Below, one piece after another: positions 1-64,000 of a stretch of DNA of 64,000 nt. The DNA comes from Joostella atrarenae (GTDB taxonomy: Bacteria; Bacteroidota; Bacteroidia; Flavobacteriales; Flavobacteriaceae): NCBI RefSeq assembly GCF_021764745.1, contig NZ_JAETXX010000007.1:1-64000 (forward strand), read 5' to 3'. Position numbers and translations under genes: made by a program. The notes beneath the pieces were generated by a model. It searched no databases and was not told the DNA's origin. It saw only the letters and a list, made by a program, of their open reading frames with translations. Numbering within the stretch: position 1 is the first letter of the stretch; each line of letters opens with the position of its first letter.

Positions 1-141
1 TAAGTATGACTCAAAATAATTTTGCTTAATCTTTTTACTAGGTGATCTTAAATATAAATTTAAAATCGTGCTGTCAACAATATTTCAATGAACTCGTAAA
101 TTCTTTTTTTAGCTCCACAATTTTCGTTGTTAAAGCGGGTG

Positions 142-178
142 CAAAAGTAAATAACTTTTTAATTCCTCGCAAGCTTTT
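142..178 (-). promoter_or_regulatory. Leftward stable-RNA promoter P2 with boxA-like leader
   Basis: Read on the minus strand, AAAAGCTTGC (178-169) is followed 20 nt later by TACTTTTG (149-142) and then CACCCGC. This fits the Bacteroidota promoter TTG-N19-21-TAnnTTTG. Just downstream, minus-strand GCTTTAACA (136-128) resembles the boxA antitermination core of rRNA leaders. The same AAAAGCTT block and TTTGCACCCGC box recur at 299-336. I infer an rRNA operon leaving the window to the left; the rRNA itself is not visible. Confidence 0.6.
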
Positions 179-298
179 TTGAAAATAAATTAAATCTTTT
201 TTTTAAGCTTCAACTTAACCCCCAACTTACTCGAAAACACCTTATTTTAATGAACTTCGCTTATTCCTTCTAACTACATCTCTTTCCCTAAGCGGGTG

Positions 299-336
299 CA
301 AATATAGATAATTATTAATCCTATTTCCAAGCTTTT
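299..336 (-). promoter_or_regulatory. Leftward stable-RNA promoter P1
   Basis: On the minus strand, AAAAGCTTGG (336-327) is followed about 20 nt later by TATATTTG (306-299) and CACCCGCTT. It matches the Bacteroidota -33/-7 consensus and is a near copy of the promoter 157 bp downstream at 142-178. Tandem promoters are usual for rRNA operons, so together they suggest one beginning beyond position 1. Confidence 0.6.
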
Positions 337-690
337 TATGCCCTTTTTTTTAAAGTATTTGGTAAGCCCTTAAATAACCGACACTTAACAGCAAAAAAAC
401 TTTTTGTTAACATACAAACACTGCTCCTTTTATGGGAATCCGAAGCCGCTTCTCTTAGATTCTCAGTGGGGATTGCTGAATGCATAACTAAAGCAAAAGC
501 TAACAAAACAAGACCCACTCCCATTATATAGAGTGTAACTCCTAGAAAAAAACTTGAAAATTAATTATTCACTCAGGAAATAATATGACTTATTCAATAA
601 GATCGATCGTCTTATTAAAGACATCCTTATATATACTTAAAAAATGAGTCCTTATATATAGGTGTATCTAAAACTAATATTGCAAACACC

Positions 691-796
691 GAACTATCGC
701 GTGAGGGATAGAAGCGGCATCCTCTTAGAGGTACGAAAAGAGATATAGCGTATAGCCCGGCCAAAACTGCTTCTTTCCAAGCAGTGTAGGCACGCC
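691..796 (+). ncRNA. Structured flavobacterial RNA-like element (possibly Flavo-1)
   Basis: The stretch contains GTGAGGGATAGAAGCGGCAT, GATATAGCG and TAGCCCGGCC, and ends GGCACGCC. I recognise this as an intergenic element common in flavobacterial genomes. Hairpins are visible: CTCTT/AAGAG at 722-726 and 738-742, and CTGCTT/AAGCAG at 767-772 and 779-784. It may belong to the Flavo-1 RNA family, but that name is from memory and untested. A related copy lies at 60378-60430. Strand is assigned from the usual way the motif is written. Confidence 0.5.
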
Positions 797-879
797 ATGA
801 ACGAAAAGAAAGGCGACATTATATTTTTATTCTATACATTTGACCTGATTTTGTAACTTTATATAAAATATCTAAAACT

Positions 880-1275
880 ATGTTTTCAAAAAGTAATAAA
901 AAACCACAACATGAAATTGAACTTGACCAGCATGAATTAATAGAAAATGCGCAAGCTCGAATTAAACAAAAGAAAAGACTGTACTACCACTTTGTAATAT
1001 TTTTGATTGGAAGCGTGTTTATGATTATAGCCAACAAATTTCTAAAATACGGAGAGGCTTATAATTGGTTTATATGGGGAATTTCATTTTGGAGTTTTTT
1101 ACTCTTACTTCATTTTATAAATGTTTACTTTGTAGATCCATTTTTAGGAAAAGAATGGGAAAGAAAGCAACGTGAAAAACTAGTTGCAATCCAGAAAAAA
1201 AGGATTAATAAAATACAACTAGAAGTAGAGAAAGAATATCCTGAAGATATTGAACCTGAAAATAACATTAATTAA
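880..1275 (+). CDS. 2TM domain-containing membrane protein
   Basis: This 131-residue protein has a charged N-terminus (residues 1-35), two hydrophobic helices (about 38-52 and 63-85) with a short loop containing aromatic residues, and a long basic/acidic C-terminal helix rich in K, R and E. That layout matches the 2TM domain family common in Bacteroidota, whose function is unknown; related domains are fused to histidine kinases or occur alone. Its stop codon overlaps the start of folA (TAATG), so the two are very likely one transcript. A TAACTTTA element at 854-861 may be the -7 box, with no good partner at the usual spacing. Confidence 0.8.
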   Translation: MFSKSNKKPQHEIELDQHELIENAQARIKQKKRLYYHFVIFLIGSVFMIIANKFLKYGEAYNWFIWGISFWSFLLLLHFINVYFVDPFLGKEWERKQREKLVAIQKKRINKIQLEVEKEYPEDIEPENNIN

Positions 1276-1760
1276 TGATTACAATGATAGCTGCGGCAGC
1301 AGAAAATAATGCGCTTGGAAAAGATAATGATTTAGTTTGGCATTTACCCGACGATTTTAAAAGATTTAAACGACTCACCACAGGGCATGCAATAATTATG
1401 GGACGCAAAACTTTTGAAAGTTTCCCTGCTCCGCTACCAAACAGAAAACATATTATTATTACAAGGCAAGAAGATTACAATCCTGGGGATGCTTGTGTTG
1501 TTGTTAACACATTACAAGAAGCATTGGCCGAAGCTAAAGACGACGATCAACCTTTTATTATTGGTGGAGGTGAGATTTATAAGCTCGCCATGCCATTTGC
1601 TGACAAAATAGAACTTACTCGCGTTCATGGAAAATTTGATGCTGATACTTTTTTCCCTGAAATTGAAGAAGACAAATGGGAACTTATTAATGAGGAGACC
1701 TACAAAAAAGACGAGAAACATAACTTCGATTTTACTTACCTAACATATGTTAGGAAATAG
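1275..1760 (+). CDS. folA: Dihydrofolate reductase
   Basis: Reduces dihydrofolate to tetrahydrofolate with NADPH in the cytoplasm. The 161-residue length is normal for bacterial DHFR. Diagnostic stretches are the N-terminal MIAAAAENNALGKDNDLVWH (substrate and Met20-loop region), DDFKRFKRLT, the NADPH-binding IIMGRKTFES, and FIIGGGEIYKLAMP. The acidic active-site residue is the D of LPDDFK. The start ATG overlaps the stop of the upstream 2TM gene, implying translational coupling. It converges with murI across a 47-bp gap in which I see no clear terminator hairpin. Confidence 0.97.
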   Translation: MITMIAAAAENNALGKDNDLVWHLPDDFKRFKRLTTGHAIIMGRKTFESFPAPLPNRKHIIITRQEDYNPGDACVVVNTLQEALAEAKDDDQPFIIGGGEIYKLAMPFADKIELTRVHGKFDADTFFPEIEEDKWELINEETYKKDEKHNFDFTYLTYVRK

Positions 1761-1807
1761 CTCCGTAATATTTAAAAGAACTACTAAATCTTCTACTTAA
1801 AAAAACG

Positions 1808-2596
1808 TCAAAAATGTAAATAAGAAATTGTAGCTACATCCCTATAAACTCCCAAGAAAGATTCTAAAACATCAGGGTCTGTATTAGTATAAAATTCTAA
1901 TGCAGGCCTTTTTTTAGTATCATTAAGAAAATGCAAGTTATCCAAAATATTCTGGGTCTGCTTTGCTACCGCCTTTCCGGAGTCTATGATATTTACTGAA
2001 GGAGGCAGGAATTGTTTAATCTTAGGTATTAGATACGGATAATGCGTACAGCCCAAAACTAAATGATCTATATTTTCTGCTATCATAGGCTGCAAATATT
2101 CTTGCAACAAGGCATCCATTTCTGGACTCTCTATTTTACCAGCTTCGATAAGCGGCACTAAACCGTCCCCAAATTGCTCGATTACTTTTCGATCTTTAGC
2201 ATACAATGCAGTCGTTTTTGTAAACAAACTACTTGTTAAAGTTCCACGAGTTGCTAGAACTCCCACCACACCTGTTGAAGAATTCAATGCTGCAGGTTTT
2301 ATAGCTGGCTCTATACCAATAAATGGAACATGATAGTTTTCGCGAAGATAGTTTATTGCATTAGTCGTTGCTGTATTACAAGCCACAACAATAATCTTAC
2401 AACCACGAGATAAAAGGTATTCTGTATTTTTAACGCTTAATGCTAATATATCATTCTGAGTTTTCTCTCCATAAGGAGCATGCTTACTATCTGCTAAATA
2501 AATAGTAGACTCATTAGGAAGTAACTCGTGAATTTCTTTCCAAATAGAAGTCCCTCCAATACCAGAATCGAAAATACCTATGGGTTGCGTTTTCAT
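1808..2596 (-). CDS. murI: Glutamate racemase
   Basis: Interconverts L- and D-glutamate, supplying D-Glu for peptidoglycan stem peptides. The protein has 262 residues, normal for the family. The N-terminal GIFDSGIGG carries the catalytic Asp and Ser. The two cysteine acid/base residues lie in VVACNTATTNA and LVLGCTHYPYL. The gene is separated from upstream ompH by a strong terminator, so it needs its own promoter in 2597-2690; no clean TAnnTTTG box is visible there. Converges with folA. Confidence 0.96.
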   Translation of the reverse strand: MKTQPIGIFDSGIGGTSIWKEIHELLPNESTIYLADSKHAPYGEKTQNDILALSVKNTEYLLSRGCKIIVVACNTATTNAINYLRENYHVPFIGIEPAIKPAALNSSTGVVGVLATRGTLTSSLFTKTTALYAKDRKVIEQFGDGLVPLIEAGKIESPEMDALLQEYLQPMIAENIDHLVLGCTHYPYLIPKIKQFLPPSVNIIDSGKAVAKQTQNILDNLHFLNDTKKRPALEFYTNTDPDVLESFLGVYRDVATISYLHF

Positions 2597-2692
2597 TAAT
2601 ATTATTTAATTGTACCGATTGAGAATAAATATAATCAATAAATTATTGCAGTGATATGAGAATAAAAAATAACTTCTGTATTTATTAGGCAT

Positions 2693-2728
2693 AAAAAAAC
2701 TGCCTACAGAAATGTAGGCAGTTTTTTT
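2693..2728 (-). terminator. Rho-independent terminator after ompH
   Basis: Perfect inverted repeat with arms of 16 nt (2693-2708 and 2713-2728) around a GAAA loop. Read leftward, the stem ends in a run of seven T. It lies 24 bp past the stop of the OmpH gene and separates it from murI. Confidence 0.9.
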
Positions 2729-2751
2729 ACTTTCTTAATGAAATTAGATTC

Positions 2752-3261
2752 TTAGAACCCTAATTCTTTTTTTACGTCAGCCATAATATCAGTTCCTTCA
2801 GCAAGAATAACTCCAGATCCAGGAGATGCATCTAATACATACTGGTATCCTTTTTCTCTTCCTACTTTCTGAATAGCATCATTTGCTTTTTGTAAGATTG
2901 GCTCTAACAACTCAAGTTCTTTTCCTTGAAGTTCTTTTTGAGCTTGTTGACGAGCTTGCATAATTGTTTGTTGCATCCCATCTACTTCTTGAGCTCTTTT
3001 TTGATTTTCATCTTGAGATTTAGTTGGAGCTTCATTTTTGTAAAGCTTCATTTTATTCTCTAACTCTTGGTAGCTTGTTGTAATATCTGCTTGGTAAGTA
3101 TCACTTAATTTCTTAAGTTCTGCTTGAGCAGTTTTCATAGCTGGCATATCTGCCATTAATTGCTGTACATTAATGTGAGCTACTTTACTCTGTGCAGACG
3201 CAAAACTGATTGAACCTACTGCTAATACAACTGCAATTACTAATGTTTTAAAGTGTTTCAT
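2752..3261 (-). CDS. OmpH/Skp family periplasmic chaperone, short paralogue
   Basis: This 169-residue protein has a Sec signal peptide (about residues 1-23, ending in FASAQ), then KVAHINVQQLMADMPAMKTA, the typical N-terminal strand and helix of Skp/OmpH. A long charged Q/E/K-rich coiled-coil region (about 45-125) follows, then the closing segment ILAEGTDIMADVKKELGF. Skp-like trimers hold unfolded outer-membrane proteins between Sec and the BAM complex. It is the second of two tandem OmpH genes directly downstream of bamA, which supports that role. A strong terminator follows. Confidence 0.92.
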   Translation of the reverse strand: MKHFKTLVIAVVLAVGSISFASAQSKVAHINVQQLMADMPAMKTAQAELKKLSDTYQADITTSYQELENKMKLYKNEAPTKSQDENQKRAQEVDGMQQTIMQARQQAQKELQGKELELLEPILQKANDAIQKVGREKGYQYVLDASPGSGVILAEGTDIMADVKKELGF

Positions 3262-3303
3262 GGTTTTCTAAAATTTCTAAAATATTTACTTGTTATTGAA
3301 TTA

Positions 3304-4122
3304 CTATTCCTCCCCTTCGTTTTCCGTCGTGTTAGAATTATTATTTTCTTGTTTTAATCTTTCTCTTTCTTCGAGCTTGGCTTTTCTTTTTGCCTCACGC
3401 TCTTCCAGCATTTTTGCTCTTCTTTCTTCGTATGCCTTTTTACGAGCTTCAATTTCTTTAAGCTTAGCTTCTCTCCTTGCCTCTACATCATTAGCCATAT
3501 CTTCTTTTTTCTGCTGATATGCTTCTTCTCTTGCTTTTAACTCAGGATCTACTTCTTCAAATTCATCTAAAGCACTATTAGTATCATTTCTATCACCTTT
3601 TTTTCTGGTAACATTAATACTTCTTAGCACCTGCTCACTTATGTCATATCTCTTATCGGAGTACAACATAACAACATCTGCTGATTTATCAAAAACAAAA
3701 TCATATTTTTTATTAGCAGCAATTTCTTGAACAGCATTAAAAACTTGATCTTGAATAGGCTTTACTAATTGACTCCTTTGGCGAATTAAATCTCCTTGCG
3801 GCCCAAATCTATCCTGTTGGTAATCTTTCATCTGACTTTCCAACGCATTAATCTCCTCTTCTCTCTCCTGAATAAGTTCTTTTGTTAAAAGAATTTTTTC
3901 AGCATTAAGATCTGCCCACATCTTTTGGATTGTACTTTCTTGATCTTCGGCTTCTAACTTCCATTTCTGTACTTTATTAGCAAGCTGTGTATTGGCCATC
4001 TGATACTCTTCTACATTTTGCAAAATGTATTCCATATCTACATATCCAATTCTTACTGATCGCTGAGCGTCTACAGAAAAAGCTGTTAAAGCTAACAATA
4101 TTAAAAGAACGTATGTTTTCAT
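3304..4122 (-). CDS. OmpH/Skp family chaperone with charged C-terminal extension
   Basis: The 272-residue protein begins with a signal peptide (MKTYVLLILLALTAFSVDAQ) and RIGYVDMEYILQNV, the OmpH signature. The coiled-coil tentacle region spans about residues 45-130, followed by KYDFVFDKSADVVMLYSD. Unlike its 169-residue neighbour it continues for roughly 100 residues of very regular K/E/R/A heptad-like sequence (about 180-255) and an N/T/E-rich tail. It lies 114 bp downstream of bamA and 42 bp upstream of the short paralogue, so the three genes probably share a transcript. The extension has no assigned function here. Confidence 0.9.
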   Translation of the reverse strand: MKTYVLLILLALTAFSVDAQRSVRIGYVDMEYILQNVEEYQMANTQLANKVQKWKLEAEDQESTIQKMWADLNAEKILLTKELIQEREEEINALESQMKDYQQDRFGPQGDLIRQRSQLVKPIQDQVFNAVQEIAANKKYDFVFDKSADVVMLYSDKRYDISEQVLRSINVTRKKGDRNDTNSALDEFEEVDPELKAREEAYQQKKEDMANDVEARREAKLKEIEARKKAYEERRAKMLEEREAKRKAKLEERERLKQENNNSNTTENEGEE

Positions 4123-4236
4123 CTTTCTGCGTTTTTAATTTCTGAATACGAAGAAAACAAAAATTTATTACTTATCAACCTTTTTCTATGCAATAATAAC
4201 TAAACATGACTAACATAGAAAATACCGTGCCAAAAA

Positions 4237-6774
4237 TTAAAACTGCTGGCCAATAATGAAATGCGTTTGCCATCCACTAGGCTCAATATCTCCCGGAATA
4301 GGATCAAACCCATAACCAAAGTCTATTCCTAATAAACCAAAGGCTGGCATAAATATACGCACCCCAAGCCCTGCAGAACGTTTTAAATCAAACGGATTGT
4401 AAGTATTGAAATCGTCATATGCAGCACCCCCTTCTAGGAATGATAACGCATAAATAGACGCTGTTGGCTTTAATGTAATTGGATAACGTAATTCTAACGA
4501 AAATTTATTGTAAACCGTAGAACCATCTACTCCAGATAACGATTGGTTAGGATATCCTCTCAAAGCAATATTCTCTCTACCATCTAAAGTATAGTTCCCT
4601 AAACCATCTCCCCCTAAGAAGAAACGCTCAAAAGGAATCACCCCTCTATCATCATTATAAGCTCCTAAGAAACCAAACTCAACTCCTGTCTTTAAAACTA
4701 GTTTTGCTACAAGGTTTGTATACCAGTTTCCACTGAACTTAACTTTATAAAATTCTAACCACTTATATTTTTCTTGATCAATTTTAGGCTGATCTGGAAT
4801 TATTTCATTTTGAGAATTTGTAGTTTGATACTCTTCATCATCTCCTAAATTGGCATAATCAATTCCATTAAATAATGAGTAAGGAGCTGATAATTTCAAA
4901 CTAATATTAAATTCTGATCCTGCCATTGGGAAGATAGGATTCACAGAAGTATTATTTCTTGATAACGCTATAGTATATGCCAAGTTATTTGAGTATCCGT
5001 CTCCAAATGTAAATAACGAAGTGTTATAATTCTGAAGGTCATAATGCTGGAAACTCAATGCATGAGACAACTGGAAGTAGTTATCTGGCCAGTTTAAACG
5101 TTTTGCCAACCCTACTGTTGCTCCAGTAATTACGAAACGTTGATCTTTATCTGCATCTCCTGTTAAAGGATTGTACCTAAATTGTAATGTTCTAGATACT
5201 GAAGTAGAAAACTGAACTGGTTTTTTACCTCCCATCCATGGCTCTACAAATGAGAAACTATATGTTTGGAAGTATCTACTGGCTTGCAAACGCAATGATA
5301 GTCTTTGACCATCTCCCATCGGAACTGGCTTATATTCTTCTCCTTTAAATATATTTCTGATAGAAAAGTTATTAAAAGAAAGTCCTAATGTACCGATAAA
5401 ACCACCACCACCATAACCACCTTGTAGTTCAATCTGGCTAGATCCTTTTTCAACAACACTATAGTTAATACCTACAGTTCCTGTTTGTGGATTTGGATCT
5501 AAGATTTCTGGATTAATACTTTCAGGATCAAAATAACCTAGCTGTCCTAATTCTCGAATAGTTCTTACAACATTATCTTTTGAATAAAGTTGCCCTGGCT
5601 TAGTTCTTAACTCTCTATAAATTACGTGGTCATTAGTTTTATCATTTCCAGAAACCGTTACATTCTCAAAGTATGCTAGTTTACCTTCAATAATTCTAAC
5701 TTCAAAATCTATGGTATCATTCTTTGCAGAAACTTCTACTGGATTTATCTGAGAGAATAAATATCCATTATTCTGATATAAATTGGTAATATCTTGCCCA
5801 TCTGGTTTAGTTTGATCAGCAATACGTTTGTCAAATAATACACCATTATATACATCTCCTTGTTTTAAACCAAGAACTCTGCTTAATTGCTCATCTGTAT
5901 ATGCTGCATTTCCTACGAAATCAATTTTTCCGAAGTAATACTTATTTCCTTCTTCTAAATCTATTTGGATATCTATCGTATTATCTTCGTTATAAATAAT
6001 TGAATCTTTTGTAACACGAGCATCTCTATAACCTCTTTCTTTGTATGCATCTACAATAGAAGTAAGGTCTGTTTGATAATCTTCTGGGATGAATTTAGAT
6101 TTCTTCCAAAAGCGACCAAAGAATTTCTCTTTAGTATTCTTCATGGCTTTTTTAAGCTTCTTGTCAGACAGCTTCTCATTACCATTAAAATTAATATCTT
6201 GAATCTTAACTTTCTCACCTCTATCTATACCTACTACCATTTTAACAGCATTAGCTTCTGTAGTATCCGCTATGGTATTGATATTTACTTTTGTATTTAG
6301 GTACCCTTCTTTTTTGTATTTATTTACAAGGTAATTTCTTGTATTAGAAATAAAACTTTCTGTTACTTTCTTACCCTTTTTAAGATCGGCATCTTTCTCT
6401 ATATCGTCAATCTTCTTTTTCTTTATTCCAGTAATTTTAACATCAGAAAGCGTAGGAAGCTCTTTTACATTCAGCTCTAAAAAGATTTTATTTCCTTGAA
6501 CTTTTGTCTTATAAATATTAATATCACTAAAGAGGTTTAGACTCCAAAGCTTATTAATTACTTCACTTATTTCTTCACCAGGAACTGTAATTGCTTGTCC
6601 ATTTCTTAAGCCTGTGTAGGTAATAACGGTTTGCTCATTAAAGCTTTTTACTCCTGTTACTTCTATTCCCCCTAGAATGTATTCTTCTCCTTTATCGAAA
6701 GTAGTCTCCTGAGCACTAGCATTTTTAGCAAAAGATAGTAATAGTATTAATACACCCAAATATCGTGTCAACAT
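4237..6774 (-). CDS. bamA: Outer membrane protein assembly factor BamA (Omp85)
   Basis: Core of the BAM machine that folds beta-barrel proteins into the outer membrane. After a signal peptide there are about five POTRA repeats (to about residue 440), recognisable by GNEKLSDKKLKKAMKNT, VGNAAYTDEQLSRVLGL and VSGNDKTNDHVIYRELRT. A 16-strand barrel follows, with GYPNQSLSG near the conserved VRGF-type loop and a terminal phenylalanine (GQQF). I place the start at the ATG at 6772-6774, giving about 845 residues and a clean signal peptide starting MLTRYLG. The longer frame to 6810 would add 12 hydrophilic residues and overlap uppS. Order uppS-bamA-ompH-ompH is standard in Bacteroidota. Confidence 0.95.
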   Translation of the reverse strand: MLTRYLGVLILLLSFAKNASAQETTFDKGEEYILGGIEVTGVKSFNEQTVITYTGLRNGQAITVPGEEISEVINKLWSLNLFSDINIYKTKVQGNKIFLELNVKELPTLSDVKITGIKKKKIDDIEKDADLKKGKKVTESFISNTRNYLVNKYKKEGYLNTKVNINTIADTTEANAVKMVVGIDRGEKVKIQDINFNGNEKLSDKKLKKAMKNTKEKFFGRFWKKSKFIPEDYQTDLTSIVDAYKERGYRDARVTKDSIIYNEDNTIDIQIDLEEGNKYYFGKIDFVGNAAYTDEQLSRVLGLKQGDVYNGVLFDKRIADQTKPDGQDITNLYQNNGYLFSQINPVEVSAKNDTIDFEVRIIEGKLAYFENVTVSGNDKTNDHVIYRELRTKPGQLYSKDNVVRTIRELGQLGYFDPESINPEILDPNPQTGTVGINYSVVEKGSSQIELQGGYGGGGFIGTLGLSFNNFSIRNIFKGEEYKPVPMGDGQRLSLRLQASRYFQTYSFSFVEPWMGGKKPVQFSTSVSRTLQFRYNPLTGDADKDQRFVITGATVGLAKRLNWPDNYFQLSHALSFQHYDLQNYNTSLFTFGDGYSNNLAYTIALSRNNTSVNPIFPMAGSEFNISLKLSAPYSLFNGIDYANLGDDEEYQTTNSQNEIIPDQPKIDQEKYKWLEFYKVKFSGNWYTNLVAKLVLKTGVEFGFLGAYNDDRGVIPFERFFLGGDGLGNYTLDGRENIALRGYPNQSLSGVDGSTVYNKFSLELRYPITLKPTASIYALSFLEGGAAYDDFNTYNPFDLKRSAGLGVRIFMPAFGLLGIDFGYGFDPIPGDIEPSGWQTHFIIGQQF

Positions 6775-6781
6775 GATATTC

Positions 6782-7519
6782 TTAGTTAAGTTGTTCGCTT
6801 GTCTTTCCAAATCTCCGTTCTCTGTTTTGATAGTTTATTATTGCTTCCCACAAGTGCTCTTTGGTAAAATCTGGCCAAAGAGTTTTTGTAAAATACAACT
6901 CAGCATAGGCTATTTGCCATAGTAAAAAATTACTAATTCTGTGTTCCCCACTTGTCCTAATAAGGAGGTCCACATCTGGCAAATCTTGCGTGTAAAGATG
7001 ATTATTTATTATTGATTCGTCAATAGAATCTATAGAAATTATATTATTTTTAACTTTAGTACAAAGCTGTACCACAGCATTTTTAAGCTCTTCTCTTGCT
7101 CCATAGCTCAAAGCTAAGGTGAGCGTCATACGTGTATTACTCTTTGTTTTCTCCATTACTTCGAGTAATTCTTTACGTGCTTTTTTAGGCAAAGTTTCTA
7201 GTGTACCTATTGCTTTTAGCCTAATATTATTTTCAACAAGAGTATGTAATTCTTTCTTTAAAGAAGAAACTAGTAGCTTCATAAGGGTCTCCACCTCTAG
7301 TTTTGGTCGATTCCAATTTTCAGTAGAAAAAGCATAAAGTGTTAAGTTTTCAACTCCCAACTTCGCGCTACCTTCTATAACTTCTTTGACGGCTTTAGCT
7401 CCATTTTCATGTCCAAAAACTCTCAGCTTCCCTTTTTGCTTAGCCCATCTACCATTACCATCCATAATAATGGCAATATGTTTAGGTAGATTTTCTTTAT
7501 TAATTAACTCTTCATTCAT
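6782..7519 (-). CDS. uppS: Undecaprenyl diphosphate synthase (cis-prenyltransferase)
   Basis: Condenses isopentenyl diphosphate onto farnesyl diphosphate to make the C55 lipid carrier of peptidoglycan and O-antigen synthesis. The 245-residue protein carries the family hallmarks: HIAIIMDGNGRWAKQKG with the catalytic Asp, GHENGAKAV, LYAFSTENWNRP, and the C-terminal DLLIRTSGEHRISNFLLWQ and E-rich closing helix. It sits 7 bp upstream of the preferred bamA start and 6 bp downstream of the DUF6089 gene, so it is inside the envelope operon. Confidence 0.97.
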   Translation of the reverse strand: MNEELINKENLPKHIAIIMDGNGRWAKQKGKLRVFGHENGAKAVKEVIEGSAKLGVENLTLYAFSTENWNRPKLEVETLMKLLVSSLKKELHTLVENNIRLKAIGTLETLPKKARKELLEVMEKTKSNTRMTLTLALSYGAREELKNAVVQLCTKVKNNIISIDSIDESIINNHLYTQDLPDVDLLIRTSGEHRISNFLLWQIAYAELYFTKTLWPDFTKEHLWEAIINYQNRERRFGKTSEQLN

Positions 7520-7525
7520 TTCTCA

Positions 7526-8236
7526 CTAATCATAACAACTATAGCATGGCCTTTTTCCAAAAGTATACGTTAATGTTACTCCTGAAAACACGTACCAATC
7601 ATCGCTATATTGACTTCCGAACTCCACAATCGTCGATGTTGGTGGATCTATTGGATTACTTCCGTCTAAATTATCGGTAAATGTATAACGAGCTCCAACT
7701 TCTGCAGCTAGAACAAAACGTTTACTAATTTTCCCTTTTATCCCTAAAATCATAGGGATTGCAAATGTAGCTTTATTTTTTGATACATCAGCATCACCAG
7801 TCGAAGGAGTTGGACTACTTGTCCTATAAAATAAATCTCCATATCTAGTATATGCAACACCACTATATATATATGGTGTAACAGATTTTGAAAATTCGGT
7901 TAAATCAAACTCTAAAAAATTGAACTCCATCCCTAGCGAACCCTCTAATATTCTATTAGAAAAACTATACCCCCGAGATTGCCTTGCAGAATTATCAGAA
8001 TCTAAATCTGATGCATGTAAAGTAGAATATGTAAAAGACCCTCTATAAGCATAACGCTTACTAATATTCCATTTAAAAACACCTCCAGCAGCAAGACTAT
8101 TCGGTCTTACATACCAAGAAGATCCTACATCCCCTATGTAATTACTTCCACCAACAAAGGCCCCTACCTCAAACATCTGAGCATAAGACATTGTTGATGC
8201 CAACATAAATATTATGGTTAAGATTCTAAAATTCAT
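7526..8236 (-). CDS. DUF6089 family outer-membrane-type protein
   Basis: About 236 residues. A signal peptide (MNFRILTIIFMLASTMSYAQ) is followed by EVGAFVGGSNYIGDVG and a series of amphipathic strands rich in Tyr, Phe and Gly, ending in LTYTFGKRPCYSCYD. This matches the DUF6089 family, small predicted beta-barrels beside uppS/bamA in Bacteroidota; the function is unknown. I start at the ATG at 8234-8236. The in-frame TTG at 8252-8254 is the last three bases of a TATATTTG promoter box, so it is not a likely start. Confidence 0.85.
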   Translation of the reverse strand: MNFRILTIIFMLASTMSYAQMFEVGAFVGGSNYIGDVGSSWYVRPNSLAAGGVFKWNISKRYAYRGSFTYSTLHASDLDSDNSARQSRGYSFSNRILEGSLGMEFNFLEFDLTEFSKSVTPYIYSGVAYTRYGDLFYRTSSPTPSTGDADVSKNKATFAIPMILGIKGKISKRFVLAAEVGARYTFTDNLDGSNPIDPPTSTIVEFGSQYSDDWYVFSGVTLTYTFGKRPCYSCYD

Positions 8237-8251
8237 AGCTTTCAAAGTTTG

Positions 8252-8259
8252 CAAATATA
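8252..8259 (-). promoter_or_regulatory. -7 box of the DUF6089-uppS-bamA promoter
   Basis: Minus-strand TATATTTG matches TAnnTTTG exactly and ends 15 nt before the ATG at 8236. No good TTG is seen 19-21 nt further upstream, so the -33 element is weak. It decides the start of the DUF6089 gene, because the alternative TTG start lies inside this box. Confidence 0.5.
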
Positions 8260-8431
8260 TACAATATGATATTTTTTGGGTAATATCGTTTAAATGAATG
8301 TGCTTTTAAAACAAAAATTGTGAGGTTTTATTGCTTCCGCAGTTTATATTACATGTGTTTTTTGCTGTAAATATCAAATCAAACTAGCGTTTTTTAGATA
8401 CTCATTAGCAATCCATTGGGGACAATTAATC

Positions 8432-9319
8432 TTAATTACGCTTATCTTCTCCCCACAACAGCTTATTACGGAGTGTGATTAAAAAATTTTCTTCTTTAAG
8501 GTCTACTAATTTAATTGTAAAAGGCGCTCTCTCTATAAAAACCTCAGTATCATTATCTAAAGTTGCTAATCTAGAATCTAAAGACACTAAGAACGTATCC
8601 TCTCTCCCAGAAACCTTTAGTCTAATTTTAGTTTTATCAGGAATAACCAATGGCCGTGCATTTAAATTATGAGGCGCTATTGGCGTTAACACCAAAGCAT
8701 CTGTACTAGGCGCAATTACAGGTCCATTACAACTCAAGGAATATCCTGTAGAACCTGTTGGCGTCGCTACAATAAGTCCGTCCGCCCAATAAGACGTGAG
8801 ATATTCTCCATCCAACCAAGTAGCAATCGTTATCATCGAGGTTGTATTTTTCCTACTTACCGCGATTTCATTAAGAGCAAAATTAACTTCTGTTTGCTCT
8901 TCCATATTACAGTTGGCAGCAGTAATCTGGAGCAAAGCTCTATTTTTTACTTCAAAACCATTTCTTAACACCTCTTCAATAGCTGCTTCAATATTTTCCT
9001 TTTGTACCGTAGCAAGAAAACCTAGTCTTCCTGTATTAATCCCTAAAATCGGAATATCTAAATCGCGAACAAAAAGAACAGTTCTAAGCATTGTACCGTC
9101 TCCCCCTACGCTTAAAAAAATATCAAAAGTATCATCAAGATCTTCGAATGAAGAAAATGTTTTATAAGGATTAGTGATTCCTAGCGGCTCTTTTATCTGA
9201 AGCAAATATTCACTTTCCAAATACACATCAGCGCTATTTCTTTCAAGCACTTCCAACAATTTAAGAATGTATTCTTCTGAATCTTCTTTATAATATTGAC
9301 CGTAAATACAAACTTTCAT
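8432..9319 (-). CDS. nadK: NAD kinase
   Basis: Phosphorylates NAD to NADP using ATP or polyphosphate in the cytoplasm. The 295-residue protein has the nucleotide-binding GGDGT motif at residues 72-76, ILGINTGRLGFLA, the NE-containing segment FALNEIAVSR, and TPTGSTGYSLS near residue 175, all diagnostic of the family. It lies 64 bp downstream of the CBS-domain gene and is read in the same direction. A 178-bp gap with the next promoter separates it from the DUF6089 gene. Confidence 0.97.
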   Translation of the reverse strand: MKVCIYGQYYKEDSEEYILKLLEVLERNSADVYLESEYLLQIKEPLGITNPYKTFSSFEDLDDTFDIFLSVGGDGTMLRTVLFVRDLDIPILGINTGRLGFLATVQKENIEAAIEEVLRNGFEVKNRALLQITAANCNMEEQTEVNFALNEIAVSRKNTTSMITIATWLDGEYLTSYWADGLIVATPTGSTGYSLSCNGPVIAPSTDALVLTPIAPHNLNARPLVIPDKTKIRLKVSGREDTFLVSLDSRLATLDNDTEVFIERAPFTIKLVDLKEENFLITLRNKLLWGEDKRN

Positions 9320-9383
9320 TCGCTATTTTTTATTACTGAAAAATTAACTAAATCTCCCTTTATAAAAGGATTGATAATTAGTA

Positions 9384-10040
9384 TTAAATCTTTAAAAATC
9401 TGTCTAAATAATTTGATCGCTCTTTCAAACCTTCAATATAAGAATCCTCTTCATTACCAGAAACAACATTATAACTGTATCTTCTAAAGGTTTGAATAAT
9501 CTCATTTAATCCAGTATTCCCAATTTTCATTGTTATTTGAGTTACTTCTCCTTGGTCATCAGAAATAAAAGCACCTAATAATTTCCCATCATTACTTTCT
9601 ACGATCTGAGACACTTCACTAAAAGAATAATCTGCATTCCCTTTTTCTACAATCAATATCCCTCCAGGCTCGTTTAAAAAAGGAGTTTCTTTAAACAAAC
9701 TCATTATATCTATCAACTCATAATAACCAATATATTCATTGTTTTCATTTAAAATTGGCAATACGTTGGTATTGAACTTCGCAAATGCCTCTAAAACATC
9801 CAACCAATTTGTTTCTTTTCGCACAAAGAAAACATCCAAAGCATAAAGGTAATCACTCACTTTACTTTCAGCATCAAATCCCTGTACATCATCTTCAGAA
9901 ATGTTCCCTACCAGCATATTATCTTCTACAACAGGAATATGGGTATTTGTACAATCTGAAAACATTCCTCTCACCATTTTTACCGGATAATTAGGTAATA
10001 ACGGAAGGATATCATTATTTATATAAGAATGTAAATTCAT
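9384..10040 (-). CDS. CBS-domain protein
   Basis: The 218-residue protein begins MNLHSYINNDILPL and has a CBS-pair region (about residues 15-125) with PVVEDNMLVGNISEDDVQG and VLPILNENNEYIGYYELIDIM, the usual strand-helix pattern. The C-terminal third (about 130-218) resembles an ACT-like fold, as in AcuB-type proteins (QIVESNDGKLLGAFISDD). CBS pairs bind adenine nucleotides and regulate partners, but no partner is visible here. Pairing with nadK is common in flavobacteria and could hint at nucleotide sensing; that is inference. Confidence 0.85.
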   Translation of the reverse strand: MNLHSYINNDILPLLPNYPVKMVRGMFSDCTNTHIPVVEDNMLVGNISEDDVQGFDAESKVSDYLYALDVFFVRKETNWLDVLEAFAKFNTNVLPILNENNEYIGYYELIDIMSLFKETPFLNEPGGILIVEKGNADYSFSEVSQIVESNDGKLLGAFISDDQGEVTQITMKIGNTGLNEIIQTFRRYSYNVVSGNEEDSYIEGLKERSNYLDRFLKI

Positions 10041-10168
10041 AACAAGCCTATTTCTATTGCAAATTAATCAATTTCTATTACAATAACATAGCCTTTATGC
10101 ACTAAGTAATATTTTAAAGTGTCTATTCATTTATAAATAAGGCAGACACTCTCTTTTATAGTTTTAAG

Positions 10169-10200
10169 TTTGTTATAGCCTACTTTACGTCGTATTTTTG
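10169..10200 (+). promoter_or_regulatory. pdxJ promoter
   Basis: TTTG (10169-10172), 20 nt spacer, then TATTTTTG (10193-10200): an exact fit to the Bacteroidota -33/-7 consensus. Predicted start of transcription near 10206, about 24 nt before the pdxJ ATG. Confidence 0.75.
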
Positions 10201-10229
10201 TAGCACTAATAATCGATTTTTTTATACTG

Positions 10230-10943
10230 ATGACAAAACTTAGTGTTAATATAAATAAAATTGCCACCCTTAGAAATTCAAGAGGCGGTAATGTTCCTAA
10301 CTTATTAAAAGTAGCTAAAGACATTCAAGAATTTGGCGGAGAAGGAATTACAATTCACCCAAGGCCAGACGAACGTCACATTAGGTACCAAGACGCTAGA
10401 GACCTTCCCAGCGTAGTGACTACGGAATATAATATTGAAGGAAATCCTATTAAGAGTTTTATGGACTTGGTATTAGAAGTTAAGCCTACACAAGTAACTT
10501 TAGTTCCAGATGCCGTAGATGCAATCACCTCTAATGCTGGATGGGACACCATTAAACATAAAGATTTTTTAGTTGATATTATTGCTGAATTTAAAGCAAA
10601 CAATATTCGCACTTCTATTTTTGTAGATCCAGTTTCTAAAATGGTTGAAGGAGCAGCAGAAACTGGCACCGATAGAATTGAACTCTACACAGAAGCCTTT
10701 GCTAGTGAGTTTGAAAAAGGAAATAAAGCAGGTATAAATCCATACATTGAAGCTGCTAATGTTGCTACTAAAGTTGGATTAGGGATAAATGCGGGTCATG
10801 ATTTAAATCTTGAAAACACTGCTTTTTTCAAACAAAATATTCCAAATCTATTGGAGGTTTCTATAGGACATGCGCTAATTGCGGAATCACTTTATTTAGG
10901 ACTAGAGAATGTAGTACAAATGTATTTACAGAAACTTAAATAA
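10230..10943 (+). CDS. pdxJ: Pyridoxine 5'-phosphate synthase
   Basis: Condenses 1-deoxyxylulose 5-phosphate with 3-amino-2-oxopropyl phosphate in DXP-dependent vitamin B6 synthesis. The 237-residue TIM barrel shows SVNINKIATLRNSRGG (loop 1), GITIHPRPDERHI with the active-site His/Arg, QVTLVPD, RIELYTE, and GLGINAGHDLNLEN followed by EVSIGHALIAESL, the phosphate site and lid residues. It is divergent from the CBS gene and followed 55 bp later by an alpha/beta hydrolase. Confidence 0.97.
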   Translation: MTKLSVNINKIATLRNSRGGNVPNLLKVAKDIQEFGGEGITIHPRPDERHIRYQDARDLPSVVTTEYNIEGNPIKSFMDLVLEVKPTQVTLVPDAVDAITSNAGWDTIKHKDFLVDIIAEFKANNIRTSIFVDPVSKMVEGAAETGTDRIELYTEAFASEFEKGNKAGINPYIEAANVATKVGLGINAGHDLNLENTAFFKQNIPNLLEVSIGHALIAESLYLGLENVVQMYLQKLK

Positions 10944-10998
10944 GAAGCTAGCGGATTAGCTTTTCAACTTTATATTTTTAACTTATTTCAACTTCATT

Positions 10999-11769
10999 AT
11001 GAATATAATTACATCTAAAATTATAGGCTCAGGAGAACCTCTTCTTATCCTACATGGCTTCTTAGGAATGTCTGATAACTGGAAAACTTTAGGTAAAAAA
11101 TATGCAGATGAAGGTTTTGAAGTTCATCTTCTCGATTTAAGAAACCACGGAAAGAGCTTCCATTCTGATGATTTTTCTTACGAGCTCATGGTTGAAGATG
11201 TCGTTAAATATACTACATCAAAAAATCTATCACAAGTAAATATTATCGGTCATTCCATGGGTGGTAAAGTTGCCATGTTATTAGCTGTATCTCATCCAGA
11301 TGTTGTAAAGAGACTCTTAATTGCAGATATTGCTCCAAAATATTACCCTCCACACCATCAAACTATTATAAACGGATTAAAGTCTTTAGATTTCAACAAG
11401 ATCACCACCCGAACAGAAGCAGATGAAGCGCTCTCTAACTATATTAACGACTGGGGAACACGCCAATTCTTGCTTAAAAACTTGTATTGGAAAACAAAAG
11501 ACAAACTCGCCTTTAGATTCAATCTTCCAGTATTAGAAAATGCTCAAGAAGAAATTGGAGAAACACTTCCGGCACAAAAAACTTTTGATGGTAAGACTTT
11601 ATTTTTAAGAGGATCAAAATCAGAATATATCTCTCCTAATGATAAAGATCTCATAAAAACACATTTCCCTATTGCTAATCTAGAAACTATAGACAATGCT
11701 GGACATTGGCTTCATGCCGAGAATCCAAAGCAATTTTTCGAAAAATCCATCTCTTTTCTACAGCATTAA
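10999..11769 (+). CDS. Alpha/beta hydrolase, YbfF-like esterase
   Basis: The 256-residue protein has the alpha/beta hydrolase plan: LLILHGFLGMSDNWKTL (oxyanion region), DLRNHGKSFH, the nucleophile elbow GHSMGGKVAML (Ser about residue 96) and the catalytic His in DNAGHWLHAENP. The DLRNHG signature is typical of YbfF and related small acyl-ester hydrolases. No substrate can be assigned. It follows pdxJ by 55 bp and may be co-transcribed, as in many flavobacteria. Confidence 0.9.
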   Translation: MNIITSKIIGSGEPLLILHGFLGMSDNWKTLGKKYADEGFEVHLLDLRNHGKSFHSDDFSYELMVEDVVKYTTSKNLSQVNIIGHSMGGKVAMLLAVSHPDVVKRLLIADIAPKYYPPHHQTIINGLKSLDFNKITTRTEADEALSNYINDWGTRQFLLKNLYWKTKDKLAFRFNLPVLENAQEEIGETLPAQKTFDGKTLFLRGSKSEYISPNDKDLIKTHFPIANLETIDNAGHWLHAENPKQFFEKSISFLQH

Positions 11770-11812
11770 ATGTTAATTTTTTAACGATTTTGAAATATGA
11801 AGCCTCTCAAAA

Positions 11813-11842
11813 TTGCATATGAATAATATTGTATTAAATTTG
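11813..11842 (+). promoter_or_regulatory. Promoter of the FadL-type porin gene
   Basis: TTG (11813-11815), 19-nt spacer, TAAATTTG (11835-11842): a good Bacteroidota promoter. Transcription would begin near 11848, leaving a leader of about 30 nt before the ATG at 11879. Confidence 0.7.
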
Positions 11843-11878
11843 AAGAGCTAATATTCATAATTCTAAATTAACAAATAA

Positions 11879-13129
11879 ATGAAAAAACTTACGCTTTTGG
11901 CGATGGTGTTGCTTACTAGTGCCTTAACTTATGCAGGAGGTTACCGTATCTCCCTGCAAGGGCAGAAGCAACTTGCCATGGGACATACTGGAGTAGCTGT
12001 ACTTAACTCTTCAGAATTGGTGTTTTTTAACCCCGCTGGACTTACTTTTTTAAATGAAAGATTTACTGTTAGTGGTGGCGCTAATGCGGTATTCGCCAAT
12101 ATTAGTTTCCAAAACGAACAATACGGATGGTCTACAGAAGCAGACAATCCTGTATCTACTCCTTTCAATGTTTACGCAGCCTATAAAATTAACGATTGGG
12201 CAAGTGTTGGTCTAGGAATTTACACTCCTTATGGAAGTGGTGTTGAATACCCTACAGACTGGGAAGGTTCTCACTTAATAAACGACATTAGCCTACAGGC
12301 TATATTTATCCAACCTACACTTTCTATTAAAATAAACGATAAAGTTAGTATTGGTGGTGGACCTGTTTACGCTACTGGAGCTGTTAATTTCAACAGAAAT
12401 ATAGACAGAACAACTTCTAACCTAGAAGGAGAAAGAACTAATGTAACTATTGATAAAAGCGGAATTACTGCTTGGGGGTATAACTTAGGACTAATGGTTA
12501 GACCTACAAATGAGTTTACGCTGGGTATTAATTACCGTTCAGAAATAGAAATGAATGCAGAAAACGGAGAAGCAGATTTCCAAAATGTTCCGTCTGGAGC
12601 AAACCTAAATGGAGAATTTGACAATGTTACTTTTAACGCTGCTTTACCGCTACCCGCAGAATTAACTGTTGGAGCATCATACGCTATCACAGAGAAATGG
12701 TTAGTTGCTTTTGATTATAATCGCGCTTATTGGAGTTCTTACGAAGCTTTAGATGTGATTTTCAGCAACGGACAAGAATCTCTAAATCCTCGTAACTACA
12801 AAAATGCCTCTACCTATAGATTTGGTTTACAGTACGCAGCTACGAACCGTTTCATACTAAGAGGAGGTTATTATTTCGATGAGTCTCCTGTACAAGCAGG
12901 ATATTTCGCTCCGGAAACTCCTAGAAATGATTCTAATAATTTCACTGGAGGATTCTCGTTTAAAGTAAGTGAACGTTTCGCAATAGATGCTTCTTTCTTA
13001 TATATCCACTTTGATGAAGTTGATGAGTCTTACGACTACTACCAAGAAAACGGACAAAATGTTCCTTTTGAAGGTACCTACAAGAACAACGCTTTTGTTC
13101 CTGGCTTAGGAGTTACTTACGGATTTTAA
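11879..13129 (+). CDS. OMPP1/FadL/TodX family outer membrane transporter
   Basis: The 416-residue protein has a signal peptide (residues 1-19) and then GGYRISLQGQKQLAMGHTGVAVL, the conserved N-terminal hatch of FadL-type channels, with the N-P-A box in VFFNPAGLTFL. The rest is a 14-strand barrel pattern ending in GLGVTYGF with a terminal Phe. Family members move long-chain fatty acids or other hydrophobic compounds across the outer membrane. It is followed by a secreted SGNH lipoprotein after 21 bp, a pairing that suggests coupled release and uptake of acyl chains; that is inference. Confidence 0.93.
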   Translation: MKKLTLLAMVLLTSALTYAGGYRISLQGQKQLAMGHTGVAVLNSSELVFFNPAGLTFLNERFTVSGGANAVFANISFQNEQYGWSTEADNPVSTPFNVYAAYKINDWASVGLGIYTPYGSGVEYPTDWEGSHLINDISLQAIFIQPTLSIKINDKVSIGGGPVYATGAVNFNRNIDRTTSNLEGERTNVTIDKSGITAWGYNLGLMVRPTNEFTLGINYRSEIEMNAENGEADFQNVPSGANLNGEFDNVTFNAALPLPAELTVGASYAITEKWLVAFDYNRAYWSSYEALDVIFSNGQESLNPRNYKNASTYRFGLQYAATNRFILRGGYYFDESPVQAGYFAPETPRNDSNNFTGGFSFKVSERFAIDASFLYIHFDEVDESYDYYQENGQNVPFEGTYKNNAFVPGLGVTYGF

Positions 13130-13150
13130 TTAACGCTAACTATTAAGAAA

Positions 13151-14665
13151 ATGAAAAAAATACTATATATCTCTCTTGCTGCAGCCGCAATTACCGGATG
13201 TCAACCTGAATTTAACGATCCAGTTGATGAGCAAGGTTTTTACACAAACGGCGATGCCGATTTCTCTAACTTTGTTTCGGTTGGTAACTCTCTAACTGCA
13301 GGATATGCAGATGGAGCTTTATACTTAAACGGACAACAAAATTCTTTTCCAAACATGCTTGCTACACAATTTAAGCATGTTGGAGGTGGTGATTTCACAC
13401 AACCACTTGTAAACGACAACCTTGGTGGCTTACTTGCTGGAGGCGAAGAAATTGCAGACAACCGTCGCGTTATTGTTATTGGAGCAGACGGAAGTCAAAC
13501 TCCACAGATTTTAGAAGGCACTCCTACTACAGATATCACCAATGTATTAGAAGGACCATTTAATAATATGGGTGTTCCCGGTTCTAAAGTTTACCATTTA
13601 TCCCTTCCTGGATACGGAAACATTGCGAACCTTTCTTTAGGGGCTGCCAATCCTTATTTCATAAGAATGGCTAGTTCTCCAGACGTTTCTGTAATTGAAG
13701 ACGCAGCTTCTCAAAACCCAACTTTCTTTTCTCTATGGATAGGAAATAACGATATCTTAGGATACGCTACTACGGGTGGTGTTGGTGTAGATCAAACAGG
13801 AAACATAGACCCACGCACATACGGAGGTAATGATATTACAGACCCTAATGTCTTTGCGGCTTCTTACAACACATTACTAGAAAAGCTAACTGAAAATGGA
13901 GCAAAAGGTGTGGTTGCAAACATTCCAGATGTAACAACAATTCCTTACTTTACAACAGTTCCTTACAACCCAGTACCTTTAGATGAGGCAACTGCAACTT
14001 CATTAAACACGCAATTAATTGGACCTCTAAAACAAATTCTTACAGCTTTTGGGCAAGGAGATAGAGTTGTATTATTACAACCAGGAGCAAATCCATTAAT
14101 GATAAAAGATGAAGATTTAACAGATTTATCTGCTCAATTAAACGCAGCATTACAGGCAAATGGAATCCCTGCACAGCAAGCTGCTCTTATGGCTTCGCTG
14201 TACGGACAAGCTAGACACGCTACCGCAGAAGATTTAGTTACTTTACCTACTTCTTCTTTAATAGGAACAGCACAAGCTGGAATTCCAGAACCATTTAATA
14301 ATGTAGGGGTGACATACCCATTACAAGATGAAAGCGTTCTAATTCCTAGCGAGCAAGCTAATATCGCTACTGCGCAAACAGCATATAATGCAACTATAGA
14401 AGGATTAGCGACTCAGTACGATTTAGCTTTTGTTGATGCAGAAGCATTAATGACACAATTAGCTAATGGAGGTATTTCTTTTGACGGAGGAAACATTACT
14501 AATACATTTGCAACAGGTGGTGCATTTTCTTTAGACGGTGTTCACCCTACACAACGTGGATACGCTGTACTTGCAAATAATATGATTAGTGTAATCAATC
14601 AAAAATACAATGCAACTGTTCCTTCATTAAATCCTGGAGCATATCCAACAATTTTTGTTGAATAG
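13151..14665 (+). CDS. SGNH/GDSL-type hydrolase lipoprotein
   Basis: The 504-residue protein has a lipoprotein signal peptide with lipobox ITGC (Cys about residue 17). The SGNH blocks are visible: VSVGNSLTAGYADG (block I, GNSLT in place of GDSLT, nucleophile Ser), WIGNNDILGY (block III Asn) and LDGVHPTQRGYAVLAN (block V Asp and His). It is therefore a probable surface or periplasmic esterase/lipase. It is larger than minimal SGNH enzymes because of an inserted region around residues 270-400. Co-transcribed with the upstream FadL-type channel; a strong terminator follows. Confidence 0.88.
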   Translation: MKKILYISLAAAAITGCQPEFNDPVDEQGFYTNGDADFSNFVSVGNSLTAGYADGALYLNGQQNSFPNMLATQFKHVGGGDFTQPLVNDNLGGLLAGGEEIADNRRVIVIGADGSQTPQILEGTPTTDITNVLEGPFNNMGVPGSKVYHLSLPGYGNIANLSLGAANPYFIRMASSPDVSVIEDAASQNPTFFSLWIGNNDILGYATTGGVGVDQTGNIDPRTYGGNDITDPNVFAASYNTLLEKLTENGAKGVVANIPDVTTIPYFTTVPYNPVPLDEATATSLNTQLIGPLKQILTAFGQGDRVVLLQPGANPLMIKDEDLTDLSAQLNAALQANGIPAQQAALMASLYGQARHATAEDLVTLPTSSLIGTAQAGIPEPFNNVGVTYPLQDESVLIPSEQANIATAQTAYNATIEGLATQYDLAFVDAEALMTQLANGGISFDGGNITNTFATGGAFSLDGVHPTQRGYAVLANNMISVINQKYNATVPSLNPGAYPTIFVE

Positions 14666-14692
14666 GTAAATATTAAAATGCATTAAGTTTAT

Positions 14693-14725
14693 AAAGCGCT
14701 TGTTACAGACAAGCGCTTTTTTTAT
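14693..14725 (+). terminator. Terminator after the SGNH lipoprotein gene
   Basis: Perfect 11-bp stem (14693-14703 and 14709-14719, AAAGCGCTTGT arm) with a 5-nt loop, followed by a T run. It ends the FadL-SGNH transcript. Confidence 0.9.
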
Positions 14726-14757
14726 ATCTTTAATACATAACAACTTAAAATAGACAC

Positions 14758-15099
14758 ATGAAATTTATAATTAGAATCTTATTAACTGCTATTTCTGTAG
14801 TTATATTAGCAAAAATACTTCCTGGAGTGGGAGTCGAAAGTTACGGAACAGCAATTATTGTAGCTGCAGTACTGGCGTTATTAAATTTTATCGTAAGACC
14901 AGTTTTAGTAATTTTGACACTTCCAGTAACCATCATCACACTCGGTTTATTCTTAATAATAATCAATGGTATTATAATATTATTAGCAGATTACTTTATA
15001 AGTGGATTTACTGTTGAAAATATATGGTGGGCACTATTATTCAGCTTATTGCTATCAATTTTACAATCCATTTTCGAGTCATTAGCGGGAGCAGAATAA
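14758..15099 (+). CDS. Phage-holin-IV-superfamily (YvlD-like) membrane protein
   Basis: The 113-residue protein consists of four hydrophobic helices (about 5-20, 30-55, 57-80, 88-108) with the conserved core ALLNFIVRPVLVILTLPVTI. This matches the PF04020 / YvlD family of small four-helix membrane proteins. Despite the family name there are no phage genes nearby, so it is a housekeeping membrane protein of unknown role. It stands alone between two hairpins at 14693 and 15115. Confidence 0.88.
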   Translation: MKFIIRILLTAISVVILAKILPGVGVESYGTAIIVAAVLALLNFIVRPVLVILTLPVTIITLGLFLIIINGIIILLADYFISGFTVENIWWALLFSLLLSILQSIFESLAGAE

Positions 15100-15114
15100 T
15101 TACATAAAAAATAC

Positions 15115-15160
15115 ACTTTCTATCAAAAATCAAATTTCCCCTTCATTTTTGATAGAAAGT
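15115..15160. terminator. Long hairpin after the holin-family gene
   Basis: Perfect 16-bp inverted repeat (15115-15130 and 15145-15160, ACTTTCTATC arm) around a 14-nt loop, 16 bp past the stop codon. It lacks a strong T run on either strand, so it may stabilise the 3' end rather than terminate. Confidence 0.6.
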
Positions 15161-15300
15161 TCAACTTCAGAAATCATAAATATTTTATAAAATAAAGCAC
15201 TTCAGAAGCGATTAATCGTTATTTCGACGCCTATTTAAAGGGCTATAACACCATCTTATGATGTAAAATTCAATAATTTGTGTTTCAGCTTTTTAAAAAC

Positions 15301-15331
15301 TTGGTTAGCTTTTGAAAATGTTTTACTTTTG
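15301..15331 (+). promoter_or_regulatory. Trigger factor promoter
   Basis: TTGG (15301-15304), about 20 nt, then TACTTTTG (15324-15331) followed by CA. Predicted transcription start near 15337, which lies downstream of the longest possible start (TTG at 15278) and 30 nt before the ATG at 15368. It therefore rules out the longer trigger factor frame. Confidence 0.7.
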
Positions 15332-15367
15332 CATGCCCATTTACGGGCTATTAAATATTTTTTGAGA

Positions 15368-16690
15368 ATGGATATCACAAGAGATCAAATTGACGATTTA
15401 AACGCAATAGTAAAAGTTGCTATTACAAAAGAAGATTACAGCGATAAAGTAGATAAAATTTTAACTGACTACCGCAAAACGGCAAACATTCCTGGTTTTA
15501 GAAAAGGACATGTTCCTATGGGGTTAGTAAAAAAACAGTATGGTAAAGCTGTTTTAGTAGACGAGGTAAATAAACTTTTACAAGACTCTCTAAACAAGTA
15601 CCTAACTGAAGAAAAATTAGACGTGCTTGGAAATCCACTTCCAAAAGCTCAGGATGATTTAGATTGGGACGCTGAAGATTTTTCTTTTGAATTTGAATTA
15701 GGTCTTGCTCCTGCTTTTGATGTTGACTTAAAAACTAAAAAAGCAATTACACAATATCATATCATTGCCGACGATAAAATGATCGACGAGCAAGTAGAAA
15801 GAATTGCAAAACAATACGGTAAACTAGTTTCTCAAGACGAAGTTACTGAAGAAAGTGAAGTTACTGGAGTTTTCAAAAATGAAGAAAGAGAACTTGAAAA
15901 TGAAGTTACACTTACTTTAGATAAAGTTAAAGGGAAAAGAAACCTAAATAAATTTGTTGGAGCTAAAGCTGGAGACACGCTAGAACTTAAAACAAAAGGG
16001 CTTTTTAATGATGATCATGATTTAATCAACTTCTTAAAAGTTGAACATGATGAGGCTCACGACTTAGATATCGAAGTTACTTTCACTATCAAAGAAGCTA
16101 ACTTAAGAGAAGCTGCAGAATTAAATCAAGAGTTATTCGATAAGCTTTTTAGAGAAGGTGTTGTTACTTCGGAAGAAGAGATGAGAGCTAAAATTAAAGA
16201 AGATGCTGAAAAGCAATTTGCTCAACAAGCAGACCAAAGACTTCTTAACGACATTACAGAACACCTAGTTGAAAATACTAAATTCGATCTTCCAGCAGAA
16301 TTCCTAACAAAATGGATTCAAGCTACAGGAGAGAACAACCTTACAGATGAGCAAGCAAGTGAAGAGTATGCTAAGTCTGAAAAAGGATTGAGATATCAAC
16401 TTATAGAAGGTAAAATCATTAACAACAATGACCTTCAAGTAAGTTATGACGAATTGAAAGAATTTGCTAAGAAATATGTTCGTATGCAAATGGCTCAATT
16501 TGGACAACAAGATCCTGATGAAGAAGTATTAGAGAATATTTCTGGTCGTGTTCTTTCTAACCAAGAAGAAGCTAAAAGATTATCTGAACAGATAATGAGC
16601 GAAAAATTAGTGAATCTATACAAAGAGAAAGCGAATTTAAAGACTAAAGAAGTAACATACGAAAACTTTGTTAAAGAAGTTTACGAATAA
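15368..16690 (+). CDS. tig: Trigger factor, ribosome-associated chaperone
   Basis: Binds nascent chains at the ribosome exit tunnel. From the ATG at 15368 the protein has 440 residues, the normal length. The N-terminal ribosome-binding domain contains the signature NIPGFRKGHVPMGLVKKQYG (about residues 43-62). The middle peptidyl-prolyl isomerase-like part is diverged, as usual in Bacteroidota, and the C-terminal domain is helical and acidic. The longer frame from a TTG at 15278 would add 30 hydrophobic residues and include the promoter, so I reject it. A terminator separates it from clpP. Confidence 0.95.
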   Translation: MDITRDQIDDLNAIVKVAITKEDYSDKVDKILTDYRKTANIPGFRKGHVPMGLVKKQYGKAVLVDEVNKLLQDSLNKYLTEEKLDVLGNPLPKAQDDLDWDAEDFSFEFELGLAPAFDVDLKTKKAITQYHIIADDKMIDEQVERIAKQYGKLVSQDEVTEESEVTGVFKNEERELENEVTLTLDKVKGKRNLNKFVGAKAGDTLELKTKGLFNDDHDLINFLKVEHDEAHDLDIEVTFTIKEANLREAAELNQELFDKLFREGVVTSEEEMRAKIKEDAEKQFAQQADQRLLNDITEHLVENTKFDLPAEFLTKWIQATGENNLTDEQASEEYAKSEKGLRYQLIEGKIINNNDLQVSYDELKEFAKKYVRMQMAQFGQQDPDEEVLENISGRVLSNQEEAKRLSEQIMSEKLVNLYKEKANLKTKEVTYENFVKEVYE

Positions 16691-16718
16691 AACCTTCTAA
16701 AATAATTTAAGTATCTTT

Positions 16719-16751
16719 AAGGCGTTAAACTGTAAGTTTTAACGCCTTTTT
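16719..16751 (+). terminator. Terminator between tig and clpP
   Basis: Perfect 11-bp stem (16719-16729 and 16738-16748, AAGGCGTTAAA arm), 8-nt loop, then TTT. It is only 30 bp before the clpP start, so clpP must rely on read-through or a promoter overlapping this hairpin. Confidence 0.85.
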
Positions 16752-16780
16752 ACGTACTAAAAAAACAGTAATTAAAATTT

Positions 16781-17458
16781 ATGAATTTCGAAAAAGAATT
16801 TAAGGCATTTGCCACAAAAGATAGAGGTGTAAATAGCATGTATTACGATAAAATTGTAAGCGCTATGACTCCAGTGGGACTTACTCCAAATATTATAGAA
16901 GAACGTCAATTAAACGCTGTTTCAATGGATGTTTTTTCTAGATTAATGATGGACAGAATCATTTTTATGGGAACTGGCATCAACGATCAAGTTGCAAATA
17001 TTATCCAAGCTCAACTATTATTTTTAGAAAGTGCAGATGCATCTAAAGATATTCAGATTTATATCAATTCTCCGGGAGGAAGTGTTTACGCTGGTCTTGG
17101 AATTTATGATACTATGCAATACATCAAGCCAGATGTAGCTACAATCTGTACAGGAATGGCTGCTTCTATGGGCGCTGTATTATTATGTGCTGGAGAAAAA
17201 GGAAAACGTTCTGCACTACCTCATAGCCGTGTTATGATCCACCAACCTTTAGGAGGTGCTCAAGGACAAGCTAGTGATATTGAAATTACAGCACGTGAGA
17301 TCCTTAAGCTAAAAGGAGAATTATATGAGATAATCGCAAAACACTCTGGACAATCTATGGATAAAGTTACAGAAGATAGTGATCGTGATTACTGGATGAA
17401 AGCTGAAGAAGCTAAAGCCTATGGAATGATTGATGAAGTATTAGTAAGAAATAGCTAG
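16781..17458 (+). CDS. clpP: ATP-dependent Clp protease proteolytic subunit
   Basis: Forms the barrel protease driven by ClpX. The 225-residue protein contains VDVFSRLM-like substrate-groove sequence ([18 protein letters not shown]), the catalytic Ser129 in [12 protein letters not shown] and His154 in [10 protein letters not shown], with the Asp in the [10 protein letters not shown] region. The N-terminal about 25 residues form a longer leader than in E. coli, typical for Bacteroidota. clpX follows after a 93-bp gap in the same direction. Confidence 0.97.
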
Positions 17459-17551
17459 TTTTTAAAAATCTAAGCAACAAGCATAGACAAATATTTAAAG
17501 ACTATTTTTAAATAGAAAATACCAAGATTGTATTTTCACAAAAGAAACACA

Positions 17552-18781
17552 ATGGCGAAAGAAGATTTAGAATGTTCATTTTGTGGTCGTAAAAAGCCGG
17601 AAACTAGCTTGCTTATTGCAGGTTTAGATGCCCATATTTGCGATCGCTGTATTGAGCAGGCACATGGAATAGTTATAGAAGAATCGCAACAATCTAAGAA
17701 TACCGAATTATCCTCTGAATTGGTTTTAAAAAAACCAGCTGAGATTAAATCTTATTTAGATCAATATATTATTGGTCAAGATGCTACCAAAAAGGTAATG
17801 TCGGTTGCTGTATACAACCATTACAAAAGATTACTTCAGCCGGCATCTCAAGATGATATTGAGATCCAAAAGAGTAACATTATTATGGTTGGACAAACTG
17901 GAACTGGAAAAACACTTATGGCAAAAACAATTGCCAAGATGTTGAATGTTCCATTGGCAATTGTAGATGCTACTGTACTTACAGAAGCAGGTTATGTTGG
18001 TGAAGATGTAGAAAGTATCTTAACAAGATTACTTCAAGCTGCAGACTACAACTTAGAAAAAGCAGAAAGAGGAATTGTTTTTATTGATGAAATCGATAAG
18101 ATTGCTCGTAAAAGCGATAATCCATCTATCACAAGAGATGTTTCTGGAGAAGGAGTACAACAAGCTTTACTAAAACTTTTGGAAGGAACCGTAGTTAATG
18201 TTCCACCAAAAGGAGGAAGAAAGCATCCAGATCAAAAGTTTATTGAAGTGAATACTGAAAACATTTTATTTGTTGCCGGTGGTGCTTTTGACGGAATAAA
18301 CAGACATATCTCTAAGCGTTTGAATATGCAAGCTGTAGGTTACAGTGTTGCTAAAAAAGACATGGTAGATAGAGATAACTTATTACAATATGTTATTCCA
18401 AAGGATTTAAAAGAGTTCGGATTAATCCCTGAGATTATAGGGAGACTTCCAGCACTTACCTACATGGAACCATTAGATGCAAAAACATTAAGATCGATTC
18501 TTACTGATCCTAAAAATGCTATTATTAAGCAGTACACAAAACTGTTTGAAATGGATGATATCGAATTTAAAGTTAATGATGAAGCTTTAGATTTTATTGT
18601 TGAAAAAGCTATTGAATACGAATTGGGGGCTAGAGGATTAAGATCTTTATGCGAATCTATTCTTACCGATGCAATGTTTGATCTTCCTAGTTCAGAAGAA
18701 AAAGAACTTGTAGTTGATAAAGAATATGTAGAGCAGAAATTAAATAAGACTGCTGTAAACAAATTAAAAGCAGCTTCTTAA
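17552..18781 (+). CDS. clpX: Clp protease ATP-binding subunit ClpX
   Basis: AAA+ unfoldase that feeds substrates to ClpP. From the ATG at 17552 the protein has 409 residues. The N-terminal C4 zinc-binding domain has C-x2-C (CSFCGRK) and C-x2-C (CDRCIEQ). Walker A GQTGTGKT is at 114-121, the pore loop GYVG follows, then Walker [10 protein letters not shown], and the sensor-2 arginine lies in [10 protein letters not shown] longer frame beginning at 17528 adds eight residues not seen in the family (starting MYFHKRNT). A perfect terminator follows. Confidence 0.97.
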
Positions 18782-18804
18782 AGTAAAAATCTCCATATTA
18801 AGTA

Positions 18805-18840
18805 AACAATCAAGCCTCCTCAATGGAGGCTTGATTGTTT
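18805..18840 (+). terminator. Terminator after clpX
   Basis: Perfect 15-bp stem (18805-18819 and 18825-18839, AACAATCAAGCCTCC arm) with a TCAAT loop and a short T run, 24 bp after the stop. It isolates clpX from the sigma-factor locus. Confidence 0.9.
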
Positions 18841-18884
18841 TATTGATTTAAAAAATATATCTTGTGCTATAACTTTACAACGAT

Positions 18885-19463
18885 TTGGGAACAACTAGCA
18901 TAAATAATTCTTTTTTTATTCAACAACTGAAAAAAGGTAAGGAAACTGCTTATGAAGCCCTTTTCAATCTATACTTCAAAAAATTACACTATTTTTCATG
19001 CCAGTACATCAACAATGATGAAGACGCTAATGAGATCGTTCAGAACACATTCTACAAGCTCTGGAAAAAAAGGCATAAACTCTCTACTGACATCAATTTA
19101 AACGCATATCTTTTTGCTATTGTAAAGAATGAATGCTTAGATTATTTAAAACATCAGAAAATAAAAAGTCAGTATAAAAATCAAATTGAAAGTGAGATAA
19201 ACCTCATCAATCAAGAGTCATTACAGGACAACCCGAGCCTATTACTCATTGAAAAAGAATTACACAATAAGGTAAACCAATTAATTGAACAACTCCCTCC
19301 TGCCTGCAAAGATATATTTATTAAAAGCCGCTTTAATGGTCTCAAACATAAAGAAATCGCAGAAGAATTAAGTATATCACAAAAAACTGTAGAAGCACAA
19401 ATCACAAAAGCTTTAAAGTTTTTAAGACATGAACTACAAGAATACATGGGCTTCTTTCTATGA
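18885..19463 (+). CDS. ECF-type RNA polymerase sigma factor (FecI-like)
   Basis: The 192-residue protein shows sigma region 2 (about 15-85: KGKETAYEALFNLYFKKLHYFS, DEDANEIVQNTFYKLW) and region 4 (about 125-185: LPPACKDIFIKSRFNGLKHKEIAEELSISQKTVEAQI, a helix-turn-helix). It belongs to the class paired with FecR in Bacteroidota nutrient-uptake loci. The only visible start is a TTG at 18885; no ATG or GTG precedes region 2, so the exact N-terminus is uncertain. A FecR-type anti-sigma gene follows after 140 bp, then SusC/SusD. Confidence 0.93.
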   Translation: MGTTSINNSFFIQQLKKGKETAYEALFNLYFKKLHYFSCQYINNDEDANEIVQNTFYKLWKKRHKLSTDINLNAYLFAIVKNECLDYLKHQKIKSQYKNQIESEINLINQESLQDNPSLLLIEKELHNKVNQLIEQLPPACKDIFIKSRFNGLKHKEIAEELSISQKTVEAQITKALKFLRHELQEYMGFFL

Positions 19464-19564
19464 AGCTAAAGCCTTAATACTTTATACCAAAATTCACCTA
19501 ACACCTCAAATAAGACAATTGTTTGCGTAAATATCTAAACAAAAATTAAAAATTTAACATTTAT

Positions 19565-19597
19565 GCGTTAGGGTATTTTTAAGTTGAATCGTTTTAT
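19565..19597 (+). promoter_or_regulatory. Candidate ECF-sigma-dependent promoter before fecR
   Basis: GCGTTAGGGTA (19565-19575) followed by TTGAATCGTTTTA (19585-19597) lies directly before the FecR start at 19604. There is no TAnnTTTG box here. The TTAGGGTA plus CGT arrangement resembles sequences I recall before FecR genes in Bacteroidota and the general ECF pattern with CGT in the -10 element. This is a weak inference. Confidence 0.35.
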
Positions 19598-19603
19598 TAG
19601 TAT

Positions 19604-20566
19604 ATGGACGAGAAAAGCTTAATAAAATTTATTCAAAATAAAGGTGATAAAACTTTCAAAAAGGAAGTTATTAATTGGATAAATTCATCAAAAGAAAACA
19701 AGGAAAAATTCAATGAAATTAAAGCAATTTACGTTGCTAGATTTGATGACGAAAATAATATTGACATCCCTAATCAATACAAAAGATTTAAAAAGAGAAT
19801 AAGCATAAGAAAATATTCATATCGAATAGCAGCAGCAATAACTATTCTAATCTTAACTAGCTCAGCTATTTTCTTAAGCAGCAAATCTGATAACATCTTT
19901 ACGCAAGAAGAATATTATGCCACTGGTATTGGCGAACAAAAGGAATTCATTTTGAAAGACGGTAGTAAGATACAACTCAACTCCGATAGTAAATTAATAA
20001 TTACTTCAAGCTTTAATGAATCAGATAGAACTGTCAAACTTTTTGGCGAAGCTTTCTTTGAAGTAGCTAGAAATGAAAAAAAGCCATTTATTGTAGATAC
20101 AGAACAAGGTTTTAAAGTAAAAGTTCTTGGTACTACATTCAATGTAAAAGCATATGATAATGATCCTACCGCACAAACTACTCTACTCTCTGGAAAAGTA
20201 GAAATATACAAACGACATAAATCTATTCCTGAAGTCACTCTAAAACCAAAACAAAAAGTGGTTTTTAATAAAACAGGAAAAACAATAGCTCTTTATAAGA
20301 ATGTCTCCACACAGAAATCAACATCATGGAGAAATGGTATATTAACATTCGACAACACCTCCTTTAGTGAAGTTATTAAAGACCTAGAAAGATGGTATAA
20401 TGTTACCATTACAATAGAAGACCCTTCAATAAAAAACTATTCTTTCTCAGGGAAATTTATGAGAAATAATAAAGTACAAGAAGTATTAGAAATAATAAAA
20501 ACCTCATCACCAATTGAATACAATTATGACATAGAAAAGCAGAAAATAATTTTCAGAAAAAGATAG
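19604..20566 (+). CDS. FecR family anti-sigma factor
   Basis: The 320-residue inner-membrane protein has a cytoplasmic N-terminal part (about 1-65) that would bind the sigma factor, one transmembrane helix (about 70-90, AAAITILILTSSAIFL), a periplasmic FecR domain (about 100-205, YYATGIGEQKEFILKDGSKI, GEAFFEVARNEKKPFIVDT, VLGTTFNVKAY) and a C-terminal DUF4974 domain (about 245-318, FDNTSFSEVIKDLERWYNVTI). It would transmit the signal from the SusC N-terminal domain to the sigma factor. A hairpin separates it from susC. Confidence 0.95.
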   Translation: MDEKSLIKFIQNKGDKTFKKEVINWINSSKENKEKFNEIKAIYVARFDDENNIDIPNQYKRFKKRISIRKYSYRIAAAITILILTSSAIFLSSKSDNIFTQEEYYATGIGEQKEFILKDGSKIQLNSDSKLIITSSFNESDRTVKLFGEAFFEVARNEKKPFIVDTEQGFKVKVLGTTFNVKAYDNDPTAQTTLLSGKVEIYKRHKSIPEVTLKPKQKVVFNKTGKTIALYKNVSTQKSTSWRNGILTFDNTSFSEVIKDLERWYNVTITIEDPSIKNYSFSGKFMRNNKVQEVLEIIKTSSPIEYNYDIEKQKIIFRKR

Positions 20567-20570
20567 AGAA

Positions 20571-20598
20571 TAAAGGAGGTGTTGCCGCACCTCCTTTA
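20571..20598 (+). terminator. Hairpin between fecR and susC
   Basis: Perfect 11-bp stem (20571-20581 and 20588-20598, TAAAGGAGGTG arm) with a 6-nt loop, immediately after the FecR stop. The T run is short (CTTTATAG), so partial termination or transcript processing is likely. It would allow regulator and transporter levels to differ. Confidence 0.7.
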
Positions 20599-20646
20599 TA
20601 GTAAAATCTGTCAGAATTAATCTAACATTAAAAACCATTTAAAATT

Positions 20647-23600
20647 ATGAAAAAAAAGCAAAACAATGCCAAGCATTTTTTATGCAAACATTGTTCCTCC
20701 AGAAAACTCTTTCGCATCATGAAGATCTACCTATTAATTCTCTGTCTAACTATCGTTGAGATTTCAGCTTCCAGTAGTGATTTATATGGACAAACTATTA
20801 GTTTAAACTATAAAGACACTGAGCTTAAAGAAGTTTTATTAAATATAGAAAAACAAACCGATTATGTTTTCTTCTATAATAACTCAATAATTAATGAGCA
20901 GATAAAAGTTAACACAACCATAACAAGTAATGATATTGACGATGTACTGCATAATGTGTTAAAACATACTGACTTTAAGTATAAGTTAATGAATAATAAC
21001 ATTGTATTAGCTAAGGATTTTGAGCTTACTAATTCATCAAATAAAGACTCGTATAATAAAATCTCACGCTCTAATACTTTAATCACTTCTTTACTACAAG
21101 ACAAAATTGAAATTTCAGGTACAGTTCATGATGAAAGTGGCGTCCCATTGCCAGGTGTTAACATAGTCGTAAAGGGATCTTCTACAGGAACACAGACCGA
21201 CTTTGATGGTAATTTCAGCATTTCTACGGATAAAAAAAGCACTTTAGTTTTTAGCTACATTGGCTTAAAAACCAAAGAAGTTAGCATTGATGGTCCTAAT
21301 TCTAATCTGAATGTAACACTCAAATCTGATGCGAATGAACTTAGTGAAGTAATAGTTGTAGCATACGACACACAAAGCAAATCCTCTTATACTGGTGCTG
21401 CTGTTGATGTTGATGTTGACAAAGTAGAAAACTCTCCGCTCCCCTCTTTTCAAGAAGCACTTCAAGGAAATGTTGCGGGTGTACAAATTTCAACTCAAAG
21501 CGGTCAACCAGGAGCTGCTCCAGATATTAGAATTAGAGGAATTGGATCTATAAATGCTAATTCTGACCCTTTATATGTAGTAGATGGAATTCCTGTTGTT
21601 TCTGGTAACATATCAAGGATTGCAACTAGTTCTAACACTATTGCAGGAATAAACCCTAAAGACATTGCTTCTATTACTGTTTTAAAGGATGCATCTGCTA
21701 CTGCAATTTATGGTTCTAGAGGTGCAAATGGAGTTATTTTGATTACCACTAAAAGAGGGAAATCTGGGAAAACAAAATTTGATGCTAGTACTCAATATGG
21801 AGTAAGTAGTATGATTGTAAGAGATCATAATAAACCATTAAATACCAATGAACTTTCCGAACTCCTTGTTGAAGGGCGAGTAAATATTGGTGATACTCAA
21901 CAAGAAGCAGAAGATTATATATATAGTAGAATTGATAGAACTGTAAATACAGATTGGTTAGATGTTATTTCTAGAGATGGGGAATACAATCAATATAACC
22001 TAAGCGCTAGCGGTGGAGGAGAAAAAACTAGTTTTTATGCTTCATTAGGGTATTTCGACCAAAAAGCAGTCATCATTGGCATTGACTACAAAAAGTTAAA
22101 TGCTAAATTAAACGTGACACACCAAGCTACTGATAAACTAAAAATCAACATGGGCGTTTCTGTTAGCAATCAGAAAATAAACACAAATGAAGATGGTGGT
22201 AATGCTGCGAATCCAGTTAGAGCTATTTATAGAACTGTTCCATGGGAGCCTGTATATAATCAAGATGGCTCTTACAATACAGATATATTATTAACATACA
22301 ATCCTGTAGGACTCGTTAATGAGGATATTAGAGAAACAAAATTATATGGCATCCAAGGGAACTTAGGGCTTACCTATGAATTTACAGACAATTTAAGCTT
22401 TGAGACAAAAGGAAATGTTGATTTCAACTTAGCTAACGAGTTTGAGTACAACAATCCTGATTTTGGAGTAGCACGAAATAAAGGTGGCGAAGGAACAGCT
22501 TATGATAATAATATTTTAAACTACAATATTACCAATCTATTAAAATACAATTGGGAAATAAATAACGATCACCGCCTGAACTTTATATTAGGACAAGAAG
22601 CCCAAAAAATAGACCAAAGTGATGTCTACGCAAACGCAAGCAATTATGGAGCACCAGGATTAACAACTCTCGAAAATGCTTCAGTTTATGAAAGCGCTTC
22701 AAGCAGTAAAAGTTCATCATCAATAATTTCATACTTCTTCAATACCAATTATACATTGATGAATAGATACATTGTGAATTTAACAGCGAGAAGGGATGGC
22801 TCATCAAGGTTTGGTTCAGATGTACGCTATGCTAACTTCGGTTCTGTCGGTTTGGCTTGGAATATAAGCTCTGAAAAATTCATGGAAAACCAAAACTTCA
22901 TAAAGCAATTAAAACTGAGAAGTAGCTATGGAGTTAACGGAAATCAAGAAATTGCAAACTTTGCATCACGTGGACTCTATGAAACTGGGGAAGATTATAA
23001 TGGAAGTCCAGGTTATGCTTACAGCCAACAGTCTAATCCACAACTTACTTGGGAGAAAAATAAACCCTTTAATGTTGGTATGGATTTCAACTTTATAAAT
23101 AGAATAAGTGGAACAGTAGAATATTATACAAGAACAACTTCCGATCTATTATTCGAAGTACCTATTTCTGCTACTAATGGTATTACGAGCTACCTAGAAA
23201 ACATTGGAGAAATGAAGAATTCAGGTTGGGAGTTTGCCTTAAATACCGTTAATATAGAAAACCCAGATGGTTTTAATTGGTCTACTAGCTTTAACTATAC
23301 TTCAAATAATAACGAGATTACTAAATTAGATTCTGATGAGCCTATTATTGGCGACGAATACATTAGAGAAGTAGGAGGAGATTTTTACACCTTTTATATG
23401 CCTGGATATGCTGGAGTAGACCCTAATACTGGTGATGCATTATGGTACACAGATGGCACAGAAACACAAACCACCAATGAATATAGTCAAGCAAATCCTT
23501 ATGCACAAGGAAGTGCACTTCCAGATTTTTATGCTGGACTTACCAACACTTTAAGCTATAAAGACTTTAGCTTATCATTTATGTTTTATCTGAATTATGG

Positions 23601-24030
23601 AAATCAGGTTTATGATTATTGGGGAAGATACACAAATAGTGATGGTAGTGCAGGACTTAACGATAGAGGTAATATGACTCGTAATATATATGAAAACAGA
23701 TGGCAAGAGCCCGGCGACATTACAGATGTTCCAAAAGTTGTATGGAGTAATGATCAATCTGGTAGCTCGAGCCAACATTCTTCTAGATTTCTATACGACG
23801 GAACTTATCTAAGGCTTCGTGATATTACTTTTTCATATTCTCTTCCTGAAGATATCTCCAATAAACTAAACATTAGCAATCTTAGGTTTTATATAAAAGG
23901 AACAAATACGCTCACTTGGGTAAAAGATAAAAAAATTGAAATGGATCCTGAGGTTGGAGTTAATGGTAAATCTGACTTAAGAATTCCTATTTCAAAGCAA
24001 TTTTTATTCGGTATAGACTTTTCATTCTAA
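20647..24030 (+). CDS. SusC/RagA-type TonB-linked outer membrane transporter with STN domain
   Basis: The 1127-residue protein has a long basic N-terminus and signal helix (about 24-50), a secretin/TonB short N-terminal domain (about 52-120, ISLNYKDTELKEVLLNIEKQ) that contacts FecR, a carboxypeptidase-regulatory-like domain (about 152-235, SGTVHDESGVPLPGVNIVVK, TDFDGNFSIS), a plug (about 240-360, DIRIRGIGSINANSDPLYVV, ASATAIYGSRGANGVILIT) and a 22-strand barrel ending FLFGIDFSF. The STN domain shows it is the signal-transducing kind. SusD follows after 11 bp. The substrate is suggested by neighbours only. Confidence 0.96.
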   Translation: MKKKQNNAKHFLCKHCSSRKLFRIMKIYLLILCLTIVEISASSSDLYGQTISLNYKDTELKEVLLNIEKQTDYVFFYNNSIINEQIKVNTTITSNDIDDVLHNVLKHTDFKYKLMNNNIVLAKDFELTNSSNKDSYNKISRSNTLITSLLQDKIEISGTVHDESGVPLPGVNIVVKGSSTGTQTDFDGNFSISTDKKSTLVFSYIGLKTKEVSIDGPNSNLNVTLKSDANELSEVIVVAYDTQSKSSYTGAAVDVDVDKVENSPLPSFQEALQGNVAGVQISTQSGQPGAAPDIRIRGIGSINANSDPLYVVDGIPVVSGNISRIATSSNTIAGINPKDIASITVLKDASATAIYGSRGANGVILITTKRGKSGKTKFDASTQYGVSSMIVRDHNKPLNTNELSELLVEGRVNIGDTQQEAEDYIYSRIDRTVNTDWLDVISRDGEYNQYNLSASGGGEKTSFYASLGYFDQKAVIIGIDYKKLNAKLNVTHQATDKLKINMGVSVSNQKINTNEDGGNAANPVRAIYRTVPWEPVYNQDGSYNTDILLTYNPVGLVNEDIRETKLYGIQGNLGLTYEFTDNLSFETKGNVDFNLANEFEYNNPDFGVARNKGGEGTAYDNNILNYNITNLLKYNWEINNDHRLNFILGQEAQKIDQSDVYANASNYGAPGLTTLENASVYESASSSKSSSSIISYFFNTNYTLMNRYIVNLTARRDGSSRFGSDVRYANFGSVGLAWNISSEKFMENQNFIKQLKLRSSYGVNGNQEIANFASRGLYETGEDYNGSPGYAYSQQSNPQLTWEKNKPFNVGMDFNFINRISGTVEYYTRTTSDLLFEVPISATNGITSYLENIGEMKNSGWEFALNTVNIENPDGFNWSTSFNYTSNNNEITKLDSDEPIIGDEYIREVGGDFYTFYMPGYAGVDPNTGDALWYTDGTETQTTNEYSQANPYAQGSALPDFYAGLTNTLSYKDFSLSFMFYLNYGNQVYDYWGRYTNSDGSAGLNDRGNMTRNIYENRWQEPGDITDVPKVVWSNDQSGSSSQHSSRFLYDGTYLRLRDITFSYSLPEDISNKLNISNLRFYIKGTNTLTWVKDKKIEMDPEVGVNGKSDLRIPISKQFLFGIDFSF

Positions 24031-24041
24031 AAACAAAAAAC

Positions 24042-25457
24042 ATGACAATCAATATAAAAAATATAATTATTTGCTTGTGTGCTATAATAGCACTTACGGC
24101 ATGTAGTAGCGATTTTCTAGACATCGATCCTGAACAGAATGTCCCTTCCGAAAATGCCGTTACAGATATTAAAACACTACAAACCGCAATTAATGGTGTG
24201 TATAGCAAACTTCAAAGCGATGCATATTACGGTAGAAGCATGTATGTAATTCCAGAGTTAATGGCAGACAATTTATATCTAAGCTCTAGAAACACAGGAA
24301 GATACTTGGACTTCGATAATTTTATAGTAAATGAAGAAAATTCTTATGTCGAAGATACTTGGAATGCAATCTATGAAGTAATAGCTAATGCTACAAAAGC
24401 TATTAATGGAGGTGAGAAATTAGAATCTACAACTCCAGAACAACAAAAAGAGATTGATCAATTAATTGGTGAGGCCTATGCAATTAGAGCATTAGCACAT
24501 TTTGATTTAAGCCGTTTATTTGCGCAACCATATAACTTTACTGCCAATGCAGATCACCTCGGAGTTCCAATTGTAAGTATTTCAACTGATGAAAATATCT
24601 CACCAAAGAGAAATACAGTAAGTGAAGTTTATGCCCAGATAAATAATGACCTAAGCACAGCTATTTTAAATATGACATCAACAAATAACGATGGAAGATT
24701 TACTAAATACGCTGCTAAAGCTTTAGCGGCAAGAGTAGCTATCTATCAAGAAAACTACAGCAATGCTATAAAATATAGTTCGGAAGTTATTGCAGAAGGT
24801 GGTTACTCATTAATTTCTAATGAAAATTATAATGATATTTGGGAAAGTGAATTTAACAGTGAATCAATCTTTGAAATCATTAATACCATTGCCGATAACG
24901 AAGGCACCAACAGCTTAGGTCATTATTTTGATCCAAGTGGTTATGCTGATGCTTTAGTGACACCAAATTTGTATAGCAGTTACGACGAAAACGACGTTAG
25001 GAAAACCGCTATAACAGAAGGCTCTAAACAAGGAGCTGAAGAAGATGCCCTCTTTGTATATAAATTTCCAAAAGGAACACAATATACAGACAACATTAGA
25101 ATTTTACGTCTTGCAGAGCAATATCTTATTCGTGCAGAAGCATATGCCAAAAACAATGAATATGAAAAAGCACAAACAGACTTAGAAACCATAATGAGAC
25201 GTGCAAACCCTAATGCAATAGACGTAACAGAAACAGGGCAAGCCCTAATTGATAAAGTAATTGAGGAAAGAAGAAAAGAACTAGCATTTGAAGGGAATAG
25301 ATTGTTCGATCTTAATAGAAATAAAAAAGATATACAAATTATACAAGGAGAGAACATCATTGATGCATCCTATCCGAACGACAAGTTCATTCTTCCAATA
25401 CCATTAGACGAGCTTAATGCTAATCCAAATATAAAGCCTCAAAACCCAGGATATTAA
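24042..25457 (+). CDS. SusD/RagB family surface lipoprotein
   Basis: The 471-residue lipoprotein has lipobox LTAC (Cys21) then SSDFLDIDPEQ, the classic SusD N-terminus. TPR-like helices (IGEAYAIRALAHFDLSRLF, LAEQYLIRAEAYAKNNEYEKA) and the C-terminal VIEERRKELAFEGNRLFDLNR are diagnostic. It caps the SusC barrel and binds the ligand. At 471 residues it is shorter than typical glycan-binding SusD proteins. Its stop codon is immediately followed by the ATG of the epimerase gene, so those two are tightly coupled. Confidence 0.95.
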   Translation: MTINIKNIIICLCAIIALTACSSDFLDIDPEQNVPSENAVTDIKTLQTAINGVYSKLQSDAYYGRSMYVIPELMADNLYLSSRNTGRYLDFDNFIVNEENSYVEDTWNAIYEVIANATKAINGGEKLESTTPEQQKEIDQLIGEAYAIRALAHFDLSRLFAQPYNFTANADHLGVPIVSISTDENISPKRNTVSEVYAQINNDLSTAILNMTSTNNDGRFTKYAAKALAARVAIYQENYSNAIKYSSEVIAEGGYSLISNENYNDIWESEFNSESIFEIINTIADNEGTNSLGHYFDPSGYADALVTPNLYSSYDENDVRKTAITEGSKQGAEEDALFVYKFPKGTQYTDNIRILRLAEQYLIRAEAYAKNNEYEKAQTDLETIMRRANPNAIDVTETGQALIDKVIEERRKELAFEGNRLFDLNRNKKDIQIIQGENIIDASYPNDKFILPIPLDELNANPNIKPQNPGY

Positions 25458-26495
25458 ATGCTCTCATTATTATACAAAACATATAATTTAGAAAAAAAAC
25501 ATGTCTTTAGAATTGCAGGGGGTGCTAGAACTAGCACCCCAGCAATCCTAATTCAATTAACGTTTGCTAACTATATTGGCTATGGAGAAGCCTCTATGCC
25601 TCCATTATATGGAGAGAGCTTTCAAACAGCAATAAGTTTTTTAAATAAAATAGATCTGTCTCCTTTTAAAGACCCTTTTAATGCTGAAGACATATTAACA
25701 TATATTGATAATGTAGTACCTAAAAATGTCGCTATAAAAGCAGCGATCGATATAGCTCTTCACGATTTAATAGGTCAACTGCTTAAAATTCCACTGCATT
25801 CTTATTTTGGATTAAGAAAAGAAAATCTTTCTACCAGCAAAACGATAGGGATTGACACTCCTGATATTATAAAAGAACGTGTAAAGGAGGCTAGTCAATT
25901 TAAATATCTAAAAGTTAAATTAGGAGGAGAAAATGATAAAGAAATCATTCATACCATTAGTCAAACTACAGATAAACCCCTATTTATTGATGCCAATCAA
26001 GGGTGGAAGTCCAAAGAAGAAGCTTTAGACAAAGTACATTGGTTAAAAGAACATGGTGCTGTATTTATAGAGCAACCATTACCAAAAAATTCTTATGATA
26101 GCCTTACATGGCTAGCTGCTCATTCCCCGCTTCCAATAATTGGAGATGAAGGAATTCAACGTTTACCTGATGTGATAAATGCTTCAAATTTTTATCATGG
26201 CATCAATATTAAGCTAATGAAATCCACTGGTTTAAGAGAAGCATATAAGATGGCTCAAACTGCCAAAATGATGAATCTAAAAATAATGCTGGGATGCATG
26301 TCGGAAACTTCATGTGCGATCGGTGCTGCTGCACAATTAGGCGCACTAGCTGATTGGGTAGATTTAGACGGAAATCTTGGCATCAAAAATGACCCTTTTA
26401 CAGCTCATACAGTTAAAGAAGGCGTAATTCATCTAAATAACAAACCTGGTATCGGACTTATAAATCCAAATTGGGACAGAATCCTAGCATACTAA
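25458..26495 (+). CDS. Enolase-superfamily dipeptide epimerase (L-Ala-D/L-Glu epimerase-like)
   Basis: The 345-residue protein has a muconate-lactonising-type N-terminal cap and a TIM barrel. Catalytic residues are visible: K-x-K at 152-154 (LKVKLGG), metal ligands Asp178 (FIDANQGW), Glu205 (IEQPLP) and Asp230 (GDEG), and the opposite Lys252 (NIKLMK). A D-x-D at 302-304 (VDLDGNLG) on the last barrel strand is the hallmark of dipeptide epimerases, where it holds the dipeptide amino group. The exact dipeptide cannot be read. It is fused translationally to susD (stop followed directly by ATG), and has no obvious signal peptide, so it acts in the cytoplasm. Confidence 0.9.
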   Translation: MLSLLYKTYNLEKKHVFRIAGGARTSTPAILIQLTFANYIGYGEASMPPLYGESFQTAISFLNKIDLSPFKDPFNAEDILTYIDNVVPKNVAIKAAIDIALHDLIGQLLKIPLHSYFGLRKENLSTSKTIGIDTPDIIKERVKEASQFKYLKVKLGGENDKEIIHTISQTTDKPLFIDANQGWKSKEEALDKVHWLKEHGAVFIEQPLPKNSYDSLTWLAAHSPLPIIGDEGIQRLPDVINASNFYHGINIKLMKSTGLREAYKMAQTAKMMNLKIMLGCMSETSCAIGAAAQLGALADWVDLDGNLGIKNDPFTAHTVKEGVIHLNNKPGIGLINPNWDRILAY

Positions 26496-26574
26496 TACCA
26501 TGTATGAAATGATTAGAAGTCTCAAGAGGACAAAGGAAAGAGACGTTTCTACAAACAAGTTTAAATAATTACTA

Positions 26575-27930
26575 ATGAAATTTAACATTCAAAACATACT
26601 CTTAATTCTCTCCGTTTATAGTTTCCTATTTCTTGTGTCATCATGTAAAAAGGAGACAAAAAAAACAGTAGAATCCAAGAACGCTTTTACCAATGATATT
26701 GCTTTAGACTCTTTTTTTACTGAACTTACTGACAAAGGGATGTTTAACGGAGCCGTTGCCGTGAAAAAAGATGGTAAACTTATTTTTAAGAAAGGATATG
26801 GCATCGCTAACTTTAAATTAAATACTCCTTTCCTACCATCAACAGCTATGGAGGTAGCCTCGGTTTCTAAACAATTTACCGCAGCTGCTATCCAAATATT
26901 AGCCCAACAAAATGAATTAAATATTAACGAATATGCCTATAAATATCTGGGAGATGAATTTCCATATAAGGAAATTAAAGTATCTCATTTATTAACACAT
27001 ACCTCCGGCTTAAAAGACTATGAAGAATATTTTAAAAAAGAATGGGATACCACTGCTATAGCTTACAACCAAAATATTGTGAACTATTTTACAGAACAAA
27101 AACCTCCCTTAGAAAGTACTCCTGGAGAAAAATATCATTACTCTAATTCAGGTTTTGTGCTATTAGCTAGTATAGTAGAAAAAGTAAGCGGCAAAACCTT
27201 AGATGTATTCTTAGATGAACATCTTTTCAAAACAGGACACATGAATAACAGCGGGTTCTTGGAACGAGATAGTATTTGGAATATTAATAATTATGCTCCT
27301 GGTTATATGTTAAATCCTAAGACATGCTCTTTTGATAAACCTGAATTATTACAAGGTAAAAAGTATTACAGGTTTTTAAGTGGTCGATTTGGCTCTGGAA
27401 GGCTATCTACTTCTATTGATGATTTATTGAAATGGGACAGCATACTACACACTAATACCCTTATAAATGAAAAAAGTAAGTCTTTAGCTTTCACACCTCA
27501 CCCACCTAGTAAAGATTCTTCAGACTATGGCTTTGGCTGGCATATACCAGACACAACAGCTCAAAATAGAATAATTTATCATACTGGGAGTTGGGCTGGA
27601 AATAAATCATACATCAAACGTTTTATTAATAAAAAAGATGTAGTTATAATTTTAAATAATACGAATAGTCCTTATATGGTTCCTATTCGAAAAGAAATAG
27701 ATAAATACGTTACTAATGGCACAGCACTAACTGTTCCTCCTCTGTTAGGTGAAAATGTATTGGAAAAAGAGATTTGCAAACTATCGACTGACAATATAAA
27801 ATCTTGGTACGAAAAAAATCAAGAATTGAAGTGGGATCAAAAAGACCTATCCAACCTTAAAAAATTCTATTTAAAAAATAATGAAAAAAATAAAAGTGAA
27901 ATAATATCAGTCCTTCTAAAACTGATATAA
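26575..27930 (+). CDS. Serine hydrolase lipoprotein (class C beta-lactamase/DD-peptidase fold)
   Basis: The 451-residue protein has a lipoprotein signal with VSSC (Cys24). Its penicillin-binding-fold motifs are S-x-x-K at 96-99 (SVSK), Y-S-N at 189-191 (YHYSNSG) and H-T-G at 336-338, replacing K-T-G. Such proteins include D-aminopeptidases, DD-peptidases and esterases. A C-terminal helical region (about 395-451) lies outside the hydrolase fold. It lies 79 bp after the epimerase in the same direction. With that enzyme and SusCD it suggests cleavage of peptides containing D-residues outside the cell; that is inference. Confidence 0.9.
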   Translation: MKFNIQNILLILSVYSFLFLVSSCKKETKKTVESKNAFTNDIALDSFFTELTDKGMFNGAVAVKKDGKLIFKKGYGIANFKLNTPFLPSTAMEVASVSKQFTAAAIQILAQQNELNINEYAYKYLGDEFPYKEIKVSHLLTHTSGLKDYEEYFKKEWDTTAIAYNQNIVNYFTEQKPPLESTPGEKYHYSNSGFVLLASIVEKVSGKTLDVFLDEHLFKTGHMNNSGFLERDSIWNINNYAPGYMLNPKTCSFDKPELLQGKKYYRFLSGRFGSGRLSTSIDDLLKWDSILHTNTLINEKSKSLAFTPHPPSKDSSDYGFGWHIPDTTAQNRIIYHTGSWAGNKSYIKRFINKKDVVIILNNTNSPYMVPIRKEIDKYVTNGTALTVPPLLGENVLEKEICKLSTDNIKSWYEKNQELKWDQKDLSNLKKFYLKNNEKNKSEIISVLLKLI

Positions 27931-27934
27931 AAAC

Positions 27935-27975
27935 AAAATTCATCAGAATTAATCTTATTAATTCTGATGAATTTT
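27935..27975. terminator. Bidirectional terminator between serine hydrolase and GH3-like genes
   Basis: Perfect 19-bp inverted repeat (27935-27953 and 27957-27975) with a CTT loop and A/T flanks on both sides. It begins 5 bp after the hydrolase stop, and its right arm runs into the stop codon of the convergent GH3-like gene (27974-27976). Confidence 0.88.
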
Positions 27976-29491
27976 ACTCTTTATCCATTGCCAACAATTC
28001 TTCCAAATAATGTCTATTACTAGAAAGTCTAGGTATTTTATGTTGCCCTCCTAACTTATTGTATTTTTTCAACCAATCATAAAAAAGGTTTTTTCTAGCT
28101 CTATGGACTGTTGGTTTATTTAATGTGATGTTATTATAACGTTTCGCCTCATAATCTGAATTCAATGCCTTAAGAGCATTATCCATAATATCGGTAAATA
28201 CATCTAAATCTTCGGGCTGCTTCCGGAACTCTATCAACCATTCGTGAGCTCCCTTTTCTTTTCCTTCCATAAAAATAGGACCCGCTGTATAATCGATTAT
28301 TTCAGCACCTGTTTTCTGACATGCTTTTTGAAGAGCTTGTTCTGCATTCTCAATAATAATTTCCTCCCCAAAAACATTAATATGGTGTTTCGTTCTTCCT
28401 GTTACTTTGATACGATATGGGTTAATGGAAGTAAAACGTACGGTATCTCCGATAAGGTAACGCCAAAGACCAGCATTGGTAGTTATCACAATTGCATAGT
28501 TTTTATCTAGTTCCACTTCCCAAATCGGAATCACCTTTTCATTTGGTGTATCATAAACATCCATTGGAATAAACTCATAGAATATTCCATAGTCCAACAT
28601 TAGCAACAATTCATTTGAATCGTTTCGATCTTGAATAGCGAAAAACCCTTCCGAGGCATTATAAATCTCATAATACCTAAAGCTCTTTCTAGGCAATATT
28701 CGTTCATACTGCTCTCTATATGGTTTAAAACTTACTCCGCCATGAAAATATACTTCTAAATTCTCCCAGATTTCAAAGAGGTGCGTTTTTCCTGTTTTTT
28801 CCAATACTTCATTCAACAATACCAACATCCAAGAAGGCACGCCAGCAAGGCTCGTTACATCTTCTCTTATGGTTTCCTCTACAATAGCAGATAATTTATG
28901 TTCCCATTCACTCATTAGAGAAACTTTATGACTCGGCGTACTACTCATTTCCGCCCAGAATGGCATATTATCTATTATTATTGCTGATAAATCTCCAAAA
29001 GAAGTATTATGGTCGTGATACAACTCTTTACTTCCTCCTAAACGTAGACTTTTTCCATTAAAAAGTTTTGACCCTTCATTATTATTAAAGTACAAAGAAA
29101 GCATATCTTTTCCTGCCTTAAAATGGCAATCTTCTAAGGATTCTGTACTTACAGGAATAAATTTACTTTTTGCATTTGTAGTACCGCTACTCTTTGCAAA
29201 CCATTTTATATGAGTAGGCCAAAAAACATTGTCTTCTCCTAATCTAACTCTTTCAATCAAAGGCTCCATATCTTCATAACGCACTACAGGAACGCGATCG
29301 GCAAAGGTTGCATATGAACCAATTTCTCCAAACATATATTTTCTACCTACTTCTGTATCTTTAGCAACTGCTAATAAATGAGTAAGCACTTCTGTCTGTA
29401 CTTCACTAGGATATTTGAGAAAAAGTTCAATCTGATGAAATCGCTTTTTCAAAATCCAAGAGGCAATTGAATTGAATAATGGTATTGACAT
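27974..29491 (-). CDS. GH3-type acyl-adenylating enzyme family protein
   Basis: The 505-residue protein matches the GH3 auxin-responsive-promoter family found widely in Bacteroidota. The ATP/AMP-binding loop is AKSSGTTNAKSKFIPVS (about residues 97-113). Later motifs include YNASEGFFAIQD, GLWRYLIGDTVRFTS and KVTGRTKHHINVFGEE, with the hinge Asp of adenylating enzymes. Plant relatives join amino acids to acyl acids such as indole-3-acetate. Bacterial substrates are unknown, and I do not infer hormone chemistry. It is divergent from DUF2797 with a 43-bp gap. Confidence 0.9.
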   Translation of the reverse strand: MSIPLFNSIASWILKKRFHQIELFLKYPSEVQTEVLTHLLAVAKDTEVGRKYMFGEIGSYATFADRVPVVRYEDMEPLIERVRLGEDNVFWPTHIKWFAKSSGTTNAKSKFIPVSTESLEDCHFKAGKDMLSLYFNNNEGSKLFNGKSLRLGGSKELYHDHNTSFGDLSAIIIDNMPFWAEMSSTPSHKVSLMSEWEHKLSAIVEETIREDVTSLAGVPSWMLVLLNEVLEKTGKTHLFEIWENLEVYFHGGVSFKPYREQYERILPRKSFRYYEIYNASEGFFAIQDRNDSNELLLMLDYGIFYEFIPMDVYDTPNEKVIPIWEVELDKNYAIVITTNAGLWRYLIGDTVRFTSINPYRIKVTGRTKHHINVFGEEIIIENAEQALQKACQKTGAEIIDYTAGPIFMEGKEKGAHEWLIEFRKQPEDLDVFTDIMDNALKALNSDYEAKRYNNITLNKPTVHRARKNLFYDWLKKYNKLGGQHKIPRLSSNRHYLEELLAMDKE

Positions 29492-29534
29492 ATATTTAAA
29501 TTATATTTGATAAAAATATGAAAAAAAAGTTATC

Positions 29535-30332
29535 ATGTTCGAAGGCGTACTCACTAAAATGCAAACAGAATTTACAAGTCCTGTAAATTATTACCTAATT
29601 CTTGAAAACAACTTCATAAATTTTAATCAATTATTAGATAAAAACATAGAAATTAAGTTTGTAAAATTCGAGTGCCTTTCTTGTCATCTAGACAAATCTA
29701 TTTACAGACAAGGTTTTTGTAAAAGTTGTTTTTTTGAAACTCCTAAAGCAGCAGACTGGATTTTAAAACCAGAATTAAGTAAAGCGCACTTAGACATAGA
29801 AGATAGAGATCTTGCTTACGAGAAAGAATCTCAATTACAGCCTCATATTGTATATTTAGCTAACTCAAGCAGTGTTAAAGTTGGAGTTACTAGAAAAAGT
29901 CAAGTTCCAACAAGATGGATCGACCAAGGAGCACATGAAGCAATAGAAATTGCTGAGCTTCCAAATAGATATTTAGCGGGAATAACTGAGGTAGCCTTAA
30001 AAGATCATGTTTCTGACAAAACAAACTGGCGTAAAATGCTTAAAAATGAGATTTTAGACGAAGACCTTGCCAAATACCGTGATGAATTAAAAAAATATAT
30101 CCCAGAAGAAACGCTACCCTATTTTATAGAAAACAATACGGAAACTAATATAGAATTTCCTGTAAAGGAATATCCTGTAAAACCTAAAAGTTTAAATTTA
30201 AGTAAAACTCCTGAGTACAAAGGAAAGTTAAAAGGAATTAAGGGACAATACTTAATTTTTGAAGATCAGACAGTTTTTAACGTAAGATCTAATGAAGGAT
30301 TAGTAGTTTCTATAAATGTATTGCCTTCTTAA
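29535..30332 (+). CDS. DUF2797 family protein
   Basis: The 265-residue protein matches DUF2797. It has two C-x2-C pairs (FECLSCHLD about residue 49 and GFCKSCFF about 64), suggesting a zinc ribbon. A segment follows, HIVYLANSSSVKVGVTR (about 108-124), whose Tyr and Gly pattern resembles the GIY-YIG nuclease core, then RWIDQGA and E in GITEVALK. The rest is unassigned. A role in nucleic acid binding is plausible but unproven. Divergent from the GH3-like gene. Confidence 0.82.
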   Translation: MFEGVLTKMQTEFTSPVNYYLILENNFINFNQLLDKNIEIKFVKFECLSCHLDKSIYRQGFCKSCFFETPKAADWILKPELSKAHLDIEDRDLAYEKESQLQPHIVYLANSSSVKVGVTRKSQVPTRWIDQGAHEAIEIAELPNRYLAGITEVALKDHVSDKTNWRKMLKNEILDEDLAKYRDELKKYIPEETLPYFIENNTETNIEFPVKEYPVKPKSLNLSKTPEYKGKLKGIKGQYLIFEDQTVFNVRSNEGLVVSINVLPS

Positions 30333-30359
30333 GAGGAGAATTATATTCAATTAAATATC

Positions 30360-30392
30360 AAAAAAAAAGTTAGAGATTAATCCTCTAACTTT
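30360..30392 (-). terminator. Terminator overlapping the end of rpsU
   Basis: Stem AAAGTTAGAG (30366-30375) and CTCTAACTTT (30383-30392) with a 7-nt loop. Read leftward it ends in a run of eight or more T. The stem includes the last codons and stop of rpsU. Confidence 0.8.
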
Positions 30393-30571
30393 CTTTGATA
30401 TTCTTGCTTATACATAGCTTTTGCAACTTCTTCTCTTCTTTGTTGAGAAGGCTTAGTAAAATGTTGGTTACTACGCAAAGTTTTCAACTGCTGTGTTTTT
30501 CTGTATTTTTGCTTGTATCTTTTTAAGGCTCTATCAATGTTTTCACCTTCTTTTATTGGAATTATAAGCAT
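30377..30571 (-). CDS. rpsU: 30S ribosomal protein S21 (bS21)
   Basis: The 64-residue protein begins MLIIPIKEGENIDRALKRYK and continues with KTQQLKTLRSNQHFTKPSQQR and a basic C-terminal helix, the full bS21 pattern. It binds near the anti-Shine-Dalgarno end of 16S rRNA. In Bacteroidota this protein helps sequester the anti-SD, which fits the near absence of Shine-Dalgarno sites in this window. It stands alone, downstream of the cold-shock gene but separated from it by a terminator. Confidence 0.95.
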   Translation of the reverse strand: MLIIPIKEGENIDRALKRYKQKYRKTQQLKTLRSNQHFTKPSQQRREEVAKAMYKQEYQRKLED

Positions 30572-30602
30572 GGTAATGTATTTTAATAGTTAATAATTAA
30601 AA

Positions 30603-30628
30603 AAAACCACCCTTGGGAGGATGGTTTT
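30603..30628 (-). terminator. Terminator after the cold shock gene
   Basis: Stem AAAACCA.CCT / AGG.TGGTTTT (about 30603-30611 and 30618-30628), with one G-T wobble and a short loop. Read leftward it ends in TTTTTT. It lies between the cold-shock stop and rpsU. Confidence 0.75.
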
Positions 30629-30642
30629 ATTTCGTTAAATGC

Positions 30643-30837
30643 TTAGTCAACTATTTCTACGTTAACTGCATTCATTCCTTTTCTACCTCTTTCGGTTTCA
30701 AATCTTACTTTGTCGTTTTCATTGATGTTATCAATTAAACCGCTTTCGTGTACAAAGATGTCTTCATTGGTATCAGCTTCTGTGATAAATCCAAACCCTT
30801 TGGTTCTGTTAAAGAACTTTACTGTTCCTTCTTTCAT
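30643..30837 (-). CDS. Cold shock protein (CspA family)
   Basis: From the ATG at 30837 the protein has 64 residues. RNP1 is KGFGFI (within FFNRTKGFGFITEA) and RNP2 is DIFVHES. The rest forms the five-strand cold-shock OB fold. It acts as an RNA chaperone that melts secondary structure. A longer frame to 30870 would add 11 residues beginning MPIYKNLKYY that the family lacks. Upstream lies a leader of about 190 nt from a predicted promoter at 31033-31040, as for thermosensing csp mRNAs. Confidence 0.93.
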   Translation of the reverse strand: MKEGTVKFFNRTKGFGFITEADTNEDIFVHESGLIDNINENDKVRFETERGRKGMNAVNVEIVD

Positions 30838-31297
30838 TGTATAATATTTTAAATTTTTATAAATCGGCACACAAATGACTGGATTACACTAAATCAATTA
30901 AAAACTGATTATAGCGCTTCAACAAGGAATCATGCCCCTGTGGCAAAAAGTCTATCTAGTAAAAGTGGGATAATAAATTCTCGGAAGGATAAAAAATACC
31001 AAATTTGTAATATTCTTAATTGCTATTGGGTGCAAAGTAACGCCTTTATTTCCGATTAATCTATTTATTTCAAGTTTATTTCAAGATAAACTCTGAATTT
31101 CAACAAATTATAAATTTAAACACCCACAAAAAGCTTGCTTTGATAACTAAAAACAGTAGCTGACGGCATACGCATCAATAAAAACTATCATTAAATAATA
31201 TATAACAATAAAAAACAACTCTAAAAAGGCTAAGAATTAGTAAATTTATAATGTGATTTACAATCACTTAGCAATAGATTAATTAAAAACATATATT
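30838..31297. other. Long csp leader and csp/katA intergenic region
   Basis: About 460 bp without a gene. Minus-strand TTACTTTG (31040-31033) followed by CACCC is a probable -7 box for the cold-shock gene, giving a leader of about 190 nt. On the right, TAAATTTA (about 31240-31247) and the palindrome at 31253-31267 probably belong to catalase. Nothing else stands out. Confidence 0.5.
31253..31267 (+). promoter_or_regulatory. Palindrome upstream of catalase
   Basis: GTGATT-TAC-AATCAC, a perfect 6-bp inverted repeat 30 bp before the katA start, just downstream of a TAAATTTA box. Its position suits a repressor operator. It does not match the TGAY-N4-RTCA sites of the respiration block or a clear PerR box, so the regulator is unknown. 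Confidence 0.4.
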
Positions 31298-32782
31298 ATG
31301 ACAAAGAAAAAGCTTACTACTTCTGCAGGATCCCCAGTCCCATCTAACGAGCATTCTTTAACAGCTGGAAAGAGAGGTCCTGTTTTAATTCAAGACTATC
31401 AGTTATTAGAAAAATTAGCACACCAAAATAGAGAACGTATTCCAGAACGTGTAGTTCATGCTAAAGGTTGGGGTGCCCACGGAACTTTTACTGTAACAAA
31501 TGATATCTCTAAGTACACTCGGGCTAAAATATTTTCTGAAGTAGGTAAAAAAACTGAGATCATGGCTCGTTTTTCTACTGTTGCTGGAGAGCTTGGTGCT
31601 GCAGATGCAGAAAGAGATGTAAGAGGTTTTTCTTTAAAATTCTATACCGAAGAGGGGAACTGGGATCTTGTAGGTAATAATACGCCCGTTTTCTTTGTAA
31701 GAGACGGTTATAAATTCCCAGACTTTATACACACTCAAAAAAGACATCCTAAAACCAATTTACGATCACCTGAAGCTATGTGGGACTTCTGGTCTTTACA
31801 CCCAGAAAGTCTTCACCAAGTAACTATATTAATGTCCGACAGAGGTATTCCTGTAGCTCCGCAATTCATGAATGGATATGGATCTCACACTTATAGCTTC
31901 TGGAATAATGATGGTGAAAGATTTTGGGTGAAATTTCATTTTAAAACAAAACAAGGACATAAGCACTATACAAACGCTGAAGCTACTGAAGTAATAGGAA
32001 AATCAAGAGAATCATATCAAGAGGAACTTTTTGGAGCTATTGAAGATGGAAATTACCCTAAATGGTCGCTAAAAGTTCAAATAATGCCAGAGAAAGATGC
32101 GGAAAAGACACCATATAATCCTTTTGACCTTACTAAAGTTTGGCCACATGGTGATTATCCATTAATAGATGTGGGAGAATTAGAGCTCAACAGAAACCCT
32201 AACAATTATTTCCAGTATGTAGAAAATGCTGCATATTCTCCTTCTAATATTGTTCCTGGAATAAGTTTCTCTCCAGATAGAATGCTACAAGCACGTCTAT
32301 TCTCATATGCAGATGCCCATAGATATAGATTGGGAACACATTATGAAGCACTTCCAGTAAATCAAGCTAAATCTGAAGTAAACCATTATCATAAGGATGG
32401 TGCGATGCGCTTCTTTGATAATAATAACGAAAATCCAGATGCTTATTATGAGCCAAACTCTTTTGATGGTCCTGTAGCAGATGCGTCTGTAAAAGAACCT
32501 CCTATGAATATTTCTGGTGATGTTGACAGATATGGACATGAAGATCATGATGATTTTAAACAACCTGGAGATTTATTCCGTTTATTTAATGATGAACAGA
32601 AAAACCGCCTATTTGTAAATATTGCTACAGCAATGGATGGGGTTTCAGAAGGGATTGTGAAAAGACAATTAAAACATTTTTATGCCGCTGACCCAGCTTA
32701 TGGAAAAGGGGTTGAAAATGCTATTAATGAAATGAAAAAGACAAAAGATCCTAATTCTAACGAAAATCCAAAAGAACTATAA
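31298..32782 (+). CDS. katA: Haem catalase
   Basis: Converts hydrogen peroxide to water and oxygen. The 494-residue length is that of small-subunit monofunctional catalases. Diagnostic stretches are [17 protein letters not shown] with the distal His, [14 protein letters not shown], the active-site Asn and Phe region, and [17 protein letters not shown] containing the proximal haem-ligand Tyr. The N-terminus ([20 protein letters not shown]) is typical, with no export signal. An ankyrin-repeat gene follows after a terminator, a pairing also known for catalases with AnkB-type proteins. Confidence 0.97.
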
Positions 32783-32801
32783 ATCAAAATTGTATTTTTG
32801 G

Positions 32802-32834
32802 AAGGCGAAGTTTATAAGTTATAAACTTCGCCTT
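32802..32834 (+). terminator. Terminator after katA
   Basis: Perfect 15-bp stem (32802-32816 and 32820-32834, AAGGCGAAGTTTATA arm) with a 3-nt loop, 20 bp after the catalase stop and about 20 bp before the ankyrin gene. The T run is short. Confidence 0.75.
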
Positions 32835-32853
32835 AATTATTTGATATCAATAA

Positions 32854-33321
32854 ATGAGAACAGAAGAGTTATTTAATGCCATCCGAAAGGAAGAACAAGA
32901 AACAGTAGAAGCTATACTTACTGAAAACCCAACACTAGTAATGGAAAAAGATCAACGTGGATCTACACCTTTATTACTGGCTACTTATTATGGGTATAAT
33001 GAAATTGCAAGGATTATCTTGAAATTTAATCCTGAAATAGATGCTAAGGATGCTTCTGGAAACACAGCATTAATGGGTGTTTGCTTCAAGGGTTTTATAA
33101 CTATTGCAGAGCTTCTTATTGCTAATAATGCTAGCTTAAACCTAACAAACGGAAACGATGCAACAGCACTAATATTTGCAGCTACTTTTGGAAGAGAAGA
33201 TATTGTTAGGCTCTTACTTAAAAATGGCGCTGATAAAACAATGAAGGATGCGCGCGGACTTACAGCTTTAGATCATGCGAAAATGCAAGGGATTAAAAAT
33301 ATTGTCGAATTATTAAACTAA
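32854..33321 (+). CDS. Ankyrin-repeat protein
   Basis: The 155-residue protein is almost entirely ankyrin repeats, about four units of 33 residues with the TPLLLATYYGYNEIARII, TALMGVCFKGFITIAELL, TALIFAATFGREDIVRLL and TALDHAKMQGIKNIVELL signatures. It has no signal peptide, so it is probably cytoplasmic here. Ankyrin proteins beside catalases in other bacteria support peroxide resistance; the same role is a reasonable guess. It converges on the Crp/Fnr gene with a 2-bp gap. Confidence 0.93.
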   Translation: MRTEELFNAIRKEEQETVEAILTENPTLVMEKDQRGSTPLLLATYYGYNEIARIILKFNPEIDAKDASGNTALMGVCFKGFITIAELLIANNASLNLTNGNDATALIFAATFGREDIVRLLLKNGADKTMKDARGLTALDHAKMQGIKNIVELLN

Positions 33322-33323
33322 TC

Positions 33324-34025
33324 CTAAAGATTATTTGACAGCTGTTCTATTTTAACCTTATCGTTTATTTTGATTTTTTTACCATCAGTAATAATTAGTC
33401 CTTTCTTAGAGAAATCTGATATCATTCTAATCATGGACTCTGTTGCTGTACCTACAATATTTGCAAATTCTTCTCGTGACAAAGTGATTTTAAGAAATCC
33501 TTCTTCACCAGTACCAAATTCATCATTTAAACTTAGCAGTGCACTTGCAAATCTTGCCTTTACAGGTTTTTGAGCCATTTGCACAATATGATTATTAGCA
33601 AGTTTTAAATCGTAACAAATATCATTTACAATATCGGCAGAGAAGCTTGAATTTTCTTTAAATACAGTCAGGATTTCTGCTTTAGGAATAAAACAAACTT
33701 CCATATCTTCAATAGCTTTTGCTGATAAACTTACCGCATCATCACTTACAATGCTACGTTGCCCTAAAAGATCTCCCCTTTTTATAAACTTAACAATCTG
33801 ACTTTTCCCATTTGAAGATAACTTGGTTAGTTTACATATTCCAGATTTAATACAATAAACTCCATTTAAATGATCTCCTTCTTTAAAAATATAAGCTCCT
33901 TTTTTAACTCTTTCAGAAGTCTTACAATCAGAAATTCCTATTAATTCAGATTTGTTTAAACTTCTTAAAGAACTAAATTTTCGCACTATACATTGCTCGC
34001 ATTTACTCAATTTCGGTAGTGCCAT
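33324..34025 (-). CDS. Crp/Fnr family transcriptional regulator
   Basis: The 233-residue protein has a cyclic-nucleotide-type sensor domain (about 25-145: KKGAYIFKEGDHLNGVYCIK, GDLLGQRSI) and a winged helix-turn-helix (about 165-225: SREEFANIVGTATESMIRMI), where an E-x3-R pair could contact a TGA half-site. The N-terminus begins with C-x2-C (Cys9, Cys12), and other Cys are near residues 33, 57, 63 and 110. Whether four form an Fe-S cluster as in FNR cannot be told. It lies divergent from ccoI, and matching palindromes lie before ccoI, ccoS and hemN. Confidence 0.93.
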   Translation of the reverse strand: MALPKLSKCEQCIVRKFSSLRSLNKSELIGISDCKTSERVKKGAYIFKEGDHLNGVYCIKSGICKLTKLSSNGKSQIVKFIKRGDLLGQRSIVSDDAVSLSAKAIEDMEVCFIPKAEILTVFKENSSFSADIVNDICYDLKLANNHIVQMAQKPVKARFASALLSLNDEFGTGEEGFLKITLSREEFANIVGTATESMIRMISDFSKKGLIITDGKKIKINDKVKIEQLSNNL

Positions 34026-34051
34026 TCTTTAATTTATTAAATTATTTGGTT

Positions 34052-34095
34052 ATGACAAATATCATACTTTTTATTTATATATTTATAGAGATTTG
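34052..34095 (+). promoter_or_regulatory. Crp/Fnr-type operator and promoter of ccoI
   Basis: ATGAC-AAAT-ATCAT (34052-34065) is centred 36.5 nt before the last G of GAGATTTG (34088-34095), a -7 box with one mismatch. The inferred transcription start near 34100 puts the operator at about -41.5. Same geometry as before ccoS and hemN. Confidence 0.65.
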
Positions 34096-34115
34096 CGCAG
34101 CAAAAACTTTATTTA

Positions 34116-36488
34116 GTGAGGGATTCATGTTTTCATTGTGGTTTAGATTGCGAACAAGACTCTTTAGTCTTCGACGATAAAATATTTTGTTGCAATGGTT
34201 GTAAGACTGTTTATGCTATTTTTTCTGAAAACAACCTAACTTCTTATTACGACCTCGAAAAGACCCCAGGAACGACTCCCACTCAAATTCAAGGTAAATA
34301 CGATTTCCTTGAAAACGAAAAAATCGTTAAAAGCTTAGTAGAATTTAATGATGATGACCTACAAATTGTAAGTCTCTATATTCCTACAATACATTGTAGT
34401 TCTTGCATTTGGGTGCTAGAAAATCTTCATAAATTAAATTCAAATATAAAAAATTCTCAAGTAAATTTCCCTAAGAAAACTATAAGAATTACTTACAAAA
34501 CCAGTGAATATGACCTAAAAAAGGTAGTATTACTATTAGCTTCTATCGGTTATGAACCTAAAATAAACTTAGAAAATAAAAATACAGAGATAGAATCTCT
34601 AGATCGAAGCATCATTTATAAATTAGGAATTGCAGGTTTTGCTTTCGGGAATATTATGTTTTTATCTTTCCCAGAATATTTTGAAGTTGGAGAGTTTTGG
34701 CTTGAACAATACAAACCATTTTTCCGATGGATCATGTTTGCTTTTTCTCTTCCAGTAGTTTTTTATGCTTCTTCAGATTATTTTATATCTGCTTATAAAG
34801 GGATTAAATCTAAAATTCTAAATATTGACCTTCCTATTGCATTAGGAATTGCAGTTTTATTCACAAGAAGTTGCTATGAAATTATTACTGGAGTTGGTCA
34901 AGGTTTTTTCGACAGTCTCGCCGGATTAGTATTCTTTTTACTCATTGGGAAATTTTTTCAGCAAAAAACATATAGTTTCCTCTCTTTTGAAAGAAGTTAC
35001 AAAAGCTACTTCCCTATTGGCGTTACCATTATAAAGTCCGATAATAATGAAGAAAACATCCCTGTTCAAGATGTAAAAAAAGGAGATAGAATACTCATCC
35101 GAAGTGAAGAGATTATTCCTGTAGACAGCATCCTTATAAAAGGCGATGCTGCTATTGATTATAGTTTTGTTACTGGAGAATCTGATGTTGTGAAAAAAGA
35201 ATCTGGTGATAAAATTTTTGCTGGTGGAAAGCAAAAAAAGAATGTCATAGAAATTGAAGCTTTAAAAACAGTTTCTCAGAGTTACTTAACGCAACTTTGG
35301 AGTAATGATGCTTTTAAAAAAGAAGGCCATGCTAATTTTAAAAGTATAACAGATCAAATTAGTAAATACTTTACTATTGTTATTTTAACGATAGCCTTCC
35401 TTTCGCTCTTTTATTGGATTTGGAAAGATGCATCCAAAGCTGCATACGTATTTACAGCCATCCTTATAATTGCATGCCCATGTGCATTAGCTCTTTCTGC
35501 TCCCTTTACTTTAGGTAACTTACTCCGAATATTCGGAAAAAAAGGGTTTTACTTAAAAGACGGACATGTAATTGAAAAGCTAGCAAAAATAGACACTGTT
35601 ATTTTTGACAAAACAGGAACTATTACAGCCAGTAATCAACACGCTATAACCTATGAGGGAGACGCATTAAATGATGATGAAGAAATATTACTTAAAAGCA
35701 CTTTAAGGGGCTCGAATCACCCGTTGAGCAGACAATTATACGAGCTATTGAAATCAAACAATATTATTCCATTAGATGAATTCAAAGAAACTACTGGTAA
35801 AGGCCTAGAAGCACGTATTAAGAATCAAAATATAAAAATAGGCTCTGCTAACTTCGTTACCCAAGGCAATACCAAGAGCGCCTTAAAAACAAGTGTCCAT
35901 ATAAGTACAAATAATCAATACAAAGGTAAATATGTCTTTTACAATCAATATAGAAAAGGCATCTCTAAATTATTCAATAAATTAAGTAAAAAATATTCGC
36001 TAGTAATTTTATCTGGAGATAATGCAAGCGAAAAAGAAAATTTATGTAAATTACTTCCTGTTAAGACAAAGTTGCTATTTAATCAGCAACCTCAAGATAA
36101 ATTAATATACATAAGACACCATCAAGAAGAAGGTGCTAAAATATTAATGATTGGAGACGGACTAAATGATGCTGGAGCTTTAAAGCAAAGCAATGTTGGA
36201 GTTGCCATCTCTGAAAATGTAAATATATTCTCCCCCGCCTGCGACGCAATATTAGACGCGAAAAAGATTACTGAGATAAATAAGTATTTAAGCTCATGTA
36301 AAAAAGGTATTAATATTATAAAGGCAAGCTTCATCCTTTCTTTTATATATAATATTATAGGTTTATCCTTTGCTGTTACTGGACACTTATCGCCTGTTGT
36401 AGCAGCCATTTTGATGCCTTTAAGCTCTATTAGTGTAGTTGTTTTTACAACGTTATGCACTAACTATTGCACAAGAAAATTAAATTGA
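34116..36488 (+). CDS. ccoI: Copper-translocating P-type ATPase of cbb3 oxidase assembly
   Basis: The 790-residue protein (FixI/CcoI type) starts with a Cys-rich segment (CFHCGLDC, CCNGCK), a heavy-metal-associated domain with C94-x2-C97 (TIHCSSCIW), eight membrane helices with the CPC metal site at 454-456, phosphorylated Asp498 in DKTGT, and the hinge GDGLNDAGAL. It loads copper for CuB of the cbb3 oxidase. The start is a GTG at 34116, the codon that keeps the Cys-rich N-terminus. ccoS and ccoNO follow. Confidence 0.95.
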   Translation: MRDSCFHCGLDCEQDSLVFDDKIFCCNGCKTVYAIFSENNLTSYYDLEKTPGTTPTQIQGKYDFLENEKIVKSLVEFNDDDLQIVSLYIPTIHCSSCIWVLENLHKLNSNIKNSQVNFPKKTIRITYKTSEYDLKKVVLLLASIGYEPKINLENKNTEIESLDRSIIYKLGIAGFAFGNIMFLSFPEYFEVGEFWLEQYKPFFRWIMFAFSLPVVFYASSDYFISAYKGIKSKILNIDLPIALGIAVLFTRSCYEIITGVGQGFFDSLAGLVFFLLIGKFFQQKTYSFLSFERSYKSYFPIGVTIIKSDNNEENIPVQDVKKGDRILIRSEEIIPVDSILIKGDAAIDYSFVTGESDVVKKESGDKIFAGGKQKKNVIEIEALKTVSQSYLTQLWSNDAFKKEGHANFKSITDQISKYFTIVILTIAFLSLFYWIWKDASKAAYVFTAILIIACPCALALSAPFTLGNLLRIFGKKGFYLKDGHVIEKLAKIDTVIFDKTGTITASNQHAITYEGDALNDDEEILLKSTLRGSNHPLSRQLYELLKSNNIIPLDEFKETTGKGLEARIKNQNIKIGSANFVTQGNTKSALKTSVHISTNNQYKGKYVFYNQYRKGISKLFNKLSKKYSLVILSGDNASEKENLCKLLPVKTKLLFNQQPQDKLIYIRHHQEEGAKILMIGDGLNDAGALKQSNVGVAISENVNIFSPACDAILDAKKITEINKYLSSCKKGINIIKASFILSFIYNIIGLSFAVTGHLSPVVAAILMPLSSISVVVFTTLCTNYCTRKLN

Positions 36489-36498
36489 TTTAGTAAGT

Positions 36499-36542
36499 AT
36501 GACAAATGTCATTCTTTATGCTTAAGAATGACTATAATTTTG
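36499..36542 (+). promoter_or_regulatory. Crp/Fnr-type operator and promoter of the ccoS-ccoNOQP operon
   Basis: ATGACA-AA-TGTCAT (36499-36512, perfect 6-bp arms) is centred 36.5 nt before the last G of TAATTTTG (36535-36542), an exact -7 box. A small inverted repeat CATTCTT/AAGAATG overlaps the spacer. The predicted start near 36547 puts the operator at about -41.5, as expected for class II activation. Confidence 0.75.
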
Positions 36543-36560
36543 CAATAGAATATAAAAGCT

Positions 36561-36728
36561 ATGAGTGTAATATATATCCTATTATCGATAAGTATTTTAA
36601 TCGCCTTGATATTTTTCATTGCTTTTATTAGCGCCGTAAGATCTGGACAATATGATGATAGCTACACGCCATCTGTACGCATGCTTTTTGAAGATGAAAT
36701 AAAAGAACAAACCAATAAAAATAAATAA
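36561..36728 (+). CDS. ccoS: cbb3-type cytochrome oxidase assembly protein CcoS
   Basis: A 55-residue gene: MSVIYILLSISILIALIFFI forms one membrane helix, followed by FISAVRSGQYDDSYTPSVRM and an acidic-basic tail. The RSGQYDD motif after the helix is the CcoS signature. CcoS is needed to insert cofactors into CcoN. The gene lies between ccoI and ccoNO, 16 bp before the latter, and follows the operator at 36499. Confidence 0.92.
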   Translation: MSVIYILLSISILIALIFFIAFISAVRSGQYDDSYTPSVRMLFEDEIKEQTNKNK

Positions 36729-36744
36729 ACAATAATCACAAACT

Positions 36745-38949
36745 ATGGAGATGGAACAATTTTACTACGACAACAAAATTGTAAAGAAGTTTCTTTATGC
36801 TACTATGTTCTGGGGCTTAGTAGGGATGCTGGTAGGTTTACTACTTGCTTTTTTATTCGTATTTCCACATTTAACCGACGGTATTTCGTGGTTAAGTTTT
36901 GGTAGGTTAAGACCTCTACATACAAATGCTGTTATTTTTGCATTTGTTGGGAATGCAATTTTTGCGGGAGTATATTACTCCCTACAAAGGTTACTTAAAG
37001 CCAGAATGTATAGTGACTTTTTAAGTAACTTAAATTTCTGGGGATGGCAACTTATTATTGTTGCTGCCGCTATTTCACTACCGCTAGGATATACTACATC
37101 TAAAGAGTATGCCGAATTAGAATGGCCTATAGATATTGCTATTGCAGTTATTTGGGTTGCTTTTGGTGTAAATATGATTGGTACTATTCTTAAAAGAAGA
37201 CAACGCCATTTATATGTTGCAATATGGTTTTACTTAGGAACTTTTGTAACTGTTGCTGTTTTACATATTTTTAATAATATAGAACTGCCTGTTAGTGCAA
37301 TGAAAAGTTATTCTGTATATGCAGGAGTTCAAGATGCATTAGTACAATGGTGGTATGGACACAATGCTGTTGCATTCTTCCTTACGACTCCTTTCTTAGG
37401 GCTTATGTATTATTTTGTACCGAAAGCTGCAAACAGACCTATCTATTCATATAGATTATCTATTGTGCATTTCTGGTCCCTAATTTTTATATATATCTGG
37501 GCAGGACCTCACCATTTATTATACACAGCTTTACCAGAATGGGCACAAAATTTAGGGGTTGCATTTTCTGTAATGCTTCTTATGCCTTCTTGGGGAGGTA
37601 TGATAAACGGACTCTTAACATTAAGAGGAGCTTGGGACAAAGTTAGAGTTGACCCAGTTTTAAAATTCTTTGTAGTTGCAATTACTGGTTATGGTATGGC
37701 AACGTTCGAAGGGCCACTACTTTCTCTTAAGAGTGTAAATGCTGTAGGTCACTTTACAGATTGGATTATTGCACACGTTCACGTTGGTGCTTTAGCATGG
37801 AATGGATTCTTAACTTTTGGGATGATTTATTATCTAGTTCCAAAAATGTTCAAAACAAAATTATATTCTGTAAAACTAGCCAACTTCCATTTTTGGATAG
37901 GTACATTAGGAATTATCCTTTACGCACTTCCAATGTATGTTGCTGGGTTTACACAAGCTTCTATGTGGAATCAATTCAATCCAGATGGAACATTACTTTA
38001 CGGTAACTTCTTAGAAACTGTAACTCAAATTATCCCAATGTATGCAATGAGAGCAATTGGAGGTACAATGTATCTTATCGGAGCTGCTATTGGAGTTTAC
38101 AATGCTGTTAAAACAATAAGAATTGGAGTTGATGTTACTGATGAATTAGCGGAAGCTGCTCCATTAACAAGAGTATCTAAAAAGAGACTTTCTGGAGAGA
38201 CTTTCCACGGTTGGTTAGAAAGAAAACCAGTACAATTAACAATTTTGGCTACCATCGCCATATTAATTGGTGGTATCGTACAAATTGTACCTACCATATT
38301 AGTAAAATCTAATATCCCAACTATATCTAGTGTAACGCCATATACTCCTTTAGAGCTAGAAGGTAGAGATCTTTATATCAGAGAAGGTTGTGTTTCTTGC
38401 CACTCTCAAATGATTCGCCCTTTTAGAAGTGAAGTGGAACGTTATGGAGAGTATTCTAAAGCAGGAGAATATGTTTACGACCATCCATTCCTTTGGGGAA
38501 GTAAACGTACAGGTCCAGATTTACACCGTATTGGAGGTAAATACAACGACAACTGGCACTTTAACCATATGTACGATCCACAGAGTACGTCGTCAGGAAG
38601 TATTATGCCATCATATCGTTGGTTAATTATGGACGAACTCGATCGTTCTGATATTGAAACAAAAATGGAAGTCATGGTAAAGCTTGGTGTTCCATATACA
38701 GAAGAAGAAATAGCAAATGCACGTCAAAATATGGATGAGCAAGCAAATGCTATACAAGAAAATCTATATCAAGATCCTGATTTTAAAGCAACATACGAAG
38801 AAGATAAGCGAGCTGCAGCAGCTAGAAATGAAGAATTCGTAGAGATGAAAGATCGTGAAATTGTAGCCTTAATCGCCTACTTACAAAGATTAGGAACAGA
38901 TATTAAGATAAATTTCGATCAAGAAGAATCAACTAGTAAAAATAACTAA
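36745..38949 (+). CDS. ccoN: Fused CcoN-CcoO cbb3 cytochrome c oxidase subunits I and II
   Basis: The 734-residue protein joins the haem-copper oxidase subunit CcoN (about 1-480, roughly 12 membrane helices with His ligands in LRPLHTNAVIF, WWYGHNAVAFF, WAGPHHLLY and IAHVHVGALAW) to CcoO (about 500-734), which has one helix and a single haem c site C549-VSC-H553 (EGCVSCHSQMIRPF). Fusion of these subunits is known in Bacteroidota. It reduces oxygen at low concentration. ccoQ follows after 2 bp. The exact Met among the first (MEM) is not decisive. Confidence 0.95.
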   Translation: MEMEQFYYDNKIVKKFLYATMFWGLVGMLVGLLLAFLFVFPHLTDGISWLSFGRLRPLHTNAVIFAFVGNAIFAGVYYSLQRLLKARMYSDFLSNLNFWGWQLIIVAAAISLPLGYTTSKEYAELEWPIDIAIAVIWVAFGVNMIGTILKRRQRHLYVAIWFYLGTFVTVAVLHIFNNIELPVSAMKSYSVYAGVQDALVQWWYGHNAVAFFLTTPFLGLMYYFVPKAANRPIYSYRLSIVHFWSLIFIYIWAGPHHLLYTALPEWAQNLGVAFSVMLLMPSWGGMINGLLTLRGAWDKVRVDPVLKFFVVAITGYGMATFEGPLLSLKSVNAVGHFTDWIIAHVHVGALAWNGFLTFGMIYYLVPKMFKTKLYSVKLANFHFWIGTLGIILYALPMYVAGFTQASMWNQFNPDGTLLYGNFLETVTQIIPMYAMRAIGGTMYLIGAAIGVYNAVKTIRIGVDVTDELAEAAPLTRVSKKRLSGETFHGWLERKPVQLTILATIAILIGGIVQIVPTILVKSNIPTISSVTPYTPLELEGRDLYIREGCVSCHSQMIRPFRSEVERYGEYSKAGEYVYDHPFLWGSKRTGPDLHRIGGKYNDNWHFNHMYDPQSTSSGSIMPSYRWLIMDELDRSDIETKMEVMVKLGVPYTEEEIANARQNMDEQANAIQENLYQDPDFKATYEEDKRAAAARNEEFVEMKDREIVALIAYLQRLGTDIKINFDQEESTSKNN

Positions 38950-38951
38950 TC

Positions 38952-39143
38952 ATGATGAAGTTTGTTAAAAATTATATGGAGTCTATAGATGGGGTAGCAG
39001 TATACCCTATCTTCTCCCTACTCATCTTTTTTATATTTTTTGTGATCTTATTTTGGTGGGTTGCAACTGCAAAAAAAGATTATATAAATAAAGTGAGTCA
39101 ATTCCCATTAGACAATAACGATAAAACCAACATAACATCATGA
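38952..39143 (+). CDS. ccoQ: cbb3 oxidase small subunit CcoQ-like
   Basis: A 63-residue protein with a single membrane helix (about 17-40, YPIFSLLIFFIFFVILFWW) flanked by MKFVKNYMESIDGVAV and AKKDYINKVSQFPL. This is the CcoQ/FixQ pattern of Bacteroidota, a stabiliser of the core complex. It starts 2 bp after ccoNO and overlaps ccoP by 4 bp (ATGA), showing tight coupling. Confidence 0.88.
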   Translation: MMKFVKNYMESIDGVAVYPIFSLLIFFIFFVILFWWVATAKKDYINKVSQFPLDNNDKTNITS

Positions 39144-40000
39144 GAAATTTTACATCTTACTTACGTGTTATAATAATAGTATCTCTTGTTTTTTGTGCTG
39201 CTGAATATTTTATAGATTCAGGAGACAAACCAGCATTTATAGAATATCCACAAGTAGCCGTATTTTTAGTGCTATTTGCTATATTATTAATTGCGGTTGA
39301 AATTGTAGTGGCTTCGATGAACAGTCTTACAAGGGCTTTATTAAATGAAGAACAATTAGCTGAAGCTGAAGAAAACTCATGGACTAAACGTTTCCTTAAG
39401 AAAATGACCAAAACAAGGTCTATCGAAGAGGAAAGAGAAATTATATTAGACCACAATTACGACGGAATAAAAGAGCTTGATAATGATTTACCACCATGGT
39501 GGCTATATGGTTTTTATGCGAGTATTGTATTTGCTGCTATTTACCTATTCAAATATCACGTTCTTGATGGGGATAATCAAATAGTAGAATATGAAAAAGA
39601 AGTAGCGGCAGCTCAGATTGCTATTGATGAATACAAAAAAACTGCTGTGGACTTAGTTGATGCTAAAACCGTTGTTGCATTAACTGAAGATGGAGAAATT
39701 AAAAAAGGAGGAGAAATCTTTCAGGTTAACTGTGTTGCTTGTCACCGTGCAGATGGTGGTGGAGCCATTGGTCCTAACTTAACAGATGATAATTGGATTT
39801 TAGGAGGTGGAATTAAAAACATCTTTAATACCATTTCTGAAGGAGGACGAAGTGGAAAAGGAATGATTGCCTGGAAGCAGTCTTTAAAACCATCAGAAAT
39901 ACAACAAGTTGCTAGTTATATACTAACACTGCATGGAACTAACCCTGAAAACCCTAAAGCACCAGAAGGTGATATATGGGTGGAGCCTGCAACAGAATAA
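39140..40000 (+). CDS. ccoP: cbb3 oxidase subunit CcoP, single-haem form
   Basis: The 286-residue protein has membrane helices at about 8-25, 33-55 and 118-135, the second region containing the CcoP N-terminal signature (DGIKELDNDLPPWWLYGFY). Its C-terminal cytochrome c domain has a single site C198-VAC-H202 (NCVACHRADGGGAIGPNLT) and an axial Met in GKGMIAWK. Proteobacterial CcoP carries two haem c groups; only one C-x2-CH is present here. It ends the oxidase operon, followed by a terminator. Confidence 0.93.
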   Translation: MRNFTSYLRVIIIVSLVFCAAEYFIDSGDKPAFIEYPQVAVFLVLFAILLIAVEIVVASMNSLTRALLNEEQLAEAEENSWTKRFLKKMTKTRSIEEEREIILDHNYDGIKELDNDLPPWWLYGFYASIVFAAIYLFKYHVLDGDNQIVEYEKEVAAAQIAIDEYKKTAVDLVDAKTVVALTEDGEIKKGGEIFQVNCVACHRADGGGAIGPNLTDDNWILGGGIKNIFNTISEGGRSGKGMIAWKQSLKPSEIQQVASYILTLHGTNPENPKAPEGDIWVEPATE

Positions 40001-40009
40001 ATTATAAAT

Positions 40010-40040
40010 CACTGCCTCTTGAAAGTCTCAAGAGGTAGTG
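40010..40040 (+). terminator. Terminator after ccoP
   Basis: Stem CACTGCCTCTTGA (40010-40022) and TCAAGAGGTAGTG (40028-40040), one wobble pair, 5-nt loop. The T run is weak. It separates the oxidase genes from the ccoG-ccoH group. Confidence 0.75.
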
Positions 40041-40063
40041 TTATTAAATAAACTTTTCCTATA

Positions 40064-40093
40064 TTAAGTTGGAATCTACTACTTACAACTTAA
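40064..40093 (+). repeat. Inverted repeat before ccoG
   Basis: TTAAGTTG (40064-40071) and CAACTTAA (40086-40093), perfect 8-bp arms 14 bp apart, about 25 bp before the ccoG start. It may be an operator or weak leader hairpin. It does not match the sites before ccoI, ccoS and hemN. Confidence 0.45.
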
Positions 40094-40115
40094 TAAAATT
40101 CTAAACACTAAAAAT

Positions 40116-41537
40116 ATGGAGGCGTCTGAGGGTAATTTCAGAGATTCTATTAGTACTGTCAATGAAGATGGTAAAAGGTCTTGGGTATATCCAAAAAAAC
40201 CTAAAGGAAAGTTTTACAAGTATCGAAAATATGTAAGTTATTTCCTTTTAGCCTTTTTATTATTAGGCCCTTTTATTAAAGTTAATGGTAATCAGTTTTT
40301 GCTATTTAATTTCTTAGAGCGTCGTTTTAATATTTTCGGATTCCCATTCTGGCCACAAGATTTCTATTTATTTGTTATTTCCATGATTATTGGGGTGGTT
40401 TTTATTGCCCTATTTACAGTAGCTTTTGGTCGTATCTTCTGCGGATGGATTTGTCCACAGACTATTTTTATGGAAATGGTTTTCAGAAGAATTGAGTATT
40501 GGATTGATGGAGATCGAGGGGCACAAATTCGTTTGGACAAACAAGAGTGGAATGCCGAAAAAATTAGAAAAAGAGGATTAAAATGGTTTATCTTTTTCTG
40601 CATTTCTTTTCTTATCGCCAATGTATTTCTTGCATACCTCATCGGTAGCGATCAATTATTACGATACATAAAAGAAGATCCATTAGATAATATCTCTACG
40701 CTTATATCTTTACTTATTTTCACTGCTGTATTCTACTTTGTTTTTGCTTGGTTTAGAGAACAAGTATGTATAATTGCTTGCCCTTACGGTAGGTTACAAG
40801 GAGTATTACTAGATAACAAATCTATTATTGTTGCTTACGACCATAAAAGAGGTGAAGGAGATAATGGAAGAAAAAAGTTTAGAAAAGGTGAAGATAGAGA
40901 TGCTATAGGTGCTGGAGATTGTATAGACTGTAAGCAATGCGTTAACGTCTGCCCTACCGGAATAGATATTAGGAATGGAACGCAGTTAGAGTGTGTGAAC
41001 TGCACCGCCTGCATCGACGAATGTAATACCATAATGGAAAATGTAAATCTTCCTAAAGGGTTAATTAGATATGCTAGCGAAGATAATATTGAGAAAAAAG
41101 CTCCTTTTAAACTCACTCCAAGGCTAAAAGGTTATGCAGCCGTATTAGTAATTTTAATAGGATTACTTATAGGAATGTTGTTTTTAAGAAATGATGTGGA
41201 AGCAAATATACTTCGTCTTCCTGGACAGCTATACGAGCATAAAGGAGAACATATAATTAGTAATGTTTATACATTTAAACTGATAAATAAAACGGTTAAG
41301 GAAATTGATAATGTTCACTTTGAATTGTTAGATCCTAAAGGGGAAGTTAAATTAGTATCAGTAGAAAATTTTAATATTCCAAAAGAAGGATTACATCAAG
41401 GGACTCTTTTTGTAGAGATTGACAAAGCCTTTCTTGACAAGGATAAAACTACTATTAAAATAGGTGTATTTAGTGATGACACGCTTATAGAAACAACCAC
41501 TACTACATTTATGGGACCAAGAAGTTATAGAAAATAA
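40116..41537 (+). CDS. ccoG: cbb3 oxidase accessory ferredoxin-type protein CcoG (RdxA/FixG)
   Basis: The 473-residue membrane protein reduces copper during CuB assembly. It has about five helices, Cys motifs CGWICPQT and CIIACPYG, then two 4Fe-4S clusters in CIDCKQCVNVCPTGID and CVNCTACIDECN (about 270-305). A further helix (about 340-358) and a C-terminal Ig-like periplasmic domain follow. ccoH lies 7 bp downstream. Confidence 0.95.
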   Translation: MEASEGNFRDSISTVNEDGKRSWVYPKKPKGKFYKYRKYVSYFLLAFLLLGPFIKVNGNQFLLFNFLERRFNIFGFPFWPQDFYLFVISMIIGVVFIALFTVAFGRIFCGWICPQTIFMEMVFRRIEYWIDGDRGAQIRLDKQEWNAEKIRKRGLKWFIFFCISFLIANVFLAYLIGSDQLLRYIKEDPLDNISTLISLLIFTAVFYFVFAWFREQVCIIACPYGRLQGVLLDNKSIIVAYDHKRGEGDNGRKKFRKGEDRDAIGAGDCIDCKQCVNVCPTGIDIRNGTQLECVNCTACIDECNTIMENVNLPKGLIRYASEDNIEKKAPFKLTPRLKGYAAVLVILIGLLIGMLFLRNDVEANILRLPGQLYEHKGEHIISNVYTFKLINKTVKEIDNVHFELLDPKGEVKLVSVENFNIPKEGLHQGTLFVEIDKAFLDKDKTTIKIGVFSDDTLIETTTTTFMGPRSYRK

Positions 41538-41544
41538 AAAAATT

Positions 41545-41991
41545 ATGAAATTCAATTGGGGAACAGGTATTGTCGTTGCTTTTATATTATTTATAAGTTT
41601 CATTCTATATTTAGTTATTAGAATGAATACTGAAGATGCGTACGACCACCATTTAGTATCTAAAGACTACTATAAAAAAGAGTTAGAATATCAGAGTAAA
41701 ATCGATAATGCTCAAAAAGCAAAAGAGAAAGGATACCAGCTTAAAGCAGAAAAAACTTCGGAAGGTGTTTTAGTGACATTTCCATCAGAAATGGAAGGTC
41801 AAGATATCACTGGAGAGGTTTTCTTGTATCGCCCTTCAAATGACGTATTGGATTTTAAAAGTCCGATAAAAGTTAGTAATTCTACTTTCTTAATTCCGCA
41901 ATCAAAACTCCCTGGAGGAAGATGGAATATAGAAGTAAATTGGGTATACAATAACGAAAACTATTACTACAAAAAAGAATTAAGTTTATAA
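41545..41991 (+). CDS. ccoH: FixH/CcoH family protein
   Basis: The 148-residue protein starts with MKFNWGTGIVVAFILFISFI, a single helix, then YLVIRMNTEDAYDHHLVSKDYYKKE, the FixH signature with a D-x3-Y pattern, and a beta-rich periplasmic domain (about 55-148, GRWNIEVNWVYNN). It assists cbb3 oxidase maturation. It is flanked by ccoG (7 bp) and the TauE/SafE-like gene (4 bp), an unbroken assembly operon. Confidence 0.92.
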   Translation: MKFNWGTGIVVAFILFISFILYLVIRMNTEDAYDHHLVSKDYYKKELEYQSKIDNAQKAKEKGYQLKAEKTSEGVLVTFPSEMEGQDITGEVFLYRPSNDVLDFKSPIKVSNSTFLIPQSKLPGGRWNIEVNWVYNNENYYYKKELSL

Positions 41992-41995
41992 GACC

Positions 41996-42703
41996 ATGTT
42001 ACTTTCTGCATTTATATTAGGTTTATTAGGAAGCTTTCACTGCATTGGCATGTGTGGCCCTATTGCCTTTTTATTGCCGTTAGATCATAAAAACCAGACT
42101 AAGAAAGTATTCCAGATTTTCATTTATCACTTTGGAAGGATATTAACCTATTCTTTAATAGGCTTTATCTTTGGTTGGTTAGGCAAAGGACTTTTTGTTA
42201 GTGGTTTACAGCAGCGCCTTTCTATAATAATTGGAATTCTTATTATACTTACAGCATTAATTCCTTTACGAAAAACTAAATCTAACTTTATTTCTAAAAC
42301 TGTAATGCTTTGGGTTTCTAAAGCACAATCTGCATTAGGGAAACAACTTAAAAAGAAAAAAACATCGGCCTTGTTTTCTATAGGTTTTTTAAATGGTTTC
42401 CTACCATGCGGTATGGTTTACATGGCTTTATTTGCAGCTATTGCTATTGGGAACCCATACCAAAGTTCGCTATATATGGTATTTTTTGGAATTGGAACAA
42501 TTCCGCTTATGACAACAGCAGTATATTTAGGTAACTTCCTTTCTGTTTCAGCAAGAAAAAAAATAACAAAAGCTATTCCTGTTTTTGTTATCATTATCGG
42601 TGCGCTATTTATTATGAGAGGAATGGGATTAGGAATTCCATATGTTTCCCCTTCGGATCTTCAACTTATGGTGAAGTCAACTCCAAACTGTATAGTTCCT
42701 TAA
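41996..42703 (+). CDS. TauE/SafE-like (DsbD_2/UreH-type) membrane protein
   Basis: The 235-residue protein has six or more membrane helices and the N-terminal GSFHCIGMCGPIAF, with a second block FLNGFLPCGMVYMA. This fits the SafE/UreH-like group regularly found at the end of ccoGH operons in Bacteroidota. Cys in both blocks could bind a metal or act in thiol exchange. A part in copper supply to the oxidase is likely from context but unproven. It converges with hemN (6-bp gap). Confidence 0.88.
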   Translation: MLLSAFILGLLGSFHCIGMCGPIAFLLPLDHKNQTKKVFQIFIYHFGRILTYSLIGFIFGWLGKGLFVSGLQQRLSIIIGILIILTALIPLRKTKSNFISKTVMLWVSKAQSALGKQLKKKKTSALFSIGFLNGFLPCGMVYMALFAAIAIGNPYQSSLYMVFFGIGTIPLMTTAVYLGNFLSVSARKKITKAIPVFVIIIGALFIMRGMGLGIPYVSPSDLQLMVKSTPNCIVP

Positions 42704-42709
42704 AAGATC

Positions 42710-44068
42710 TTACACAGTCATTGAGAAAAGTTGCGTATCAGGTTTTTTCTTCAACAAATACATATCAAAAGCCATGCATATATTTCTTACAAATGGTCTT
42801 CCTTCTTCAACTATAACAAGTTTATTTTCTTTAAACTCAATAAGTCCGTCGTTAGCAAACTCTTTTAATGAAGACAATACTTTTGGAAGCTCTTCAAAAT
42901 AATTAGAACTTTCTTCCCAAGAAGTACGCAAATTGCACATAAGATTTAAGATATGCTTACGAATTATTAAGTCTTGACTGTTTAATAAATGTCCTCTATA
43001 AACTGGTATTGTTCCAGCATTAACCAGTTTCGTATATTCATCAATCCCTTTGGCATTTTGAGCAAAAGCATACCAACTATCACTTATACTAGACGCCCCC
43101 AAACCAATCATTAAATTAGTTTTCTGGGTAGTATACCCCATAAAGTTTCTATGGAGTTCATTATTTTTCAAAGCAACAGAAAGGGAGTCACTCTCTAATG
43201 CAAAGTGATCCATTCCGATTTCTATATAATTCAACTCCTCTAAGAGTTTCTTTCCAGTTTCATACAAAGCTCTTTTCTCATCTCCTTTAGGGATATCATT
43301 TTCATCAAAGCCTCTTTGTCCGTTTCCTTTTATCCAAGGTACATGTGCATAGCTATAAAAAGCAATCCGTTCTGGCATAAGCAATAAAGTCTTATTGATA
43401 GAATCTACCACATGCTCCATTTTTTGGAAAGGCAATCCAAAAATAAGATCATGACTTATTGAAGTATATCCTATCTCTCTTGCCTGATCTGTAGCACGTT
43501 TTACATTTTCAAAAGGTTGAATTCTATGTATTGCTTTCTGAATGGTAGGATTGTAATCTTGAACTCCGTAGCTGACTCTTCTAAAACCTAAATCATATAA
43601 AGTTTGAAGATGTTCTTTTGTAGTATTATTAGGATGTCCTTCAAAACTAAACTCATAATCATCTGCATGATCGGCTAGCTTAAAAACACCATCTATTAGC
43701 CTCTTAAGGTTTTCAGGAGAAAAAAATGTAGGTGTTCCACCTCCAAGATGGATTTCCTTAATCTTAGGAGTACCATCAAACAAATCACAATAAAGTTTCC
43801 ATTCTGATAAAACGGTATCTATATATGGCGATTCTACTTCATGTCTCTTAGTAATGCGCTTGTGGCACCCACAAAACGTACATAAGCTCTCACAATAAGG
43901 CAAGTGAATATAAAGACTTAATTCCCCGTTATTCTCATCAAAAGATTTATGCAACGATGACTCCCAACCCCCTACAGAAAAGGTTGATTCATCCCAAAAA
44001 GGTACAGTTGGGTAACTTGTATATCGAGGGCCGGGAACGTTATACTTTTGAACTAAAGAACTAGACAT
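42710..44068 (-). CDS. hemN: Oxygen-independent coproporphyrinogen III oxidase
   Basis: Radical-SAM enzyme of anaerobic haem synthesis that decarboxylates coproporphyrinogen III. The 452-residue length matches true HemN rather than shorter HemW. The 4Fe-4S site is C-x3-C-x2-C (YCESLCTFCGCHK, about residues 54-64), followed by EIHLGGGTPTFFS and the second SAM site, RVSYGVQDYNP. Its promoter (44088-44130) carries the same operator geometry as the cbb3 genes, consistent with expression at low oxygen. Confidence 0.95.
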   Translation of the reverse strand: MSSSLVQKYNVPGPRYTSYPTVPFWDESTFSVGGWESSLHKSFDENNGELSLYIHLPYCESLCTFCGCHKRITKRHEVESPYIDTVLSEWKLYCDLFDGTPKIKEIHLGGGTPTFFSPENLKRLIDGVFKLADHADDYEFSFEGHPNNTTKEHLQTLYDLGFRRVSYGVQDYNPTIQKAIHRIQPFENVKRATDQAREIGYTSISHDLIFGLPFQKMEHVVDSINKTLLLMPERIAFYSYAHVPWIKGNGQRGFDENDIPKGDEKRALYETGKKLLEELNYIEIGMDHFALESDSLSVALKNNELHRNFMGYTTQKTNLMIGLGASSISDSWYAFAQNAKGIDEYTKLVNAGTIPVYRGHLLNSQDLIIRKHILNLMCNLRTSWEESSNYFEELPKVLSSLKEFANDGLIEFKENKLVIVEEGRPFVRNICMAFDMYLLKKKPDTQLFSMTV

Positions 44069-44087
44069 ATCATCACAATTTATCGAG

Positions 44088-44130
44088 CAAAATTACTCCA
44101 ATAGTAAATTACAAAAAATGATAATTATCA
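44088..44130 (-). promoter_or_regulatory. Crp/Fnr-type operator and promoter of hemN
   Basis: TGAT-AATT-ATCA (44119-44130, perfect palindrome) is centred 36.5 nt from the last G (44088) of minus-strand TAATTTTG (44095-44088). hemN starts 20 nt further. Same operator-to-box distance as before ccoI and ccoS. Confidence 0.75.
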
Positions 44131-44154
44131 GCTAATCATTGCTTACAAAAAAAG

Positions 44155-45615
44155 TTATATTTTAATAACCCATGCTATTTCATTTTTTAGTTCTGATCTT
44201 AAACTCTTTGATATTTTTATTGTTGAAGTATTATCCTTATTTACCTTTATTTCTAAAGTTTCATCTTTACCTAGAACATGCGCAGTACTCTTATCAAGAG
44301 AAAAAGGCACATTTATTTCTGAAGAGACTTCTGCTCCTTCTTCCATCAGGTAAATTAAATAGGTAGTTCCATCTTTCTTTTCAGTGATACAAACATTATC
44401 AAATTTATATGGAGCTACAGCGTTAGTTTCATAGATAGCTTCTGAATTTACACCCATCCAATCTCCAATTTCTGATAACAGCTTATAGGCTCCTTTATCC
44501 CATTCTCCTTCAGGACTAGGAGCAATGTTAAGTAGTAAATTACCTCCCTTAGAAACTATATCTGCAAGTGTATGTACAGCTTTTCGTCCAGACATATATT
44601 TAGCATTAAAAGAGTATGACCAGCCACCTCCAGCTATAATACACGACTCCCAAGGATACGGCAATGCTTTTTCTGGAATTCTATTTTCTGGAGTTAAGTA
44701 GTTCTGGTTTTTTCCATGAACAGCACGATCTACAACAATAAGTCCTGGTTGTTTCTCTCTTGCTTTTTCTACAAGCTTATCCATTTCTATATCTTGATTG
44801 ATATTTCTAGTTTTCATATAGCCTGTAGCGCTTTCCTTCACAGAACGATCATACCAGTCTACGATATCTTGAGTCGGTTTTTTAGCAACCCAACCCCCGT
44901 CTAACCAAAGGATATCAATATCCCCATAATTAGTCATCAATTCTAAAATCTGATTATGGGTAAAATCCACATACTTCTTCCACTTTTCTGGATATGCTTC
45001 TGGATCGTAATTTACATTTCTATCCTTTGGAGGGAAATACGGATCCCAATAAGAATCCATATGCCAATCTGGTTTAGAAAAATATGCCCCAGCCCACATT
45101 CCATTATCCCTAAAAGCATTAAAAATAGCCTTTGTTACATCTGCATTATCTTGTTTTGAAAATGGTGTTTCCGTATTTGTGATTTTATAATCTGAATACT
45201 GCGTATCAAACATATTATATCCGTCGTGATGCTTTGTAGTAAACACAACATATTTCATTCCTGCATCTTTAGCTGCGCTCGCCCATTTTTCAGGATTAAA
45301 CTTTATAGGATTAAAAGATTTTCCCAAAGCTTCATATTCTTTTTTGTAAGCAAAGTAGTTATCTGGGTTACTCCCTTTTTTCCGAGCGCACCAACCATAT
45401 TCTTCAGGGCATAAAGACCAAGATTCCACAACTCCCCATTGGCTATATGCTCCCCAATGCATTAGTAATCCAAATTTTAATCCTTGCCATTGCTCTAGCT
45501 TTTCAAGCACTAAAGGATCTGTTTCTGGAACGTACCGTTCATCTTCATAAACAGCCTGTCCAATGGCTAAATTTGTATAGATGAACAATGAAAAAAGTAA
45601 CGTAATATTCTTCAT
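44155..45615 (-). CDS. Alpha-L-fucosidase (GH29)
   Basis: The 486-residue secreted protein has a signal peptide (1-19) and the GH29 TIM-barrel signature: LLMHWGAYSQWG, YVVFTTKHHDGYNMFDT and the nucleophile Asp of ILWLDGGW (about Asp239), then a beta-sandwich C-terminus. It removes terminal fucose, commonly from N-glycan core or antennae. It is the last gene of the GH20-GH92-GH29 group, 38 bp after the GH92 gene. Confidence 0.95.
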   Translation of the reverse strand: MKNITLLFSLFIYTNLAIGQAVYEDERYVPETDPLVLEKLEQWQGLKFGLLMHWGAYSQWGVVESWSLCPEEYGWCARKKGSNPDNYFAYKKEYEALGKSFNPIKFNPEKWASAAKDAGMKYVVFTTKHHDGYNMFDTQYSDYKITNTETPFSKQDNADVTKAIFNAFRDNGMWAGAYFSKPDWHMDSYWDPYFPPKDRNVNYDPEAYPEKWKKYVDFTHNQILELMTNYGDIDILWLDGGWVAKKPTQDIVDWYDRSVKESATGYMKTRNINQDIEMDKLVEKAREKQPGLIVVDRAVHGKNQNYLTPENRIPEKALPYPWESCIIAGGGWSYSFNAKYMSGRKAVHTLADIVSKGGNLLLNIAPSPEGEWDKGAYKLLSEIGDWMGVNSEAIYETNAVAPYKFDNVCITEKKDGTTYLIYLMEEGAEVSSEINVPFSLDKSTAHVLGKDETLEIKVNKDNTSTIKISKSLRSELKNEIAWVIKI

Positions 45616-45653
45616 TTTAGAATGGTTTGGTCGGTTATTAATTTAATTATTGG

Positions 45654-47900
45654 TTATTTATGCTCTTTAAGCTTGATATCAATTTCAGAAGCATTGATTA
45701 AGTCTTTATGTGTAATAAAATTATTTTTTAGTGACTTCCCATCTACTTCGATAACATCTATATATTTATTAGCATCGCTTTGATTTGATTTTATAATCAA
45801 CTCTTTATTTCCATAAAAATCATTATTTAAATGAATTTTAACCTCATCGAATCTAGGCGTTGTAATTGCATAAATAGGTTTTGCTGGAACAACAGGATAT
45901 ATTCCCATCATTGAAAATACTGCCCAAGCCGACATAGTTCCAGTATCGTCATTTCCCGGAAGTCCATCTGGAGCATTTTTATAATAGGTGTCTAAAAGAG
46001 AAGTAACATGCTCTTGCGTTCGCCATTCTTCTCCTTGCACGAAATTGAACAAATACGGATATACAATATCTGGCTCGTTTGCCATATCATAATGATCATC
46101 ATCAAATACTTTTTGAAGTTGATCTACAAATACAGTTTCTCCACCCATCATTTTTAACAAGCCTTCTACATCATGAGAAAGCATGAATGTATATTGCCAT
46201 GCATTTCCCTCAATAAAACCTAGATTCTTCTCGAAATTTGCTCCTTTCAACGGATTGTATGGTGTAAGCCAAGAGCTATCATCATTTCGAGGTCTTAGTA
46301 AATTATAAGTGTCATCAAAGAGTGCTCTATAAGATATCGAACGCTTAGAAAAACGTTTATAATCATCCCTTTCATCCAACTCTTTTGCTAATTGTGCAAT
46401 AGCAAAGTCGGTCATATTATATTCTTGAGTCGTAGAAACAGATCCGCTATTTGTAGTTTTAGTAGTTAAATATCCTTTTGTTATATAATCTTTTATGCCA
46501 GGACGCAACGGATTATTTTCTAACTGATCCGCGCTCTTTTTCATTGCTTGATACGCCTTGTTAACATCAAATTTGGTAATTCCCTTTAAGTAAGTATCGG
46601 CAATTACAATTCCCGCTGGATCTCCAACCATAGTAGTTGTTTCAGTAGCATTCAACTCCCACTTTGGCAACCATCCACTTTCATCATAAACTTGCAAAAT
46701 GCTATTTACCATATCCACTTGCTGCTCTGGATATACCAAAGTCATTAATTGATGTAAGTTTCTATATGTATCCCATAGAGAAAAAACTGTGTAACGGGTT
46801 CCTTTTGTATTCAGTGTCTCTCTAGTTTTCATTTTTGGATAATCTCCATTGTAATCACTAAGAGTGCTCGGATGAATTAATGTATGATAAAGCGCTGTAT
46901 AAAAAATTGATTTATCCTCTTCTGTACCTCCTTTTACTTCTACTTTAGATAAGTTTTCGTTCCATTCCTTTTTAGCATCAATTAGAAGTTGATCAAAAGT
47001 TTTATCCGAAGTCTCCTTTTCTAAATTGTTTCTAGCATTTTCAATACTTACATAAGAAACTCCTATTTTCATTTCTACAGTAGTAGGCTCTTCAAAATAA
47101 TAATTCATGTAAGCACCTATACTATCTCCTACAACTTCTTTGGTATAGTTTTCTTTTATTCTTGCCTTTCCATTATACTCCATCCATTGCGCTTCTACCC
47201 CACTATATTTAGCTGGCTTCTTCCAAACCCCAAAGTTTTTTGCAGGCTTAGAAAAACGCGCTACAAAATAAACAGGATATGCCTCCTCAGCTTTATAATA
47301 ACAAAAAGATCCGACAGAACGGATCCCTTCAATTTCTGTTGGAGACACTACTTTTACCTGGGCTCCCTGCTCATTTGTAAGTCCTAATCCTAAATTTATA
47401 AGAATGTTAGCATCTCCCTTTGGAAAAGTATATTTACTTACTCCAACTCTTGTGGATGCAGTAGCTTCTACTTTTACATTATATTTATCTAAAGTGTTAG
47501 AATAATATCCCACTGTAGCAACCTCATCAGAGTAAGTGCTCCCATATTCTTCATAATCTACATTTAATTTCCCTGTAGTCGGCATTGCAAGAATAACACC
47601 TAAATCTGGACAACCTACCCCACTGATATTTACATGACTAAAACCTGTTAAAAACTTATTTTCTTTTACATAAGGAGTAGAAAACCATCGACTATCTTTC
47701 TCCATTGGTAAGTTCTCTTTCCCTGCAACATTAAAAGGAGAAACACTAACCATTCCTCTTACAGCTATGGGTCCAGGGTTAGTCGTTCCATAGTTCGACG
47801 TTCCTATAAAAGGATTCACATGTTTTGTTACCTCATTATTTTGAGAAAACATTGCTATGCTTACAAATAACAAACTCCCTAATAAAAGTTTTTTTTTCAT
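45654..47900 (-). CDS. Alpha-mannosidase (GH92)
   Basis: The 748-residue protein has a signal peptide (1-19) then VNPFIGTSNYGTTNPG and FSHVNISGVGCPDLG, GH92 N-domain signatures. The C-terminal (alpha/alpha)6 barrel has ETTTMVGDPAGIVIADTY and GNDDTGTMSAWAVFSMMGIYPV, the calcium and catalytic Asp region. GH92 enzymes are calcium-dependent exo-alpha-mannosidases, mostly alpha-1,2 or alpha-1,3. It sits between GH20 (26 bp) and GH29 (38 bp) in one operon. Confidence 0.95.
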   Translation of the reverse strand: MKKKLLLGSLLFVSIAMFSQNNEVTKHVNPFIGTSNYGTTNPGPIAVRGMVSVSPFNVAGKENLPMEKDSRWFSTPYVKENKFLTGFSHVNISGVGCPDLGVILAMPTTGKLNVDYEEYGSTYSDEVATVGYYSNTLDKYNVKVEATASTRVGVSKYTFPKGDANILINLGLGLTNEQGAQVKVVSPTEIEGIRSVGSFCYYKAEEAYPVYFVARFSKPAKNFGVWKKPAKYSGVEAQWMEYNGKARIKENYTKEVVGDSIGAYMNYYFEEPTTVEMKIGVSYVSIENARNNLEKETSDKTFDQLLIDAKKEWNENLSKVEVKGGTEEDKSIFYTALYHTLIHPSTLSDYNGDYPKMKTRETLNTKGTRYTVFSLWDTYRNLHQLMTLVYPEQQVDMVNSILQVYDESGWLPKWELNATETTTMVGDPAGIVIADTYLKGITKFDVNKAYQAMKKSADQLENNPLRPGIKDYITKGYLTTKTTNSGSVSTTQEYNMTDFAIAQLAKELDERDDYKRFSKRSISYRALFDDTYNLLRPRNDDSSWLTPYNPLKGANFEKNLGFIEGNAWQYTFMLSHDVEGLLKMMGGETVFVDQLQKVFDDDHYDMANEPDIVYPYLFNFVQGEEWRTQEHVTSLLDTYYKNAPDGLPGNDDTGTMSAWAVFSMMGIYPVVPAKPIYAITTPRFDEVKIHLNNDFYGNKELIIKSNQSDANKYIDVIEVDGKSLKNNFITHKDLINASEIDIKLKEHK

Positions 47901-47926
47901 CTTTAAATACTTTTTTAGCCAGTAGA

Positions 47927-50245
47927 CTATTCTACTACAATTTCATCAACAAAAAGCCAAGTTCCACCTCCATTCGGAGCTTTTCCAAGGTTTTCAGCTA
48001 TCACTTTTAAATAACGTGTATTTACACCTCCTAATTCTAGTTCAAACGTTTTTAACTCTCCTTCCTTATTTTCTTTAAATGGACGATCAATCGTTTTTAT
48101 CAATTTGAAATTCTCATTATCATCAGAAGTAAAAACTGAAATTTTCTTCGGAAAATAAATCCCAGATCCCTGCTTTTCTAAAGTTCCTACTCCAACATTA
48201 TCAACTGTTGTTTTTTCTCCAAGGTCTATAACAATATCCATATTATCTCCAAGCCAACCCAACCATTGTCCGTCGCGGAAATTCTCTGAACCTCTAAGTA
48301 CATTAACTAATGTTGGATCTCCTGCTCCCTGATAACTATCGTGGTAGTTAATATTATATATAATGTTTTTACCTACTGATTTATGGAATATAAATTTCTT
48401 TTCAAAAACTCTACCAATTGGTTTTTCATCTTCAAAACGAGCTGCTTTAATTGTAGATGTATTACTGACTTTAATCGGTTTTGTATAAGGAATGGCATCG
48501 CTTTCAAGGTTTCCATTCTCTGTAATATATCTTATATCTGAGTTTAAAAATTCATCTTGCAGCTCAACGTTAATTGATTTATCTAGACTATCAATACTTG
48601 CTGTAGATCTAATTGTGTAGGCACTTTCAGCATAATTAATATTCATAACTTCCAATCGGTTGAATAAATACTGAACACGCTCTGAAAAATCTTCCCAACT
48701 CTGATCTTTTTTAGGAGTCCACAATACTTCCGATAAAGCCGTTAAGCGTGGAAATATCATATACTCCGATTGGTCTGTTGTTGGAATATATTCTGAGAAT
48801 AAGTTCGCTTGTCCTCCAAGAATATGTTGTTTTTGTGCTGAAGTCATTTCTTCTGTAACTGGAGAGAATTCATATACTTGACTTAAAGGTGTATAACCTC
48901 CCCATGCTAAAGGCTCTTCCCCTGGAGGGCCTTGATAATAATCAAAATAGCAATGAGAAACGGGAGTCATTACCACATCATGCCCCTGAGAAGAAGCTTT
49001 AACACCGCCTTTAGTTCCTCTCCAACTCATTACAGCTGCTCCCTCTGCTATTCCTCCTTGGAGGATTTCATCCCATCCTATCATTTTTCTTCCCTTACCG
49101 CTAACATATTTTTCAATACGCTTCATAAAGTAACTTTGTAACTCCTCTACATCTTTTAAACCTTCTTCCTCCATTCTCTTTTGACAATGTGGACACTTTT
49201 CCCAGTTTGTTTTTGTAGCTTCATCTCCTCCAACATGGATATATTGAGACGGAAACAATGTTATAACCTCATCTAAAACATTCTCAATAAATGTAAAAGT
49301 GGATTCTTTACCTGCGCAATAAATGTCTGTAATAGGCCATACTCCACCAGAAGGAACCATAATTTTTTGATCAAAACAAGCAAGCTCAGGATACGATGCA
49401 ATAGCACTCATAACATGGGCTGGCATTTCTATTTCTGGAACAACTGTAATTCCTCTCTTTTCTGCATATGCTACGATTTCTTTAATATCTTCTTGTGTAT
49501 AGAAACCACCATAAGTTGTCTCTTCACCTAACTCATTCTCCTTTCTAGTTTGCCAATGCAAATCCTCCTGATCTACTCTAAAAGCACCAACTTCTGTTAA
49601 CTTAGGATATTCTTTTATCTCTATTCTCCAACCCTGATCATCTACTAAATGAAAATGTAACGTATTCATTTTTAAGAAAGCCAATCTATCAATTGTCTTC
49701 ATTATATATTCCTTCTCAAAAAAGTGCCTCGCAACATCCAGCATAAGTCCTCTCCACTTATATTGAGGTTCATCATCTATAGTTACAGCAGGAATAATCC
49801 AATTAATATCTTGAACAAAACTAGTGCTCTCTATCTCATTTGGAAGTAATTGAAGAATTGATTGTATAGCATATATTGCACCGTTAAGACCATTTGACTC
49901 AACAACTATATTGTTTTCAGAAACCTTTAGCTTATAAGCCTCCTTATTCAAAGAATCATTTTCCTTAAAAACTATATAATTTGCACTTGGGGCCTCATTA
50001 ACGATATCCAATTTTAAATTAGCAGCATTTTTAAATTTTTCTGATAAAATCTCTGATGCAATAATTTGAACATCATTATTCACAACTAGTTTGGTATTAC
50101 TATTGAAGCTAAAAGCTCCATCTCCTAACACCATATTTTTAGGCTTAGGAATTATTTTGACGTCTTCTTTAATAAAGGAAGTTTTACTAGTTTTATTGCA
50201 ACTAAAAAATAAAAAAAGCAGACTTGCTAAGTAAAAATATTTCAT
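47927..50245 (-). CDS. Beta-N-acetylhexosaminidase lipoprotein (GH20)
   Basis: The 772-residue protein has a lipoprotein signal (FLFFSC, Cys about 16), a GH20b domain (about 30-150), and a catalytic barrel with LHFHLVDDQGWRIEIK and the Asp-Glu pair in IHVGGDEATKTNWE. A C-terminal part includes an F5/8-type-like sandwich (about 650-772, ISVFTSDDNENFKLI). It removes terminal GlcNAc or GalNAc. It heads a three-gene operon with GH92 and GH29. Confidence 0.95.
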   Translation of the reverse strand: MKYFYLASLLFLFFSCNKTSKTSFIKEDVKIIPKPKNMVLGDGAFSFNSNTKLVVNNDVQIIASEILSEKFKNAANLKLDIVNEAPSANYIVFKENDSLNKEAYKLKVSENNIVVESNGLNGAIYAIQSILQLLPNEIESTSFVQDINWIIPAVTIDDEPQYKWRGLMLDVARHFFEKEYIMKTIDRLAFLKMNTLHFHLVDDQGWRIEIKEYPKLTEVGAFRVDQEDLHWQTRKENELGEETTYGGFYTQEDIKEIVAYAEKRGITVVPEIEMPAHVMSAIASYPELACFDQKIMVPSGGVWPITDIYCAGKESTFTFIENVLDEVITLFPSQYIHVGGDEATKTNWEKCPHCQKRMEEEGLKDVEELQSYFMKRIEKYVSGKGRKMIGWDEILQGGIAEGAAVMSWRGTKGGVKASSQGHDVVMTPVSHCYFDYYQGPPGEEPLAWGGYTPLSQVYEFSPVTEEMTSAQKQHILGGQANLFSEYIPTTDQSEYMIFPRLTALSEVLWTPKKDQSWEDFSERVQYLFNRLEVMNINYAESAYTIRSTASIDSLDKSINVELQDEFLNSDIRYITENGNLESDAIPYTKPIKVSNTSTIKAARFEDEKPIGRVFEKKFIFHKSVGKNIIYNINYHDSYQGAGDPTLVNVLRGSENFRDGQWLGWLGDNMDIVIDLGEKTTVDNVGVGTLEKQGSGIYFPKKISVFTSDDNENFKLIKTIDRPFKENKEGELKTFELELGGVNTRYLKVIAENLGKAPNGGGTWLFVDEIVVE

Positions 50246-50466
50246 TGGTTATTGTTTGTTGATTTAAGTAAGCTATGTTTCTATATAACAGTATATACGG
50301 GGTACTAATTCGTTTTACTAAATTACTCCTGATATATGTTATTAAAATAATTATCAAAGCAATATAAGAAGAAAGTATTTGATAATAAAAAGATTTAGAA
50401 GCAATAACTCTTCTCTTTTCTTTTGTTATTATTCTTTATCAAGAGGTAGAAAAAACGGAAACAAAA

Positions 50467-50498
50467 AGAGGAGCTAAAATTAAGTTTTCAGCTCCTCT
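50467..50498 (-). terminator. Terminator after the TIM-barrel lipoprotein gene
   Basis: Stem AGAGGAGCT (50467-50475) and AGCTCCTCT (50490-50498), with A/T inner pairs. Read leftward it ends in TTTTT. It separates the two glycosidase transcripts and lies in an otherwise empty 273-bp gap before GH20. Confidence 0.85.
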
Positions 50499-50518
50499 AA
50501 ACGTTAAATTATTACAAC

Positions 50519-51628
50519 CTAATTAGAAGCTTTTATAGCTTCAAGCTGCTCATCTGTTAAAGCATTTCCATCAAAAAAGGAAATTCCTTTTGCTCCATTA
50601 TCTTTGGCTAGCTTAATTGCTTTAGTCACATCAGCAGCAGACATTGGTGGAACAAAAATCCCTGTATGTAATTCTGTATTCTTCCCTTGAAGATCCTTTA
50701 CTCCTTCTCCTGTAGCAAAACCAATCCAATCTATTTCTTCGTTATAAAAATTGTTATAAATCATAGGTAAAACCATATCTATATTCCATTTATCCCAACG
50801 TTGACGAACCATATGATCTGCCATTTCTGGATAAGGAAAAACTGCAGCGGTTAATTTTTTATCATATTTATGAGCTATCTCATATGCATCATCTACTACC
50901 GCTTTTACTTTATTTAAGCGGAATTGCTTCCATTCCATATCAATCGCTGGATTTTCAAAGTCCCTTGGATTTTTATGATGTATTTTTTCAAATTCTGCTA
51001 CGCAAACATCACAATAACAAAAATCAAATTCTGGTAACTCTTCTTCTTGTTTCAAGTCATACTTAGGTAAAAGTCCGATTGGTAAAAAGATATCCGAATA
51101 TCTTATATAATCCAAATGTACACTTGCTACTCCCTCAACTTTCGCCAAACCTTCTACCAAATCTAAAACATGACCACGAGAAGCCTCTCTTGTTGGGCAT
51201 AACCACTGATAATAACCAACGTATGGGCGTGTATCAAAACATGACTTCCCTTCACGACTCACCGCATACCAATCTGGATGTTGCAAAGCCACAGAATCTC
51301 CTGGTCTATTCATTGCCATTATCCACGCATGAACTTCTAAACCTTCTTTTTTTGCTATTGGTGTTAATCGCTCTAAAAGTTTAGGGTCGGTATTTGTATT
51401 TATTAAAACAGCATCAATTCCACCAGCTTTATATTTAGCAAATTCCCTTTGATACGAAGTATCAGCTCGTTGTTCACTTGCTGTTGTCCACGTCCAATAT
51501 TTGAAGTCGCTTTGTTCTTTTACAACTGCTACTTCTTCTGGTTTAGCCTCATCATTAGTGGCTTTCTTCTCACTGCAGGATGCTAACACGAATAGCATTG
51601 CCAACATAGATAGTTTTAATAATCGCAT
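50519..51628 (-). CDS. Putative TIM-barrel glycoside-hydrolase-like lipoprotein (GHL10-like)
   Basis: The 369-residue lipoprotein (VLASC, Cys about 18) has a barrel pattern seen in putative glycosidases: GGIDAVLINTN, LEVHAWIMAMNRPGD, VHLDYIRYSD with acidic residues at strand ends, and KGISFFDGNAL. A Cys cluster FCYCDVCVAEF (about 203-213) precedes KKLTAAVFPYPE. No confirmed CAZy family or substrate can be assigned from sequence alone. It is followed upstream by a CBM9-like gene (17 bp), forming a two-gene operon. Confidence 0.75.
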   Translation of the reverse strand: MRLLKLSMLAMLFVLASCSEKKATNDEAKPEEVAVVKEQSDFKYWTWTTASEQRADTSYQREFAKYKAGGIDAVLINTNTDPKLLERLTPIAKKEGLEVHAWIMAMNRPGDSVALQHPDWYAVSREGKSCFDTRPYVGYYQWLCPTREASRGHVLDLVEGLAKVEGVASVHLDYIRYSDIFLPIGLLPKYDLKQEEELPEFDFCYCDVCVAEFEKIHHKNPRDFENPAIDMEWKQFRLNKVKAVVDDAYEIAHKYDKKLTAAVFPYPEMADHMVRQRWDKWNIDMVLPMIYNNFYNEEIDWIGFATGEGVKDLQGKNTELHTGIFVPPMSAADVTKAIKLAKDNGAKGISFFDGNALTDEQLEAIKASN

Positions 51629-51645
51629 AGTATATTAAGTTTAGT

Positions 51646-52728
51646 TTATTGCTCTTTTATTATAAAATCTCCATCCTCTTTTAATATTAATTGCTTTCCA
51701 GTAAAAGGACTCACTACAGAAAGATTCCAACCAAAATTATGGACCTCCAAAGTTGGTTTTATTTTTTCTCCATCAATTTTTATAGAATTTGAAATCAATT
51801 GATCAATCTCCTTTATCCAACTTCCATGCTCACGATGATATGATTTTTGCTTCCTATACAAGCTATAAAGCTCCCATTTAATCTTTTCATCAGCTGAAAT
51901 TACAAACTCACTCTTTTTAGAGGTAGCCTTTCTTTCAGTTGAAAAATATACATATCCCCACCATTCTGGCTCGTGCATATTTATAACCCATTGTGGCGAC
52001 CATACCCAATTATATTCAGGTAGAAAATTTCCACTTTCATCTTTTTTTCGCTGATATGTATCCCCTACCAATTCATAATCCCAATTAACCCTAGAAAAGT
52101 TAATTCGCCAATAGTCATCCGCCGGAACTTTATTATTACCAGCTTCTTTTAAAGCATTCCAAGGCATTGCAATCTCAACACTCCAACCTTTGTCTTCATC
52201 GGAAGCATCGTTTATAGTTCCATTTATCGCTACCGCTGTTTTAATCCCTTTTATATCCCAACTATCTACTACTTTCCCATGTTCTCTATATGGTTTTGTT
52301 AGATATAAATCCCATACAGTATTAAGCGCATTCATCTCAAACTCCATATAATCATGAGTATCCCCGTCAGGATCAATAAAGATTTCAAAATCATTATTAT
52401 AAAAAATAATTGTATCCCGCTGCTTTAATGTCGCCCATACATGAGGCTCTTCCATTTCTGCATAAAAATATAAATAGTCATCATCCCACAGCATTTTTAC
52501 TTGAGTCTTGTATTTTGGGGTTTTCTCTCCTTCAATATCTATAAAGTCTACTGTCCATTTTGTCTTTTTCCAAGATGACTCCTTCGCTTTACCATCAATT
52601 TTTATAGTTTCTGATATTTTTGGAGCTACATAAGCATTTGGGGGTATTATTTTATCTTGAGCTGTAAGATTAGCCGACATCAGAAAAACACTTATACCAA
52701 ACAATAAACCTTGGATTCCTATCTTCAT
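51646..52728 (-). CDS. CBM9-like (carbohydrate-binding family 9-like) protein
   Basis: The 360-residue protein has a signal peptide (about 1-23) and a CBM9/DOMON-like beta sandwich (about 30-265): TIKIDGKAKESSWKKTKW, LWDDDYLYFYAEMEE, DTIIFYNNDFEIFIDPDGD and GWSVEIAMPWNALKEAG. The Phe-Glu-Ile pattern and DPDGD are typical. The C-terminal 100 residues are unassigned. It may bind the ligand of the neighbouring lipoprotein; that is inference from the 17-bp spacing. Confidence 0.87.
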   Translation of the reverse strand: MKIGIQGLLFGISVFLMSANLTAQDKIIPPNAYVAPKISETIKIDGKAKESSWKKTKWTVDFIDIEGEKTPKYKTQVKMLWDDDYLYFYAEMEEPHVWATLKQRDTIIFYNNDFEIFIDPDGDTHDYMEFEMNALNTVWDLYLTKPYREHGKVVDSWDIKGIKTAVAINGTINDASDEDKGWSVEIAMPWNALKEAGNNKVPADDYWRINFSRVNWDYELVGDTYQRKKDESGNFLPEYNWVWSPQWVINMHEPEWWGYVYFSTERKATSKKSEFVISADEKIKWELYSLYRKQKSYHREHGSWIKEIDQLISNSIKIDGEKIKPTLEVHNFGWNLSVVSPFTGKQLILKEDGDFIIKEQ

Positions 52729-52749
52729 ATTTTAAATTCTTTGAAACTA

Positions 52750-52776
52750 AAAAGGACACTTACGTGCCCTTTCTTA
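52750..52776 (-). terminator. Probable terminator after the AsmA-like gene
   Basis: AAAGGACAC and GTGCCCTTT arms (about 52751-52773, one mismatch) with a TTAC loop. Read leftward it ends TCCTTTTTAG. It lies about 105 bp after the AsmA stop and close to the start of the CBM9-like gene. Confidence 0.5.
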
Positions 52777-52878
52777 TTATTCTAAATTTTCAACTTTAAT
52801 ATCACAATATAAAAACATTTAGACAAACAACATCAATTTGTTGCCATACGCCTATAATCAAACGATATTAAGCAGCTC

Positions 52879-55596
52879 CTAATTTGTCTTTGTAGTATCT
52901 TTTTTCTTCCCAAACAAACCATTAATAATACTATTCGCAGTATTTTTAATTTTATCTGTAGTGACAGAATCCTTAGTTGATGTTGTGTTTGTAGCTGTAG
53001 AATCTTTAGTTTTACTACCTCCTAAAAAGCTATTCAGAGCATCTTTTACCTTATCGCTCCCTTGATTAATAAGCTTATCTTTTTGCATAGTCACCAACTT
53101 CTTGGTAAGCTCAGTCGCTGTAGAGCTTAAGTTTGTCGAAATGGAAGGACTACTGTAAGTTCCGCCAATGGTAGCAGATACAGGCACTGTTATATTTTCA
53201 GCCTCAGGATCATTTAGCTTAGCTAATAAACTTGTAACATCTTTCCCTAAATATTTAGCAGGAACCTCAAAACTTGCATTATAATCAATCGATTTATCAA
53301 AACCATGACTTCCAGCCACCTGAATATCTATGTCTTTATATTTTAAGTTGAATGGTTTTACATTTACTCGACCATCTTCAAATGTCAAACTTGTTTTAAT
53401 ATCTTTTGTTTCCCCTTCTTCAAGTTTCAAGAAATTTAATTGACTACTAAGAGCGCTTAAAACTTTTCCTTTTTCAGGATCAAAACCGTTTATAATAGCT
53501 TCCGCCAAGGCATTACCAGAAAGAGAATTTAAATTCGGAGTAAAATCATTATTAAGATTTCCTTTTAAAGACAAATTAGAATTAAGATTTCCTTGCAAAG
53601 CATTTGCAATTGGAGTTATTGCTTGCAACATATCTAATCCCTGAAAAGACTCTGTGATATCAAAACTCTTAATTCCTAAGTCCATGTCAAAAGTTGGTGT
53701 TGCATTTTTAGTAGACACCGATCCATTTAAAGCTATCTTTCCGCCAAAAATTGAAGAATTAAGATCTTTTAATGTTACCGTTTCATCCCTAACTATTAAT
53801 GTTCCTGAAACATCTTTAAGCGTCAAATTATCATAAATTACAGTATTCGCTTTAGCAGCAATTGTAGCATCTAAAAATGATGGTATTTTTATCTGTTCCT
53901 CTCCTGTTGCTACTGTATTTTCAGGCTTTGTTGTTTCCGATTTTTCTTCTGACGTAGCTTCACCCTGAGACTTTCCTGAAGACGTATCCTCTGTTTCTTC
54001 TACCATAAAATCATTTACAGCAAATGTGTTTGAGTTTAATGTGAAATTACCTTTTAACGTCTCCTTATTAAACATATATCCCAATAAGTTTTCTATGGAA
54101 CCCTTTGCTGAAAGATCTGTTTTTCCTGTTTTAGCTTCAAATGCGTTTAAAGAGACATTTGATGTGTTGAAAGTAATTGCTGCATTTGAAATTTGTAATG
54201 GATTTTTCATTTCCTCTGAAACAAATTCAAAATCTTTCAATCCTAAAGAACCACTATTTTTGGTATTCTCATATCTTTCATTTTCGATAGATTGCATGTC
54301 AAAAGCTGTTGAAAGGTCTGCATCTAAAATTCCTTTTAAATCTAAATCAGAAGGAAAAGGATATGCACTAGAAAGATTAGAAAGATTAATTCTCCCCTTA
54401 AGATTAGCATTTACTTGAGGATTTGCTGTAAGGTTTTTTATGTGCGCCTGTGCACTAAATACATCTTGTGCTATCTTAAAACTTAATTTATTTATATCTA
54501 CCAAAGTATTCTCCACCAATCCCGTCTTATTAGTAATCTTTGTATCGATACTAATATTATTTACTGATTGCGGTAAGTCTGGATATTTAAAAGAAGCATT
54601 ATTTGAAGATATTGCTATATCGAAAGTTGGAATATGAGTTTCATCTACAACTCCAGCCAACATACCTTCTACAACAAAATCTCCAGTAGTTTCTACGTCT
54701 TCAATATCTTTAGAGTACTCACTTGGAATTAAAGCTAAGAAGTTTTTAAAATCTGATGATGGTGTTTTAAAAGTAATATCCATTTCTTGATTATCATCAT
54801 TTAATTTTACAAAACCATCAAACACCAATTCTAACTGATTGATAATTGCTTTATTTTCTAAAAAAGTATATTTATTCTCTTCTAAATCCACTCCTAACTT
54901 GGCATCCCATTTTATAGAGTTTCTACTGAAGTAATTAACGCTATCCATTTCAAAAGATATAAGCGCACTTGTTTCTGTATCTAATTCTGATTTTACTGCT
55001 GAAAGGTCTCCTTTCCCTGAGTGATTTAATTCTTCTAACTCAAAATACATTTTCCCTTTCTCATCATAATATTTTACTCTAGAATTAGTTATTTCATAAC
55101 TCTGAATAGACAAAGAAACATTACTGCTTGAAGGTGAAGATGCTGTTTCTGTAGATGCTTCAGGAGCAGCAGGAGCGCTATTTGATGTTTCGTCCTTCTT
55201 CGCAATATCATAATTCACATTTCCATCCTTATCAATAAAAACATTTACCACGGCTCCGTCAATACTGAATGAGTTTACCGAATATGGTTCTCCTTCTTTA
55301 TTAAATATTTGCATAAAAGGAACACTTATATTAGCCTTTTTAGCAAATACCAAGGTATCTCCAGCAAAAGGAGCCTTATTTATAATACTCATGTCTTCCA
55401 CTGTTACGGATGCATCTGGGAAGTTTTTTATAAGACTTATGTCTGCATCTGCAAAATTAAATTCTGCATTGATATTTTTATTGACTGTATTTTTTACAAT
55501 TTTTAGTATTTTTCCTTCAAATAGAAAAGGAGCGGCAATAAGAAACACAACCAACAACCCTACTATTATACCTACTATCTTGAGAACTTTCTTCAT
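52879..55596 (-). CDS. AsmA family inner-membrane protein
   Basis: The 905-residue protein starts with a membrane anchor (about 5-25, VGIIVGLLVVFLIAAPFLF), then the AsmA-type N-domain (DADISLIKNFPDASVTVEDM). A very long beta-strand-rich periplasmic body and an AsmA_2-like end (about 680-830: GNALAEAIINGFDPEKGKVL, VNVKPFNLKYKDIDIQV) follow. Two low-complexity S/E/T-rich stretches lie near 135-160 and 545-570. AsmA-like proteins act in lipid transport between membranes in proteobacteria; the role here is inferred. Confidence 0.9.
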   Translation of the reverse strand: MKKVLKIVGIIVGLLVVFLIAAPFLFEGKILKIVKNTVNKNINAEFNFADADISLIKNFPDASVTVEDMSIINKAPFAGDTLVFAKKANISVPFMQIFNKEGEPYSVNSFSIDGAVVNVFIDKDGNVNYDIAKKDETSNSAPAAPEASTETASSPSSSNVSLSIQSYEITNSRVKYYDEKGKMYFELEELNHSGKGDLSAVKSELDTETSALISFEMDSVNYFSRNSIKWDAKLGVDLEENKYTFLENKAIINQLELVFDGFVKLNDDNQEMDITFKTPSSDFKNFLALIPSEYSKDIEDVETTGDFVVEGMLAGVVDETHIPTFDIAISSNNASFKYPDLPQSVNNISIDTKITNKTGLVENTLVDINKLSFKIAQDVFSAQAHIKNLTANPQVNANLKGRINLSNLSSAYPFPSDLDLKGILDADLSTAFDMQSIENERYENTKNSGSLGLKDFEFVSEEMKNPLQISNAAITFNTSNVSLNAFEAKTGKTDLSAKGSIENLLGYMFNKETLKGNFTLNSNTFAVNDFMVEETEDTSSGKSQGEATSEEKSETTKPENTVATGEEQIKIPSFLDATIAAKANTVIYDNLTLKDVSGTLIVRDETVTLKDLNSSIFGGKIALNGSVSTKNATPTFDMDLGIKSFDITESFQGLDMLQAITPIANALQGNLNSNLSLKGNLNNDFTPNLNSLSGNALAEAIINGFDPEKGKVLSALSSQLNFLKLEEGETKDIKTSLTFEDGRVNVKPFNLKYKDIDIQVAGSHGFDKSIDYNASFEVPAKYLGKDVTSLLAKLNDPEAENITVPVSATIGGTYSSPSISTNLSSTATELTKKLVTMQKDKLINQGSDKVKDALNSFLGGSKTKDSTATNTTSTKDSVTTDKIKNTANSIINGLFGKKKDTTKTN

Positions 55597-55761
55597 TTTT
55601 ATCTTATTTTCTACTAGCTAATTTTATTATTCAATATAATAACAAAAATGTAGTAAACTTTACACACTTTCGCTTATTTTAATAAAAATTTAATGTTTGT
55701 ATATGTATATACGAATAATCTACACTGAAAAGATTATCATAAAAGAGATTATAAAACAGGT

Positions 55762-56472
55762 TTAAATTCCCATATCTATTTCTTCTCCCACCTTTAATTT
55801 AAATCGTTTTCTAAAAAAGAATACAAATAAATAGAGTAATGGTGTGTCTAGAACCGCAACAAACACTTTAAAAAGGAAACCGCTTATTACCAATCCATAA
55901 AACAAATCCCATGGTAAAACTTTAAAAACACACAATAAAAAAACTACTGTAAAAGTGTCTATAAACTGAGACGTAAAAGTTGAAAAATTGTTTCGTAACC
56001 AAAGGTACTTTCCATTAGTTAGCTTTTTCCAAAAGTGGTAAATAGTAATATCGATATACTGTGCAAAAAGATATGCTATCATCGAGGCAAAAACAGCCAC
56101 TGGCGACAATGCAAAAACATGTGTAAAGGTATCATCTTGTATTGGAGAAGTTGGCAATGCAGGAACACGTTCGGCAATTAAAATAATAGCCATCGAAAAG
56201 AATGAGGCAAATATCCCAGCAGTAACCACTTGATTTGCCTTTTTCTGACCATATATTTCTGAAATCAGATCGGTTATTAAAAATGTAATAGGATACGGTA
56301 AAATTCCAACCGAAATCTCGAATAATGAAGCTCCAAAAACTTTAGTTTCTCCAAAAGGATACCAATAAAAGAATTTCTGAAAAATAAGATTCGACACTAC
56401 CAGCGAAGTAATAAACAACGCTCCTAAATACAGATATATTTTAAATGCTAACTTCCTATCTTTATCAGTCAT
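55762..56472 (-). CDS. Queuosine precursor transporter (YhhQ family)
   Basis: The 236-residue protein has about six membrane helices and the family's SNLIFQKFFYWY, PYPITFLITDLISEIYGQKKAN and AQYIDITIYHFWKKLT motifs. YhhQ proteins import preQ0/preQ1, precursors of the tRNA base queuosine. It begins 3 bp after the sppA stop, so they share a transcript. No queuosine-synthesis gene is in the window. Confidence 0.9.
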   Translation of the reverse strand: MTDKDRKLAFKIYLYLGALFITSLVVSNLIFQKFFYWYPFGETKVFGASLFEISVGILPYPITFLITDLISEIYGQKKANQVVTAGIFASFFSMAIILIAERVPALPTSPIQDDTFTHVFALSPVAVFASMIAYLFAQYIDITIYHFWKKLTNGKYLWLRNNFSTFTSQFIDTFTVVFLLCVFKVLPWDLFYGLVISGFLFKVFVAVLDTPLLYLFVFFFRKRFKLKVGEEIDMGI

Positions 56473-56475
56473 TCA

Positions 56476-58239
56476 CTATTTTATATTCATTTCAAAAGGC
56501 ATTCTAGCTTGAACTCCTTTCTGATTTGTTAAGGATTTCATTTGTTGCATGATATTATAAATCTCCTCCCCTAGTTCTTCTTTTAAAAGCTCTTCTTTGC
56601 TTTTCACAAAACCAAGACCAGAGAACCCTTGCAATAATTCTTCAATACTTGTTTCATAAACAGGAAGGTTTTTAATCGTGTAATCTTCAACTCCGCTAGA
56701 AGATGCTGCATAAGCTATTGCTTCTTCTAAACCTCCAATCTCATCTACCAAACCACGCTCTTTGGCTTGAGTACCAGTCCAAACTCTACCCTGAGCAACG
56801 CTATCTACATCCGCAATACTCATATCTCTTCCATCTGCAACACGTTGTAAGAAAGTTTTATAAAAATCTTCAATCCCTTCTTTAGCATACTTTTTAAAGC
56901 TCTCATTATCAGATTCAAAAACACTATAAGTAGTAGAATTCTTATTGGTATTTACCTGCTCTGCATTAATTCCCCATTTATCTGCTAACTCACTAACATT
57001 TGGGATTGTAGCAAAAACACCTATAGATCCTGTAATCGTAGAAGGTTCTGCAAAAATCTTATCTCCAGCAACTGCCATATAATACCCTCCAGAAGCAGCT
57101 AAATTCCCCATAGATACAATTACAGGCTTCACTTTTTTAGTGATTTCCATTTCTCTCCAGATAATATCTGAAGTTAAAGCCATCCCTCCAGGAGAATTAA
57201 TACGCATAACGATAGCCTTTACATTATCATCTTCTCTTGCATCTTTTAGAGATTTAAACATCGTTTCTTGACCGATATAATTATCGTTTCCTTTACCATA
57301 ACCGATCTCCCCTTGCGCATAGATAACTGCAATCTTATTTTTACCAACTGTTTTTACTTTTTTTGAAGCATATTCAGCATAATCAAGAATATTAATTGTG
57401 TTGATCTTATCATCTTCTGTTAAGTCCATTTTACTTCTTAGCAAACCATTATATTCATCAATATAACTTAACCCATCTACGAATTTATTTTCCAGGGCTA
57501 ATTTTGGTGTACGGGTAGCCAATTCATCTGCGAAGGTATTTAACTGAAGCGTGTCTATATTTCTACTTTCAGAAATATCTTGTAAATAAGTACTCCAAAC
57601 AGACTCCAAAAGTTCTGTGATTTGCTCTCTATTGGCTTCACTCATCTTGTTATTAAGATAAGGCTCTACAGCGCTCTTATACTTACCATGACGAATAACT
57701 TCCATTTTTATTCCTGAATTCTCTTGAAGATCTTTTAAGTATAATACTTCTGAAGAAAGTCCTCTAAAATCTAAATTCCCAGTAGGATTCAAAAAAACAG
57801 AGTCTGCTACAGAAGCCAAATAGTAATCTTTTTGAAGGTAAATATCACCATAAGCATATACAAACTTCCCAGATTCTTTAAACTTCTCAATCGCTTCTCT
57901 TATGGTTCTTGTGTTTGCAGAACCTGTAGTGATAAAAGAATTGTGAATACTAATTCCTTTAATCTTATCATCTGTAGCTGCTTTATTTATGGCAAGCAGC
58001 ACATTATTGAGTCCGTTATATTCTTCAAATTTATACTCGATATCTGTAAATTCATATTTCCCTCCATAATCTTTTAGAGGCTCCTTGAAATTAATTTCTA
58101 AAACAGAGTTGTTTTTTACTGTTACTTGTTCTTCACTCCCTCCAGCAACTGCAGCGATAACAATAAAAAACATAAAAATTATTCCGATAGCAATAAGCGT
58201 CCCTAAAATGGCCGCCATTAAATTTCTCAAAAATTTCAT
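56476..58239 (-). CDS. sppA: Signal peptide peptidase SppA, 67K type
   Basis: The 587-residue inner-membrane protease digests cleaved signal peptides. It has one N-terminal helix (about 8-32), a first domain with the general-base Lys in RHGKYKSAVEPYLNN, and a second domain with the nucleophile Ser in LAASGGYYMAVAGDKIFAEP. Length and two-domain layout match E. coli SppA, not the half-size form. The queuosine transporter follows at 3 bp. Confidence 0.95.
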   Translation of the reverse strand: MKFLRNLMAAILGTLIAIGIIFMFFIVIAAVAGGSEEQVTVKNNSVLEINFKEPLKDYGGKYEFTDIEYKFEEYNGLNNVLLAINKAATDDKIKGISIHNSFITTGSANTRTIREAIEKFKESGKFVYAYGDIYLQKDYYLASVADSVFLNPTGNLDFRGLSSEVLYLKDLQENSGIKMEVIRHGKYKSAVEPYLNNKMSEANREQITELLESVWSTYLQDISESRNIDTLQLNTFADELATRTPKLALENKFVDGLSYIDEYNGLLRSKMDLTEDDKINTINILDYAEYASKKVKTVGKNKIAVIYAQGEIGYGKGNDNYIGQETMFKSLKDAREDDNVKAIVMRINSPGGMALTSDIIWREMEITKKVKPVIVSMGNLAASGGYYMAVAGDKIFAEPSTITGSIGVFATIPNVSELADKWGINAEQVNTNKNSTTYSVFESDNESFKKYAKEGIEDFYKTFLQRVADGRDMSIADVDSVAQGRVWTGTQAKERGLVDEIGGLEEAIAYAASSSGVEDYTIKNLPVYETSIEELLQGFSGLGFVKSKEELLKEELGEEIYNIMQQMKSLTNQKGVQARMPFEMNIK

Positions 58240-58519
58240 ATAAATAAACTTAGGTATAAGTCTTCCAAAGATACTTGCAACTCAACAAAAAACAAATTAA
58301 TAAGGCGAAAATGAATGTTTTTTAAAAACAAGCTACAACTATATATCTAATCAAATTAAAAATCCATTCTTAAAAGGAGTCTACATTCTAACACAAGAGA
58401 TTAAATCTAAAACCTCCGACATAAGAAAATACGCTCTTATAATTATAAAACGATTAAATAGAATTCAACATTTTTTTAGCACCATCATAGCATTTCTTTT
58501 TGTTATTTTGCGGTTTCTT
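58240..58519. other. Divergent sppA/folK intergenic region
   Basis: About 280 bp, A+T-rich, with no gene visible. It contains promoters for both flanking genes. A TTATTTTG box (58503-58510) lies directly before folK. No other structure stands out. Confidence 0.5.
58503..58510 (+). promoter_or_regulatory. -7-like box just upstream of folK-dNK
   Basis: TTATTTTG, one mismatch from TAnnTTTG, ends 9 nt before the ATG at 58520. Transcription would start almost at the start codon, so the mRNA would be nearly leaderless. The in-frame TTG at 58508 is part of this box and is unlikely to be a start. Confidence 0.45.
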
Positions 58520-59644
58520 ATGATTCACTACAAACGCACATACCTCTCCATTGGAAGTAACTTAGGAGATAAATATAAAAATCTCAATAAAACCGTCGAA
58601 CTCATTAAAGAGAGTATTGGCAATTTAATCTCTTGCTCTCCAATCTACCAAACACCGGCTTGGGGTTTTGAGAGTGATGATTTTTATAATATTTGTATTG
58701 GAATAGATACGGAGTTACAACCTCTAGAATTACTCGATTGTATCTTACAAATTGAAGAAAAAATGGGAAGGGTTCGTTCTCAAACTGAAGGTTATGCCGC
58801 TCGGACCATAGACATCGACATTATATTTTATGAGGATGCTATGATAAGTGAGCCAGAACTTATAATTCCGCATCCTAACTTACATCTTCGGAAATTTGTA
58901 CTCCAACCGCTTGCTGATATCGCTCCTGGTAAAATACATCCAAAATTGAACAAAAGTATTACAGAGTTACTAGAGGCATGCGAAGATAATAGTGAGTTAG
59001 AAAAAATCAGCTTAGAGATTTCTTTAGAAAAAAAAGACTTCACGAAATTTAATTTTATTGCTATTGAAGGAAATATTGGCGCAGGAAAGACAACCCTAGC
59101 TAATAAAATAGCAGAAGATTTTAATGGCAAGTTAATCTTGGAAAGGTTTGCCGACAATCCTTTTCTTCCTAAATTTTATGAGGATAAAAATAGATATGCA
59201 TTTCCTTTAGAAATGTCATTTTTAGCTGATCGTTATCAACAATTTACAGACGACACTTCACGCCCTGATTTGTTCAAGAACTTTATGGTAAGCGATTATG
59301 ATATTTTTAAATCGCTAATTTTTGCTAAAGTCACATTACAGGAAGATGAATTTAAACTTTACAGAAAAATTTTCAATTCCATGTATAAAGAGGTTGTAAA
59401 GCCTGATATATACATCTATCTACATCAGAATACAAAAAGACTGCTGCAGAACATTAAAAAACGTGGTCGAAGTTACGAACAGAGTATTCCTACTGAATAC
59501 TTGGAAGAAATTAATAATGGATATTTGGATTTCATAAAAACACATCCAGAAATAAACCCTTTGATTATTGATATTTCCGAATTAGATTTCCTACAAAACA
59601 AAAATGATTACCAGTTTATCATCGATAAAATACACGATTTTTAA
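58520..59644 (+). CDS. folK: Fused HPPK (FolK) and deoxynucleoside kinase
   Basis: From the ATG at 58520 the protein has 374 residues. Residues about 5-155 form 6-hydroxymethyl-7,8-dihydropterin pyrophosphokinase (SIGSNLGDKYKNL, TPAWGFESDDFYN, IDIDIIFYED, IPHPNLHLRKFVLQPL). Residues about 180-374 form a deoxynucleoside kinase with P-loop GNIGAGKT at 184-191, LERFADNPFL and SDYDIFKSLIFAK. The halves make a folate precursor and deoxynucleoside monophosphates. This fusion is known in flavobacteria. A good terminator follows. Confidence 0.95.
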   Translation: MIHYKRTYLSIGSNLGDKYKNLNKTVELIKESIGNLISCSPIYQTPAWGFESDDFYNICIGIDTELQPLELLDCILQIEEKMGRVRSQTEGYAARTIDIDIIFYEDAMISEPELIIPHPNLHLRKFVLQPLADIAPGKIHPKLNKSITELLEACEDNSELEKISLEISLEKKDFTKFNFIAIEGNIGAGKTTLANKIAEDFNGKLILERFADNPFLPKFYEDKNRYAFPLEMSFLADRYQQFTDDTSRPDLFKNFMVSDYDIFKSLIFAKVTLQEDEFKLYRKIFNSMYKEVVKPDIYIYLHQNTKRLLQNIKKRGRSYEQSIPTEYLEEINNGYLDFIKTHPEINPLIIDISELDFLQNKNDYQFIIDKIHDF

Positions 59645-59766
59645 GACGAGAAGCTTTGTTCCTTAAAAAAATGTTAAGCTTATTTTTGTTTTTCTCGTTA
59701 AAGTTTACTTAATTCGTAGAGAATTTAAAAAAAGAAACTAGCTAACTTTACTTAAATATATTTACC

Positions 59767-59797
59767 AGGGATTCGTTACTTCGAATCCCTTTTTTTA
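59767..59797 (+). terminator. Terminator after folK-dNK
   Basis: Perfect 9-bp stem AGGGATTCG (59767-59775) and CGAATCCCT (59782-59790), 6-nt loop, then seven T. It reaches the stop of the convergent methyltransferase gene. Confidence 0.9.
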
Positions 59798-60325
59798 TAG
59801 TTTTAATTTAGCGAACAGATCCCAAACCACAACTCCAGCACTTACTGAAATATTTAAAGAATGTTTTGTTCCAAATTGAGGGATTTCTACCACATTCGAA
59901 ACCATAGAAACTACTTTTTGATGAACACCTTTAACTTCATTTCCAAAGATAACAGCATATCGTTTCTCTTTTTCAATATTAAAATCGTTTAACATAGTAG
60001 CATTCTCAGCTTGTTCAATTGCTACAGTCACAACACCCTCCTCATGCAAAGTAGCAATTAGCTCTTCTGTATTTTCTACATACTCCCAAGCAACACTATC
60101 TGTAGCCCCTAAAGCTGTTTTATTAATGTCTTTATGTGGTGGCTTTGCAGTAATTCCACACAAATATATTTTTTCAATTAAAAAAGCATCTGCTGTTCTA
60201 AAAACAGATCCGATATTATTTAAACTACGGATATTATCTAAAATAATTATAAGGGGTGTTTTTGTAGCTTCTTTAAATTCTTCTACATTTAAACGCTCCA
60301 ATTCATTATTCTTTAACTTTCTCAT
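59795..60325 (-). CDS. TrmH/SpoU family RNA 2'-O-methyltransferase
   Basis: From the ATG at 60325 the protein has 176 residues. SPOUT motifs are NIRSLNNIGSVFRTADAF (motif 1, Asn/Arg), YAVIFGNEVKGVHQKVV (motif 2) and VEIPQFGTKHSLNISVSAGV (motif 3 with the knot). It methylates ribose 2'-OH in tRNA or rRNA; which site is unclear. A TTG at 60343 would add six residues but lies inside a TACTTTTG box, so I reject it. Confidence 0.92.
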   Translation of the reverse strand: MRKLKNNELERLNVEEFKEATKTPLIIILDNIRSLNNIGSVFRTADAFLIEKIYLCGITAKPPHKDINKTALGATDSVAWEYVENTEELIATLHEEGVVTVAIEQAENATMLNDFNIEKEKRYAVIFGNEVKGVHQKVVSMVSNVVEIPQFGTKHSLNISVSAGVVVWDLFAKLKL

Positions 60326-60340
60326 CTGAATACTTTTTTG

Positions 60341-60348
60341 CAAAAGTA
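60341..60348 (-). promoter_or_regulatory. -7 box of the methyltransferase promoter
   Basis: Minus-strand TACTTTTG (60348-60341) matches TAnnTTTG exactly and ends 15 nt before the ATG. A possible TTTG -33 lies at 60367-60364 with a slightly short 15-nt spacer. Confidence 0.5.
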
Positions 60349-60377
60349 GGGAATCTTATTAGACAAAAAAACGAAAC

Positions 60378-60430
60378 CTCCTAGCCCCGATAGAGCTGAC
60401 ACCGCGTATAGGCGAAAGCGGGCAACAGCT
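60378..60430 (+). ncRNA. Second structured flavobacterial RNA-like element
   Basis: CCTAGCCCCGATAGAGCTGA, then ACCGCGTATAGGCGAAAGCGGGCAACAGCT, resembles the element at 691-796 in its CCCGAT, TATAG and GCGGG parts, but is shorter. It lies in the divergent region between the methyltransferase and mutS. It may be the compact form of the same family; this is inference. Confidence 0.4.
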
Positions 60431-60562
60431 TTTACTAAAAACAACTAATAAAGCGCTCCATAATATTATCTATCAACAAAAGTTGTTTATAATAGATACC
60501 TTTAAAAATGGTTTAAAAAAATAAAAAATAATACTTTCGCTATGAAACCTAATTTATAAGAT

Positions 60563-63166
60563 TTGGCAGCAACAAAGAAAAAAAAGACTACCCCTTTAAT
60601 GACGCAGTATAATACCATTAAAGGCAAATACCCTGATGCACTTTTGCTATTTAGGGTGGGAGATTTTTATGAAACTTTTGGAGAAGATGCTGTGGAAACT
60701 GCTAAAATATTAGGCATTGTTTTAACTCACCGAAATAATGGTGGCGATAGAACAGAATTAGCTGGATTTCCACATCATTCGCTAAACACTTACCTTCCAA
60801 AATTGGTGAAATCGGGTTTACGGGTTGCTATATGCGATCAATTGGAAGATCCAAAACAGACAAAAAGCATCGTAAAAAGAGGAGTTACAGAGTTAATTAC
60901 TCCTGGTGTTGCATTAAATGATGATATTCTTACTGCAAAATCTAATAATTTCTTAGGAGCAATCCATTTTGGAAAGAAAACACTGGGTATCTCTTTTCTT
61001 GATGTTTCGACAGGCGAATTTTTAACCGCTGAAGGTAATGAAGAGTATATTGCTAAACTTCTTCAAAACTTTTCTCCTAGTGAAATATTAATTTCTAAAA
61101 AACACAAAGCAGATTTCTTAACTAGTTTCGGAAAAGGATTCCATACTTTTTTTATGGAAGATTGGATCTTTCAAGAAGATTACACACAAGAAACGCTTAA
61201 TAATCACTTCCAAACAAAATCTTTAAAAGGTTTTGGAGTTGCTCATTTACAACATGGAATTGTAGCAGCTGGAGCTGCTTTACACTATCTTTCGGAAACC
61301 CAACACAAGAAATTACAACACATAACTTCTATAGCGCGAATTGCTGAAGAAGAGTATGTGTGGATGGATCGCTTTACCATTCGCAATTTAGAATTATACC
61401 AAGCTCCATCAGCAAATGCAGTAACCCTTCTTGATATTATCGATAAAACGATTTCTCCAATGGGTGGACGTTTGCTAAAGAGATGGCTTGCCTTGCCGCT
61501 TAAAAATATCGATAAGATCAACCAACGTCATGAGATTGTACAGTTTCTTTCTGATAATGACAATACAACGGCTAGTTTTAGAGATCAGATAAAACAAATT
61601 AGCGACCTAGAGCGACTTATTTCTAAGGTTGCTACAGGAAAGATTAATCCGAGAGAAGTCGTTTTACTTAAAAATTCTTTGGAGGCAATTATTCCTATCA
61701 AAGAAATAGCTACAAAAAGTGATAATGACGCCTTAAAAAGCATTGGAGATCGTTTAAACTTATGTGATGTTCTTAGGGATAAAATAACGCAAACAATTCA
61801 TGAAGAAGCTCCTGTAAACATAAATAAAGGGCAAACTATAGCCACTGGATTCTCTTCGGAATTAGATGAGCTTCGGAATCTTGCATTTTCTGGTAAAGAC
61901 TATCTAAATAACATGCTAGAGCGAGAAATGAAAGCCACAGGAATCTCGTCATTGAAAATTGCTAGTAATAACGTATTTGGATATTATATAGAAGTTAGAA
62001 ACACGCATAAAGATAAGGTGCCAGAAAATTGGATTCGTAAGCAAACTTTGGTTAATGCGGAGCGTTATATTACTGAAGAATTAAAAGAATACGAATCTAA
62101 AATATTAGGAGCAGAAGAGAAAATTGCAATTTTAGAGCAACAGCTTTTCTCACAATTAATATCTTGGATGCATTCTTATATCCAATCTGTACAAACTAAT
62201 GCGGCTCTAATTGCACAATTAGACTGCCTCTGTAGTTTTGTTCAATTAGCAAAAGACAATAATTACAACAGACCAGAAATAAACGATTCTTACGATCTTG
62301 AAATAGAAAATGGAAGACACCCCGTTATAGAAAAACAACTTCCTTTAGGAGAAGCTTATATTGCCAACAATGTGGTTCTTAATAGAGATGAGCAGCAAAT
62401 TATAATGATTACAGGACCAAATATGAGTGGTAAGTCGGCTATTTTGAGACAAACAGCTCTTATAGTTTTACTAGCACAAATGGGAAGTTTTGTTCCAGCA
62501 GAAAAAGCTCGTATTGGTATTGTCGATAAAATTTTTACGCGTGTAGGTGCTAGTGATAATATCTCTTTGGGTGAATCTACATTTATGGTTGAAATGAATG
62601 AAACCGCTTCTATTCTTAATAATGTTTCTGAAAGGAGTTTAATTTTACTTGATGAAATTGGTAGAGGTACAAGTACATATGATGGTATTTCTATTGCGTG
62701 GGCTATTGCAGAGTATATCCACGAACATCCAGGGAAAGCAAAGACACTGTTTGCCACTCATTACCATGAGCTAAATGAAATGACAGAAACTTTCTCTAGA
62801 ATAAAAAACTTTAATGTTTCTGTAAAAGAATTAAAAGACAATGTCCTTTTCTTAAGAAAACTTGTTTCTGGAGGAAGTGAACATAGCTTTGGAATACACG
62901 TAGCAAAAATGGCTGGAATGCCACAACAAGTAATCCATAGAGCAAACAAAATATTAAAGAAGCTAGAGAAATCTCACAGCAGTGAAGAACTTACAGACAA
63001 CCTAAAAGCATCTCAAAATGAAATGCAGCTAAGCATTTTTAATTTAGATGACCCACTTTTAGAAAATATAAAAGAAGAGATTCTACATACTGATATAGAT
63101 ACATTGACTCCTGTAGAGGCTTTAATGAAATTAAATGAGATAAAAAGAATGCTTGTTAAGAAGTAG
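60563..63166 (+). CDS. mutS: DNA mismatch repair protein MutS
   Basis: Binds mispaired DNA and starts repair. The 867-residue protein has the mismatch-contact [11 protein letters not shown] (Phe and Glu of F-x-E), the clamp and lever domains, Walker A GPNMSGKS starting at residue 618, Walker [15 protein letters not shown], and the C-terminal helix-turn-helix region. The start is a TTG (60563); no ATG lies between it and the conserved part, and flavobacterial mutS often starts so. A TACTTTCG box (60532-60539) may be the -7 element. Confidence 0.97.
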
Positions 63167-63223
63167 ATAATCTGACAGTTATAAATAATTTTAAAATTTA
63201 TTTAATTCTTTTTCAAAAAAAGC

Positions 63224-63253
63224 TTTGGTTTTTGAAGAATTGTTTTAAATTTG
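63224..63253 (+). promoter_or_regulatory. tRNA promoter
   Basis: TTTG (63224-63227), 18-nt spacer, TAAATTTG (63246-63253), then CATCCGC. Just upstream is AAAAAGCTTTGG. This resembles the leftward promoters at the window's left edge in both the AAAAGCTT block and TTTGCAYCCGC. Confidence 0.7.
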
Positions 63254-63320
63254 CATCCGCAATCAGAGATATACTGAGCGCCACAAAGACCAAGTGTTCT
63301 TTTATTTATTTAAAACCAAT

Positions 63321-63393
63321 GCGAAAATAGCTCAGTTGGTAGAGCGCAACCTTGCCAAGGTTGAGGTCGCGGGTTCGAATCCCGTTTTTCGCT
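63321..63393 (+). tRNA. tRNA-Gly (anticodon GCC)
   Basis: A 73-nt cloverleaf: acceptor GCGAAAA with TTTTCGC, D-arm with AGTTGGTA, anticodon stem CAACC/GGTTG with loop TTGCCAA (anticodon GCC), T-arm with TTCGAAT, discriminator T. The CCA end is not encoded. A tRNA-Leu follows 82 bp later on the same transcript. Confidence 0.96.
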
Positions 63394-63475
63394 CAATAAA
63401 ATGAGCGAACAACAAAAGAAGTTATCAGAACAAATTCTGATTTTCAGAATCGTTTTCGTTCTTTAAAAATATTTC

Positions 63476-63561
63476 GCTCGAGTGGTGGAATTGGTAGACA
63501 CGCTGGACTTAAAATCCAGTGGGCAGTAATGTCCGTGCGGGTTCAAGTCCCGCCTCGAGTA
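63476..63561 (+). tRNA. tRNA-Leu (anticodon TAA)
   Basis: An 86-nt class II tRNA: acceptor GCTCGAG with CTCGAGT (one G-T pair), D-loop AATTGGTAGACA, anticodon stem CTGGA/TCCAG with loop CTTAAAA (anticodon TAA), a long variable arm (GGGCAGTAATGTCC), T-arm GCGGG TTCAAGT CCCGC and discriminator A. Confidence 0.95.
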
Positions 63562-63564
63562 CTT

Positions 63565-63601
63565 AAACCCTAGTAAATCTTACGATTTTCTAGGGTTTTT
63601 T
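63565..63601 (+). terminator. Terminator after the tRNAs
   Basis: Stem AAACCCTAG (63565-63573) and CTAGGGTTT (63590-63598) with a 16-nt A/T-rich loop, then a T run. It closes the two-tRNA transcript. Confidence 0.85.
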
Positions 63602-63756
63602 GCTTTTATAAACATTGGTTTACTGCCCCACCGCAAACCAAAAAGCAACATCAAGAATCTCAGGCGTAAGCCATAAGACAGATATCATAAGCTATTTTAG
63701 AAACTACACCTAAAAATAGCTCTCACAGGCAAGGAACTCGCAATAAGTTATAGCCA

Positions 63757-64000
63757 TTAACTCGCATTACCATATTCCTTCTGTACGCTATCCTGTAGAT
63801 TAACATACAGCAAAGGACTTTTAAACTCTGATCGTTGTAATATTTCAGATTGCTTTTCAACACTCAATCGTGTTTGACTCAATGCCTCCATATCAAAATG
63901 CAAAGCATACTTTCTGCGTGCATCATAAATAAGCCATTTTTTATTCGGATATCTACGCTTAAAATAATTCCCTATAAGCGGAATCATATTAAAATTAGAA
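63757..64000 (-). CDS. C-terminal part of a DUF4130-like protein, cut by the window edge
   Basis: The visible frame stays open to position 64000 (no in-frame stop between the ATG at 63987 and the edge), so the gene probably begins outside. IPLIGNYFKRRYPNKKWLIYD followed by RRKYALHFD matches the middle of DUF4130 proteins (putative DNA metabolism family TIGR03915). After about residue 45 the sequence no longer resembles the family's usual end (FxSxNIKERxN region missing), and a stop comes early. It may be truncated or divergent. Confidence 0.6.
   Translation of the reverse strand, partial: SNFNMIPLIGNYFKRRYPNKKWLIYDARRKYALHFDMEALSQTRLSVEKQSEILQRSEFKSPLLYVNLQDSVQKEYGNAS

Follow-up and report, generated by a model that had tools for sequence, protein, structure and literature searches.

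Three promoters in the Joostella atrarenae genome, those of ccoI, ccoS-ccoNOQP, and hemN, carry a TGAYN4RTCA palindrome at one fixed distance from a TAnnTTTG-like box, and this arrangement recurs elsewhere in the genome, in relatives, and throughout the class. We consider it likely that the palindromes are class II operators, centered at -41.5, of an FNR-like oxygen-sensing activator, which is probably the product of the neighboring regulator gene. As judged from sequence patterns, the low-oxygen regulon predicted here is well supported.

Results

Genes of the block

The window analyzed in this work is a stretch of 64,000 nucleotides, part of a contig of a 3.99-Mb genome in 71 contigs. The gene for an FNR-like Crp/Fnr regulator (233 amino acids; 33324 to 34025, minus strand; PF00027 and HTH_Crp_2) lies at the block's left edge rather than in its middle, where the first-pass annotation had placed it. 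The genes that come next are all on the plus strand: ccoI (34116 to 36488, with GTG taken as the start), which encodes a copper-type P-type ATPase and was named from its family (TIGR01525 and PF12156) and position; a ccoS-like small open reading frame of 55 codons (36561 to 36728), named from its position; ccoNO (36745 to 38949; PRK14485), in which subunits I and II of the cbb3 oxidase are fused; a ccoQ-like small open reading frame recognized by eye (38952 to 39143); ccoP, for subunit III of the oxidase (39140 to 40000; FixP_N and Cytochrome_CBB3); ccoG (40116 to 41537; TIGR02745); ccoH (FixH; 41545 to 41991; PF05751); and a gene for a DsbD_2-family membrane protein (41996 to 42703; PF13386), which ends the cco run. 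On the minus strand, hemN (42710 to 44068; TIGR00538) encodes an oxygen-independent coproporphyrinogen III oxidase. Between ccoP and ccoG, a hairpin, CACTGCCTCTTGA..TCAAGAGGTAGTG, was seen by eye at 40010 to 40040 and was absent from the terminator scan output; it may separate the transcription of ccoGH from that of ccoNOQP.

Operator and box geometry in the window

The first operator, TGACAAATATCA (34053 to 34064), is a TGAYN4RTCA palindrome with ccoI on one side (plus strand) and the divergent regulator gene on the other (minus strand), and the -7 box of ccoI, GAGATTTG, occupies 34088 to 34095 on the plus strand. Upstream of ccoS-ccoNOQP, the 12-mer TGACAAATGTCA (36500 to 36511) is followed by the box TAATTTTG (36535 to 36542, plus strand), while the hemN operator, the 12-mer TGATAATTATCA (44119 to 44130), is accompanied by the box TAATTTTG at 44088 to 44095 on the minus strand. 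At all three promoters, 36.5 nt separate the palindrome center from the final G of the box (34095 and 36542 on the plus strand and 44088 on the minus strand), which corresponds to a spacer of 23 nt between palindrome and box; the palindromes and their identical spacing can thus be read directly from the DNA, as the first-pass annotation had reported. Its description of a TAnnTTTG-like box at each promoter held for ccoS-ccoNOQP and hemN, identified by sequence match, whereas the ccoI box has its first T replaced and reads nAnnTTTG, one mismatch away. An inverted repeat, GTCATTC...GAATGAC (36508 to 36532), starts in the right half of the cco operator and stops just short of the -7 box; by eye, it was not conserved among the relatives' spacer-23 promoters inspected.

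The bare palindrome occurred 8 times in the window versus 4.58 times expected, and 8 of 100 shuffles reached 8, showing no clear enrichment. Palindrome, exact spacing, and AnnTTTG box combined occurred 3 times versus 0.02 expected, with none of 100 shuffles reaching 3. Because this combined pattern was composed after the three sites were known, the fair tests are those outside the window. The window scan gave these three sites only, and no separate operator with this spacing precedes ccoG. A generic sigma-70 promoter scan of positions 33900 to 44300 was uninformative (30 found versus 46.7 expected).

In the available part of one study of flavobacterial promoters, the TAnnTTTG box is positioned at -12 to -5 (PMC9723704). 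With the box G at -5, the operator center would fall at -41.5, and the class II position near -41.5 that had been proposed for these sites fits the fixed spacing combined with the published box position.

Spacing and targets in the host genome

We paired TGAYN4RTCA with TAnnTTTG at spacers of 8 to 38 nt (31 spacings) in the whole host genome and obtained 21 operator/box pairs, of which 9 had spacer 23 and 12 were spread over the remaining 30 spacings. Since the reversed control gave 13 pairs over all 31 spacings, the excess over the control is located at spacer 23. After removal of the two exact window pairs, spacer 23 held 7 of 19 pairs (binomial p ~1e-6). A relaxed scan (spacer 23, nAnnTTTG) yielded 12 sites, compared with 3 in the reversed control. 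These data provided the genome-wide enrichment of motif and spacing that the first-pass annotation had proposed to look for, and many of the targets are genes of microaerobic or nitrogen-oxide respiration.

The OmpW, NosZ, copper nitrite reductase, and NrfH/NrfA identities come from a family search. Besides ccoI (L101), ccoS-ccoNO (L011), and hemN (L012), the sites precede the genes for NrfH and NrfA (nrfHA; L100), with an nAnnTTTG box as at ccoI; a copper nitrite reductase (nirK) fused to cytochrome c (L009); a c-type cytochrome followed by a Sec-type NosZ (L008), this operon being divergent from an Rrf2-like gene (by eye) and a NorB-type gene; OmpW (L001); and a pyridine-nucleotide disulphide oxidoreductase, with a ferredoxin-like gene next in line (L003). 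Two targets have no clear low-oxygen role, namely a small protein without a Pfam family, with a YtkA-like protein encoded after it (L004), and an MBL-fold protein (L007), whose site abuts the end of an upstream gene, Crp-like by eye. For L002 there was no convincing gene on the strand of the site, and for L099 (C4:6147-6189 of the same genome) there was no gene within the next 560 nt. L099 combines a good palindrome with a GACTTTTG box, and it may be either the promoter of a small RNA missing from the annotation or a false match.

Conservation in the promoters of relatives

To follow the arrangement in relatives, 80 loci were gathered by CcoNO similarity, without use of the regulator as a criterion, and the palindrome was searched up to 350 nt upstream of ccoI and hemN or up to 420 nt upstream of ccoN (ccoS included). 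It was present upstream of ccoI in 41/57, hemN in 15/27, and ccoN in 68/77 scorable loci. When the orthologous promoters were compared, as had been suggested for a check, spacer 23 with a box of at least 5/6 was found to be kept at 32/57 ccoI, 48/77 ccoN, and 15/27 hemN loci. Counted per palindrome, this amounted to 32 of 43, 48 of 80, and 15 of 15, respectively, and each of the 15 hemN palindromes had spacer 23 and a 6/6 box. Any other spacing between 10 and 36 accounted for at most 4 (ccoI), 3 (ccoN), or 2 (hemN) palindromes. The arrangement was missing at 25/57 ccoI, 29/77 ccoN, and 12/27 hemN loci, which lay mostly outside the Flavobacteriaceae; within that family, it was missing at the hemN genes of L017, L033, L036, and L076.

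The spacer-23 sites gave the consensus (A/C)TGAYAAWTRTCATnTTTT-N17-TAnnTTTG. The base preceding TGA in the ccoN promoters was A in 32/48 and C in 14/48, and a T stood directly 3' of the palindrome in 47/48 ccoN, 32/32 ccoI, and 15/15 hemN promoters. Farther on comes a run of T at ccoN and ccoI, weaker at hemN, that would cover -33 to -30 if the box G is at -5. The first T of the box was present at 47/48 ccoN and 15/15 hemN sites, compared with 3/32 at ccoI; like the window's ccoI box, the other 29 lack it. The avoidance of this T suggests that the ccoI promoter is weak and that its weakness is conserved.

Tandem palindromes exactly 22 bp apart were observed upstream of ccoN in 6 of the 77 scored loci (L058, L061, L062, L073, L088, and L091); no named Flavobacteriaceae were among these. 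In each pair, the proximal palindrome is at spacer 23, and the two are predicted to be operators at about -63.5 and -41.5.

Occurrence in the class

For the class to which the window belongs (presumably Bacteroidia), 149 genomes were scanned, its own among them. The spacer-23 pattern gave 526 sites in 121 of the 149 genomes, versus 18 sites in 17 genomes in the reversed control. The 15 spacings from 24 to 38 gave 846 matches together, or about 56 each, versus 312 in the reversed control of the 149 genomes. Because spacer-24 cases were frequent among the matches listed, spacer 24 may also be in use.

Each genome was further grouped by its regulator content among the matches listed, the FNR-type label being assigned by hand. 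Among these matches, 65 genomes with a full-length FNR-type match had a mean of 4.98 operators (2 genomes with none), 53 with other Crp matches only had 3.11 (9 with none), and 27 with no match at E 1e-20 had 0.52 (17 with none); 4 genomes of ambiguous content (mean, 5.75) were set apart. The operator count thus rises with regulator content among the matches listed, in counts that ignore kinship. Since genomes with only other Crp proteins among those matches have 3.11 sites each, the architecture is no proof of the window regulator. Longer Crp/Fnr-like frames of ~350 to 380 amino acids were also seen in many genomes of the class (among the matches listed); they match from about profile position 23 and have an extra N-terminal part of some 130 residues.

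Divergence of fnr and ccoI

The regulator gene (fnr) and ccoI diverge around a common operator in 28 loci, including the window; L044 has a second palindrome. On the ccoI side, spacer 23 was found in 22 of the 26 loci scored (L042 and L055 were left out), and the box was under 5/6 at spacer 23 in L036, L043, L047, and L049. On the fnr side, the 6/6 box stood at spacers of 9 (8 loci), 10 (4 loci), 11, 14, and 0 (1 locus each), 23 (4 loci), 34 (3 loci), and 45 (1 locus), and none was found downstream of the operator in 5 of the 28 loci, the window among them. The loci with spacer 23 belong to Arenibacter, Maribacter, and two uncultured organisms. With a spacer of 9 or 10, the operator would be centered near -27.5 to -28.5 and lie between the promoter elements, so that repression of fnr is predicted, and an fnr-side spacer of 23 puts it at -41.5, so that activation is predicted. 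The common operator is thus predicted to occupy repressing or activating positions for fnr, differing by clade; the fnr promoter would have shifted among genera, with the ccoI side mostly kept at -41.5.

The regulator and its cysteines

The predicted structure is a confident Crp/Fnr fold (pLDDT 90), with a cyclic-nucleotide-type domain and an HTH_Crp domain. The best NCBIfam model was PRK11161 (FNR) at 91.5 bits, under its curated cutoff of 228, and the FnrL and FixK models matched under the cutoff as well. A Foldseek search with the predicted model placed GlxR, P. gingivalis 2gau, and Mtb CRP first; A. fischeri FNR had a TM score of 0.81.

The cluster cysteines of E. coli FNR are C20, C23, and C29 near the N terminus plus C122. 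When the regulator was aligned with the A. fischeri FNR chains, C9, C12, and C111 stood opposite cluster ligands; the third N-terminal cysteine (the C29 equivalent) corresponds to S18, and C58 faces an alanine. An alignment of the window protein with 22 orthologues showed no variation at C9, C12, C58, or C111 among its 23 sequences. All four cysteines also occurred in 34 of 36 rows compared, the other two being partial matches to different Crp paralogues. In the predicted model, C58 and C111 lie in strands 55-61 and 108-114, respectively, which presumably are neighbors in the beta-roll. These features suggest that C58 is a relocated Fe-S cluster ligand in place of the missing third N-terminal cysteine. 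The recognition helix of E. coli FNR carries E209, S212, and R213; E196 and R200 of the regulator are aligned in this helix and invariant among the orthologues, and I199 takes the S212 position. Because the third cysteine is missing and the score is under the NCBI cutoff, we call the protein FNR-like.

In a set of 123 FNR-type proteins, 119 had the CxxC motif and C111. Under a loose rule for the third N-terminal cysteine (a Cys anywhere in the 14 residues following CxxC), 56 of the 119 had C58 without it, 54 had both, 8 had the N-terminal cysteine only, and 1 had neither; the two thus look like alternative fourth ligands. On a tree, the either/or pattern involved 15 label changes in total; C58 changed 6 times and the N-terminal cysteine 10 times. 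Because well-supported branches offered just 3 independent pairs, the tree test was underpowered, and the correlation is not established beyond a Fisher p of 0.03 that ignores kinship.

Discussion

The model that we favor is as follows. The box would be the -7 element of a sigma-A promoter, with its G at -5, and a dimer of the FNR-like protein whose gene diverges from ccoI would recruit RNA polymerase from -41.5. The protein would carry an oxygen-labile Fe-S cluster on C9, C12, C58, and C111, which would stay intact at low oxygen and allow the dimer to bind, and the high-affinity oxidase, oxygen-independent heme synthesis, and nitrogen-oxide respiration would thereby be turned on together. In F. 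psychrophilum, cbb3 oxidase and heme-synthesis genes are reported to be up under oxygen limitation (PMC9723704). Among the FNR-like proteins of Bacteroidota, the fourth ligand may be either the classical N-terminal cysteine or one on a beta-roll strand (C58 here), and the sampled Flavobacteriaceae orthologues, which are without the classical cysteine, would rely on C58. The joint reading, that the fourth cluster cysteine is interchangeable and that fnr is self-repressing or self-activating depending on the genus, is offered tentatively, as its probability seems to us a little under one half.

The first-pass annotation held three exact coincidences to be unlikely by chance, and a random origin in an AT-rich genome now has a negligible probability. 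Although the bare palindrome count in the window and the 13 reversed pairs against 21 real ones over all spacings would fit with chance, the peak at spacer 23 in the host genome, the relatives, and the 149-genome class refutes it as far as sequence can. It is unlikely, but deserves more weight, that the sites function as class II Crp/Fnr operators but are bound mainly by another Crp/Fnr protein, such as a paralogue or an NO sensor, whose role the neighboring regulator would merely overlap. At E 0.001, the genome has six Crp-family matches, counting that of the window, and one paralogue (L094) is 41% identical, with the same E..IR recognition-helix residues and cysteines of its own; nitrogen-oxide genes are among the targets, and genomes with only other Crp proteins among the matches listed still carry the architecture. 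Against a different main binder stand the 28 loci (window included) in which the regulator gene diverges from ccoI at the common operator, a homologue of at least 38% identity within the fetched flanks of 31 of the 80 cco loci, and the mean operator count of the FNR-type genomes, the highest of the three main groups among the matches listed. The paralogue itself (L094:1425-2105; C13 of the same genome) is a second FNR-like protein with an extra N-terminal cysteine, and its gene adjoins an AraC-like gene (by eye).

A Crp-like regulator responsive to cAMP or carbon, for which the respiration genes would be only one part of a carbon regulon, is quite improbable. The Foldseek order, with GlxR, 2gau, and Mtb CRP first, would fit such a regulator, as would an assignment, in the accessible text of PMC8510549, of a Flavobacteriales Crp/Fnr homologue, which may be a different orthologue, to a MalR-like, carbon-sensing group. 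The conserved CxxC, C122-equivalent cysteine, and C58, however, as well as several targets that are oxidase, heme, or nitrogen-oxide genes, argue against carbon sensing.

The FNR of E. coli and Aliivibrio fischeri (5e44 and 9qly) resembles the window protein in its Crp fold, N-terminal CxxC, and C122-equivalent cysteine, and the operators of both have TGA...TCA half-sites. E. coli FNR, whose dimerization is controlled by an oxygen-labile [4Fe-4S] cluster, acts from -41.5 at class II promoters and has the operator TTGATnnnnATCAA, and the targets of proteobacterial FNR are of kinds that overlap those of the window regulator. In contrast to E. coli FNR, however, the window protein has S18 for C29 and an extra invariant C58, TGA is preceded mostly by A or C instead of the T of the TTGAT site, and the promoter is of the TAnnTTTG type. 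The proteobacterial FixK and FnrL proteins are Crp/Fnr activators of cco genes and mediate microaerobic induction, and FixK2, to our knowledge, contains no Fe-S cluster; FixK/FnrL control differs from that proposed here in phylum, promoter type, and cysteine pattern.

HcpR/DNR proteins are also FNR-like and recognize similar palindromes, e.g., TTGACnnnnGTCAA, and HcpR2 has been described in Bacteroides too, as stated in the available part of PMC1274295. The same part defines HcpR/DNR by the absence of an FNR-type cysteine motif, and we rejected this identity for the window protein, which has CxxC and C111. PgRsp and HcpR of Porphyromonas gingivalis are Crp/Fnr superfamily regulators from Bacteroidota like the window regulator. 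PgRsp was rejected as a member of the same family; it binds heme, and "iron-sulfur" and "4Fe-4S" do not occur in the text examined of PMC6955866. P. gingivalis HcpR is likewise heme binding, as judged from search listings. Bacillus subtilis Fnr, in which three C-terminal cysteines and Asp141 are the ligands (PMC3520743), likewise has an unusual ligand set; the change proposed here is the shift of one cysteine onto a strand of the beta-roll. In the open-access literature, as judged from search listings, we found neither an FNR regulon in any Bacteroidota organism nor any account, for that phylum, of such an operator or such a cysteine pattern.

The rigid distance between operator and promoter offers a simple predictor of genes for low-oxygen life, denitrification, and N2O reduction, with a rule that spans a group common in the sea, soil, and gut. 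For the specialist, the surprising parts are the candidate cysteine relocation and the predicted switch in the sign of fnr autoregulation; the moved Fe-S ligand, if true, would mean that a textbook oxygen sensor exists in a new design.
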